Below are positions 1-64,000 of a stretch of 64,000 bases of DNA, piece by piece. Both the position numbers and the translations under genes were made by a program. Origin of the DNA: Jimgerdemannia flammicorona (Eukaryota; Mucoromycota; Endogonomycetes; Endogonales; Endogonaceae); the NCBI GenBank assembly GCA_003990745.1, contig RBNI01000005.1, positions 1 through 64,000 of the forward strand, in the 5' to 3' direction. How positions within the stretch are numbered: position 1 is the first letter of the stretch; each line of letters starts with the position of its first letter. Below the pieces are notes generated by a model. That model saw only the letters and a list, made by a program, of their open reading frames with translations. It was not told the origin of the DNA and did not search any database.

Positions 1-305
1 CAATGTTGGAGGCAAGGCGACGTTGGAAGCGAGGCGACGTTGGAGGTGAGGCGACGTTGGAGGCAATGTTGGAGGCAAGGCGACGTTGGAGGGGAGGCGA
101 CGTTGGAGGCGAGGCGACATTGGAGGCGAGATGTTGAAGAAAAGAGCATCGGAATGAGCTGAGACGTTGGAGGCGAGGCAACGTTGGAGGCGAGGCGACG
201 TTGGAGGCAAGACATTGGAGGAAAATGGGCAGGTGTTGGAAGAAAAGAGCATTGGAGCAAGGCATTGGATATTTGTGGCATTGGATATTTGTAGCATTGG
301 AGGTG
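1..305. repeat. 17-bp minisatellite
   Basis: Tandem, slightly degenerate copies of a 17-base unit (consensus GTTGGAGGCGAGGCGAC), some shortened or interrupted by longer spacers such as the one near 135-165. An ORF runs through it only because the array has few stops. No gene is supported here. Confidence 0.85.
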
Positions 306-2700
306 AGGCAGTCAGTGTGAAACTGGCTTATAATTCATTACTTTTAAAGCCAAATTTTGATTTTTTGAAGGCCGAAATTGTGACTGGTCTTAACACAAAT
401 ATAAAAAATGACGATAATTAATATAAAAAATTATTTTACTATAATATTATAAACAATAATAAAAAAAACTCTCTATTTGATTAAACTCGATGGGATTTTA
501 TATCAATTTATGATTTTTTAAAAAATTTTATTAAGTAAAATATAAAGTTATAAGCAAAAGGTTGAGTATAAGTACTGTGCACTATAATATAAAATTTACA
601 CCAACTTGAAAGCTATTTGTAAATAATTTTATTAGAAAAATGAAAATCTAAGCTTATAGAATTATAACTAAATAAAATTTCTATATTTATAATATATTAG
701 AATTACTTTATATATTTCAAGTTTTAGTAGTAATAAACTTTGAAAATAGTCAGTACACCCTTAAGCATCTTTATACTGACCTAAGCTTCTTATAACAAAA
801 CTAATATCACTATATACAGGTACTTGAGAAGATTCTAATAATATACTTTTTAAGAATGAAAATTGAGTTTAAAGAGGTGAAAATTATAATTACAAAAAAA
901 CAGATAGCATATTCTACTAATATGATAAAAACCTATATTTATATATATATATAGAGAGATTAATAATATACCTATTACTACTTTTCAATGTTTGAGAATA
1001 AGAGTAATAAATCAACTATTAAGTATAATTATTACAACTATATATCTATTAAGAATATAATATATAATATAATATATAAACTATTAAAATAAATAAATAA
1101 AATAAAAACTCAAAATTTTAATAAAATTTAATTTAATTTAAAGTTCAATTTAAATGTAATATTTTAGTTTTGTATTATATCTTTTTCTTATTATTTTTAA
1201 TAATTCTATAAGCTTTTAGTATATTTTGAATATCTAAATCTCTTTATTTAATATAAAATTATAGCTAGAATACTTTTAATTATTTCTTAATATTAAATAT
1301 ATTATCTTACTTAAGCTAATTATTATAACATACTAGCAGAAGTATGGTAGATTTCTTTATCTTAAATACTTAATTCTCTTTGACTCTTCAGAGTTCTCAG
1401 ATATAGGAGTGAGTGAGTTTGAAGTATACATATCTATCTATAGACTTATTAGTTTTTTATCTCTTTGCTTAAACTATTTTGATATGAGGTTTATTTACTC
1501 TAAATATTAGAAATATTTAATATAAGTTTACTAGCTATATAGTAGCTAAGTTAAGACTTCTGTAAGTTATTTTACATATAATTAAGAGATTGATATAGCT
1601 ATAAAATTTATATATCTGAGAGATCTATATATTATAATGTAGTGGATGCTTAACCTTTGAAGTATATCAGATTTTTGTATCTTAAAAACTTGCTCTTCTT
1701 CAACTCCGCAGAGTTCTTGGGATGCAGAGAAGAGTGAGTTCAAAGTATATCTGCCTGCAAGCTTACTAGTTCCTTTTGCTTTCTCTTTGCTTGAACTATT
1801 TCGATCTGAGGTTTATTCACTCAAAGATACTGGGTTATTTATACAAGTTTGCTAGCTAAAAGGTGGCTAAGTAGTGAGTTATTTTCTGCAAGTATCGATT
1901 CTTTTAACATCTGCTAGGATTTCGCTGATTGTAAACATTCTAACATCTCCTAAATCTTTGTGAATGTTAAAGTTTCTGCACTTCGCAGAATATGATTGCT
2001 ATTTATAAGGCTAAACTATATAGGAAATTGGATTCAGATACCATGATCAAATGTCTAATTCCCCTGTTTCATATTACTAATTTGGATCAGCCATCATAAT
2101 ATATCTCTGAGAGATCAGATGACTGCTAAACTATAATACTATACTATATTTAGAATCAGATTCAGATATTATAATTAAATGTCTATTCTCTGATAATTAT
2201 TTCTAATTCAGATCAATTATCACAACTTTCTCCTGAATAAGTAATTTTACCTCTAAATTATCTTATTCAAACTTCTATATTCTGATCAATTGTATGTTTT
2301 TATACTATAATCTACTCAATTATATTCTCCCAGTAATATCTTTTTATCTATCAGAAATCTCCTGAGACTACTTCTCAGAAATAGACCAGAGCTTACTTAT
2401 TATTCTTAAATAGTATAGACTCTCTTGGCTATATTAATCTGAGTATAGAATATCTGACACTCTATAATCTATTATACTTTGGTTATGCCTTTTTTATTTA
2501 GTAATTTCTCTAACTTGAAGTACTCTTGAAAACTTGATATGATATTTATAATCTCCAAAGTGTGAAATTTATAATAAGTGAGTCTATATGATGTTTTGGA
2601 TATTATTAAAGGATTTCTCTATAACTGATAGCTTAGTAGAATACTATTGTCTTTCTATAACTCACTGGGTAGCACTTGTAATCTTGAGGACCAGAGTAGT
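306..2700. other. AT-rich DNA without a recognisable gene
   Basis: Very AT-rich, rich in TATA runs, with no ORF of note on either strand. By its distance from the integrase remnant at 2.8-3.8 kb, part of it should be the 3' end and 3' LTR of element B (minus strand), but I could not align it convincingly with the LTRs of element A. Otherwise I see nothing in it. Confidence 0.5.
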
Positions 2701-4234
2701 ACTTCATTAATTAGCCATGATACTTCTTGAGTTAGTTTTAGTAGATAGTAGTAAAGATAATTGTACTTAATAGTTTTTATAGCCAAAAGGTAGTTTTTTA
2801 TTTTGCATAATATAAGATTCTTTTTACTTAGACTCCAGTTTTTAGATATTGAAGCTTCTACTATATTCTAATATACTAAGACTTTGTCTCCTATTTTAAT
2901 AATCTTCAGGAGCTTATAGATCTTCTCTATATTATTTTATTATAATATCTATATCTTGATTATATAATCTTCAGTCTTTTTTCTTATTTGATATAATCTC
3001 TATATATGTATATCCCAATATTTATACCTTTCTATACTATATCTCTATTAGATAATAGGGTTTCTTAAGAACTTTCTTCTCTGAACAGCAATTCTTAAGA
3101 GATTAAATAGGTACTTTATAATTATATATCTCAGAGAGCAGATAGTACTATTAGCAGATAGTGTTCTCAATTTTCATAGTTATTATAGATCTTGGTAATA
3201 ATATTTTTGAGTATCTTATTAGTTCTTTTAGTTTGTTTATTTCTCTATAAATGATAAGCTGTAATTTAAATATACTAAATCTTATACTTCTTATATAGAA
3301 CCTCAAAGAGCTGATTTATAAATTCTGTTTCTCTATCTATTGTTACTTACTTTGGAGTCTTGAATTAGTAGATAATTTCTCTGTAGAAAAAATTAGTAAT
3401 TGACTATATATTGACTTCTTTAAGAGATTCTACTTCTGTCAATTTTATAAAGAGATCTATTATGACAATAATATACTGGTTACTAATTAAATCAAGGATA
3501 GTGGGTCAATTATATCTATAACAATATAGACAAATGATACTGATTTTATATCTACTAATTCTGATATCTGATTTTACTGATCTTATTTCTATTTCTAGTA
3601 TTTATTATAGATCTTAACAAATTGTCTAATATTTTTCTCTATTCCAGACCACTATATTATTCTTCTAGCTTTGTCATAAGTATTTATTCCTCCTACATAG
3701 CTGAGTTTATATACTAATTTCATTATTTGTTTCTTCTTATGCTCTAGTATGACTAATAGTTTTCTTTCTTTAGTATTTCTCTATCAATTTCAAATTGTTT
3801 CTAGCTTTTGTTGATAATTATTTATTTCTATTCTTCTAGGTATTGGAACATCTTTTACTGTTCCAGATAGGTAATAATTCTATAGTAGAGTTTCTTATTC
3901 ATTTTGGTTTTGCTAATTGTGAGTTCTTTAGGATATCTATGAGAGTGTATCTATATTGATATTGGTTCTTTCTAGACAGTACATGATGGTTGCATTATAG
4001 ACTAGCAGTTTTATAATCTATCTAACAAATATTCCTTTAAGTTGACAAATAGTTAACAATCAGATAAAGACTGAATAATTAGTTAGGATAGTGAAGTATC
4101 TTCTGATAAGATAATAGTAAAACCTTTCTATAGCCCAGATAACTTAGCTTGTAGAATTCATATTCTCTTTCTCCTCTATAGATTCTTTAGCTAAGATATA
4201 CAATTATATATTTGACCTTATTCTTCTTTTATAC
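2700..4234 (-). pseudogene. Gypsy element B, RNase H and integrase half (decayed)
   Basis: Minus-strand reading from 4234 downwards gives an RNase H end followed by an integrase, both full of stops. Visible landmarks are the RNase H stretch near 4.1 kb, the zinc-binding N-terminus of the integrase near 3.7 kb (YDKARRI follows it), and a DDE core near 3.3-3.5 kb. The order and spacing match the same region of element A. The reading begins exactly where the minus-strand RT of 13.04-14 kb stops, so the two are halves of one element split by element A. The lower limit is estimated from the length of the integrase in A. Confidence 0.75.
4231..4234. repeat. Target-site duplication of element A, left
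   Basis: ATAC directly before the 5' LTR, repeated at 13038-13041 directly after the 3' LTR. Removing element A and one ATAC restores a continuous minus-strand pol reading of element B. Confidence 0.75.
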
Positions 4235-4471
4235 TATAACAGTGACCCCAGAATGATGATATCAGTACAGAAGACAGCCTTTCCTTGCAAGTCACCAGAT
4301 CAGAGTACAAGAAGATCATATGACATAAAAGATGAGCAATGATGATCAACTGTGAGTCATTGTGATCACAGTATGGGTATCTTGAGGAATATAAAAGAAG
4401 AATCAAGAAACTGCAGCAGTAACCAATAAGACTCACTAATCCCAAAATAGCTCAAAGACTTACTATAAATA

Positions 4472-5292
4472 AAATGTCTACTACTTGCCAAACCTCAAGA
4501 TCAAGAAATCACCAAGGTACCTCAGTTGAAGAAAGGATATTTCAAGATATCAGAAGAGCCATGAGAACCCATACAAGAAGGACTTTTAGTATCAACCTGG
4601 GTACTAGTGACTCTTATCATTAAATCCTCTACTACTATGAAATGGAAATAAGGATCATCATTGCTACTGAATATCTCCAAATATAGCAGGAGTATGAAAT
4701 AAGAAACCTCCTCTACCAAGAGTTCCCACAGGCCAGCCCTCAGGAGTTACAAGATACTACTCCCATGGATATATGTAAAGCAAAGATAGCTAAGAAGATC
4801 CATCAGATCTTCAGACATACACTATAGTTGATTCCCAACTTGGCGTATATTAGAGTCTCAGACTTCAGAGATCTGTCTGCTCACCATATCAATGCACTAG
4901 AAGCCAGGGTGGCTACAGAAGTTCAGTCCACTATTACCCTCAATAGTGATGAAGTAGAAGACTTCTGACATCCCATCCTGCAGGACAATCCAGACCAATT
5001 TCTGCAAGGATTGATCTCAGTATTTCAAGGCCCAAGCATCCAGGTTAGATCTCTCTAAGACTCCACATTTATTCCCTATTTTGTAGAAGAGAACCTCATA
5101 GATTGGAGAGCTCTCGATTTCTCCACTGAACATGATGATGTCATTAGCAATAACATTATCCTACATGATATATGCAAAACATGTGATCTATGTGATAAGA
5201 TGGATGAGATATTCATAGATCTCATCTCCTTCAAAGACATCCTAATCTCTAATGAGGATGAAGCCTCTATGGTCTTGAATATTCTGCTTTAA
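4472..5292 (+). pseudogene. U3-encoded ORF, 5' LTR copy (about 273 codons with stops)
   Basis: From ATG at 4472 to TAA ending at 5292, one reading frame is maintained with several internal stops (at codons such as 4621 TAA, 4684 TAG, 4826 TAG). The protein has no domain I recognise. It is polar, with a basic N-terminal part and an acidic C-terminal part. The same protein is readable in the 3' LTR and, diverged, at 15046-15921, so it was a real coding sequence of the family rather than a chance ORF. A TATAAAAG lies about 75 bases before the ATG, so it could have had its own promoter within U3. Function unknown. Confidence 0.6.
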
Positions 5293-5547
5293 GTCTCTTG
5301 GTTACACTGAATAATACCAGTACTCTTTTCCTATATAACAGCTGTTCCACTACTAGCATTCTGATGTGACTCAGAATTATTCCAGCACTATTTTCCTATA
5401 TTACTGAAATTATACCAGTATCCTGAACCTATGCAACCATCAGTGCCAACACTGGAACTTAGCAGTTTTCTCTGTCCCAGTATTTTGTTTTAGTTATTGA
5501 AATTTATATTTAGCTTTATATCTTAGCAACCATTGAATTATATTTTG

Positions 5548-5580
5548 TATAAATACCCCTCTTATTTCCTTTGGAATAAA
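5548..5580 (+). promoter_or_regulatory. LTR core promoter and polyadenylation signal (5' LTR)
   Basis: TATAAATA at 5548-5555 followed by AATAAA at 5575-5580. The same pair occurs in the 3' LTR. Position near the LTR end suggests transcription of the element starts just after, with a short R-U5. Confidence 0.55.
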
Positions 5581-5841
5581 GTCAGTTCTAGTTCACTTAC
5601 ACACAATCCCTTGCAAGCAATCTAAGAGATAACAAGATAGTTTAAAGATAAGAAGTTTGAGAACTATAAGATCTTGGGAAAGTACTCCAATAAGAACTTG
5701 CTTATAACAAACTTGAGATAGTCTAAGAGATACATCTTGAAGAGAATCTGATATATTTGAAGGACTCAGTAATCACTATGTGACAACTTAGTGCCCATTG
5801 GCTGGTGATTCAAGATGAATCCCTCACTTTCAAGCTGAAAA

Positions 5842-7885
5842 ATGAACAACTCTTACAACAACTACTCTGACTACAAGGGTTACCTCTGCAAGAATTCAAG
5901 ATAAGATAGAAATGTATCCCCCACATTCTATGGATATACTACTGAAGAGTCAATTCTGACCTTCATTAAAGACTTTGAATAATTCACCACCATACAAGCC
6001 CTTGGTGTGGATACACAATTAGCTCTCCTATCTGTCAGCCTCAGAGGACCTACCAGAGACAAGTTTAATACAGCCACTATTGCTGATAATGATGTAGCCA
6101 AACCTGCCAACATGAAGGCCTTTCTCAGAACAATATACTATACTGAAGAGATCAAGCAAGCTCTCAAGAATCAACTCAATACTATCTGCCAGAGACTCAG
6201 TGAAGATCCCAACTCATTCTATATCCAAATCTACTACCAGATTGTCTTGATTAGCTATGATGATGCCCTCAAGGAACAAATAGCAGATTCAACCTTCCTC
6301 AAAGAAGTTTACTCTGAAATTGCCCTAGCAATCTGGTCTACCCCAGCTGCACTGACTCTTGATCAGAAAGTGGTCTTTGCATAGAGATATTGGACTGCCA
6401 GAAACCCTGCTAAACACTCAATAGAGAAAATAACTGACATCAAGATAGAGCCATCAAAGCCAACCAGTATCATACCTACTATAGTTGTAAATAGACAACT
6501 ATTCCCACCTATCCCCAAGACAGCCAAAGCTGACCCAGTGGAGGAACTTGTCAAGCAGTTCACCAAGATGACTGCATACCTTGGTGATGTTATTAGAGAA
6601 GTCCTAAGTACCAACAGGAGACCAGTATAGAGATTTGTAGCTACTACAGAAGAATGCAATATCACATGCTTCAGATGTGGAAAAGAAGGCTACTATGCAA
6701 AGAATTGCATGACTGAAACAAGATGTAAAGCCCAACTAAGCAATGCTAGCAGAACCAGAGAACAAACTAATGCAGTAGTCATCGAGGAGATTGGTGACAC
6801 TGATGATGAAGAATACTATAAGGAGCTCAAATTCTACCCTACTACTGAAGGTACCAGAACCCAGTCCAAGCCCTATGACAAGAAGAGCAACAGCAAGCCA
6901 GTTGGAAGACCAAAGAAGACTCCAGCTATTACTATTCAAAGCAAGACCCAACTCAAGGAGATTGATCAAGACATGGAGTTAGATGAAGCTGCTCATCAAA
7001 TCATTGAAGGTACTACTCCAGTCTCAGGAGAAAGTGAAAGCAAGAAGGAACAGAAGCTGTACCAGACCAAGATCCACCAGTATGATATCTATAAGGACCT
7101 CAAGGAACAGAAGGTCAATGCTACTTTTGGACAGCTAGCCAAAGTCCCTGCCTTCAGACAGCAGTTGAGAGTAGGACTTATAACTACTACCAAGAATCAA
7201 GAGTACAAGATTATAGAAGCTCACAATGCATAAGAAGATGATCAAGAAGACTCAGGCGAAGAATCCAAAGACCAGTACAAGACATCAGCCTATACCCTAT
7301 GTCAGATTGAAGATTGTATCTTTGATGCCATTATTGATACCAGTGCTGAAGGATGCCTCATAAGCAAGAAGGCAATTGACCACCTAGGCTGGGACATTGA
7401 AGAGTCTACCAAGATAGTCTATGTTACAGCAGATGGTACATGAGCTACCCCTCTTGGCAAAATCTGAGAAGTCCCCATCAAGATAGGAGGAGCTACCATC
7501 CCAGTAGATGTTATTATTACAAGTGCCACCAACTATGACATCCTCATTGGCAATCAATGGCTTTATAAGACTAAGACTATTATTGATCTCAATGCCTAGA
7601 AGATGTAGATTAACTATAGAGGAAGAAAGGTACAAGTCTCTATCAATGTCCATAAAGGAGTTCTATCTGATATAGAGAAAGGAGATGAAGAGGACACAGA
7701 AGTCTTTATGCACTTGGTGAACAAGTACAAGAACAAGACACCCAAGCTCACAGATGAGCAGTGGTACAACAAAATCATCAATGGCTATACCCCTCAAGGA
7801 AGATGCCCCCATAGTACTAGAATGTACTGCTCTGAACACCTGAATGACTGCTGGTCCTATATCAGTGAAGTTAGGAAATCCACCA
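5842..7885 (+). pseudogene. Gag-protease region of element A
   Basis: One frame runs from ATG 5842 to about 7885 with stops (for example 6382 TAG, 7231 TAA, 7441 TGA). The Gag capsid part is best preserved at 6007-6384. A CCHC zinc knuckle at 6667-6708 reads CFRCGKEGYYAKNC, with Tyr in place of the usual His (CAT to TAT). After a charged Lys/Glu-rich spacer comes the aspartic protease: the active-site motif at 7336 reads DTSA instead of D-S/T-G-A, and the flap/strand motif ILIGNQWL lies near 7540. The downstream domains continue in another frame (shift of -1) from about 7890. Whether that is a programmed frameshift or a later indel cannot be told; I saw no canonical slippery heptamer in frame. 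Confidence 0.85.
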
Positions 7886-7892
7886 ACAGAAA

Positions 7893-8414
7893 TATGAGCA
7901 AGAAGCTGCTGAAGCAAAAAGGAAAGTCAAAGAAGATGACCAGCTCCCAGAGCTGCAAGCTGACAGCAATGATGAGGAGGAATAAGAACCAGACATCACC
8001 CTCAAGGTCAAGAAGTTTTACTCTGAAGCTAAGATCCCAGAATATAAGACTGAAGGAGTCATAAGAATGGACCTTGCCAGTATTCAAGATACTACCCTTG
8101 AACCACAGACCACCACTCTACTTGGTACTGGAATTGGAGTCAAGCTACCAGAGAACTATGCTGGAATTATCAAGACCAGGAGCAGTCTGACCAAAAGTGA
8201 AATCTCAGTTGAAGGAGAAGTAATTAACCCTGATTACACTGGCAAGATCTTCCTCATAGTCAGAAATCACAACTCCACCACTCCATTCAAAGTCAAGAAG
8301 CATGACAGGATTGGCCAGATGCTGATTTATGAAATCAAGAAGCCCAAGATCATTGAAGCCATTGAACTTATCAAGACCAAGAGAGAAGAACAAGGCTTTA
8401 GATCTACTGGAAGA
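7893..8414 (+). pseudogene. Retroelement dUTPase domain (element A)
   Basis: All five motifs of the trimeric dUTPase family (dUTP to dUMP plus pyrophosphate) are present in order. Motif 1 is MDLASIQD (8067). Motif 2 is TRSSL (8175-8189). Motif 3 is GEVINPDYTG (about 8214-8243). Motif 4 is HDRIGQ (8301). Motif 5 is GFRSTGR (8394-8414). Spacing equals that of cellular dUTPases. In motif 3 the Asp that normally contacts the deoxyribose and catalytic water is Asn (codon at 8226), while the uracil-stacking Tyr is kept. One upstream stop at 7983 interrupts the linker, but 8067-8681 is open and runs straight into RT. The domain lies between protease and RT, unlike beta-retroviruses (before or with protease) and some lentiviruses (between RNase H and integrase). 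Confidence 0.9.
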
Positions 8415-9900
8415 GGAGCCTATGCTGCCACCAAGATTACCAAACTTGAGCATAAGAAAGACAAGGACCAGAATAAGCACACATATACTATTGAAGAAAA
8501 CTTTCCCCTAGAAGAACAACTTCTCAAGATCCTATACCAGAATGAAGAAGTACTTACTACAGACTTCAGGGATATCCACAATCAAGAACTCAAGTACTAT
8601 CATGAAGTTGACACTGGTAATACTAAGCCCATCTACCAGAAAGCCAGACCTATACTACCTGCCTACAGAGAATGGCTGTGAGCAGAACTCAAGGAAATTA
8701 AAGAAGCTAGAATCATCAAGCAAGCTATCAGTCCCTGGGCTTCACCCATTGTCCTCACCCTGAAGAAAGGAAGCAAGCCTGGAGAGTTTGTGCCAAGACT
8801 CTGCATTGACTACAAGAAGCTCAATACAATCACCAAAAAGGATAGGCAGTCTTTGCCAAACATTCAAGAAATCCTTACTACTCTTGAAAGTAAAGCCAAA
8901 TACTACACCACCTTGGATCTGTTCTCAGGCTTCCATCAGATTGGTCTCACTCAAGATGCTAGTGAGAAATCAGCCTTCATCATATCTGATACCACCTATA
9001 TCTACCTGTGAATGCCATTTGAAATGTGCAATGCTCTAGCAAGTTTTCAGTGAATGATAAACAGAGTCTTCAGCAATGAGATTGGAAAATGGCTCTTTGT
9101 CTATGTTGATAATGTGATCATCTTCAGTAACACTGCATGGGAACATATCAATCACATACAGCTAGCTCTCAAGAAGCTCAAGGAGCATGGCCTCTATATC
9201 AAGCCTAAGAAGTATAAGTTTGCAGCTCAGGAAATTGCCTACCTAGGACACCTCATCAATCAGACCAGAATCCACACAGACCTAATGAAGATTGAGGCTA
9301 TTGCAGCCTACCTGAGATCCAGAACAACTATAGAAGTCCATGCCTTCCTTGAACTGGCCAGCTACTACAGAAGATTCATCAAAGGATACTCCAATATTGC
9401 AGTACCTATCTATGAGCTACTGAAGAAGGAAACCAAATTTGAATGGACCAAGAAATGCCAAGAAACCTTCAATAAACTCAAGACCAGATTGACCCAAGCA
9501 CCTATCCTCAGAAGACCAGATTGGAATCTAGAATTCATCTTGTAGATAGATACAAGCACTATAGGACTTGGAGCAGTCCTAGTTCAGAAGAAAGATGGAC
9601 ATGAATATATCATCTCCTATGTAAGCTAAGGTACCCATGGAGTAGAACAGAACTATGAGTCATGCAAGCTTGAATGCTTGGCAGTAGTTTGAGCAGTAGA
9701 CAAGTTCCACTACTATCTAGTCAGGAAACACTTTACTATTCAAACAGACCATTCTGCTCTTGCCTGATTATTCCATACTCTGAACCCCAAAGGAATATAT
9801 ACCAGATGGATCTACAGGCTGTAAGAGTATAACTGTACTATCAAGCACTACTCAGAAAGAACCAACACCAATGCTGATGCACTCTCAAGGACACTCTGAA
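8415..9900 (+). pseudogene. Reverse transcriptase-RNase H (element A)
   Basis: Same frame as the dUTPase. The RT palm motifs are clear: RLCIDYKKLN (8800), DLFSGFHQI (8917), MPFEMCNA after a TGA (9012), and the catalytic box reads YVDN (9102-9113) instead of YVDD. The thumb reads ILRRPDW near 9520. RNase H follows after a TAG: the four carboxylates in IDTS, CKLECLAVV, TDHSAL and NADALSR are all still there. Stops of all three types occur, many at positions where Trp, Gln or Arg is expected, so the enzyme is dead in this copy. Confidence 0.92.
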
Positions 9901-9989
9901 ATACCCCCATCAAGACTATTCAATATAAATAAGGAGTTATACTATGGATTAATCAGCTATCTTAGACAGCAGAAGATGCCCAACCACCT

Positions 9990-11137
9990 CAAACCCTGGA
10001 CTATCAACATCATCAACTAGACTTGGAAACAGTTTGAACTAGACAACACTACACTCAGAAAAGGAGGAAAGCTAGTAATACCCAAATATAAGAAGTATCA
10101 AGTAATGAAGGAAGTACATGAGCAAGGACATCTAGGAGAAACTAACACATATGATAAGGTAAGAAGAACCATGTGGTGGCCCAAAATGGAAGAAGACCTG
10201 TGCCAATTTGTCAAAGGGTATGACAAGTGTCAAAAACAGAAATAAAATCAGCAAGACCAGGCATCTGAGTCATCAAGAATTGAGCCTATCCCCTTCTACC
10301 ACATTGCAATGGATATCATTGGGCCACTACCAGTAACACTATCAGGAAAATACTATATTATAGTTATTGTAGATCTCTTTACTAAATAGATAGAAGCAGG
10401 ATCATTACAAGAAGCCAATGCCCTTTCTATAGCTGACTTTCTGCATCGAGAAATCATCTGTCACTATAAGATACTGAAGCAAATCACAACAGACCATGGC
10501 ACAGAATTTGTCAATAGATTCTATAAGATAATATATCAGAAATACAAGATTCAGTACATCAAGACCACCATGTACTACTTTCAAGGAAATAGATAGACAG
10601 AGAGAACCACCAAGACTCTCAAGAATATTCTGGTGAAGATCTCAGACACATATAAGAATTGGGACAACTATCTCCCAACTGCTCTCTCTATCCTATAAGA
10701 TATATAGTCACAGAGCACACACTTTACCCCAAGAGAACTGCTCTTTGGAGAAGAAGATTCTAATGGAACCTCAGCTGCAAATCTAGACTTAACTTGGAGA
10801 TAGGTTGACTTGGAAATCTGGAGACTACACCAAATCAGAAAGAAGGCTAAAGATTACATCATCAAGTCACAAGTGCTGATAAGGAAGAATGTAGAAAAGA
10901 ATCACAAGACCCTAGAACTCATCCAAATCAGAGAAAAGTTCCTACTATATTGAAATATGGTAGAGGCCTCATAGTTATGAAAACTGGAGCCCAAATAGGA
11001 AGGACCCTTCTATATGCAAGATATCAAGAGAACTACCTTTTAGCTTAGAAAAATCTCAGAGACCATATTGCCACCTACAGTATATAGGAACAACTCAAGA
11101 AGTACTATGAACCTATATAAGAGAAGCAAAATGTAAT
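9990..11137 (+). pseudogene. Integrase (element A)
   Basis: In a different frame from RT, after an indel near 9990. The HHCC zinc-binding N-terminus is readable (VHEQGHLG, then CQFVKGYDKC at about 10110-10230). The DDE core follows: MDIIGPLP (10309), TTDHGTEF (10489) and the Glu in the TERTTKTLK stretch near 10600. A GPF motif (EGPFYMQDI, near 11000) marks the C-terminal GPY/F module. No chromodomain was recognised. Several stops interrupt the reading. Confidence 0.88.
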
Positions 11138-11474
11138 GACCACCTGCAAGATTCTAGTCTGCGAATCATAACAGTATGTCCCATGACCAGCAGGCTATCT
11201 GTCTGGACCATTCTCTAAGAGATATAGTATCAGCAACTACTCATCTATAAGACTTTTGAAGCCAGAGGAGTTTGAACTGTCAACTGATTGGTCAAGATCA
11301 GAATCAGGCCCTTGCTCTATATAAAGGAAGTGATCCTTCACTATCATACCAAAATATATAGGAAAGATGCCAGCCTATAAATACTACTTTTTGACCCCTT
11401 ACCAGAGGTTATGGGATTAGCAAATTTTTCAGAACTGGACCAATGAATAAGGATGCTCAAGAAGATCCTTATTC

Positions 11475-11484
11475 AGGAGGAAGA
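11475..11484 (+). promoter_or_regulatory. Polypurine tract
   Basis: Ten purines (AGGAGGAAGA) immediately before the 3' LTR start at 11485, the expected site of plus-strand priming. Confidence 0.7.
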
Positions 11485-13037
11485 TGTAACAGTGACTCCA
11501 GAATGATGATATCAGTACAGAAGACAGCCTTTCCTTACAAGCCACCAGATCAGAGCACAAGAAGATCATATGGCATAAAAGATGAGCAATGATGACTAAC
11601 TGTGAGTCATTATGACCACAGTATGGATATCTTGAGAAATATAAAAAAAGAATCAAGAAACTGCAGTAGCAGCAACCAACAAGACCCACCAATCCCAAAA
11701 TAGCTCAAAGACTTACCACAAATAAAATGCCTGCTGTTTGTCAAACCTCAAGGTCAAGGAATTACCAAGACATCTCAGTTGAAGAAAGGATATTTCAAGA
11801 CATCAGAAGAGCTATGAGGACCTACACAAGAAGGACTCCTAGTGTCAACCTGGATACTAGTGACCTTTATCATTATATCCTCTACTACTGTGAAATAGAA
11901 ATAAGGATCAATATTGCTACTGAATGTCTCCAAATGTGGTAGGAGTATGAAATAAGAAATCTCCTCTGCTAGGAGTTCCCACAGGCCAGCCCCCAGGAGT
12001 TACAAGATGCTACTCCCATGGATATATGTGAAGCAAGGATAGCTAAGAAGATCCATCAGATCTTTAGGCATGCACCATGGTCGATCCCCAACTTAGAGTA
12101 TGTTAGAGTCTCAGACTTCAGAGACCTGTCTGCCCACCGTATCAATACACTAGAAGCCAGAGTGGCTACAGAAGCCCAGTCCACTATCACTCTCAATAGT
12201 GATGAAGTAGAAGACTTCTGGTATTCCATCCTACAGAACAACCCAGACCAATTCCTGCAAGGATTGATCTCAGTATTCTAAGGCCCAAACATTCAGGTTA
12301 GACTCTCCAAGACTCCACATTTGTTTTCTATTTTGTGGAAGAGAATTTCATAGATTGGAGAGCTCCCAATTTCTCTACCAAACATAATGACATTATCAGC
12401 AATAATGTCATCCTGTATGACATATGCAAAATACATAACCTATGTGATGAGATGGATAAGACATTCATAAATCTCATCTCTTTTGAAGACATCCTGACCT
12501 CTGATGAGAATGAAGCCCCTATGGTCTTAAACATTCTGCTCTAAGTCTCTTGATTATACTGAATAATGCCAGCACTCTTTTTCTGTGTAATAGCTATTCC
12601 ACTACTGGCATTCTGATGTGACTCAGAATTATTTCAGTGCTATTTTCCTATATTACTGAAATTATACTAGTATCCTGAACCTATGCAACCATCAGTGCCG
12701 ACACTGGAACTTAGCAGTTTTTTCTATCCCAGAATTTTGTTTTAGTTATTGGAATTTATATTTAGCTTTATATCTTAGCAACTATTGAATTATATTTTGT
12801 ATAAATACCCCTCTTATTTCCTTTGGAATAAAGTCAGTTCCAGTTCACTTACACATAATCTCTTACAAGCAATCTAAGAGATAACAAGACAGTTTAAAGA
12901 TAAGAAGTTTGAGGACTATAAGACCTTGAGAAGACACTCCAATAAGAACTTGCTTATAACAAACTTGAGTTAGTCTAAGAGATACACCTTGAAGAGAATC
13001 TGATGTATTTGAAGGACTCAGCAATCACTACATGACA
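11485..13037 (+). repeat. 3' LTR of element A
   Basis: Direct repeat of 4235-5785, with TGTAACAG at the start and TGACA at the end. It carries TATAAATA at 12800-12807 and AATAAA at 12827-12832 like the 5' copy. Confidence 0.9.
11727..12544 (+). pseudogene. U3-encoded ORF, 3' LTR copy
   Basis: Same protein as 4472-5292. Here the open stretches are 11727-11942, 12018-12281 and 12335-12544; the first two are in one frame separated by TAG stops, and the third is shifted by a one-base deletion near 12305 relative to the 5' copy. The best preserved part (12018-12281) has no stop in 87 codons. No known domain was recognised; DNA- or protein-binding roles are guesses. Confidence 0.6.
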
Positions 13038-13041
13038 ATAC
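13038..13041. repeat. Target-site duplication of element A, right
   Basis: ATAC following the 3' LTR, matching 4231-4234. Confidence 0.75.
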
Positions 13042-13990
13042 ATATAAGAATAGCTCCTAGTCTAATTTAGCTTATATCTATCTGTAAGATGAACTCTTAA
13101 AACTAGTCAGATCTTCTCAAGATGAGTATTTGGGTCAAACAGATCTTGAGATATTCAAATGCTTATTATTACCTATTAGTCCATTGGAATTTAGTATTTT
13201 TTTTAAATAATTTATAGATAGGGCTTGCAATGTTGAAGAATCTTTTAATCAACCTCCTGTAATAGATATCAAGTCTTATGAAGGCTTGAGCTTCAGTAAC
13301 TGTAGTGGGTCTTGGATAGACTTCAACTACTTGAATCTTAATAGAGTTTATATAGATTCTATTTTAATTGATAATATATCTCAGATAAAAGATCTTGATT
13401 ATACTGACTTATACTTCTTTAGCTTGATAAATAGATCATAATCTCTTAGTTTTGAAGAGATTCAGTAAATATGATTCAGATATTTCTTGACTGTCTTCTA
13501 GTAAATAACTATATTATCTATATAGACCATTATCTATTTTTCTATATCTTTTTGAAAGATCTTATTTAACATTCTTTGGAAACTTACTAAAGTATTGTAC
13601 ATTCTAAATAATATTCACAGATAGACATAGGTTCTATCTGGGATGATAAAAACTGACTTTTCTCTAGTAAGGCTGATTTGATAGAATTCTGAGTATAAAT
13701 CCAATATAGTATTATTGTATTTTATCTTCTAATATTATCAAGATGTTACTGATGAAGGGTAGTAGTTGGTAATTCTTCTTGGTGACTTCTTTTAGATTTC
13801 TGTAGTCTGTCCAGAGCCTTGGAGTAAATTCTCCTAACTTACTTTCTTTTTTTGAGACTAGTACAATTGGTGAAGACCAGGGGCTGATGGTCTCCTTAAT
13901 GATACTGACTTCTTCTATCTGCTTGATTTCCTTCCTGAGCTATTCATAATATGCTAGTGAGATTGGTCTTATCTTTTAATAGATTGGCTT
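13038..13990 (-). pseudogene. Gypsy element B, reverse transcriptase (decayed)
   Basis: Minus-strand reading shows the RT start (ISPWSSPIVL near 13890, then PRLWTDYRNL near 13810) and, after long decay, the thumb (KFQWT, LILRRSD near 13100-13180). It ends at the start of RNase H and continues at 4234 downwards. C-to-T and G-to-A type decay has removed most GC from the sequence. Confidence 0.8.
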
Positions 13991-14169
13991 AGTGTCTTCT
14001 ATATCTATATATATTATAATAATAGTATAGTATCTTTCTTTTGATATTCTTGAAATCAGTAGCAAGAATATTCTCAAATTTATGCAATAGCTTCTTGAGT
14101 TCCTTTTTGAATAAAAATTCATTTTCTATAGTATAGCTATGCTTGTCAATAATTTTCTCCTTTTTGTGG

Positions 14170-14645
14170 TCTAATTTAATAATCTTGGTACTGATGAAAA
14201 CTCCTCTTTCTGTAGATCCAAATCCTCTTCTTTCTCTTTCTATTTCCTCCAGCTTCTTGACTTTTAAAATCTTGAGTTATACATAGCATCAGAAAGATCA
14301 GTATTTATACAAATTAATTCTTTTTCTTAACTGCAAATAGAATTATAAGATTGTAGTTTCTGGTGATAAATAAGATTTCTATAATATAATTAAAATTGAT
14401 GACTCCTCCTTCAATTAAAATTTCACTCTTGGCTAGACTGCTTCTTATCTTAAGTACTTTAACATAGTCCTTGGGAATAGTTATTTCTAGTTCAGTTATA
14501 AGTAGAGTTATTGTCTGAGATTTGAGAATTATCTCCTTAACTATAGTAATATCTATTTCTACTGTATTTTCTGACTTATATTCTGGTAGAACTATATCAA
14601 GATAAATACTCTGAATCTTGATCTTAATTTTCTCTTTATCATCAC
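14170..14645 (-). pseudogene. dUTPase domain of element B (second copy)
   Basis: Upstream of the RT of element B on the same strand, dUTPase motif 2 (IRSSLAKSEI, about 14430-14450), motif 3 (GGVINFNY, 14386-14409) and motif 5 (GFGSTERG, 14202-14226) are readable in the expected order and spacing, although motif 4 is lost to frameshift and stop. The first motif-3 position is Asn, as in element A. The domain is therefore a regular part of this family. Confidence 0.78.
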
Positions 14646-14765
14646 TATCTTCTAGAAGGGCTGGCAGTTCATCCTCTTAGTCTTCCTTTTCTTACTACTT
14701 TTGTATTCTTTTCTTCTCTTTATAATGAATTTTGTAGATCTTAGTAATATATTGTTAGTACTTAT

Positions 14766-15921
14766 CTATTGTAATGATACTTTCAAAACTAGTGATATCA
14801 GAATACAGAATACTGCCCAGACTTTACAAGTTACCAGTTACCAATTATAACTCAACTATGACTTATCTTATCTATAAGATGATCTGCATCTGAACTCATA
14901 ATGACTCATAATGACCCCAGTAGTATACTACTCTAAATCAGATAACTCTACTCTCTAAATTAAAGAAAAAGATCCTTAAAATATAAAAGAAGCAATAAGA
15001 AGAAAATTATAAAACATTAAATAGAAGTCTTATCATGAAAACAAAATGCATACTATTTGCCAAACAGTAAGATCAAGGAGCCATCTAGACCCATTAGTTC
15101 AAGAATAAATATTCACTAATATCAAGAGGACTATGAGATTATATATAAGAAAGACCTTAAGTCTAAATCTCTATACAAGAGATCTCTACCACTATACCCT
15201 CAACTGCCATGAAATAGAGATAAGAATCACTACTACTACTGAGTGTCTTTAGATGTAATAAGAATCTGAAAAGAGATATTACCTCTACTAAGAATTCTCA
15301 CAAGCCAGCTCTCCAGAAATTGCAGATACTACTTACATAGATAGATATGAATAAAAATTGTCATCAGATATTTAGACATATACCCTGGGTCATTCTCAAT
15401 CTGAAACATGTCAAAGTCTCTGATATTCAAGAACTGACAAGCTGCTGTATAGACTATCTTAAAGAAATAATTACAGAAGAAGCCCAATCTACCATTATAG
15501 TTAAGAGTGATGAGATTTAAGACCTTTGGAACTCTATCCTAGAGGACAATCCAGACCAATTCATTCATAGTTTGATTGTAATATTTCAAGACCCTTCCTT
15601 GAGAGTTTGCTTCTCTCAGAATTCTACAGATGTTCCCTACTTTATGACATAACTATTGACTGGAGACCTCAAGAGCAGAATGACTACATGCCCTTTGATG
15701 ACATCATCAGCAATGACATCACCTCCCAAAACAACTTAGAGAATAATGGCAACCCACTTATTTTGCTGGAAGACAACATCAACAACTTCCTAGGGGAGCC
15801 TGCAGGCTTCCTTTCCTCACCCCCAGAGCCCCCCACTGACTTCAGCACAATTGTGGAGGATGCAGAAAATAATTTGGCCAGACCCCCTGAAGAGGAGGAT
15901 GAGGATGACATAATCCCCTGA
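14766..15921 (+). repeat. Diverged LTR (C) of the element A family, truncated
   Basis: Aligns by eye with the first 1.1 kb of the element A LTRs: GATATCAG plus ACAGAA near 14790, the GACTCATAATGAC block near 14910, AATATAAAAG near 14980, and the ATG of the U3 ORF at 15046. It stops abruptly at about 15921, where GC-richer element D begins, so the LTR is cut there. The left limit is approximate. Confidence 0.6.
15046..15921 (+). pseudogene. U3-encoded ORF, diverged copy C
   Basis: Starts ATGCATACTATTTGCC, matching the start of the U3 ORF in element A, then decays with many stops. The last 105 codons (15607-15921) are open and look coding: an IDWR plus DDIISN stretch aligned with element A, followed by an acidic, Pro-rich tail ending EEEDEDDIIP that the element A copies lack. 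End and start are in the same frame. Function unknown. Confidence 0.5.
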
Positions 15922-16094
15922 ACAAGTACGTTACCGCGGTCAACAATGCCAACAATGCAAGCAGCGCCACCAGCAAATTATGCCATTATCATCCGGATTC
16001 TTCCAGTTTCTGACGACCAACAGCGATCCCAACCAAGTTCAGATCCCAACCATCACCAATGCAAGCAGCAATCTAGTACGCGACCCAGTAGCCG

Positions 16095-17262
16095 ATGAAT
16101 ATGGACACCAGTGCAATCGATGGCCCTCTCCCGAAATACGCCCACCACCAAACGACGTCAAGTAACACGAGTAGCAGTGGTATCAACCATGAACCCATGG
16201 ATTTCTCCGCCCTAATCGGAGTCATCGCGCAGAGTATGCAGCAAATGAACCAACTCTCGCATCAGATCGCTAATTCCCTCGGCAACATCAGTAATGGCCC
16301 GCAAAAGGAAGTTAAGAACATCACCGCAAATGACAACTCTGCACTTTCAGTGGTAATGGAGCCGAGTTCCAGACATATTTCTCGACCGTCGAAACCGCGA
16401 TCACAGCCAAGACCTGCAAGGGTTCCAGTGCCGCTAAAGGACCAAGATTCAACGCGTCCGAAAGTATCATCGCCTATGGTTCTTCGCTCGATAAGTTTGT
16501 CGTCAAAAGCAAAGCCATCGTAAATGCCACCGCCTCCAGATTCACAGGAAATGTCGAGCTGATGGCCAGCAAGGGGCTCAGGGAAATGCTCTAAGAATGT
16601 TTCTGGTCGTCCCAGTTCATCAGCGAAGCCTTTGCAAAAGTCCGATCAATGAAATACGTACCCAGTACATAGTCAAATGAAGAATTCGTGGCGGTACTCG
16701 AAGGGTACATGATTACAATCGGAATGGGATACGCCCATGGGAATGCAGCTAGAAATCGATTCCACAGGCAATACTTGTTGGATATGCTCCCTGAGCAACC
16801 AGCCATGATCATAAAAGCCGAACAAGTCCCGGCTTCATGTATTCCAACGCAAGGAAAATAGCGATGGCTGTTTCAATTGTACCTTAGGGTAGGTCCATCG
16901 TATAATGCAAGCATATTCGAATAAGCAGAACAGCTCAGATTCCAACAGGCTTTCGGAGGCACAAGTATCAGACTCAAGGCAAATAGCAACAACAACGACT
17001 ACACGCACACCGACAACACATCAGCTAAACGAAGAAGAAATACGAGACCACAACGAACGGCTCGATGATTTCAGTCCCGAAAATTGGGAACAAACGGCAT
17101 CATGGAACAGCGACCCAGCTTCAGCGATCACATACACAGCTAGACAATCGCGGAAGCTGTAGCACTTGCTACAATTGTGGAAAACTAGGTCATTTCGCCG
17201 GAGAATGCCGCAGCCCGGACCAACAAAATAATAATGAGTTCATGCAACGAAATGGACCATGA
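16095..17262 (+). pseudogene. Gag-like protein of element D
   Basis: A Gag-type protein read in two frames. An N-terminal Ser/Thr/Asn-rich part with a Met/Gln-rich helix lies at 16190-16300. After a frame change near 16350 a capsid-like part follows (16345-16860) with TAA at 16591 and TAG at 16671. A Thr-rich linker comes next, then the CCHC zinc knuckle CYNCGKLGHFAGEC near 17168-17210. The knuckle is complete. Frameshifts and stops show that it is broken. It is probably from another gypsy lineage than elements A and B. Confidence 0.55.
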
Positions 17263-17278
17263 TGTTCAGTTCGCGTAG

Positions 17279-19375
17279 ATGAAGTACCGGTCAGCGACCT
17301 CGACAATTAATGTCATGTTGAACGCGCAAAGTACGATTATAAACTGGTGTCCAGTTGAACACGACGCCTGGTACCATCCGCGCGCCTTACAAATTCTTCA
17401 GTGCACCAACGGCGAGTGCCCACATCAGCACGCAATGGAGGTCGCAGCCTTACCACCACTGGAACGTCGAGAAAGGGCCCAGAAGGCACTAGCAGGGTAT
17501 CGGCGCGCAGGTGGCCAAGCTTGGAATAGGAACAAGAAGCAAGGATATAGCAGAAACAACGGCAGCAGCAACAACATTGACTCCGGCATAGGAAGCAACT
17601 TGAATTTAAGTCAGAAGGGACCCGGAGAATTTCAGTGGCCTGGAGACTGGGTCACAGCGCAGAAACGAGAGCAAACCTGTCAGGGACTGACCCTCCAGGA
17701 CCTCCAACAAGACCCGAAGCCGTCAAAACCGACAAATATCGAAGAGATGACCTTTGATAACCTCGCAAAGTAGAGTATGCAAATGCAATAGCAACTCCTC
17801 CAAGGCACCACGCCAGAGAAAGGCAAAACTACCAGAACTGATACCAGTACAAGGGCAATGAGGGATTTAATCCAGACCAGTCAAACGGTATGTCAGTCGA
17901 CATCTCGGCTCTCGGAAGTCGTGGTTTCCACCAAGCACTCCCACAGCTCAACGCGAGTGCAGCAGGTGCCCCAACAATCAACATTCAAGGATAACAACCC
18001 ACAGGAACAGGCCCGTTCATGCGAGCATACAATGAACAATTCTCGGTGGAATAGTTAACACGATCATTGTTCTTCCAAGTAGGAAACGCCACGAACCGGA
18101 GGACCATTCTAGGAAAAAAGCCGGAAGCGCCGAGAACGAACCCGGACCCGAATCCGCCCACAATGGAAAGATCCAATAGGACACACGAACTATCAAGGCT
18201 AGCAGCAACGGAACGAACAAGCCCGATGACACGACGCGCGAACGTTACCGAACCCCCACTGGACACCACTGAAGTATTGCAAGGGCTAATCAAAGAATAT
18301 GGTCACCTCACGACATTGGACCTGATCAACAAACGAGCAGAATACCAGAAGAGGAATGTAGCAGGAAGATACGACCAGTTAATAAAAAATCTGGGACGAA
18401 TGATAATAGCGTTCCACGAAGCCAGTAAAACCAGATCAACAAGCAACACCAACACCAGCAACTCAGCCACGACAACACGATCAGCAGCCACCGAATCCAC
18501 GTCCCTCGTACCTACCCACGCAGGCAGTTCCAGGGGAAGTCCGGACGAATGGGCGCTGTATGTCAAATATTTTTGTCGAAAGGATTTATTGACAATGAGA
18601 AACGATACACATCCATAAATGTCGCATGTCTGTTCAATTACATCTTCGGAGAAACAGACGCACTGTACCTTCTCGAAGGCATCCCTAATGTCATCAGACA
18701 CACCCCCAGACAAGGAGACCCCGGAACAATCTGGTTACCCTGTCCAAGCCGCCTTCGAAGAGATCACGATCTTTATTCAAGGAGTCAGGGAAATCGATAT
18801 AGGGCCAGTGTTTCTACTCCTGGAAGTCAACGAAGCCAATTTCCCGCATATTCAGGACAACAACACGGTGCTGTCGCGCGGACTAGCAGAAATGGAGCAT
18901 AGAAAGGCCACGATCAACTTCGACAAGAAAGAAATAAGGTTCCCGACAAAAATGAAAAGGTCCGCTACGTGTCAGATCTCGACGATGAGGGAATCGTTCA
19001 AGTCGTTACTACAAAACTCGAAAGAAACGGTTAAAACCACGGCCTACGCGGCCATCGTTACCCTCGTCATGACACAAGACCCAGACCCAATTATCACACC
19101 GGAAGCTTTCTTCGTGCTCTTCAAGGAACTTCCTGAAGAACCCGAGTTCCTCGAAAACTTATGGAAATGACGACGCGCCTTCTACTGAGAAGGACAGCCC
19201 TGGAAATTCATCAAGAGTTACGAGCACAGAGTGTACGTCACAGACGAGGCGTCAGTAGTCTGTAAACCAGAAAGAAATCTGACAAGGAAGCCATGGCGAT
19301 CCAGGCGCATCTGGACAAACTCGAAAAACTCAGAGTCATTGAGAAGGCACCAATAGGATAAACGAGCTCGTTGTC
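17279..19375 (+). pseudogene. Pol-side remnant of element D (protease-like to RT start)
   Basis: Three open stretches (17279-17773, 18067-18618, 18619-19170) with rich Gln/Asn/Thr content. Near 18890-18970 a protease C-terminal-like segment occurs (ATINFDKKEIRF followed by KMKRS), and at 19280-19360 a segment like the N-terminus of gypsy RT (AIQAHLDKLEKLRVIEKAP). The reading then hits TAA and the RT proper is missing. The identification rests on context and short similarities, so it is tentative. Confidence 0.4.
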
Positions 19376-19740
19376 ACAGATGAAGGATTCGAAGAAGAAA
19401 TTGAACGAATGATCGGCCTACAGGGATTGTCGGAAAGCGAACTACACGTAGTATTCGCCGGACACGGAGGTACGGGAGAAATCAAGGCCAAGCCAACAAC
19501 AACGCAAGCAGCGCCACCAGCAGTAGTGGTCAACAAGTGCCTGTGCAAATTACGCCATCATCGTCCGGATTCTTCCAGTTGCTGACGACCAACAGCAATC
19601 CCAACCAAGTTCAGACCCATAAAGCGATCGTTGATGGGAGGCCTTATAACAATCGGTTTGGACGAAAGCATGACTGTCACAAATCTGTGGGAGAGGGCTA
19701 TTGTGGTGTGCGACAGAGGGAGCACTTCATGCTGCAATGA

Positions 19741-20306
19741 GTGTAAAAAAAAAAAAAGAGTTCGTTGATAGTATTTGAGGAAGACCTAGTAGCAGATAGA
19801 ACTGGCTCAGTGACATTTGGATAAGGCTCTTGGAGGACGATTGACAGCAGAGAAACTATTAAACCCCTGTCTCGCTTTTAACCTATACCATCAGGTGGAG
19901 CCTTATTCATCCTGGAGTAAAGAATTAAATAAAATGCTAATGATGTCACACCAAGACTATGTTTGGGAAACGACATGGCTGGTGCGGATATGTTGTCTAA
20001 CTATAATAGGTGTTCTGTCGGATTTTAGCCATATATAGGCGGCCACTTTTTTAGTATGACTAAAAAAAAAAAGTGGTCATATCAATATGAGATCGAGCAT
20101 CACAAATTTATCCGATTACTGGGATTCCTCTAATTATTCTAATTGTGGTTAGCAATGACGATCAAACGCACACGATAACATGACAGCACGTCGAAAACAT
20201 CGACGTCGACATTCGCTTAAATACCCTGCTTCGTAATCCTTTGGTTTGCCTTGTCAGCTTTCGTACACTAAATTTGTTTTGACTCGTCAATCGCTCACTC
20301 CGTAAA
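19741..20306. other. Gene-poor spacer with an A/T inverted repeat
   Basis: No supported gene. At 20043-20077 CCACTTTTTTAGT is followed after a few bases by its near inverse ACTAAAA...AAGTGG, giving a short hairpin. Confidence 0.4.
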
Positions 20307-20576
20307 ATGCTCGCTCCATCGCATATCTCCAAGACAGTCTTGCCCGATGACGAAGACGGGCTTGGCTCGATTTGGATAACTGAGGCGACGGTTCCGGATC
20401 TCAATGAATGGTCGGTGGAAGCGAGAGCTGCATTACTTTCGCAGGAGGTATGTAATAAATTACCTCCAGTATTCCCTTTCCAATGCTTCAATGTAGCGAG
20501 ATCCCATGCAGCCCGCCGTCTATGTATTATGTTTCAGAGGGCGAAATCGCGCCTGCGAGAGAGCGCGAAAGGTTAA
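20307..20576 (+). CDS. Possible small spliced gene, hypothetical
   Basis: ATG at 20307 opens 47 codons that end at a good donor (GAG|GTATGT, intron 20448-20537, ending TTTCAG). Splicing keeps the frame and adds 12 codons to TAA at 20576, giving 59 aa rich in acidic residues and then basic ones. CpG content and codon use look like host genes rather than repeats. The last exon could instead be spliced onward to 20800. No known domain; low confidence. Confidence 0.3.
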   Translation: MLAPSHISKTVLPDDEDGLGSIWITEATVPDLNEWSVEARAALLSQEVCNKLPPVFPFQCFNVARSHAARRLCIMFQRAKSRLRESAKG

Positions 20577-20799
20577 TCCTCGCAGATGAGACCGTCCTAT
20601 TTAGGATACAGTTTAACATGAGAGAAAGGAAACTCAAGAGTAGCGTATAGCTGCTGTGCATTTTCAAGAGGAAGTCCGTACAAAAAATTTAAAAAAAAAA
20701 CGCACGAGGAAAATACATGGGTCATGATACATAATTTCACTCAGCTTACCTTAAAAATTTTGCCCCTCGAACTGACCAGAACCATATCGCAGTTCCACC

Positions 20800-21157
20800 A
20801 CTCTCTGCCGTTTTGTCCCGCCCTGAAGAGATCCTCACTTTCCTCGCATTCGAGCAACCGCCGGGTTCCAATGTCGACCCCCTCTTGACTACCAATGCCA
20901 CCTACTTGGATCCGGATCTCCAAGGCTACTTCGCCTCGGCCGACTTCGCCCGGTTGGAGCACGAACTCAATGGACACGGCATGCTTGAATTTGACGCTGA
21001 AGTTCGTAATCTCCGGTCGTTGCCCAACAATGAAGGATGGATCACTGCAGCCAAGCTCGCCGCCGTAGCCTTGCTGGACGTCGTTGTCGGCGGGTTATTG
21101 AGCGTCCGTGAGTCATTGGTGACGAACTATATGCCGCATGACGATACTGCGGGATAA
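20800..21157 (+). CDS. Possible 3' exon of a hypothetical gene
   Basis: An open frame preceded by a good acceptor (ATATCGCAG|TT at 20799) and ending at TAA 21157. It encodes about 118 residues with a soluble, moderately acidic composition (for example YLDPDLQGYFASADFARLEH). GC-rich third positions favour a real exon. It could be the 3' exon of the gene starting at 20307, with a long second intron, but the donor would be non-ideal (GTTAAT). No family recognised. Confidence 0.35.
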
Positions 21158-21667
21158 CGAATTCGCCGAGCCGGTTGATTACGTTCGAAATCGTTTGGGA
21201 TCGTGCATACGATTGTTATAATGTGTCAATTCTTGTAATAAATCACATGCAACAATCCCAACAGAAAATTTTTCTTCACATATGATACGCCCACAGCTGA
21301 TTTAACACTCGCGCTTATACCTTCGCGAACATTTGCATTTTAAAAATTTCCGTGAATACTTTCACTGTTATACATGACAACGTAAACAACTCCTAAACAA
21401 TTCGACTCCACGCGCCGGTGCCGTACGAGGAACAAGCACACGTTCATCGTGCGCCTTCGCCTTACAGGTGGTTTCGGCGTGTGAAACTATCGACGTCTTG
21501 ACATTAGTAATGGTCGCCGGGACGGATATTCCTTTCAAAAAGATGGAGATGCCGTTCTGGTGCAACATGCCCTGATACCAATTCGACTGATTTCGACTTT
21601 CAAGTCCCTCTGTTTAATGGATCACGCCCATATGACTCACGTAACCACCATGGCTAGCCTTTAGGGG

Positions 21668-21714
<47 letters not shown>
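21668..21714. repeat. T27-A20 palindrome
   Basis: A run of T directly followed by a run of A, then GA-rich tract. It can form a hairpin with no loop. Similar junctions occur at 23435-23464 and 23942-23982. Confidence 0.8.
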
Positions 21715-23434
21715 GAAAGAAAAAGAAAAAGAAAAAAGAAAAAGCTTTATGAAGTGAGGCGGTGATTGGCACTTGCACTACAGATTAGCGAAGAATCCCG
21801 CGAAAACATGCTTCAAAACAAACGTATTGAGCATCGATAACATGAAAAGTTACATTTTGTAACGCTCTGCATCTCCGTTAACCAACCTTTGAGGTAGCAT
21901 TATCAATACATTGTCACACTCAAGGCGTACGTGCCCAGAAAATGCAGATTCTGTGACGGAAACTTAAGTGCTGTGAACTGTTCTGTGAACAAATCCACGG
22001 TACGGACATATGCGCCGTGGCGCGCATGCTATTCCGTATGTCCGAGCAGTCGACGGAGATAACCTTTCCGTATATCCTTCCTCCTTTATAGTTAGCCAAA
22101 TTGTACGGACCCGTAGAGGCCGTAAAGACCCTACGAGAAATGACTATAAATCGCTGTGCATCCTTACCGACAGCTCTGACATACACATGATATTGAGGAA
22201 TATTGCAGCAATCCGGATACCGACGACGTGTGGCAGTGAATCAGTTCGCCGTAGACTAACTCAACAGGGATAGATGTATGTAGGGAGGTGGGAAGGTGCG
22301 AAACATGATGTTGCTAATTACTATGTTGCAAACCAAACGAAGTAATCGAGTCGAGGCGTATGGGCGGTTACACAAGATTTGACCCGTACCTCCAAGGGCC
22401 GAGTTTTAGGATTCAATAAAAGCCATTGAAAGTAAAATATATGCCCGATATCACTTTCCTTTGATAGATAACAAGTTCCGCGAGAATTTCCTTTCGCCGA
22501 GGTTAGATATTTTTGCATTCATTATTTTTATTTATTTAATAGTCGCTTCTATTCACTCACACAACCATCCTAATATTGGCTTTCTCAAACGTTTTTGTGT
22601 TCATCCTTCACCGGTCCCCCGAAAAACTGGTACATGTATACTTCGGAATTAAATCTATAAGGGCTTAAACATGACCTCTCCACAAATATCGATCGTCTTT
22701 TTTGGTTGAAGGGGAGAATAATTTATATTTGATTTCTTGTGGGTGTCCGCAACCGTTGCCTTTCTCGATGGCGTTACCACCAAATAGCGAGTCGTTGGTG
22801 GTGAATAACTTGCCGTGCGAGTAGCAGATTCGTCGGATTCTCTGAGTGGAGTCTATGTCCATCCGTTGTCGCGGGTTGTCCTTGATATTGATTGTTTATA
22901 TACCGATTGGGTGTTCTGTGCTATTAAATATTACTTTCACACTCATCATTTTTTTTTTTTTTTTTTTAATAAACATACGGAGCGAATAAAGCGATGTCAA
23001 CGACCTCGATGCTCAGATGTGCTGTTATGTAGTAATGATACAATTGAACTTGCGCCAACTCCCGATACCGTTGCGGTTTTTTCCTCAATTCGCGTCGTAG
23101 TAGATACCCGTCTTTCGCGAAGGCAAAAAGTTCAATAAATTTAACGGGTTAGTGTGTGCTACGTACTCTTATATTGAGTCAATTTCAGGCGCAGTCGGGT
23201 AAAGATCTGAGATTTACAGAATGCTTTTTGGATAGAATTCGACTTAAAATTTTGATTAAGTGCATTATCAAGGCAATCGCCAAGACTGAAAGGTATTTAG
23301 TGTAGCATGTTTGGCTGTTATTTGAAGTTGATATTCCCTTTTTTCATGCCAACGGTGTGCTTTAGCTATAGATGATAATTTGATATCTGTGACACGAACA
23401 AATTTCACACTTTGGTGCTAGCGTGAGAACGTGA

Positions 23435-23464
<30 letters not shown>
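23435..23464. repeat. T18-A12 palindrome
   Basis: A T run directly followed by an A run, same design as at 21668. Confidence 0.8.
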
Positions 23465-23465
<1 letters not shown>

Positions 23466-23936
23466 TCGAGCGCTGTGGATGGATATTACAAAGAAATCTA
23501 TAACTGAGCCGTGTCAAGAATGCACAGATTACATTCACTCATATTTTAACTACTGAATTGATTTGTACGATGATATGCGTGTCAGCGACGAGGATGTTTG
23601 ATGAGCAGAATGAATAGTTATTGGGAAGAGAATTTTATAGTATCTAAGGATGAAAAGGAACAAGACAAGGCAAGATGAAACGAACCCATGCATGGCAAAA
23701 TGAAAAGATGCAATGCCTTACAAAATGATAAGGCAAGAAAAAGGAGCAACATAAGGCGGGACAAAGAGGATAAAGAGGACAAAGAGCAATTGACCGTCAT
23801 CTCGAACGTTCGAGTGATTACTTACAATGAAAGATGCATTACTAAACCCATAAAAATTTTGATGTGAACGAGAAGCTTGTTCGGGTGGTTATGACAACTG
23901 AGTCGCGTTGTTGCAACTGTGGATCCCATTGCTTGG

Positions 23937-23941
<5 letters not shown>

Positions 23942-23982
<41 letters not shown>
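23942..23982. repeat. T26-A15 palindrome
   Basis: A T run directly followed by an A run, same design as at 21668. Confidence 0.8.
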
Positions 23983-23983
<1 letters not shown>

Positions 23984-25091
23984 AACACCTGACCTTTTCG
24001 GGGGATCTGGCGGCTATTGGTTGATGTGGTCAAGATTCAATGAAACGTAAATCGAACCCAGGTTATGCCAATTAAGCCAGATGGCGGAACTCGTCCACTT
24101 GCAGGAACGTCTAATAATTTCAAAATTGACACTTTCCAACCTGTATTGAATTTATACCATTACCCATTCTTCGGAAGGATAATCATTTCCCGTAGGGATA
24201 AAGATTGACACAGAAAAATTTAGACTACACCGCTCTTACGCAATCATTTATTTATTTATTTTTTTATTTTTTTGACGTGCCATTAACAATGAGGTAATTG
24301 AGATCATACTCACCCACACATCTACACTGGTACATCCCTCTACCGCGACAAATAATTGTTCCCTTACAGCTGCCTCGTCATCCGCTAAAATGGTTAGAAT
24401 ACCCAAATCTCTCACGGGTGGCTATATTAACCGAGGGATAAATGCACATGCAAGTACACCGTTGACGCTGTGGCCAACAGTTGACATTGAATATTCTGTT
24501 AAAAAATTTCGATTATTTATCTCCATAATACCGATGCACCGAAAAAACGTATACTGAATAACGTAAAATGCTTAATCCCAAGATTTAAATGCTGAAGCAT
24601 CCGTCATTGGCATTCACGAAGGCGGAATAAACAGATATTATTAGCTTATCCACTTCCAACCTGTCTTTTGGAGCTGGTTTAATTTACGGATGCAAGGTTA
24701 GCGGTGGGTCTGGCGGAATGAGATAAGAGCTTGTGGCCCGATGAAGATATGCTTGTGGTTCGGAGCCGGCAGTCTTTGAAAATGTAACTGGTGTTTTTGG
24801 AATATATTAAACATTAAAAGCACGGAAAGCGGGCTGCGAAGGAGCAGTGAAAATGTCAGTTAGTACATCAAAGGATATTGCTGGAAACCAATCGTAAGAC
24901 ATATTCTGATAGAAATGGATGCACGAATTCGGTTATCCACTTTAAGCTATTGATGCTTGCCCAATTTATTGTATGGTTTCGCTTTCTTATATACTTGACA
25001 CACAAACATGCCATCAACGTACATATATACAAACGGGTCTGCTCGATGATGCAACCCTGGCATATTTACACGGCTAATCCTACACATCGAT

Positions 25092-25935
25092 CTAAACGAC
25101 ATTGACAAGGCACTTAGCCGCGGCATAGTCGCAGCAGGCGTCTTTGTTAGCACAATATGCGGTGTCGCAATCCTCACATATATTGGCTGCCACATGTTTG
25201 CAGTTCTCATATGCCACGTTATCACAAAACTGATCAGCATTGTTGAAAGCGGTGCTGGAGTTTACCACGCAGGAGCCAGGTGCCGTAGTCATAGAGGTAG
25301 CCGGCGCCATAGCCGTAGCAGTCGTATGGAGCGCAAGCACCGTAGCTGTAGGAATAGCCACCACCGCGCTTGACCTTCTTGTTGATAGCGTTGAAGCAGT
25401 TGAGCTTGCTATCCTTGGAGCATGCGTCGTTGTTGGCGCAGTAGGAGGCATCGCAATCCTTGCAAATTTCGCAGGCTTCGTGTTCACGCCACATAGCTGC
25501 AGTATTGGTCGGTATTATTTCACGCATTGGAGCCCACCACGCACAAGTCGTAGGGGCCACAGGTTCCACAGGCGCCGAAGCCATATGGGTAGCCGGCGCC
25601 ATAGCCGTAGCAGTCGTATGGAGCGCAAGCGCCGTAGCTGTAGGGATAGCCACCACCGCGCTTTATCTTGTTGATGACGTTGAAATAGCTGAGCTTGTTA
25701 TCTTGGAGCATGTGTCGTTATTGGCGCAGTAGGCGGTATCACAGTCCTTACAATGTTGCAGGCTACGTGTTCACAGTTTTCGTACGCCACGTTGTTCAGC
25801 GTTGTTGCACGCTATGTCATAGTTTACCGCACAAGCGCCGTATGGGTAGCCATAGGCGCCGAATCCTTCGTAGGTGTAACAAAGTGTCCTTTGCGTAAAA
25901 TACGAAGACGTGAACCGTAAAATGTAAATGTGAAA
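25092..25935 (-). pseudogene. Cys-rich, Gly/Tyr-rich repeat protein gene, broken
   Basis: On the minus strand the same module is readable three times. It is a Cys block of the type NICEDCDTAYCANKDAC, and the first two copies are followed by a Gly/Tyr-rich stretch such as GGGYSYSYGACAPYDCYGYG. Copies lie near 25700-25935, 25400-25560 and 25092-25260. The last one is intact to its stop (ends LVNVV). The modules are in different frames because of at least two small indels, and the 5' end is lost at the border of element E. The composition suggests a secreted, disulfide-rich structural or surface protein, but no signal peptide remains and no family was recognised. Confidence 0.6.
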
Positions 25936-25939
25936 TGAA

Positions 25940-26880
25940 GCGGATGGCCCTATACTTATTGTACCCAAAAAAGAAAGATGGAGACTCTATATAGATTACA
26001 GAAAGCTCAACTCAGTGATAGAAAAAGATGCTTATCTTTTGCCCAGAATTGATGATCTCCTAGACTAACTACAGAATACCAGATACTTCAGCAGTATAGA
26101 TCTTTTTACAGGATTTCATAAGATCTTTATAAACTCTAAAGATATTCAAAAAACAGTCTTCCTTGCTCTAGGAAAACTGTTTAAATACCTCTGAATACCC
26201 TTTGGACTCTGCAATGCACCCCCAATCTTCCAAAGGATGATGAACATAGTTTATGCCTCTACTGATCAACTATTGCCTGATTGTCTATATAGATAATTCT
26301 AACATTTATTTGGCAAATTTTAAAGAATATTTACAATATCTAGAAGAGTTCTTTTAACTCACTCAAAAGAACCACTTGAGACTCAATATTAAGAAAAACT
26401 ACTTTGGGAAACAGAAACTTGAATTCCTTAGATTTATAGTCTCTAAAGAAGACACTTATACAGATCCAAAGAAAACTAAGAAGATCAGTACTCAAGATCC
26501 CAAAGGAAGTACTATTCTTTCTGCTACTAGTATCTTATTACAGGAAATTTATTAAGAACTTTATCCAAATTACTACACTAATTCAAACTCTTCTCAAGAA
26601 AGAAGTACTATATAGATGAAAAGAACTATATAAACTCACCTTTAAAGAACTCAAGCACTATATAACTACAGTATCAGTTCTTGTGTGACCCAACTTATAG
26701 AAGCTATTTATCTTGTATACAGATATCTTCAAAGATGATCTTAGAGTAGTCTTAGCCTAAGAAGGATCTGATCAGTAGTACTATATGATAGCTTATATAA
26801 GTAGAGCTATTAATAAGCAGCAAGCCAACTATGGCAGTATCAAATTGGAATATCTTGCAATTATATAGACAGTCATTCTG
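25940..26880 (+). pseudogene. RT and RNase H start of element E
   Basis: Reads [20 protein letters not shown], then SSIDLFTGFHKIF, then IPFGLCNAPPIFQRMM, the standard gypsy RT landmarks. The catalytic box region near 26280 is damaged. RNase H starts near 26700 and breaks off at the insertion point. Confidence 0.8.
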
Positions 26881-28061
26881 ACCCTTTCTCTACTACCTTA
26901 CCAGTTACAAGATTTGGTAGGCAACCTTCCAAGTCTCCTTTCCCCTATTATTACCCCCTCTACCTCAGGTTGGTTTGCTGTATCTATATGGACATGGTGG
27001 GAGGAGGGCAATAGTGATGAGTTGCCCCTTTATTGGTGTCCAATCGGTGTCTTCTCCACTTTTTCATAGTTTCTAATGTCTTCAACTGTATCTGGGATAT
27101 ACTCATTTTGGTGCAGTGCCTTTTTCCTTTTGCTGTCACCATCAAGATATTGTCTTGATGTATCATGGATTACATAGAGAGTTGGCTGACCTTAGATGTT
27201 AAGTGCTTAGTGTAGGTTACCTATAGGTCCTTGGTGTCTGTAGTAGGGCCCTCTGGCTTTGATAAGCTTCTTGGCAAGTGCAGTTCTGGCATAAGTGACT
27301 GTTTTTCAGATGTTGTTGGGATGGGAGGGGAGATGGCCATCACAGATAGAAGGAAGGGTGATTATGGTAAACCAGTAGGGTTCTAGGCTAGGAGTGATTA
27401 TTGGGGCTGAGGCAAGTGTTGCTTCAGTGGGGCCTTTTGATTAGTGCAGAGTGGTTAGGTGGTAGATAATACTCTTGGCTTCTTTTGGCAATTTGGCAGA
27501 TTGGACCCTGATCATTGGAGGGGGTCAGAGGGCCTGAGACTACCCATTTCAGGCATCTTGGCTACACTCAACTGAAACTGAAAGCTGATATAACAACATG
27601 ATCAAGGCCTGCAGGCTTGAGTAGTGAGATATTGGGGTCTCTTTCTACCTTATGTGTAAGTCCTCTACTTACTTTATCTGGGAGAACCAGGCCCTACTCA
27701 CCATGATATACTTTGATGAGAATTTTTTCTTTGCCTGTCATCCTCTTTAGGGTGGCAAGAGCTAGTTTCTATTTAGCTTGGATATAGCCTTGTATATATG
27801 TTGGGGTCTTGGGTATGTACTTTCAGTCATTGGCATATGACTGAGTTCCCCCTGGTAGTAGAAAGAGTATGATATGTAGAATGAGGTGTGGGCCAACATA
27901 AGCCCTGCTGCACCTGGCATAGTTGAGCTGCTGGACAATAGTTAGCCTAGGTTCATGGGGGGGCAGTACTTGGTGGGTGGTGGAGGAGGGTTTTGGCCTA
28001 TATAGTTTAGGTTCCTTTCTAATAAAAATCTGCAGGACATTGAGTCTATTAAAAAAAAAAA
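26881..28061 (+). mobile_element. A-tailed insertion with 16-bp target duplication
   Basis: A stretch of about 1.18 kb, clearly less AT-rich than its host element, ending in a run of A. It is flanked by a 16-base duplication (26865-26880 and 28062-28077, one mismatch) that repeats the RNase H codons for TVIL. A-tail plus a long target duplication is the mark of non-LTR-type retroposition (LINE, SINE or processed transcript). No RT or endonuclease was recognised. The minus strand has short open stretches (26984-27166, 27823-28113), but nothing identifiable. Confidence 0.75.
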
Positions 28062-29240
28062 ATAGACAGTTATTCTGTTTAAGTATTATCTTATCACTCT
28101 GATAACTGACCATACTACTCTCAAATAGCTATTCAACTATAAGGAATCTATCAGAATTCTTATCTACTAGATCCTAATTCTACAAGATTACAAAATCACT
28201 ATTATTTATAAAGCAGGGAAAGCTTATAACAATATTGATATATATTTTTATCAAATCTAATAAATTAAAAGAAGAGTGTATCTCAGAACTATACCCTAAA
28301 GAAAATTTTCATAATCATCAAAGAGCAAGAGAATCTCATCTAATAAGAACATCAGAAGGCCTATTAAGGACAGATGAATATAGAAGAAAAGCTATAAAAA
28401 ATATATCAACACTAGTTCTATCTTAGAATACAAGTCAGAGACATATATAAGAGATATAATATCTATCAGAAGTATTAAGAAAAGAAGAATTATTAAGCAT
28501 TGCTACAACCAATTATATATACCACTTATCTACATCTTTCAAAGATAGAGAGTAGATGTTATTAGACTCTTATAGTTACATAAAGAAGAAAAAAATATAT
28601 TTTAGTATTTGTAAAATATCTAACTAAATGGTCTGAAGTCTTCTCTATGGTATATATATAGATCTCTAAAAGAACTTACCTCTGACTGAGATACAGAATT
28701 TATCAATAAGTTTATTATAACTTATATATAAATTCACAAGAGCTATCTGAAATAAACTACATTTTACTATCCTCAAACTGATAGAATAATAGAGTGAATG
28801 AACCAGACTATCAAGAATAAACTTATCTAAGTTAACTCTACTAATTGGAACCTCTGCTTACCTGAGATCTTATGGGATATTCAAATACTTCTATAATCTC
28901 TATCAAATAAAAGTCATTCAAAATAATATTCACTAAGAAAGCCAGAACTACTGACTATGAACCCCTTAGAGAACTCTTGAAAAAGATAGAATAATTGCAA
29001 AATCAAGCCTGAGCTCAGATAATTAAGGCTCAAGAAAAGTAGAAGAAATATTATGACCAAAAGTAAAAAGATCAGAAGATCAAGATTAGAGATCAAGTTA
29101 AGTATAGTCAAAACTAATTTTACTACTAAATTGGAACCCAAATAGAAAGGTATTTATCTTATATATATATACATTAGAGAAACTAATATCTATATAAGAA
29201 GTACAGATAGACAACTCTTAAAAACACTAGTATATATCAA
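28062..29240 (+). pseudogene. RNase H end and integrase of element E
   Basis: Continues RNase H after the insertion (LITDHTTLK near 28100), then a heavily broken integrase with FYYPQTDRIIE (near 28760) followed by MNQTIKNKL and LPEIL. Many TAA/TAG/TGA codons. Confidence 0.7.
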
Positions 29241-30418
29241 TTATTTTAAGATATATCTACCACAAGTATAATAAATCAGAGAATTAATTAGTATCTCCAG
29301 ACTCTTATCCTCAGCTCTCTTTAAGCCCTCTTAATTCTACTGTTACAGTTTCAAGAAGCTTAAGAAAACCATATTCAATAAATTCAGATATATTAGGAGA
29401 ATCTTACTATTATATAATATTTACTATAGGTCTATCAATTATAGGTCTACTATATAATTGAAGAATAGTTATAAGACCTTTCAAAATCAGAGCAAGTCTA
29501 TATAAGAAACTCTACTAATCTAACTCAAAGAAATATTACTATAGCTAATAAGCTCTATATAATATACAAAAGAAATCCTCTAGCTCTCACTCAGACTTAA
29601 TTAAACCTAGAAGATATATAATAAATAAGTGAAATCATCTATCAGTTTATCATTAGTAGTATTGAAATACTATTCCCTAAAGAGGAAAAAGAGCCTCTTA
29701 AATAAAGTAATCTAGATATAGAAGAAGATAATAGTATAGGTATAAATACTGAGAATATTTATAAATATTGAAATAACAATTAAAGAATAGTCTGAGGACA
29801 GACTATCTTTTAGTGAGAGCTAATATAATGAGCAAAAATTATAATATAGCTAGATAATATATAAATAGAATATATACTTAATATAGTTATTCTTCATAGT
29901 TACTCCTTACATTACTAATAATATAATAACCTAATATACTAAATTAAAATAAATATATTTATACTTTAAAATACTGTTTACACTCTGAAATACTGTTTTC
30001 ACTTATGAACAATAAGTTCTATCTTTCTAAATTAGTATTACTATATATTCTATAATTATCCAGATAATAATCAGATAGCAACTATACTTATATAAAATAC
30101 TCCAGAGATTCAAATAAATAAACCTCAGTCTAAAAGTTCAAAAAGCAAAAGTCAATTATCTGATATATATTTAGGAGGAGAACACATACCAATGAGCTAC
30201 TGTCAAGAAGTTGTGAGCTTTCTTTTTTACTCTAGTCTACTTTTTGATACAAAAAAGTCTGTTATATTTTTAGTCTACTTACCAGATTAAGTCTGAAGAG
30301 AAGTTCACTATATTTTAATATAACTAAACTAGTTAGCCAGATATATCTTTATAGTGAACTTATTTATATAAATAAAGCAGTCAACTGATATAACTTTATT
30401 TATCAAAAGAAGTTAGCT

Positions 30419-30575
30419 GATTTTGGTATACTTATCAGACTAAGCCTGAAGATCTGATTTTGATATACTTATCAGACTAAGCCTGAAGGTCTGAATTTGG
30501 TATACTTATCAGACTAAGCTTGAAGACCTGATTTTTAGTATACTTATCAGACAAAGTCAGAAGGACTTGAGAAAT
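30419..30575. repeat. 37-bp tandem repeat
   Basis: About four copies of a unit containing TATACTTATCAGACTAAGCC, starting near 30419, 30455, 30493 and 30528. More diverged units flank it at about 30260 and 30590. Confidence 0.75.
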
Positions 30576-30619
30576 CTGCTACATATTTAGTCTGCTTGTC
30601 AGATGAAGCCTAAAGAATC

Positions 30620-31670
30620 ACTGATATCTGTCAATCCACTTTATTATACAAAATCTATGATATTTAAGAAGTCTGCGGAATCTGTACCTAATTAAAAAAC
30701 TGCTGAAATTATCTACATTATATAAACAAGAGAGAAACCATTGAACATTTTGTTATTTTTTGACAAAGTAACTAGAGGCTCAAGCCAATCAACATAACTG
30801 CCCCAACCTTGTAATTTGCCTCCATTGAGCTGGCACATTACAATACTCTACTTCAGCATGAAGATCCTCAGTCAAATGGGTGGTACGTCATTTACAGTAG
30901 TTGGTAGTTTGATGGATGAGCTGTGGTGTGTGGACACATAACTATGTGTTGGGTAGGCTTTCGTAATGGTTTGAATCTCATTCCATGACGGGCCGCGGTA
31001 ATATTATATCGAACCTATAAGAAAAGATGGTTACACGCCATATAATTTTAATTAATCAGCCAACCTCGGTACCTGTCCATTGATAATGGAAGTATACGAC
31101 CGCATCGCATTCGGTGTCTGTCCTCACAAAATACCAGTTAATTACAATGTAAAAAAAAAAAAAAAAAAAACGGTATTCACGGAGGAGCTTCATCCACGCA
31201 ATTTCGCTTCAGACAGCAACCTTAGGTTCACACGCTCTTTGTCATCGTTTATATTGTTTGTTTCTCCCGAATCAACCACTCACGTGTATTGATGATTGTT
31301 TTAAAAAAAAAAAAAACAGTTATGCCAATGAAGAAGCCATTTATGGACGACGCCAAGGATCGGGGACCTTCCCCTAGACGAGTTCTTTGATGTTGCACAG
31401 ATGTCGATGACAGGCAGTTGATGGAAACCGTGGGTCAAGATGTGGCTATTATATCCGGTATACTAATAAACTTGTGTTTTCGAAAATATCATTCACAGGA
31501 GCATGGGCACAGCTGATAAATATAATCGTTCGTTTATTTAAAAATCCGAATAGAAATATAAATGTATGAAAAGTCAATTTGCCGCCTTCCCTCCTCTTTC
31601 GCAGGCCCATTATTTACACATCATAATCCCCCTTCACTTCTGCTTCAGCATGTCGAACGGCTTAGCGCTC
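30620..31670. other. Intergenic, transition from AT-rich repeats to host DNA
   Basis: Composition normalises near 30750. A-runs lie at 31151-31170 and 31301-31313. No gene seen. The part next to 31670 is the expected 3' UTR of the minus-strand gene. Confidence 0.5.
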
Positions 31671-33907
31671 TTAATTGGCCCTGGACGACCCCCCTAGGTC
31701 GGGCGTAACAGAATCATTTATCTGGTCGTACGAGGGCGGTAGATCGGGTAGTTGTTCGACGACGGCGCTCGGGTTCTTGGAAGGGTCCCACGCCGGCATC
31801 TGCAAGTTGTTGTAGAATGTGTTATGCGTAGTGACTTCCGGAGACTGCATGTTATCTCGGATTGTTTTGACCATATTGTAAAACTTAGTGTGGAGTTCGT
31901 TTGTTTCATCGATGTTGTTGAGGCGGTTGCGTAGGCTGGTTGGGGTTAGAGGAGATGTGGGGATGAGGTGAATTGGGTAGAGAATGGGAGAGTGGGAACA
32001 AAATACAATGGGAAGAAAAGAGGCTTACCCATTGGCTTCCACGCGACGGAGCGTGTCTCCGGAGCCAACACCTTCGAATAGTGACTGGTTGCCAATGTTG
32101 TTACTGATCCTCTGTGACTCATTGGTGAGCTTTATCAGCGGCTGGTTAGGACAGTCGGAGCGAATAAATGTGAGCGATGATATTTTCCAGAGGTGATGCA
32201 ACATACAGTGAGCAGTAAATCCATACCTTGACTGCGGCATTTGCCAGAGCAACAACGGTCATAATCACGATACCCAACACAAATAAAAAGCACGCGATCG
32301 AACTCGCCGCATAAATCGTAAACGTATGATTCATATCCGCGTTGACAATGTCAATGGGCTCATTAATCTCCGACAACGGAAACGCTGCAACAGACACGTA
32401 TGACGGCTTCTCGCCTGTCATTCCATTGGTCAGGTTCAGCATTTGCCACACGACAAGGTAAGACACCAATGTGGTCGGGTCCTTGTAGACTTGCGAAGAC
32501 GCTTGATCCCCTGAAGAGGAGACAATCTGGTTCCAGAGTGCGTTGGAGATGACAGGTTTTGACGAGTCACTGTACAGGAAGGGACGATCCTTCGTGCTAG
32601 CATTTGAACTCCAGGAGACCAGGTCCCAGGTAGGGTTAGCAATCGCGACGCCGTTGAGCCGGTAGAGGGAGGTTTGGCTACCGTTCACGGCAAGACGCTC
32701 CAGATTGGATTTGAGCGTGCCGATAAGGAGATCGATGCCGGCCACGCCGAGCTGGAGTTCCGCGGGTATGTGTAAGGTCGGTGGCGGGACATGAGCACAG
32801 TAAAAAAAGCTTAGTAGTCCATCGGGGGTAAATTTCTCGAAAATTTCCAATGAAGGGGTCCAGTATACTTACGATATTTCCTGTAGCGGTGTTAGTAATA
32901 ACAGCGCTAATAGACACACACCACCCCCTCCCCGAAGCATCACTATACGGGTCCGTAATAATGTATGACGGGCCAGCGGGCGAGGAGGCGTACGTCTTTG
33001 CAGTCGTGTACCACGGGCGGATGGTGGGATCGTACGCGCCTTGGTTGCGGATCAGGCCGGCACCGGGGTAGTGGCGGAAGAGCAAGGCATCGAAGCCGAC
33101 AAACAAGGCGAGTAAATTCGGGTTCTGCGTGTACATGGTTCGAAAGAGGTGGTCCACGTGTGCGCTATTACTAATCACAGTCTGTTGCTCGGCCGTGAGT
33201 GTGGTGGGAGGGTCCGAGCCAGTGTAATTGCTAGGCATCCAGGTCGAGTGGAACAGGCTGATTGGGAGGCCGGCATAGCTAGGGAGTTGTAAGTGAGTAA
33301 GTAATGATATTGCAATTTGGGGGGTCTTTTACGAGTGAGCGTGTAAGCGTGTGAGCATGTGAAAACTTACCGTTCCCCAGTTTGGGGAATCGTCTGACCT
33401 GCTGCTTGGATGCCTGCTAAATTGTCAAAAAAGCTAAAAATTGGGCAACGTCGAAGTTCAGTAGAGTGTTATCGCTTGTATTAAACTATGCCAATTTTTC
33501 ATTTGGCAGACGCATTACCTAGGTTCGGCGCTCAAAGGTTGATCCGTCCTGAATGTGTCCCCCGTCGCTTGGGCGATGGGTAATACGACCGACTCGGCAA
33601 TCCTTTTCAGGCTGTCTTCGAATAAAACTCCCGAGTGGGTCACGGAATCGGCCAGATTTTGTGTAATCTGGCTTGTCTGGAATTTTGTTAGAATTTCGTG
33701 GGTGTCATCAGTGCGAGAAGGGGGGCAGATGAAAATTAAGTGATATCATACCAGAATGTCTGTCGAAGTATCTTTGATGTTGTGAATGACGGCCCATAGG
33801 AAGAGAATACATATGAGCTCGACGAGGGTGAGAGATATGAAGACGCTAGAGCTGAAAGTTATCAGCATCTGTTTCTTGAGCGAGTATGAGCGCCAGTTTG
33901 CAAACAT
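31671..33907 (-). CDS. Short Cache-HAMP membrane receptor-like protein (561 aa)
   Basis: Seven exons (33907-33752, 33676-33519, 33433-33371, 33278-32873, 32751-32227, 32141-32029, 31935-31671) joined by consensus introns of 75-121 nt give one uninterrupted 561-aa frame. A first membrane helix (about residues 15-40) is followed by an extracellular domain with the Cache signature RPWYTTAK near residue 211, then TDPYSDASGRG and GVAGIDLLIGTL. A second helix lies at about 403-428, and a HAMP-like segment begins KPLIKLTNE. The short cytoplasmic tail ends with LPPSYDQ near residue 540, a PPxY motif of the kind bound by WW domains of Nedd4/Rsp5 ligases. There is no kinase or other output domain. Architecture matches ligand-binding dCache sensors known mainly from bacterial chemoreceptors. 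The ligand is unknown. It is divergent to the long paralogue at 34604. Confidence 0.85.
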
Positions 33908-34603
33908 CTTGTCTCAGAGGTCAATGATTGTGACTCGACAAGGCTGCTGTTGATGGGGAAGAAATAACGAAAACAGGAGGATATTATAGGTGGCGCGAAG
34001 GAAGGGGGCCGGTGCCCGTGTTTATGTGTGCAGTGACGCTGTCCCCGTCACCTGTTCCCTGAGCGCGTGTGTTTTTATCCACAAACTGTCAACGATAGAA
34101 AATTGAATTTCTATTGGAAACCTATTTTTAGACCGGGTCACCCATCTTGGAAGGCAGCGATGGAATTTGACGTGAAATTCTAGATAGAAGACTTCGGGTC
34201 ACTCACTTGCTTGCCACCATAGCTCTTCCACTAGGACGATCACAAAGTTAATCAAGTGAGCTCTGAATTTTTTACGCGTGGATTCCAAAGAGAAATAGAT
34301 TCGTGCACATGACACGAAAACGGAATTCCACGAACTTTGCTTGGAATAGCTTCAAACCCTATCTTAATGAAGACCTCCGATCCCGTCGACTCAATGGGGA
34401 AAACATATAAAGTTTATTAAAAAGTACCTTATGACCTATCTGAATTGGTACCTTTTTAAAAATTTCATCTCATAAATTATGTCGAGCGCCACACCTGACC
34501 CTCTTATCAGACGGACGAACAATTTCCCGGTGCTGCGGTTCGGGCTCCATAAATGGCCTAAACTTCATCGAAACATTCCCCACCAAAACACTACATCTCA
34601 ATC
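33908..34603. promoter_or_regulatory. Shared intergenic region of the divergent Cache genes
   Basis: 696 bases between the two start codons. A TATA-like CTATAATAT (minus strand, 33981-33989) lies about 75-80 bases before the short gene's ATG. For the long gene only a weak CCATAAATGG (about 34546-34555) is seen. The arrangement allows co-regulation, but that is inference. Confidence 0.45.
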
Positions 34604-37600
34604 ATGAAACTGACGAACCACATTATCCTTCGGTACATACAATGCATTGAATGCCTGTCTTGTATCATGCGGAAAACAACTTATCGAGTCAAACTTTCGC
34701 CACCATTTCAGCCTGGTGGTGCCTCTCACTCTCGGCATGCTCATCCTCGGCCTCGGCATGGTCGTCGTCATCTACAAACAGTCAAACGATTGGACGTCGG
34801 CCATCCAGGACATCATTCAGAATGCCGAGATTAATGCATTCAAGAGTATTTCCGTCAGCCGCGCAGCAATCGTCCAAGCCATCACTAATGAGTTCCTTTA
34901 CGACAACATCTTGGCCTCCACATACGCCATCGAGCTATTTCGGTCGGACTTGTCAAATGAGCTGCCGCTTAATGTTACCAAGTAAGTGTATTCGAATGCG
35001 GGTTTTCAGACGGTTTGCACAATATTAGAAATTGCAATTGTAAATGGTATTTACGTTTATCCTCGTCCATAAGGCCGTACGCATCCTACTTTTCCACAAA
35101 GATCGACAGCCCGCCCGTTGACCCTCCGAGACCGTCGGGAAACCAGGAAAGGTTGTATTCGGCGTATTTCAGCGTTAACGTCACCACCACCGCCCAGCTC
35201 AATACTCCTACGGACACTCAATCCCGCTCCACCGTCTTGGACAATGTGATGCGAGCCCTGGCCATTAGCAAGGTATTTCAACACCACCTTTATTAGGGCT
35301 TTATCAACTCCTACTTTACAATCGCCTAACCCAGCCCTTTTCAACCCCAGCCCTCCATCGAAGCGGTTTACGCGGGCTTCTCCGACTTCGGCTTCCGACG
35401 CTACCCCTACGTCTTTGACGATACCCGCCGTACCCAGACCTTCTGTAATGAGTCCTACGTCCCGGCCGAGCTGCAGGGGAAAATAGGCTTTATTCCGGCG
35501 TGCCGCTCTTGGTATCAGACGGCACTCATGTCCGCTTCTACGGTGGGCGTCGTCGATGCCCTAGGGCCCGCCCAGTTCTCGGCGCCGTTCATCAGCGCCG
35601 TCACGAACCGCGTCGTTACTACCACATCTCAGGCGTTCTTTACACAGGAGGGGCTCAAAGGCGTTATTGCTATTGAAATGGAAATGGAGGAATTAAATAG
35701 CACGTTGACCAAGTCATTTGTGTTGCCGCATGGGTATATGTTTATGATGGATCTGAACGGAGTCCTTATCATATAGTAAGTAGTCATTTTTCATGCAGTA
35801 TTTCAAGCCATGAACCCGTGACTAGACTTATAATGTATCATTATATTTATTTTCACCAAGTCCGACAGTAGATAGCGCCGGCAAGCCCATCGACATTTAC
35901 GCGAAACCGACCACCCTTGCGACCGCCGAATTCGCCGGCGACGCTCAACAAGGCGCGGCCTTCCTCGCCCTCGTCAAAAATCTCGCAGCAAGTGGTCTCT
36001 CTGACGTCTACACGAAATCCGGCGCCGAATGGCGTGTGGCTGCCGCTCCGATCAATGGCACGGATTTCATTGTCTGCCTCACCGTACCCTCATCAGAAAT
36101 TGTAGCACTGAGCATTCAGATGCGCACTCGAACGACCATTTTTAGTGGCGCCGCTGCTGCCCTTGTTTTCGTATTCTTGTTAGTCCTCACTTACATCGCT
36201 TACTGGATATGTCGAAAGACAGCGGAGCGCATCTTGGCTCCTATTGCGGAGTTGAATGACTGGCTTACTCGCATGTGTCAGGCGGATTTGGCAGTAGAAC
36301 TTGGGGAAAGGGAGCCCGTGTCGGCCGAGCTTAATATCATACATGAGCATTTTAAAAATCTGCTTATTGCTGGTAGGTTTGAAAGCTTAACTAGACCTTT
36401 TCTGTTTGTGAGTGCAACGGTTTAGGTTGCTAATGTGAATTTCCACAACCTATTTCAGTTCGGTTCGGCAACCAAGCCTACTACGCCGGAGACCTCGACC
36501 GAGCGTTGGCGAACGTACGTCTCCACTTGTAGCCACTGTTTATTTCCTCGATGCCAATTGGCCTAATAATTTTCTCGTTCCTGCACGTAGTACGAGGCAG
36601 CCGAAAGGATGATGGTCCAGTTTCGCAACGAGCGAGGCCGCGGTGTCTGCCTTAACAACAAAGGCAACGCGTTAAAGCAAATGGGCAACCGCTTCAACGA
36701 GGCCCTGGACATGTACAACCTTGCGATTCAAAATGGTAAGTTCGCCATTCATTCTGTCTCGCACCGCTATGATTGACACTCGAATAACACGCATTTCATG
36801 TTCATGCGCAGCCGAAAGTCTCGCAAACCTCGAGAAGGACCCTAGCCGCAAGGCGGCCTATGAGATTGTACTCGCTAACCGGCTCATGAATCTCGGGGTT
36901 CTTTACAAAGAATATGAGCCACAGTCCGACGCAAATCAGGCGAATGCTGAGCAGCATCTGCAGAGGTCCCTCAACTTGCACCGTAAGAACGATAGCGTCG
37001 AGGGCATCGCGCAGGTGTCGGGTAACTTGGGCCAACTTTACATGGATACTGGGCGGGCTGCCGAGGCAGCCACCCTGATCACTGACGCATACGAGACTGT
37101 CAAGAAGAGGGGAAATCATGTTAGCATCCAGTACGCGGCGATGAATATGGGCATGTTGGCCGATCGGAATGAGAAGCCGGAAGAGGCTGTGGCGTGGTAT
37201 ACCTGTGAGTAGTTTCTTCCTGCTTTTAAACAATCTTTTTCTCATTTGGGGGTCTTTCATTGATGACTCTCGCTCATCCGTTTCACAGACGTTCTCCAGC
37301 GTTACGACACCATTGTTGCCTACGTGCAGCGCTTCTGTGTTGAAGAAGTCATCCGCATTTGCGAATCTCCTTCTTTTAACCGCCCTGCCCTTGCCGTCTC
37401 GGTCCGCGAAGTCGGTGAGCCTCTCTTCGGCCGCGGTCTCGAGATGTCCTCGACTGCGAAGGACGTCGCGTTCGTGCTCGATTGCTCGGGATCCATGGCT
37501 GGCTCGTACATTAGGGCGTGCCGCCAGAGCCTGACAGATATCATCTCTAAGTACACTTTCCCCGGTGACCGGTTGAGCTTGACCACGTTCCAACACAGGA

Positions 37601-38143
37601 TGCAAGTGGTTTGGTCTCTTCAACCAAGAGACGAGACGATGATGATCAATTTAGTGCAGACTAGAACACAGACTGATGGAGCTACCGCGTTCTGTAAGAT
37701 TATTTCTTTCAACATCGCCGCTTTTCTTCATCTTGGTGATCATTGACCAATTTAACACGCTTGTACTCTCTTGTTCATCAGGGGACGCCCTACTACATGC
37801 CATTCGGACCCTGGAATCCGCGCCCTCCGAGTCGTCATCCAAGCCCACCTTTGGGTCAGCTCGTGCGCTTTGGGTCGTCGCTCTCACAGATGGCTACGAC
37901 AACTCCTCAAGTCCCACCGCGCGGAACAATGTTCAGTCGGTACTCCGAAGCAGTGGCCGCATCTCTCTGCTGGCCATTACGGTCGGCAACTTAGAAAACG
38001 AGGGAGAAATTATACAAGCTTGCCAAGCAAGCCGAAACGGGGGCTTGCATATTAAAGCCAAATCTAACGCCGATGCCATCAAAGAGGCGTTTGGGAGGGT
38101 CGCTAGGGTCATGACCGGTGACTTGAAAGTCGAAGCTCTGTAG
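34604..38143 (+). CDS. Long Cache-HAMP-TPR-vWA membrane receptor-like protein (931 aa)
   Basis: Ten exons (34604-34632, 34712-34981, 35074-35272, 35351-35775, 35861-36372, 36459-36514, 36591-36735, 36812-37204, 37289-37693, 37782-38143) splice into one open frame of 931 aa. Order of parts: short cytoplasmic N-terminus; helix at about 11-29 (VVPLTLGMLILGLGMVVVI); extracellular Cache-type domain, including CRSWYQTA near residue 217; helix at about 394-418; HAMP-like linker (ILAPIAELNDWL); TPR-type helical repeats at about 478-700 (GNALKQMGNRFNEALDMY, NLGQLYMDTGRAAEA); and a vWA domain from about 734 to the end. The vWA MIDAS is complete: DCSGS at 741, Thr in DGATAFWDAL, Asp in ALTDGYDN. ATG at 34604 is chosen because splicing of a 79-nt intron joins it directly to the first helix. 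Likely a receptor whose cytoplasmic part binds partner proteins through TPR and metal-dependent vWA contacts. Confidence 0.88.
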
Positions 38144-39955
38144 GCGGGGACAAGGAACACGAGCTTGGCAATGATCTTGATTGACCCTGTTTTCCCCTCC
38201 CTCCCTTCCTTATAACGCAACCTGACCTAACGGTCCTCATCGAACATTGATTCTTCAAGTTGGCGGCAGCCTTCGTTTCCCCATCGCCTTTACTTCTTTA
38301 CTTTACCTATAGCACATATACGCACACTTTTTCTTGTTGATATTTATTTCCTGCCACCTCCCCTCTCTATGGAATGTCATTTGTTTCAATTATTTTGCTG
38401 TCTTGGTGTTCACAGTCAACTGTTGTTCTATTTGTAATATAAACTAAGCCGGTATTGGGTGAATAAAAATATTTTAATGGATTGTTCAAAGTCATTCTCC
38501 TGATCCCGATTTTCATTACTAACTATGGTGTACAAAGTCTAGCGTACAGTAATTACTTGTGGGGGCTACCCGCAGTGTTAAATGCCAGTAAGCAAATGGG
38601 TATGTCGAATAGAAAGCGTCGACTTGAACCCCACTCGCTCGGAAATTGGTTTGTCGGCTCGCAAAACACCGTCCTGTTGGAGGGCGCCTACTCTCAATTG
38701 GCGTACAGGCGGAGAAGGACGTCAGGAGACTTCCCTCGTGTTGCATCATTGTGACTGACTTGCCGTCCATCGAACTTTTGTTTTATGAGGATTGTCAAAG
38801 CGGGTGAAAAAGTCCTCACGTTCACAATCCCGATAATACGCTTCGCGACAAATGAATGTGTAATTTCCATGCACGTGCTGGACGGCGTGATTGTGGCGAT
38901 CCGCGATTATGTTGGACGAGTCGTCATCACACAACACAAGTGGGCTTTCTAGATGCATGGAGCTCATGGGCTGCGTCAATTAATCGACGATGGGCAAAGT
39001 TTGTCACGGTTTATGGATGTAGATAGGATCTCTGCGATGCCTACCTGACATTCTTTCCATTTGCACCCAAGTAGAAAAATGTTGTAATCGGCATATGCAG
39101 CGAAGACATCGGACCTCATCATAGGTGACAAAACGTGTTAGTTTATGAAAATTGAAGATAACCTTTGGCGAAACACGTTGCACTCGGTATTAACAGTCAC
39201 AGGGTTTATGGTCGATTGTGGAATATGACTAATTGCCACTTCGGTGTGTGCTCCTCACTGTCAGCAGAAGGCGGTTTCCGGTTCACGCATCAAGTGTCGA
39301 CCTCCCTGGCTTTCACAATTTTTATCCACAAACTCAACAGAATTTCAAGGGCGATTTCTTATGCATTGTAGTTGAGGTTGATGAGTGCATATAAATAAAT
39401 CTCAAAATGTAGGGTGATGAACGAATTTCTAAGACTTGAGGTCCGCCCACTACTGGTGACCTCCTCACAAAAACCCTATAAGCAATAACAGTAAAACAAA
39501 AATGGGATGGAAACATTCCATTTGAAATACGCATGCATTCATTTGTATTTATTTACGTCGAAGTCGGCAGACGAGTAGAATCTTATTCTTACAATTTAGC
39601 TGACTTGGGCCCGGAGAGAAGTGGATACAGCCGTTGCACACATTGTCTGGGATAAGCCGGATGCTTGGTGACAGCCAGCAGGTAGGCATTATGCATATAA
39701 AGATGCATTTCAAAGAAAAGAACTCCGTAAGACATGATGTAAGTCGACTTGCCTAAGCCACTTTTGCCATAGGATCAACCGTTTGCGGCAGTGGATGTTA
39801 CGACATTATGTTCCATCTTCTTGCCCAAAAGACAAAGGCCCCTCATCCCAGTATCTCCTTCTCTCCATCGCGTTTAGCAACTGAATTCCTTCCCACCCGA
39901 AACCAAAAATGCCATACCGCCACCGCCACCGCCATCGCCAACACCAGCAACTACC
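38144..39955. other. Intergenic DNA
   Basis: 3' flank of the long receptor gene and unique DNA with no convincing ORF or repeat on either strand. Confidence 0.5.
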
Positions 39956-39959
39956 ACTC

Positions 39960-41340
39960 GCAGGGATGTTGTTGCCATTACAGGCGGCGATACCTATTTC
40001 GGCCACTGCATCGCCATATACTTGCTCCGTGAGTCCGAGCGCAATGGTCGCGACCGTCACGGCGATTGCCACGTTCGGGTCCTGTGAAGGATTGCTCCGA
40101 TTTGCGGGTATGGGTGCCCGCATTGTCGTAAGTGATCCTTGTTTGCTTCCGTTTTTGCCACGAATCCCGGATACTAATTACTGAATGATACTTGGTAGGA
40201 AATCGACTGCGACGACTACAAATCCCTCCGCCGTGCCTTCTGCGACTGCTAGTGCGCCGTCTTTGTCCCGGATATGACTCGCAACAGGGTTCGCCACGGA
40301 GAATTACTCATCGATGCCATGGGACGTGAGAACACCTATCACGTTCTCATGACGTCCTTGTGAGTTCCTAACCTGATGCTGCAATATAGGATTGGCGCCA
40401 AAGCCAAGGACAGGGAGCTCAGGTACCTTGGCGAGTTTAGGGAGCTCAGGTAAATGTCTTCTACTTTCACATCCTCTTATGCGCATCCGACGGCAAGTAC
40501 ACATCTCACAAATCCAACAAACGCAGGCTCGATTTCGTCCAGCAGCTATTCCTGCTTTGGGGCCCAATGATCGAAGACGAGCGTATCCTTAAAATGAGCA
40601 CCGGTCGTGACGGCCACTTCGCCCCTGTCAACCTCAACAATATCTGCCCTACGTTGTCCTGACCCGCGGCCATCGGGGTGACAATGGCCATGATGATGGC
40701 CGCAACTATGCTCAAACTCAGACTTAGTTGCAGGCCCAGCCCCAGAGTCATCCCAGGGTCAGCGAAACCTGTAGGACTTCCGTTGGGAGTCTCTCAATGA
40801 GCGCCACCACCACCGCATTTACCGCCTGATGTGAGCTGAGCCTTGAACAGTGAGGAAATAGCGCAACGCGATTGGCGAGCATAATATCCAGTTCGAGGCT
40901 GTGTCTCACTCCAAGATGAGGAAGGAGCTCGAGAGGCTTAGCGATGAGGATGGGGGTAGGCACGGTAGACGCGAGGGTCAGGCCGTTGGCGCTGTTGCTC
41001 AGGCTGCTGGTGGGTTGCAAGGATGAATGTTGCGATGGCGATTAGAAGGATCGTAACGATGAGAGACGCCACAAGTACCGTCGCGAGCCAGTGAGGAATC
41101 ATCTCATGGAGACCAAAATCGAAACTATCCTCGATTTCTTTGAATATGTCAAAATGGGCCGGGCTGACTTCTCCGGTAAGTTCTGTTGCTTTGGTTATGG
41201 TCACATTCGTGGATCGTTTTATTAAATTTCCATCGCACTTTTTTTTATGCTCTAGGCGATCTCCGCGACATCATCGATGAGGAGCCCGAGTCTCTCGGAC
41301 AGTTTTTTTAGAGAGCACCGCAACAAATTCAAGGGGTGAG
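39960..41340 (+). pseudogene. NmrA-like NAD(P)-binding protein, broken
   Basis: Exon-like pieces in order. A Rossmann start reads ITGGDTYFGHCIAIYLLRE (about 39977-40033). A middle part (40199-40360) reads CAVFVPDMTRN and GELLIDAMGREN, interrupted by TAG near 40250. Two further exons follow short introns (GIGAKAKDRELRYLGEF region near 40390-40440; FVQQLFLLWGPMIEDERIL near 40535-40590). A C-terminal part near 41110-41340 (TILDFFEYVKMGRADFSG, then DLRDIIDEEPESLGQFF and a TAG) resembles the typical NmrA-family tail. NmrA-type proteins bind NAD(P) and act as redox sensors or regulators. Stops and lost frames between the pieces, especially 40650-41050, mark it as a pseudogene. Confidence 0.6.
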
Positions 41341-41699
41341 ACGACAGGCGCGGCCGCAATGAGGAGGCGCAAAAACGCCAAAAGTGATGCGTCTCACCAT
41401 TGTGGTCGTCATGCCGGATAGGCTGACAAAATGGGGCTCCAAGTCATATCATAGCTAAAATAAAAGGAACAAAGTTATGTGATTGTGCTAAATCAAAAAG
41501 CGAATTTCAAGGAAATTGAAATTTCTTTTGTAAAAGAAGCATCAGATTGTACTTAAATTTCAATAACATTGTCAAAGTTTTCATTTATAAAAATATAAAA
41601 TTTGCCTACGCATAGTAGTAAACTAAGAGATATGGTCATTCACTGCAGTAACTATAAGCTCTTGATTGCAAATAGTTCTCAAATCTATAATAACAGTTT

Positions 41700-42965
41700 G
41701 CACTGTTTCAGAGACTTGCTTAGAGTGCAGGTCATCTCGCTACTGATGTTATTATCTGTAAAATAAACAGGATATGATCGAACACGCCAAGATCGTGAGC
41801 TTCATTCAATCACGCAGCTGCACATAATGCTTTACACAGTTCTTACATACAGGAGGGATTCAGCTCAGTCAAGATCGTGTTCTGCTTCAAAGACTCGGCT
41901 AGGGTGCGTGCCCCCTCGTTACCAATGCCGTTAACTTTAAAATAAACAGGGGATGAAAGATCATGAGATTCATTCTATCACGCAGTTGTACACAATGCTT
42001 CACACAGTTCTGACATACAGGAGAGATTCAACTCGGTAAAGGTCGTGTTCTGCTTCAAAGACTCAGCTAGGGCGCGTGCCCCCTCGTCAATGCTATTACC
42101 TTTAAAATAAACAGGAGATGACCGAACACGCACAGATCGTGAGCTTCATTCAATCACACAACTACACACAAGCTTCACACAAGTTCTGACATACTGGAGA
42201 GATCCAGCTCGGTCAATGTCGTGTTCGGCTTCAGAGACTCGGCTATGGGGCATGCTCCTTCGTGGCCAATGTAATTATCTTTAAATAAACAGGGAATGAG
42301 CGAACACGCCAAGATCGCGAGCTTCATTCAATCACGCAGCTGCACACAATGCTTCGCACAGGCCTGACATACTAAAGAGATTCAGCTCGGTCAAGGTCGT
42401 GTTCTGCTTCAAAGGCTCAGCTATGGCGCGTGCCCCCTCGTCATATATGCTATTCCCTTTAAAATAAACAGGAGATGAGCGAACACGCACAGATCGTGAG
42501 CTTCATTCCATCACGCAGCTCACACAATGCTCGTTCTGACATACCGGAGAGACTCAGCTTGCTCAAGGTAGTATTCTGCTTCAGAGATACGACTAGGGCG
42601 CGTGCTCCCTCGTCGCCAATGCTATTCACTTAAAATGAACAGGGAATGAGTGAACACGCCAAGATCGTAAGCTTCATTCAATCACGCAGGTGCACACAAT
42701 TCTTCACACAGTTCTGACATACCGGAGAGATTCAGCTTGGTCAAGGTCGTATTCTGCCTCAAAGGCCCAGCTAGGACGCGTGCTCCTTTGTTGCCAATGC
42801 CATTAACTTTAAAATAAATAGGAGATGAACGAACACGCCAAGATCGTGAGCTTCATTCAATCACGCAGCTGCACACAATGCTTCACATAGTTCTGACATA
42901 CTAGAGAGATTCAGCATCACGTAGCTGCACACAATGCTTAGAACAGTTCTGACATACCAGAGAGA
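41700..42965. repeat. Satellite-like tandem array, unit about 175 bp
   Basis: About seven units. Each has a GAACACGC plus AGATCGTGAGCTTCATTCAATCACGCAG segment (near 41775, 41955 partly, 42122, 42300, 42479, 42651, 42831), then CACACAATGCTTC, TCTGACATAC, AGAGATTCAGCT and TTTAAAATAAACAGG. Units differ by 5-15 percent and small indels. The first unit near 41700-41770 is partial and the last is fused to a partial copy. Confidence 0.85.
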
Positions 42966-43560
42966 TTCAGGCCAGTCAGGAAAAATCCCGCGACTATCTA
43001 CATTTCGCATGTTCCGCACATTTATCTCATGGCCCTACTTCCAAACCCATCTCACTATCTCCGATAATCGACCGTCGCTTGGCATATGTCCCTCGTTTTC
43101 GTCCTTGCTCAAGGAGGGACCTGTCGATCAGTCGGCGCAGATACATATGATATTTAATGGACAAGAATTATAAAGAAATCGAATTTCGAACAGTAGAACC
43201 CAGGAATTGTTCCCACTAACACACCCTACTGTCCCGCGACCTCCGGACATGGCGAGGAAGTTTAGATATTCTACCAAATGTTGAATCAACGGCGGCCAGA
43301 TTCTCCATTACAATGAAATATATTTTTATTTAGATGTCATTCCAGCTAACCACGGAGGAAACGTGGTAAAGGTTTTCTAGCTTGCGTGACAGCGAACTTG
43401 TACTCCCCCAGACAAAAAAAAAGTCGGCCTTTTTTTTTTTTTTTTTTTTTTTTTTATGGTGAACATATGACTTGGTCGGCCATTTTACGACGATGCCAGA
43501 TATTGCCTTTGCATAAACAAACCCCAACTGTCCGTCCGATCAACACACGAGCATCCAATA
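42966..43560. other. Spacer with A-run and T-run
   Basis: No supported gene. AAAAAAAAAGTCGGCC followed by a T-run lies at 43414-43455, close to an inverted A/T pair. Confidence 0.4.
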
Positions 43561-44969
43561 TATACAAGTGATGTCGAGCGGACGAGCGGTGCAGTCCGAT
43601 GCGACAAAGAGCTGGAAGAGGGATATGTAGCGAGAGGCGGTCGGGCGTGAAGAGGTTGTGTGGGAAAGGCCTCCTCCGGTGGTGATGTGAGAATCCAGTA
43701 TTGTGCAGGGTCTAGGATGCCGACGGCGGGTGCGAAGTGTCATAACAACAAATTTCGCCGCCTTGGTGAATATAATTGCAGACAAAATTTCATATATAAA
43801 TGGCGATAGGCTCTGCAATCCTCCACATGGTGGACGCATACAAGAAAGGTAATGAGTTGTGGGAAGGTATTTTAACCGATATTGACATTCATGAGGGAAA
43901 CCGAACAAAGCCCGTAGAGATCGATCTGTTCGTCGGTAGTTCGGTAAGCCGACGATGTTTAGTTGGCTGAGAGGCATTCCATTTCGGCGCTGCTCGATAA
44001 ACAATTTTGTGGCCGGTGAAACCAGATGTAAGACTTTTAGATCGTCGATCTCATTTACGTAGAAGATTTCACACAAATTGGTCAAACGCCAGTAAAATCC
44101 TCCCACGAAGGACCATGCAGTAGGGCACGAGTGCCAACAAAAATAGTTAAAGTCAATGATAGTAAATTGTAGCTGCTTGTAAACCACTGACTCTACCATA
44201 CGGTTGACCAATCCACCTCCAACATCCATTACGATACTGCCAACTTGAATCATGCGTTCTGTTCCACCCACTAATCGGCATTATCGCCGCCTTTTCCTCG
44301 CCCCACCCACAAATCGACACCGGTAACTCCTTTGGCCATCCCCCCCGGCACCCACGGCTTTCCCTCCCCGAACCATTAAGCGGTCTTCTCGATCCCCCAT
44401 TCCCTCGCGACGTCGAATTCAATTTCCATATCATCAAGATCCCAAAGCTTCGAGCACCAAATGAGCTTCCTATAGAAGTGGCCCACGCCGAAATCAGCTC
44501 CTCGCCTGGCGGGCCAAGGTAGTGGAAGCGCGTCGGGGCCGAGTAGAATATGTCCATGAAGGTGGCGCTGTGCGGGAGCTGGTGGAGGTGGCGATCAAGC
44601 TGTGCGACGAGCACGGGCTCGAGGACGTCCGAGCCGAGGTTTCCCGACGCTAGCCAACAACGTGAGAAGCTGAATGTCGGGTCCGTGAACGTGATCTCAT
44701 CAAGTTGCAAGGATGTGGATGACGCTATCCTCGAGCATGGGGAGTTGGTCGGTGCCAATGTCATGGGGGAAACTGGAGGATGTGTGCTGAAGAAACCCCT
44801 TAACAGGAAAGCGAATGCGACGGAGGTATGGGCGGAAAACGTTGGCGTAGTCAATGAGGCTGGAAATACGGTAGGTGACGATAGAGTCGTGGAGGCTGGT
44901 CGCGATTTCGTTCCTGCGTTTAGATATGGGAATGGGAGATTGAGAGTGAGCAAAGTGAGCCAGTAACAC
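43560..44969 (-). pseudogene. Hypothetical protein gene with frameshifts
   Basis: Minus-strand open pieces follow one another in different frames. 44969-44700 starts MLLAHFAHS and ends at TGA. A next piece carries VLEPVLVAQLDRHLHQLP (about 44640-44560). A third frame has YRKLIWCSKLWDLDDMEIEF (about 44480-44400). A last piece, 44271-43540, has Leu-rich text such as LTNLCEIFYVNEIDDLKVLH. The composition recalls fungal F-box or Leu-rich proteins, but no F-box is seen. At least two indels are needed, so I call it a pseudogene or a gene whose introns I could not place. Confidence 0.3.
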
Positions 44970-44989
44970 CTCTCATATCCGTGCGATTA

Positions 44990-45835
44990 CATACCATGCC
45001 TGGTTGACCAATCGCATCCAAAGAATCGTCGGTAGGCCAGCCCACTTTACCTTTGCAGATGTCACGGACCGAGCTTTCCTGAATGCCATCCTCACACCCG
45101 CCCAGTACGAACCACAAATCTCTCGCCGTTCAAGCCCTCGCGGAGCTTACACAGGTTGTCCACCGTCAGATGGAATCTACCCGCCCGCGCTGTGGCCGAG
45201 GACGTGTATATTACACTGGTCCAACGGCGTGACGAGATCAAGCTTCCATCCGTTCTGCTGTCGCAGTCAGTGTCCGACGCAATGCCCAACGTCATGGTGC
45301 TTGACAAAACCATCTGTGCCCTGTGCTTAACGCACGGGCTCAACATCGCGACCACCCATCTCTTCGGCTTCAGCGCAACACACGGCCGCGTAGAGAAATC
45401 AAGTTCGTAGCTCGCTACGGCGAGCGAAATGACACGGCATACACCAAGGCCAAGACGATTTCGGGCTTTGACGACCAGGCCTTTCACGCCGCGATGGTGT
45501 ACCTCACATACCGATACTATCATCTCGAAACCATGCTGCAGCCGTTCATCAAGGCCAAGACGAGCGCTGAGACCAGACGCGATGGGGGTAGTCGACAAAG
45601 ATATCTGGCGCTATCTTAAGTGCTTCCAGATCCTCGCAAGCTATGTGATTATGTTCCATCTCACACCGTTCGCGGAAGGTGGCAGGTTCTGTGACCACAT
45701 CGTCAGGATGAGCATGCGCGACGCCGACAAATTCATCAACCATGCGGTGGGCAGAGATGCTTGCTTCGAACCACTTCTCCGGCTGATCAAGAAGCCGACT
45801 GGTGCAAGCCCAAGGCCAACGAACCATACCTGACA
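44990..45835 (+). pseudogene. Hypothetical protein gene with frameshifts
   Basis: Plus-strand coding-like pieces in changing frames: WLTNRIQRIVGRPAHFTFAD (about 45000-45060), EDVYITLVQRRDEIKLPSVL (about 45198-45260) through TTHLFGFSATHGRVE, then KFVARYGERNDTAYTKAK (about 45400) and DIWRYLKCFQILASYVIMFH (about 45600-45660) to FEPLLRLIKKP. Codon use is like a host gene. Three one-base shifts break it. I do not recognise the family. Confidence 0.4.
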
Positions 45836-46661
45836 CTCGGGCCCGACTGCGGACATGGTGCACAAGCGGGGTCCACCGACGTCGGATTGCGAATCCGATG
45901 ACAACGATGATGACGTCGACGAAGGTGATGACGCCGAATAACGAATGGGCCGGCGCTTCGACGTCGAGCGGGAGTAGACGTAGTCACAAACGAACGCGTG
46001 TAGTTGGTGTCGAAGATATTCGCATCGAACTTCAAATTTGTATGCGACTTGAGGGCCCGGCCTGTGTCTCGGTGGGGGCACGGGTGGAAGCAAGTGCGGG
46101 GGAGAGCGCTAGTGGAAGCGCTGGTGAGGGTGTAGATTTGACCCGCTGGGGACGTAGGCATGGATATATTTTTACTTGCTTCTTAGCAGTATATACATTT
46201 TATTTATTTGCATATCCGTATGCCCAACGGGGAATCGGGGCCCGATGAGTGTGTGCGGAGCGACGTAAAATGTAGAGTATAAATTGAATTGTCACGCGGC
46301 AGGACAACGGACATATGAGAAAAAATTCATCTTATATTATCAAATGAAAGTCTCAATCAATATAAATTGCATAAGAAACGTGTTGTTATCCGAAACATCT
46401 AACTTCTTCCCGAAACCATGCAATGGCTATTTATTTTATCTATTTATTTATTTCACCCCTTATCTCGTCATCCCCATACATGATGAAAATCGGGTTAGAT
46501 AGCTTGAAAGTAGACTTACATTTTTACCTAGCATGCATTCTAAAAAAAACATTGGTTTTCTGCATTCGACAATGCCAAATACAGGTTCGGTCGATGGTTC
46601 GCTAGACTTGCGTTTACAATTCATCTGCCAATACATTTTGCAAAGTACAGATGCTTATCAC

Positions 46662-46692
<31 letters not shown>

Positions 46693-47640
46693 CCATAGTT
46701 TCCGATATGTATATACTTGCCAGAACTGCCTTTTGCATAAACCCTTTCCATGTCACATGCTCCTCTATTGCAAAATTGAATGAAGTGTGCCTATTCTTAC
46801 CTTTGTGGATGTGTACTGTGAACTGTTTTTTTTTTTTTTTTTTTTTTTTTGTAGAGGTTAGCCGCGGCCACATACATGTTCGGATTTAGAAGCCTCGCTT
46901 TCCTCGATAGGGATGATTTTCGATCGCGCCTAATATAAATAAATTCGTTAGGTGATGAGGAATCTCACGATATCCCATGCACGGGGGATTACATTTCCTT
47001 TCAACTCCACCATGAGATGCTTGAGAATCGCACAAGGGAATTCGCTCTTTAATTCAATAATTTGCGATGGCGACAACGTGGAAACAACATCTGTATTTTA
47101 ACGTCAGGATATTTTGATATAGGTGGGTCGTGACAATGGCGTTTTTCTCAATGTCTCTGATGGAATATCGGAGCTTGTCGTTTTTTTTCCAGTCATCTCC
47201 TGAGACAGACTTCACCACATATGGCAGTTCGTTTATCCTCGATGGCTAAACATAATGACCTAGAATATATATATATTGTATTTAAAACCCTTTCTCAGTG
47301 GTGTTTGATCTGGGCAGCTCGGCAGATACACATATCATGTTCATTTACTTCAACCTGACATGTCTCCAGCATCACGCGGCTCCAGTATCCCAGTATGAGA
47401 TAGTCCGTCTGGTAGGTTGAGTATAGGCGGCGGCCGATTACTTGGCTTGGCGCGTGAATTACGTCATCAAATCATCTGAGATTGGAGAAACGGCCACTAG
47501 GCCATTTGGCCAATGAGCATTTGGCTGATAACTGCAAAAAAAAAAAAATCGGCATCCACAATCCCACAATGCCACTCTTCAAGCTTTGCTATAAAAGCAC
47601 TTGTCAACCCAATCTACCTCCTCTCTTTGAGATGTATGAT
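45836..47640. other. Intergenic DNA
   Basis: No supported gene. A-run at about 46661-46690 and T-run at 46826-46850 form a spaced inverted pair. Confidence 0.45.
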
Positions 47641-50461
47641 AACTAACATATGAAAATTATAAGTTATGAAAATAAAATATGAGTGAATTGATTTAAGTAC
47701 TTAGATATTAATATTTTTAGAAATATAATTTTTGGTTAAGGGAACTCTGAGTACTTCAATAATAATATTACTTTGTTGATAATACTATTTATCATTTAAT
47801 AAAACAATTTTTTTTTAAAAAAAAAAACAGAATTTGAATATTTTAACTTTATATAGTCTCTCTATACTGATCTGAAAAGTTTATTACTATCACAAATTAT
47901 AACCTGCAAGTTGTCTTATAATCTATTTATCTCTTGTACTATTGTAATACTTATTACTAATATAGAGTCAACTCTATTACTATAAATAGATTTTACTTAT
48001 TTATAAATAGATATATATTAACTAAAAATTAGTAGAATTAGTTAAAGTAGCTTAAGAGATACTATATTCTCTTATTATATCATTTCCTATTCTTGACTTT
48101 TAATCTCAAAAGTATTCTCAAGCTTAATGATAACTTGGACTTTATAGATCTCTTTTTCTTATAAGACTAATCACAATAATCTCTCTATTTAACAATTATT
48201 CTTCTTCTTTCACATATCTCTAAGCTACTGATTAGTACTCCCAACAAATCAGATCAAAGGTCCAATTCAATTTGATTTAAATTGAATTGAAGGCTAATTC
48301 AATTTGAGGTCTAATTCAAACCCTATTTTCAAAATGTAATAATTTGATAAATATATATCCAAATTCAATGACTTTTAGCCTATTAGATTTCTCTTATATA
48401 GGGAAATCTAACAAGCTAAAGATCATTGAATTTAGATATATATTTGTCAAGTTATTATATTTCAAAAAATGGGATTTGAATCAAACCCTCAATTTAATTC
48501 AAATTTAATTTGATTTGAATTTAATTTGATTCATTTGAATGACCCTCAATTCAATTTGATTCAAATTGATTTGATTCATTTGGGGGCACTACTGCTAATA
48601 TATCAATAGATAGTCTCATGTTCTATTATTTTCTCAAAAATACAGATATGAACATAAATATGAAATCTTATCTCAACTCTATTTTTAGGCTCACTGTCTA
48701 ATATAACTACTCTCACCATAGTCTTCTATCTGAGTTATTCTTTTATCTAACTTATATATATATTTTATTTCTAAAGCTATAATCAGTATAACTATTCTAG
48801 TTTTATATTAAGATATATTCTCATATATACTTGCTCATATTCTATAATATATTTCCTTCTTCAACCTATAGCCTGGTGTGATCTAGTATAGATATTCTAT
48901 CTCAGATATACTAGCAATCTTGCTTCATTATAAATTTTTATTTAATGATAATATATTGAAATTAGATAAGGAGTTAGATAGAAGAGAAGAGAGGGTAAGA
49001 GTTAGATAGAAGAGAAGAGAGGGTAAGAGTTATACTAGTAGTATAGATGTCTAGTTTTTGAGATCTGGAAGGATGTTTTATAGAAACCAGAATCTTCTAA
49101 ATGAGTTGACAAGAGAGAGAGAAGAGATAAGGGAGTAGTGAAGATAATGAAAGAAGGTTAAGGAGAAAGGATGAGGAATGAGAGATTAAGATAGTATATA
49201 TTATATAGTATATATTGGTTTTACTATATTAGGTAAAATAGCAAAACATGACTTCATATTTATTATATTCTTATTTATATCTCTATATCACTCAGTAAGA
49301 TAATTTATAAGGTCAACTACAATACTATTATCTACCTAATAGAGGTGTTCAATATCTCTATTACTAATAAATACTATTGTTATATACCAGGATAGTAAGG
49401 TGGAGTTTATCAACTTATATAGTAGATTAGTAATTGAGAGTTTGTAGATATTTCATAGTATGTATAGTTAAGGTAAACTGTGGTAATTTTTGCTTCATGC
49501 AGGACTTATAGTATTATTATTTCTCTCTCTATCTCACTAATAGTATCTGTTTCTTTTAAAACTTCTATTTTAATCTATATTATCCTTCTTCTCTACTATA
49601 TAGCAGATTATTAGCTTTATTAACTAAATTATATATATAGATCAATAACAGGAATAGTTTCATTATAAAGCTCAATAACTTCTTTACTACTTTGCATCAT
49701 ATAACTGAAGTTGGATTATTTATAATAATTGAAAGTAAATGATATAATACTAGAAAACTTATTTTGAGTATTGATGATAAAAGTTCCCTTATAGAATTCT
49801 ATCTTGGCTTTTCCATCATAATGTATATTTTAGTAATATATTAATATCTCATTATGCTATATTTATTTATCTGATATCACATATCTTCTATTAATATCAT
49901 ACTGCAGTCCCTCTGTAGGCTTTATCAAATATAGACTGGGCAGTTCTTTTGGAGCAAACTTTACAGTTAATTAGAGGTATCTATCAAATGAAATTAAGAT
50001 TATTACTACAGTGGCATTTTGGTTGATTTAATGTAAGTATATATATAAAGTTAAAGTATATTATTGGTAGTGTAAATCTTGATAGCTCATTTCCTATATA
50101 GTTGATACATCATTGTCATATTTCTGCAAATAAGTTGCCATATCTATTATCTATACAAATATACAGATAATTTATATTTGACATTACATTATACAAGTGA
50201 AACCAGAAATGTAAAGTAAATTATATATATACAGAGTCCTACTATAATTAGATTACAAAAGTTTTATTAGCACTACTAGTTAATAGAAATCCCTATGCAT
50301 ATTTTGTATTAAATTATTATATTCCACACTTCCACAACTCATTAGATACTGTGATGTCATCAACAACTTTGTTCTGAAACAAAAAAAAAAAAAATCAAAT
50401 TCTCACCAATACCATGAGTGCCTTTACTGAAATCAGAACTGCCATTCTGATATCACAATCG
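47641..50461. other. AT-rich block, no gene
   Basis: Composition drops to strongly AT-rich at about 47640. There are no coding-like stretches. It contains a T/A palindrome at 47808-47827, a long foldback at 48316-48480, and a 28-base perfect tandem duplication at 48973-49028. Probably decayed repeats. Confidence 0.5.
48316..48480. repeat. Foldback (long inverted repeat)
   Basis: Arms 48316-48392 and 48403-48480 are inverted copies of each other with a handful of mismatches, separated by about 10 bases (TCTTATATAG). Outside the arms, AATTCAATTTGA-type motifs repeat from about 48265 to 48585 and extend the pairing. It could be a MITE-like or foldback element. Confidence 0.8.
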
Positions 50462-50688
50462 CAAAGTATCCTTTGCATAATTAACTAATCAAATGTAAAC
50501 TATAAAAATGTACATAAAATGTAAGCATAGACCATAAAATTGGGAGTAATTATATACTGTAAACTAGAATAATTATAAAGAAGTAATTGTACATAAAAAT
50601 ATAATTGTAACTAAAGTTGATGGGTTTGGCTTATATGGAAGCATATGCTTCTCTAGGGCCCACCATTCACATTAAAGCAAAAGGAGCT
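50462..50688. repeat. Split direct repeat B2 of the Ngaro-like element
   Basis: Starts CAAAGTATCCTTTGCATAA and repeats at 51075-51300 with about 90 percent identity by eye, mostly transitions. Confidence 0.85.
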
Positions 50689-50726
50689 ATTTTATTAAAT
50701 ATAACTATAAGAGATAGATGGGAGGG

Positions 50727-51074
50727 ATGTGCAAATTCAACTACAAGATTGCTAATAATTACTGGCATAGTATATACTTAGTTGCTAAAAGTAGTGAGAG
50801 CTAAGATGTGATAAATACTCAGTCACTGAATAAAAGAACTATATGGCATCTATCTGAAATTGGCACTAACTAGGTTGTATTTGGCATAAGGAGCCAATTG
50901 AAACTAGTACAGGAGAATGCATAAATATTCTACATAATTGTTTTAGCAGCTTATTCCGCATAAATGCATGAATATTAAGTGGCTAATCCACATGAATGAT
51001 AAGTGACTAATCTACATGAATGATAAGTGGCTTTGACCACTTTGCTGAAGTTTGAACTATATTCATAACTATAT
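50727..51074. repeat. Split direct repeat A2 of the Ngaro-like element
   Basis: Repeats at 55319-55642. It carries an extra copy of about 24 bases (GATAAGTGACTAATCTACAT region) absent from the other copy. 38 bases separate it from B2. Confidence 0.85.
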
Positions 51075-51300
51075 CAAAGTATCCTTTGCATAATTGACTA
51101 ATCAAATGTAAACCATAAAAATATATGTAAAATGTAGGCATAGACCATAAAATTGGGAGTAATTATATACTGTAAACTGGAATAATTATAAAGAAGTAAT
51201 TATACATAAAAATGTAATTGTAACTGAAGTTGATGTATTTGGCTTATATAGAAGCATATGTTTCCCCAGGGCCCACCATTCACATTAAAGTGAAATGAGC
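51075..51300. repeat. Split direct repeat B1 of the Ngaro-like element
   Basis: Copy of 50462-50688, directly abutting the A2 repeat, as in split-repeat elements. Confidence 0.85.
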
Positions 51301-51439
51301 CAATACTGCAGGCCTGGAAAGTGAGTTAGGCTCCTAAGAGTACTGTAACTCACTTTGTGGGCGATATTTGACCACCACTAGCCAAACCCATAGCCTGCTG
51401 ATAATCAGATAGTGGAAGTCTGGCCAACATCATGGTAGT

Positions 51440-52141
51440 TAGCAGTAAAAGATGATTAAGTTGTCAAATATAATGAAGAAAAGTGGTTGATTTCCAGTAG
51501 CTGGCAAGTTGAATAATATGATTGGGATAGCCCACCATTGCCAATAAAGTAGTACCACCAATTTGAAAGAAATGACCATAAATACCAACTGCCAATGAAG
51601 TGCCAGCCAATGGAGACCGAATCGCCCCAATGAATGTAGATCGAAGAAGAGGCTGAGCCAGACCCAGACAAAAGGTGGGGTCCTGTAATTGAGCAGGAAA
51701 GATGCGCATCATATTATCGATTGCAGTATATAGACAATCAAAGGTGCCGGAGAAGCTGAGAAAAATGTCACCAGCCACCCCCATTTTTGTACAAGGTAAA
51801 TGCAAGGACCAAAAGAGATGGAAGAGGACAGAATCCCACTGTCATTGAAAGTGTTGTCAGCATGCTTGCCAGGAGGGTTGAAAAGAAAAGCCATCCTGAG
51901 TAGTTAGTTCACTCACACACATAAGGCCATAAAATGCGGTATATGCTGCAGCCCATATCATAGCACTAAAAGGGTTATTGATGCAGAGAGAGAGACAGAT
52001 TAACCACAGATGTTGATGAGTAATCAGGTGGCAGTCAAGTGAACCAGATAATGGCAAAGAGTAGGTCTGGATGGACTTGAGGATAGCATTGAATAGAGGT
52101 AGAGATGTATGCTGTAGAGAGGCACCATGCCAATGAGCCAC
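51440..52141 (-). pseudogene. Tyrosine recombinase (Ngaro-like element)
   Basis: One frame from 52141 to 51464 with two internal stops. The N-terminal catalytic box reads AAYTAFYGLMCVSELT, with Cys where the first catalytic Arg of the family is expected. The C-terminal box reads GIYGHFFQIGGTTLLA, where the His is kept and the second Arg of the usual HxxR is Gln. It is followed by ASYWKSTTFLHYI with the candidate catalytic Tyr. Both Arg losses fit C-to-T or G-to-A changes at CGN codons. The enzyme would integrate the circular DNA copy by recombination. Confidence 0.85.
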
Positions 52142-52469
52142 TTGGTAGGTGATGAGGTCATAAAAATAGTTCTTGATGGTAGAATAGAGTTTTCCTTCGC
52201 TAGCAAGCCATAGTGCCCAATAGCTCAGAAGGTCATCTTGAAGAGGGAATGCAGCGGCTTCTACAATATTGTAGAAGCTGAGGAAGCAAAAGAGAGAATT
52301 GGTGCTGGTTTGGAGATTCCTGGTCTGAGTGTGTGTGCACTGATAGAGACAGGTATCAAATCGATGGCAAAGCCAAAGAGGGATGTGACCAATGTAGGAA
52401 GAGGATTCTGGGGATGGGGTGGGAGGATGAGATAAGATAATGGGTCAGCAGAGTTAGATGTAGAAGGGA

Positions 52470-53757
52470 TGTATCAAGCCTAAATATCGAAACCTAGGTC
52501 AAGATATAAGAGAATGATCTGATGAAGAAGGTCATTAATGAGAGGATGATGACAAGCCTGACCACTGGCCAAAGAATCAATATAGGGTTGGCTGTCACAC
52601 CAGAGAATAATGCAATGCAAATGAAATGAAGAGCCCCAAAGCACCAATGAAACCCAAATGGCAAAAATTTTCTTCCAGAATATGTCATAACTACTCTGAG
52701 CTACAAAGGAGGAGGCCCAACAAATACTCTACCAGTAATACCCTAATAGGCCACCAGTACCAAGAGTACCCGAGACATCCATGAATAGACTGAAATCAAG
52801 CCAGTTGGAATGGAAAAGCAGATGATGACCTGTCTATGAGTGAAGGATATCTTGCCACTACTATAAATCAGTGGTAAGTCAAGGAGGTAGAAAATGCTGT
52901 CCTGTATAGGGTAGTTTCCAGGAAGCAGCAAAGTGAATGATGCAGTAACAGAATACTTTTCCATCAAGGAGAACCTAGACAATGTGCATAAGATGACCTG
53001 AGAGAGATTGGGCATTATGATGGAAACAAGGGCATAGATGATGAGGATGAGTCTATCTGAAGGGTAAGAGCCACTCAGCCAGTAATACCAGTATATGGGT
53101 ATGCTTTTCAGTAGGAAGACTAATTGTCATCCTAGGAGTGTTGAGAAGAAAACCCACATATTTGATAGTGGGGGTAGGTGGAATGTCTTTGGAGAATTGG
53201 AGTGGAATACCAAATTGAGATATGATGGTGTGAAACTGAGTATATGAAGAATATGTACTGGACAGTAATATCACATAGATGAAATCATTGATGAAATGTC
53301 CCAAATTAGAAAGTTGGTATAACTGCCTACAGATCCATGTAAAGAGATCCATCAGAGAGGTAAAGATGAAGGGGGCCAAGCAGAGGCCAAATGGAAGGAA
53401 CATATTGAGAAAGAAAAGACTGAGCCAACAGATACCCTGCATGGCCTAATTGAAATAGTGGACAGAGATAGTGCAGAATGTCTCGGCAATGTCGGCTTTC
53501 CAGAAAAGCATGGAGGGATCCAAGGAAATCAGCAGAAGGATAATGGCTTGAATCAACTGGTACTGAATTGAGAACTCATCAGGATCTATCCCATCATTAA
53601 TAGATGTGCTAATAGAAAAAGAGAGATGCTGTATTGTCCAAAATTTGGTGGAATGTTTCTTGGGGATAGCACCCAAGGGTGCATTGCGGAAGGGGTGAAA
53701 TTTGAGAGGCAGTGAGGAAAGGGATGCAAATGGGCCAAGATAGTGGCCAGCTAACAA
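52470..53757 (-). pseudogene. Reverse transcriptase-RNase H (Ngaro-like element)
   Basis: 53757-53053 is one frame with a single stop near 53444. It contains HPFRNAPLGAIPKK, FWKADIAETF (palm Asp), FLPFGLCLAPFIF, the catalytic box as FINDFIYV (usually xxDD) and KYVGFLLNTPRM. RNase H follows in another frame, with LFMDVSGTLGTGG near 52790. These match DIRS-order RTs rather than gypsy RTs. Confidence 0.82.
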
Positions 53758-54199
53758 TTCAGTGTGAATATTGGCAGAGAGGACATCTGGCCAATGTGAG
53801 ATTATCAGATATTAAATCAATACAAAGCTCAGGATGCGAATGATTGCCGTGAAGATAGCCATGATAGAGACCAGTTAAGTGATATTGAATGAGCAATTGG
53901 TTGGGGTGTCAGCAAAGGGCCCATTTCTATTCCGCAAGTTGATATAGAATAGTAGAGTGACCAGATGTCAGAGAGATTGTCAAATTAGTCATGGCGAGTA
54001 GAGCATGCTGAGGTAGCATGAGATCCATAGCAGAAAAGGCAAATATGTGCTCGACTACAATTGCTGGAGCAACCAGAGATACCATTGAATTGACAGCAGA
54101 CTGAACTAGTAGCACTATTGGAATAGAGAGAGTCGTTGGGTTTTTGGGTGAATGTGGGTCATGGGAGCAGAGTTTGGGTGCAAGAGCTAGTGTCATGCC

Positions 54200-55154
54200 C
54201 TCATACCCCACATTGAAAGCACAGAAAATTACAAGCAGAGGAGGGTTTTGAGCTTCCTGTCAAATAAGAGACGAAAGAGCCACCAATGGTATGAGATATT
54301 GATGAACCACTGGTGGGTAGAGAAGTTGTGTGCTGGAGAGGGATGTGCTAAGCAGATTGATAAGCTAATGGCACTGATAATGGTTGACCAATGACCATCT
54401 CAAATATATACCAAACCACTTCTGGGTTGCCTATGTCGAGCTCTGAAAATGCTGCTTTTAATATATGAACTTAGCAGTTAAAGTGCTGAAGAGCAGTCCA
54501 TTCATAATGATCATTGATGACTTTGATAATGAAGATGGCATGGGTAAGAAGTTGAGATGCATATGATGTATGAGCCACTAATGAAGTGGTACCTAGCGCT
54601 AACAAGGCTCTATGAATATTGAAGATGGCTTTGAGCCAGAGTGGGAGGTCGAGGTCATGGTCAGGAGGATGGGGTTCCTTTTTTTTGCTTGAGCATGAAA
54701 TAAGAGCATTGCTGGTCCACTTGGCTAGAATTTGATAATCACCTGTTTTGAGTGACACCAGTAAATTGGGAGGGACTCAGTCATGTTGTAGCATAGCATT
54801 GGAAACAAAGGAAGAGGATGACTCACCAATTGGCAAAATGTGTGGCAGTGGTGCTATCGATCCTATCAGAAAGGATGGCACCAATGGGTGAGGAGGAACC
54901 ATTGCCAGAAGAGAAACCACCTGTAGAAAGCCCATCAGCGATACTGGTAATGGTGGTGGAAAGGCCCATTTGGGACCTATCAAGGTCAGTGCTGGAGAAG
55001 GAGGATGACCAGCAAGATGGATGACAAGGGCTGGCAATAGCTGTTGAATGAGAGCATCATCCATATGAATGTCAAGCTCTAGCAGAAGGTCAGGTTCTGG
55101 CAGAGGACGATTCATGTCCAATTGTGCAACCAGTATGTCTTTTTGACCAACCAC
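54200..55154 (-). pseudogene. Gag-like protein (Ngaro-like element)
   Basis: 55154-54777 and 54758-54471 lie in one frame separated by a stop. They are Leu/Pro-rich, followed by a segment containing a CCHC-type knuckle, CFQCG then GHDTSSC with a stop between (about 54190-54231), and a second Cys-rich stretch. Position upstream of RT fits ORF1/Gag. Confidence 0.6.
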
Positions 55155-55318
55155 TGATAAGTCATAGTCTTGACAGAGTGCGACTAAGCACTCTTTGTGT
55201 AAGGCATGCAGTCCAGTAAGGGTAAAAATGGGAGGACAAATAGGAGTAGGAACTGGTTGGGGGTAATAACCCTTGAGACTGGGTGTGAATGGGGGGCATT
55301 GTGTATTGGAAAAGCAGA

Positions 55319-55642
55319 ATGCGCAAATTGAACTGCAAGATTGCTAATGATTACTGGTGTAGTATATGCTTAGTTGCTAAAAGCAGTGAGAGCTGAGATG
55401 TGATGAATACTCAGTCGCTGAATAAAAGAACTATATAGTGTCTATCTGAAATTGGCGCTAACTAGGTTGCATTTGGCATAAGGAGCCAATTGAAACTAGC
55501 ACAGGGGAATGCATAAATGTTCTGCATAATTGTTTTAGCAGCTTATTCCGCATAAATGCATGAATATTAAGCGGCTAATCCGCATGAATGATAAGCGGCT
55601 CCGACCACTTTGCTGAAGTTTGAACTACGTTCATAACTATAT
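55319..55642. repeat. Split direct repeat A1 of the Ngaro-like element
   Basis: Copy of 50727-51074. Its end at 55642 is the right edge of the element, since unrelated TPR coding sequence starts at 55643. Confidence 0.85.
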
Positions 55643-55644
55643 GA

Positions 55645-55863
55645 TTCAAGCCACTGTATGAGTGGGTGCTGATGATCCGTGAGAAGGTGTTGGGGCAAGA
55701 GCACCTGGACACGGCAATATCTCTGAACAACCAGACTAGGCTCTACTTCAGCCAGGGCAAGTATGACAAGGCGGAGCTGTTGTATGAAAAGGCATTGGCA
55801 ATCCGTGAGAAGAAGTGTTTACAGTATGAAAGCTGCTGCAATGCCAACACTGTTTACCTGTAA
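55645..55863 (+). pseudogene. TPR (kinesin-light-chain-like) gene fragment
   Basis: An open stretch of about 60 codons with classical TPR text: VLGQEHLDTAISLNNQ, then LYFSQGKYDKAELLYEKALA and IREK. Such repeats form long arrays in fungal NB-ARC/TPR and kinesin-light-chain-like proteins. Only about one and a half repeats are left, cut at the left by the Ngaro-like element and ending in a stop at 55863. A fragment, not a gene. Confidence 0.75.
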
Positions 55864-56394
55864 TGGTGACCTGCCTGATTACTGACGGGTTCTTTGCATA
55901 ATCTCTGGTATGATCAAGCCATCATAGACATAGATCGCCTGCTCGCATACCACATACACACCTGGATAGCCAACGGACAAGCCTATATTGCAAAATATTT
56001 TCAAGATACTGTATGCTCGCGTTATATGTTTTCTGCCCTGTTCCAGATGCTTGCGCCCTGCGGTCACGGCACACCCATCAAGGTACCATATTCAGCAAAT
56101 TGATGTAAGGATTGATTGAAGAAAATTTGGAATCAAATCCCTTTCGTCCCCTTTCGCAAGTCGACACTCCTGCAGCACTAAGTATCTACTTGAAATATTA
56201 CGCAAACTTGACACTCACCGCGAACGCGTAAAGTTTTATTTTGCATTGGTTACCAACAAGTGATGTCAAACCATATTAGCAACATATGCATTATCTCTCA
56301 ATTCCAGCATATTAAAGATGGTAAGAAACAATAGATAATACACGGATACTATGTTATCACTAAAGGTAGGCAGCTAACTGAATTAAAGGCTACA
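55864..56394. other. Intergenic DNA
   Basis: No supported gene. The right part is the 3' flank of the minus-strand gene that follows. Confidence 0.5.
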
Positions 56395-56844
56395 TCAATC
56401 TGACTGCTCCAACTCAAGATATTTGTCTATCAGAGGGTTCAAGTGTCCTTGCATTTTTTTGTGAACAATGGGTCGTAGCATCAGAAAATTGTCTTTCAAC
56501 AACAGACAATTTGCGAACTCGCATAGTTCTTCAATCACTTCTGTGCAACCATCGGTGATTTCAGCGTGCTCTGTTGCGCCGATGTGAATGTATTTGTGCG
56601 TGCTTTCGCGGAATTCTTCGAATGTTAAGAAAGTCTTGTCGCGATTCGGGAGAACCTCAGGAAGGTAACCCTCCTGGATCTGGAACTTGAGTCGGGGCAT
56701 CGGCGGTACGTGATCAGCCTCGGCAATGTGCTCAACAATCGTGCGTATTTTTGTAGCGACAAGAACGACGATGTCGGATCGCTCGGGGTTCTCCTTTTGA
56801 AGAGTAATCTCCAGGAATTCTTCGTCGACAGTATAGGTAGGCAT
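56395..56844 (-). CDS. Hypothetical protein, 149 aa, single exon
   Basis: Uninterrupted ORF from ATG (56844) to TGA (56395) with host-like codon use and no overlap with repeats. The protein is acidic (many Glu and Asp) and mostly helical by composition. It contains no signal peptide, membrane helix or motif that I recognise. Internal stretches such as TFLTFEEFRESTHKYIHIG and a Leu/Cys-rich CEFANCLLL segment suggest a small folded cytosolic protein. I do not recognise the family and cannot assign a function. Confidence 0.7.
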   Translation of the reverse strand: MPTYTVDEEFLEITLQKENPERSDIVVLVATKIRTIVEHIAEADHVPPMPRLKFQIQEGYLPEVLPNRDKTFLTFEEFRESTHKYIHIGATEHAEITDGCTEVIEELCEFANCLLLKDNFLMLRPIVHKKMQGHLNPLIDKYLELEQSD

Positions 56845-58165
56845 GTTGTGTCTCGAGCTTCAGGTAGTGTGCGTTGTGTTTTTAAAAGAGTTGCGGAATG
56901 CTGCGGCGGGAAACGTCCTGCCCAATTTTCCTTCTCATTTCATTATACCTTCATTTGCTCTGCTTTGACATTCGTCTACTGGGAATTTGAACCAAGTTCC
57001 ATCGCTCTATTATATTCATGATAAAATGCGAAAAATCCAAAACTCCTATATTTATTTAAGCACTGATAAGCCGGAAATTAGGACTGATAGGCAGTTAGTG
57101 ATGTGATTGATCTTTTCCGTAATTTTGAAACTCTGCGGTATTTCTTCATACCGATCTTGCACCATTTCAAATGTTGCGGTAGGTGTTTCAGCGTACGTCA
57201 CTAGCAATTGATGATACAACGGTGGGCGCCAGAATGCATGAAATGCAGTGACTTCTGAAACGCAATGACGAAATGCGTTATCAGATCACGGGAAGTTGGG
57301 GGATATAGCACCGCCTCCACCCCTTTCCTTTCCTTCACGTTATGCTTTTCTGTTTGTATTTTTCGCGTCCGTTGACAATCCACCATTTGATCGGAGAGCC
57401 GCTCTATTTTTCTGTTATTTCACAGGCCCAGCGTAGCGGCGTAATACCAATCTACTAACGTTTCTTCCATTTTTTTTTTTTTTCTTCTTCTCCAGGACCT
57501 CCCTCCTTTCAACAGGTTTAGTGTGGTGCTTCCATCCCTCCTTGACGTGTTTCTACTTCTGTTTATGTTTGTGTTTATGTTATTTTTTATCTTAACCAAA
57601 GGTAAAGGCTGCGTCTAACTGAACCACCGAGACAAGAAGGATGAGGCACTATTACCCTATACGGATGATTTGTGGTGTCCCTCCAGCTCTGCACGGTGAG
57701 TCAAAGGCAGCCTGGAGCCAGAAAAGACAGTGTCACCTCCGTCCCTCACGATGCCCTTGATCACGTACAAGGGCTGGAGGAGTCAAGAGGACGAGTGACG
57801 AATGCTGCGGCGTACTCCCCTGGATAAGTGGAGCCGTCCCACCTGTATTTGGTTGGCTAGGAGGAGAGGTAGCAAGACGTCGGGACCGGCGTAGGGGGGT
57901 GATCTGGATGGGTGGTAGATTTCTATAAGGTACGTGGAAGCCGACGCAACCCCACCTCCTCGTGGTGGCTTCTGGGTAACGCTAAGAGGGTTGCATGCAA
58001 CATTACTATGCTAGTATGCTAGTCGTCGAGTACGCATGTAAAGTGCATAATAAGGTCGACGCATCACATGTCTGCGCGGTGGCGTCTTTGTCATGATGAC
58101 GAAGGTTCGACTCCCATCAGTCCTCGGCGGTAGTCTTGCGCGGGATATACATTCGGTGCTGATCC
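56845..58165. other. Intergenic DNA with GC-rich structured stretch
   Basis: No gene seen. A T-run lies at about 57471-57483. From about 57650 to 58060 the sequence is GC-rich and full of short inverted repeats, for example GCCCTTG...CAAGGGC at about 57751-57774 and a hairpin around GAAGCC...GGCTTC at 57927-57972. Confidence 0.4.
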
Positions 58166-58605
58166 CATTTGTTGCTGCTGTTGCTGCTATTGCTGCTTCT
58201 GCTGCTGCGCCTGATTGGCACGGTATTGTTGTGCAATAATATGCTGTTGCACATCATATTGTGGAGCTCGGATAGCGGTCTCTGAACCACGCGATCTTAA
58301 CTGTCCATTTGAAGGTTTATTTTTCTTTTGAATGCCCTCCGATTTCCGCCGTTTCTTGCCCCCCTTGCGGATTTTTGTTGCCCCTTCTTCAAGCCTTGAT
58401 CCAGAGGTGACCGCGACTGTTGCTGCCGTGCGGCAGCACCGCCATTCCGACCTTGTTGATTGATCACAGAAAGGTACCCCTCTCTGTGTGTGTCACGCTC
58501 GGCTCGCCCTGCTATCCGTCTTAGGAACCAACACCTGGAACCCCTACGTCTCCCACCACCCCATCCTCCGTCCACCGCCACCGCCACATTATCTATCCAC
58601 CCCAA
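58166..58605 (-). pseudogene. Possible Gln-rich protein remnant
   Basis: Minus-strand reading gives a basic segment (KKRRKSEGIQKKNKP, near 58320-58360) leading to APQYDVQQHIIAQQYRANQ and a poly-Gln stretch that contains a TAG near 58190, followed by more Gln. An overlapping frame, 58605-58297, is also open. Which frame was coding, and whether the gene is alive with the stop as its end, is unclear. Confidence 0.3.
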
Positions 58606-59336
58606 GTAGAAAGCAAAACCCTCGCCTAACCGTCACGCCTTCTTATGACAAGCTTCCACGTCGATAACGACCCTTGTAATATTTTTTTGCTGGCGAAAAC
58701 AAAGACAGAAACCAGTTTGGTAGTTCCGACTCGGACCGTTGGCAGCGTATAAAGCGGCAAAGCGCGAAACCGACGAATCTCGAATCTACATGCCGGCGAA
58801 CGACATTTCGCGTAATGTATGACGACATGTTTTTGGAAACATGTTTCGATTCGTATCCCTTACTTTCTACCAATCAATTTGGTGAATATTTTGGGATCAT
58901 GACGAGCACTGTGGGGACTGAAGCGAGCTAGAGATTTCGGTCGTGGGGTTTTGATATGAATCGTGGCGCAGCGTTTGACGAGATTCATTGGAGGTTAAGC
59001 ATTTAGCTCCGCCAAGCCGCTTTCAGTCAGGGTGTTTTGAACTATAATTAGAGTACGACATCCCTGATTTCGGATCGAATGTATAGTGTAAAATCACAAC
59101 TAGAAGCTGGTGGATTAAACTTCTGATGATAAAACAGTTAAAATTCATTTCACATTTGGTTAACAGATAACTAAAAACAGACATAATAGTTTATAGTTAA
59201 GATATGAGTTGAAAAAAATTTCTATGACTATAATGCACACAGCTCATAAAAATTTTAAGGCAATACAATATAGGTTATGATACAGAATGATTATATTGCC
59301 AAGATAAAGCAGATGGACCATTTGTGATCTCATCAT
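58606..59336. other. Intergenic DNA
   Basis: No supported gene. It includes the 3' flank of the BTB gene. The short sequence around 58960 (TGAATCGTGGCGCAGCGTTTGAC) recurs near 60907 upstream of that gene. Confidence 0.45.
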
Positions 59337-60831
59337 TCAGCCTCGATGATCTTTTATCCGATACTTGCATCCTCCACGTAAGGAGACAGCCGGGTACACC
59401 TTGTCAGGGAGATTTCTCCAGGCTGTCCCGTGATTGAATCCGTTGATCGAAAGGGCACAGGTATGATCATTTAGGTTTAAATGAAAGGTTATGAGATCGC
59501 CATTTCTAATTACTTCGCCGTAATTGTGACGATTATGTCCAACCATCGTACGTTTGTTACCTTCCCAAGATTGGAAAATCCATGCGGATGTCTGAAATTC
59601 CATAAGACTATCAAAACGTGCGAATTTCTCTCCAACTAACCCAATCTCACAGACGCTTTGCGATCCAATGGATTCAACGACAATGTCCCATTTGCATAGA
59701 TCGTTGTGAATCTTTGTCCCAGGAACGGAAATTCGTGCTGTCTGTCCTAAAACACCCAATGGAAGCTCCGCAACCTGGCCATCTTCCGAAACGATCACTT
59801 GAGAACCGACTTTTGATCGATCCCACTGGAGACTGGCGTTGTGACGCGTCTTTCCGCGACTTGTGGACGGATGACCTGTAGGGCATACGGTGTTCTTGCA
59901 GGCGTGGTGACAAAACGCCATGTAGTGTGGAGAGGTTCCCGCAAACGTGTCGACTGCCTCCGCAAGGATCTTTAGTCGATGTGGACAGACGAGCGTGAGG
60001 TCAAAGTGGTTCATCATTTTGAGTAGCAAGGCGCACGACGCACCATCTCCTAGCTGGATCGTGCTGTCGCACCCCGCAACCATATCGTTGATGTTATGGA
60101 GAACAGCACGGCGCTCCGAAGCCGACGGCGCCCTCTCGTTACGTCCCCAAACCCAGTCGACGACACATAGCAACAGGTCGTGCTCAGGCGTGGAAAGGGT
60201 CACTGCCTCGGTGAGGAGCAGCTCGAGGGCCTCTTCGGAAAGGTCGGTCAGTTCGCCGATGGCGAGCTTGTGAGCGCGAAAGGGGTTAAGGAGTATGTCG
60301 TAGAGGTCCTTGTTGGCTTCGCTCCAAGGGATAGCGGCGACGGCTTCGTTGAGAAGCGATGAGGCCACACCAAAATCGGCGAGGTCGTGCGCATGATCCA
60401 GTACCATTTTCATGAGTTTTGGGAGGAGGAGAAAATTTGCTGCACGGTACATTCCTACCGCGATGGAAATGTCAACAGTATTGCCAATAGTTTCTGTGTG
60501 AATGAATCCGAGGACAATGTTGAGCACCGTTGAGGTGATATCGTTGAGAACGACGCGTTGAGAGGAACCCTCTCGCATGTTTCCATACAGCATCGCCTTG
60601 AAAACTTGGCATCTTTTAAGAGATCATATGAAATCAGGAGTGTGGAAAGCGTATGAAAAACGACGAAAAAACTAAACTGTTAAATCGGACAAACCTTGAA
60701 GCCAGTACGGCACGGCATGCGCCCAGCTCGACACCGTCGGCGCAGACGATGGTGACATCGTGGTAGGTTGGGTCCTTCCAGATGGAGACAATATCGTCCT
60801 TGAGGCAAATACCGCTTTCGACCATGTCCAT
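59337..60831 (-). CDS. BTB-BACK-SPRY domain protein (470 aa)
   Basis: Two exons (60831-60695 and 60612-59337) with an 82-nt intron (GTTTGT...TTAAAAG) that joins LAS-R to CQVFKAMLYG, the conserved middle of a BTB/POZ fold. BTB covers about residues 15-110 (starting DPTYHDVTIVCADG). A helical BACK-like part follows (NEAVAAIPWSEANKDLYDIL, then TPEHDLLLCVVDWVWG). The C-terminal third resembles SPRY/B30.2 (GDLITFHLNLNDHTCALSIN, then GTAWRNLPDKVYPAVSLRGG). Such proteins usually act as substrate adaptors of cullin-3 ubiquitin ligases: BTB binds the cullin and SPRY binds the substrate. The frame is uninterrupted. ATG 60831 is the first Met in frame with the BTB start. Confidence 0.85.
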
Positions 60832-61916
60832 ACAAGCGAGAGAAAAGGTTCGGTTTGGAAGTTGAGGTTTGATTTCGGTTGTAGAAAGAACTATTCTGTT
60901 TTGATCTGAATCGTGGCGCAGCGTTTGACAAGGTTAGACAATGACGATGCGTGGCATTTCGCATGTGCAAATGTCGAGATGCTTGCATCATCGATCTATC
61001 GTATGGATTTGTGGAGTGTCACTGCAGGCCAATGCACATTGTTCACATGGGCAGTTGGCGCTTAAGGGGTTCGGAAACCAGACGGACTTTGTTGATTTGA
61101 TACATGGAGTCCTGTTTTGGCGGTTGGTGGAAAGTGGGTTGAGGAGTTTATGGAAGCATTACTGATTTGTTTCTGTATGTACTTCAGACAATGCACATTA
61201 TTATGTGTATTTATTGCCTCACGACAGATTTTTTTTTTTTCCTTCTCTTTTAAAAAGATGATTAATTTGAGTGATAGCCATTCGTTGCTTCCTTTTGCTT
61301 AACAAAACGTCGGTATGTTTTATTGCTAATTGTTTTGCAAGTGCCATTGGCGCGCAATAAAAGCCAACTAAAACCACTATATTACATACATTTAAAACAC
61401 CCTCTTCTCCGCACACTTCCCAACGCACTCTCGCCCAGCACCATTGTCTTACGGGCTCTTCCTTTTCGGGACCTTCATATGCCGCATAAAATGGTTGCGA
61501 AAACTTTTTTCCATTACGGGACGTATTTCCCATGAGAACAAATACAAAACCGGTGTAATTTGCAACTGGTTTTTAGCATGCAATTTTAATATAAATTCTC
61601 GATAATTCATGAAGTCCCTGTGCAGATGGTCTTTAATTTTATTTTATTTTTGGTCGTCGGGCTTAGAAAACGTAATCAACCGTAGAGGGTTGTTTGTTGA
61701 TAAAGGCGATCCATCCAGGACGGGTTGTGTTACGGCCATCGTGAGTAATTAATAAACAAAATCAATCATACTGGGCACTTCGGCGCAAAGACCGCCTAGC
61801 TGATTCCGCCGCTTTGCCAAACTGGGGATAAGGGACGAGGCGTCTCCCTTAACCTGTGTGGTACGTGCGCAAAAGTTCGTTGGGCTCGAGGGAAGGGGCT
61901 CAGTTTGTGACGCGGT
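60832..61916. other. Intergenic DNA between divergent genes
   Basis: Separates the BTB gene (minus) from the oxidoreductase gene (plus) and holds both promoters. No ORF with coding character. Confidence 0.5.
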
Positions 61917-61924
61917 TATAAAAA
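61917..61924 (+). promoter_or_regulatory. TATA box of the oxidoreductase gene
   Basis: TATAAAAA 43 bases before the ATG at 61967. Confidence 0.6.
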
Positions 61925-61966
61925 GGTCTGAGCTTTCACTCACATACCATTGACTCCCCGAGTAAG

Positions 61967-63890
61967 ATGAATAACGCGAACGACATCCCCACTGCCGCCC
62001 TCGAGGCTTTCAAGGAATCCCTGTCGCTCCAGGCCAAGGTCATCACGCACGCCGATCCCGGGTACGAAGAATCCATTGTGCGGTGGGCCGACAATGCCAT
62101 CAAGCCAGCTGGGCTCGTCGTTCAGGTCGCGAGCGCGCAGGATGTCTCTGAGACGGTGAGATTTCTGACGCGGTTTCCCGTATATACAACTTTTCATCCC
62201 ATATCTCTCCATTGAGCGAGAGAACGTCGGAGATGTATATTCATCGTCACATACTATCTCAATTTCACATTCCAGATCAAGTTCGCTGTCGCTCGCCATA
62301 TCCCCCTCGTCGTCAAATGTGGCGGCCACTCGACCAACGGCCACTCCAGCACCGACGGCGGCATCGTCATCGACCTCCACCAGCTGCGCAACGTCGCCGT
62401 CGACGCCGAGCGCAAGCTGATCGTATCCGGCGGCGGCGCGCTCTGGCGGGACGTGGACGCTGCCGCCGCCGAGAAGGGGCTCGCGACTGGTAGGTGATTG
62501 AATCACTTGTTGGGGATTGCCATTGAAGACGCGCCAGCAGAACATTTTTCTAATCCGAATCGAAATCCTTGTTCCCTTGTGCTAGTGGGCGGTACAGTCA
62601 ATCACACGGGCGTGGGCGGACTGACCCTCGGCGGCGGGTATGGCTTCCTGTCGGGCCAATATGGGCTGGCGATCGACAATTTTGTCGAGGCAGAGATCGT
62701 GCTCGCGGACGGATCCATCCACACCATCGACGAGAACCGCATGCCCGACCTGTTCTGGGCCATCCGTGGCGCGGGGAACAAGTTCGGTTGCGTTACCAAG
62801 GTGCGTTTGCTGGCTGGTCGCGCGGTTGTTTGATGCGGTCGTAGTTCAAAGGAGTCGGCCTCGTGAGACCACTTTTCATATGTGTTATACTTTTCAGTTT
62901 ACCTACAAAGCACACGACATCCCCGACAAAGTCTGGGGTGGGATGCTCATATACCCGCCTAATCAGTTGGATGCCCTCGTTGAGGCCTCGGAGGAACTCA
63001 TGCAGAAGAGTCACCCCAAGTCGGCATGTCTGTTGGGGATAGCGCGTGGCCCGGACGGCAATGTAAGTCCCTCTTTCTTTCTTTTTTATTCAAGAACACC
63101 AGTGCGCAGAACCTCATGTAAGATCATCAACTGTTCACATCACCATGCCGACCATTCACAAACACCCACCTACCCACCATTTCCAGCCGATCATAATTGC
63201 CGCCCCTTTCTATCAAGGTCCCGAATCCGAAGCGCAAGCCGTCTTCTCAGGCTTTCTCTCCCTCCCCTGCGTTGTCTCGACGGTGCAAATGCGCCCCTAC
63301 AGCGATATGAATGGCTTAAGTAACGACGCGGCCCCCTTCGGCGGCCGCAAGATGTCCACTGACGCCAACGTCCGCCACATGCGTCCAGCTACCTTCCGTG
63401 AGGCGTTCAACTCCTTTGTCCAATTCACAGACCCGGCCATAGAGGGGTCCGTCCCCGGCGCATCAAAGTCTGTCATCCTCGTCCTCTTGGTTCCTACCGC
63501 CGCCATCGAGGCCCGCCCGAAGGATTCTACCGCGTTCGCGTTTAGGGACCCGTTAATTGATGTTGCGGTTATGAGTGTGTGGAACGATCCGAAGGATGAT
63601 GCAAAGATATCGGAATGGGCGAGGAGCTTGCAGAAAATTTTTATGAAGGATGGGAATCCTAATAGGATGTGTATGTGTTTTTTTTTTTTTTTTTTTTTTT
63701 TATTGGAAGGCGAAGGGAGGGGGGTACTGTATTCTAATATGATTTCACGCCACATGACCCTAACAACATCGCAGATTACAATCACTCCGATGGCTCAGAA
63801 GACAGCGCCAAAGAGGTTGGCTCAAACTATGAACGCCTGCGCGAGCTCAAGGCGAAGTACGACTCTCACGACGTCTTCAGGTCCTTGTGA
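61967..63890 (+). CDS. FAD-linked oxidoreductase, berberine-bridge-enzyme type (460 aa)
   Basis: Six exons (61967-62155, 62276-62489, 62586-62800, 62898-63062, 63187-63670, 63775-63890) give one 460-aa frame. The FAD-binding (PCMH) fold covers the N-terminal part: [14 protein letters not shown] with the His expected to carry FAD covalently (about residue 81), then VGVGG-like [13 protein letters not shown] and [13 protein letters not shown]. The substrate domain follows, and the C-terminal BBE motif reads [13 protein letters not shown] then VFRSL. The Cys used for a second FAD bond in many relatives seems to be Val here, so a single covalent link is likely. No signal peptide is seen, suggesting an intracellular enzyme. 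Substrate unknown; family members oxidise sugars, alkaloids or polyketides. Intron 5 contains a T-run of about 26. Confidence 0.9.
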
Positions 63891-64000
63891 GCCAGTTTAT
63901 GGGCCCGCGGGTTGGGGAGGTGCTCAGCTATAGTCGACTATCGGGGTATCCATGTAACAATAAGTATTTGGCTACGGCGACCCTCTGTCAATTTCCATTA
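63891..64000. other. 3' flank of the oxidoreductase gene
   Basis: Noncoding end of the window. Confidence 0.6.

Follow-up and report, generated by a model that had tools for sequence, protein, structure and literature searches.

A predicted dCache-HAMP receptor with a TPR-vWA output in Jimgerdemannia flammicorona and its relatives in early fungi

Results

Gene Structure of the Locus

The window analysed here is a stretch of 64,000 nucleotides of contig RBNI01000005.1 from Jimgerdemannia flammicorona, and contains a dCache-HAMP-TPR-vWA receptor gene on the forward strand at 34604..38143. Splice reconstruction of this interval gave ten exons (34604-34632, 34712-34981, 35074-35272, 35351-35775, 35861-36372, 36459-36514, 36591-36735, 36812-37204, 37289-37693 and 37782-38143) with GT..AG borders at all nine introns, encoding 931 amino acids and a stop codon. 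An alternative first donor would give 939 amino acids. The first-pass annotation had described one spliced 931-residue frame in ten exons, and the same frame was recovered by the splice model; a paralog on contig C364 with an identical exon set and full-length relatives from other records also support the gene.

On the reverse strand, a short dCache-HAMP-like gene was modelled at 31671..33907. It comprises seven exons (33907-33752, 33676-33519, 33433-33371, 33278-32873, 32751-32227, 32141-32029 and 31935-31671) and encodes 561 amino acids in the order TM-dCache-TM-HAMP-tail; the stretch 33433-33371 was taken as an exon since its inclusion preserves the frame. An intergenic stretch of 696 bp (33908..34603) lies between the start codons of the two divergent genes. 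The earlier account of the locus had found the receptor, but had missed this head-to-head short-receptor neighbour. Elsewhere in the window, a retroelement remnant is present at 7986-9542 (+), with a dUTPase domain (E = 5e-23) in one frame and a reverse transcriptase (E = 3e-10) in another, and a 427-residue open reading frame encoding BTB and SPRY domains lies at 59343-60623 (-).

The source genome (135 Mb, 7754 contigs) was searched for copies, and further receptor copies were found by protein search on contigs C364, C3145 and C6289. A Pfam dCache_1 search of this genome gave no match, although the protein search detects receptor copies there. The C364 paralog has an open frame and keeps the ten exons with every splice dinucleotide. 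It clusters with the window receptor in the gene tree, which gives the pair no firm position among the other fungal rows. The two copies are separated by a single 6-nt exon indel, by gaps in eight of the nine introns and, across 931 codons, by 98, 70 and 186 differences at the first, second and third codon positions. The receptor gene is under purifying selection, with a dN/dS between these copies of 0.26 by NG86 (dN 0.087, dS 0.335) and 0.34 by YN00 (dN 0.095, dS 0.281). When expressed by part, the ratio was 0.10 for the TPR, 0.17 for TM2-HAMP, 0.19 for the vWA, 0.23 for TM1 and 0.46 for the Cache domain. The Cache domain is thus the least and the predicted intracellular parts are the most constrained, which fits a fixed output served by a sensor that diversifies. 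The source genome has further vWA matches on contigs C379, C1748, C1835, C6825 and C2756, in open frames of 346-701 amino acids.

Domain Organisation of the Receptor

The transmembrane segments were taken from hydropathy peaks, with helix bounds that were set by us and are approximate. TM helix 1 (34713..34775; residues ~11-31) corresponds to a long N-terminal helix in the predicted model of a relative from Polyrhizophydium (P0001). It is followed by a dCache sensor, predicted to be extracellular (34776..36122, introns included; residues ~32-395) and containing a CRSWY stretch at residues 217-221 (from 35501), and by TM helix 2 (36126..36194; residues ~397-419). A HAMP linker (36207..36368; residues ~424-477) leads into a TPR solenoid (36369..37395, introns included; residues ~478-712), and intron 5 lies at residue 478, at the border between the two. 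The C-terminal vWA domain is predicted to be cytoplasmic (37456..38122, intron included; residues ~733-925). All of these features lie on the forward strand.

Pfam dCache_1 matched the window protein at residues 234-380 (E = 8e-6) with 26 bits against a curated cut-off of 45 bits, and is therefore sub-threshold; the cut-off was passed by three of the eight relatives scanned (P0005, P0008 and P0010). A single-sequence search with the window protein gave E = 3e-4 for a solved chemoreceptor sensor and E = 0.0015 for alpha2delta-1. A family profile built on ten relatives matched solved chemoreceptor sensors at E = 5e-16 (6iop) and E = 1e-13 (PctA), and also matched alpha2delta-1 (E = 6e-19, in two stretches) and CACHD1. 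By profile, and by fold in the P0001 model, the domain is homologous to the dCache domains of solved sensors.

No Pfam HAMP match was present in the window protein, and a weak match of this type was seen in one of the eight relatives scanned (Gonapodya, E = 0.03). The HAMP yardstick consisted of 28 bacterial HAMPs, retained from 30 returned loci after two below the cut-off were dropped. In hhalign, the corresponding segment of a 13-row family alignment, lying between TM2 and the output, matched this set at 96% (E = 2e-9 for one comparison), while six control segments reached at most 0.7%, and the segment is accordingly assigned to HAMP by profile match.

The output part was matched by Pfam TPR_12 (E = 1e-11), with structural matches of the P0001 model and the exon map in agreement, and by Pfam VWA at residues 735-913 (E = 1e-16). 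The MIDAS is formed by DCSGS from residue 741 (37480), the threonine in GATAF at residues 807-811 (37678) and LTDG at residues 846-849 (37883). Its residues (D-S-S, T, D-G) are complete in all 13 aligned sequences, consistent with a vWA domain carrying a MIDAS. Neither a histidine kinase domain nor an MCP signalling domain was matched by Pfam in the window protein up to E = 1, and no receiver domain was matched by Pfam. The first-pass annotation had claimed a chemoreceptor-like TM-dCache-TM-HAMP order, a C-terminal TPR-vWA part with a complete MIDAS and the absence of a kinase. The layout was borne out by hydropathy, by profile and fold searches and by hhalign, with both Cache and HAMP detected in the profile comparisons that it had proposed as a check; the other two claims agree with the Pfam results. 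In 12 of the 13 sequences the C-terminus reads V-E-x-L (38119-38143 in the window). This ending resembles a PDZ-ligand-type tail, or else may be a conserved last strand.

A structural model was predicted for P0001, and not for the window protein, and has a pTM of 0.38, so that the placement of its domains is not fixed. Its best Foldseek match was 9a69, the full-length McpB/McpC chemoreceptor (E = 1e-13 over 779 columns), which is itself an integrative model. The whole structures superposed poorly (rmsd 70; TM-score by query, 0.23), and VIA-align superposed 296 residues at an rmsd of 6.9. Foldseek also matched the PscC, Mlp37 and PctA sensors, and the TPR part matched the TPRs of LGN and KLC1.

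All 13 rows of the alignment carry a positive net charge after TM2. Before TM1 the same holds for 12 of 13, the remaining row being without that part, and after TM1 for four of 13. In the part predicted to lie outside, the density of sequons is only 1.7-fold higher. From the charge pattern, which gives mixed support, we infer a topology with the dCache outside and the vWA inside the cell.

Relatives of the Receptor

The first-pass annotation had suggested a search for the same domain order across fungi. The search made here returned at least ten relatives from other records that carry both halves in this order. Nine cover 98-100% of the query; P0009 covers 54% in its best BLAST piece, yet aligns along its length. 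Seven are from named fungi, namely Polyrhizophydium (P0001, 49%), Phlyctochytrium bullatum, Gonapodya, Zopfochytrium, Siphonaria (two) and Obelidium, and three (P0008-P0010) are from records without an organism name. The two Siphonaria proteins are labelled UNVERIFIED_CONTAM in the source name. Polyrhizophydium, P. bullatum, Zopfochytrium and Obelidium belong to the Chytridiomycota, and Gonapodya to the Monoblepharomycota. In an additional relative from Phlyctochytrium planicorne (P0011), the N-terminal part is absent. Each receptor search scored approximately 8000 candidates, and the counts of relatives are lower bounds. A second search, built on the alignment of the first ten proteins, listed nine, and recovered one of its ten inputs (P0001); besides P0001 and P0011 it gave seven partial TPR or sensor matches (E = 9e-21 to 1e-3), which were not used. 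The 13-row family alignment includes the window protein, the C364 copy, P0001 and P0008-P0011. Judged by its sequence relatives, the receptor is a member of a family present in several early fungi, and not a lone oddity.

Members of the Chytridiomycota and Monoblepharomycota make zoospores, and the Endogonales are not known to be zoosporic; with the receptor present in the latter, the family would extend beyond zoospore-forming fungi. The flagellar family IFT46 had no match in the window's genome, and none in the control genomes either. No receptor relative was present among 170 pattern matches in viral contigs, none of 55 plasmid records searched with P0010 covered 80% of the query, and ncbifam gave no match near the cut-off. 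In padloc, P0001 and P0010 matched a TPR model only. A bacterial origin of the whole architecture found no support among the matches listed: the loci of the contig scan (at least 80) cover only query residues 680-927, which represent the vWA and, in one locus, also the end of the TPR.

The Divergent Neighbour

The short neighbour gene was matched by Pfam MCP-like_PDC_1 at E = 3e-5, with a sub-threshold 25 bits against 27, and by neither dCache_1 nor HAMP. Matches to solved chemoreceptor sensors started from E = 4e-6, and the HAMP match taken by itself was moderate (78%). Among the matches listed, the neighbour has three relatives (P0019-P0021), of which two, at 65% and 63%, come from Jimgerdemannia flammicorona and one (38%) from Irineochytrium. 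A four-row short-receptor profile aligned to the 13-row receptor family over 441 columns, spanning family columns 3-481 of 933 (E = 7e-21), and did not match the TPR-vWA half (0.4%). The match stops near the end of the HAMP; in the window receptor, intron 5 lies at residue 478. The neighbour's tail contains PPSY at residues 540-543 (31728-31739, -), with PPGY in Irineochytrium and no such motif in the two Jimgerdemannia models. PPxY is a WW-domain ligand, and the motif hints at ubiquitin-ligase-driven endocytosis of the predicted protein.

The arrangement of the two gene types was compared at the other receptor copies. On C3145, positions 7658-16539 hold a tandem cluster of alternating vWA-receptor (-) and short-receptor (+) stretches, some of them partial. 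A vWA receptor (-) is followed by a short-receptor piece (+) that matches weakly (32% identity, E = 2e-5) and by a vWA-receptor first half (-); then come the first part of a short receptor (+) and a vWA-receptor end (-). Upstream of the vWA copy on C364, a single short-receptor match was found, a C-terminal piece (residues 479-544) on the opposite strand, which sits where the N-terminal end would be expected. No short receptor was found within the 6000 bases searched at C6289.

The Amino-Acid Pocket

The PctA pocket was compared at seven positions, among them D146, which we take to belong to it. The remaining residue numbers (Y121, R126, W128, Y129, Y144 and D173) follow the accessible portion of PMC10104139; in the motif as given in the accessible portion of PMC9901441, the spacing from the first Tyr to the Arg is shorter by one residue. 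The window and C364 copies read F,R,W,Y,F,S,E against Y,R,W,Y,Y,D,D, and deviate at four of the seven positions. The dCache_1AA amino-acid-sensor motif is likewise incomplete in both copies, with F,R,W,Y,F,E at the cited positions. A full PctA-type pocket is present in four of the 13 family rows (P0001, P0008, P0009 and P0010), and in one (P0001) of the seven full-length relatives of named fungi. In Gonapodya the first position alone differs. The last two acidic residues are absent from the remaining chytrid rows, and P0011 is without the first part. With four of seven positions deviant in the window copy and only one of seven named relatives complete, the ligand may differ or may have been lost. 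The full amino-acid motif is present in the neighbour and in both of its Jimgerdemannia relatives, while the Irineochytrium protein lacks the second half. This distribution suggests an amino-acid ligand for a minority of the relatives and for the neighbour, and not for the window copy.

Discussion

What the computation shows for the receptor is its gene structure, the order of its domains, the HAMP, an intact set of MIDAS residues, purifying selection and conservation across a family, and the protein may be described as a dCache-HAMP receptor with an unusual output. We lean towards the view, as moderately probable, that it is a kinase-free transmembrane receptor in which a small ligand outside the cell controls a cytoplasmic TPR-vWA scaffold. 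The ligand bound by the dCache would be a small molecule from outside the cell and, for at least some members of the family, an amino acid; the signal would travel via TM2 and HAMP into the TPR solenoid and the C-terminal vWA. The order of the modules is that of chemoreceptors, which makes a ligand-driven change through TM2 and HAMP the natural reading. The vWA MIDAS would bind a partner protein in a Mg2+-dependent manner, and ligand binding outside would alter the set of cytoplasmic proteins retained at the membrane. The first-pass annotation had likewise proposed that a ligand outside controls metal-dependent protein binding inside. In this scheme, we infer the ligand class, the direction of signalling and the metal-dependent binding of a partner. 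A broader version, in which amino-acid-sensing dCache-HAMP receptors of early fungi are encoded in divergent pairs, heterodimerise and gate a Mg2+-dependent TPR-vWA output instead of phosphotransfer or G proteins, appears unlikely, the more so because the full pocket occurs in only one of seven named fungal relatives and because what remains of the short receptor on C364 is a C-terminal piece.

The single frame is a splice model, and the membrane and vWA halves could in principle belong to separate genes. This is extremely improbable given that the C364 paralog has the same ten exons and that ten proteins of other records join both halves in one chain; a two-gene artefact is thus disfavoured by the sequence comparison. 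A division of labour between the two neighbours, with the short protein sensing through its complete motif and the vWA protein signalling, and the two dimerising through homologous TM-dCache-TM-HAMP modules, is rather doubtful, if somewhat better placed than the broader version above. The divergent pair with 696 bp between its starts, the profile match confined to the sensor half of the family, the alternation on C3145 and the complete motif beside an incomplete one in the window receptor all speak for it, and the arrangement and the shared module would allow a heterodimer. However, neighbours can co-duplicate without interacting, the remnant on C364 and the result at C6289 do not show the expected pair, and, among the matches listed, relatives of the neighbour occur in Jimgerdemannia and Irineochytrium and receptor relatives in neither.

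An auxiliary subunit of a channel or transporter, resembling alpha2delta with its vWA touching the cytoplasmic side, would account for the two domain types shared with alpha2delta-1, both of them profile-matched, and the alpha2delta-1 MIDAS interacts with the channel according to the accessible portion of PMC9901441. The opposite placement of the vWA, the presence of one dCache rather than two, the HAMP and TPR, which alpha2delta is not known to have, and the lack of a channel link in anything observed for the receptor gene make such a role improbable. We give equally little weight to a relic, in which ligand binding was lost in this lineage and the protein merely anchors TPR-vWA constitutively at the membrane. 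The deviating pocket is common to the window and C364 copies and the Cache dN/dS is the highest of the five parts, both of which speak for a relic; yet that ratio remains below 1, and the pocket retains R, W and Y, with conservative replacements (F, F and E) at three of its four altered positions.

Bacterial dCache MCPs (PctA, Mlp37 and McpB/McpC) share the TM-dCache-TM-HAMP order and a sensor alike in profile and fold, and PctA-type pocket residues recur in part of the family; in contrast, the MCP signalling domain is unmatched here and the output is TPR-vWA. LGN/Pins and kinesin light chain are TPR adaptors that, to our knowledge, have neither a sensor nor a vWA; a TPR likeness is common and says little on function. 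Alpha2delta-1, matched in both domains, and CACHD1, matched in the dCache, also combine vWA and dCache. We know of no HAMP or TPR in alpha2delta. The first-pass annotation had compared the receptor with these proteins as having an extracellular vWA ahead of the Cache. Both domains are indeed present, but in the accessible portion of PMC9901441 the alpha2delta-1 vWA is inserted inside the first of two dCache domains, and not simply before it, in a GPI-anchored protein. An extracellular vWA before or inside the dCache is not found in the window protein, in which the vWA is C-terminal and follows TM2 in the predicted topology.

Fungal Cache histidine kinases such as Sln1 have an extracellular Cache, according to the accessible portions of PMC4822843 and of PMC6944256, a review of such kinases. 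The window protein is likewise a fungal protein with a predicted extracellular Cache; however, the kinase and receiver are unmatched in it. As far as its accessible text goes, a 2016 survey limited fungal Cache domains to histidine kinases (PMC4822843). Among the matches listed in the literature search, the titles and the opening lines of the abstracts contained no description of a fungal receptor of this architecture, in line with the first-pass annotation, which knew of none. The receptor is nevertheless not a lone type, with family members in the Chytridiomycota, the Monoblepharomycota and the unnamed records.

The family thus places a sensor-HAMP module on a kinase-free, protein-binding output in two fungal phyla and in the window's fungus. 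If amino-acid sensing is true, these receptors would provide a case of a HAMP module that drives a TPR-vWA output, and would be candidates for nutrient or host sensing in fungi.
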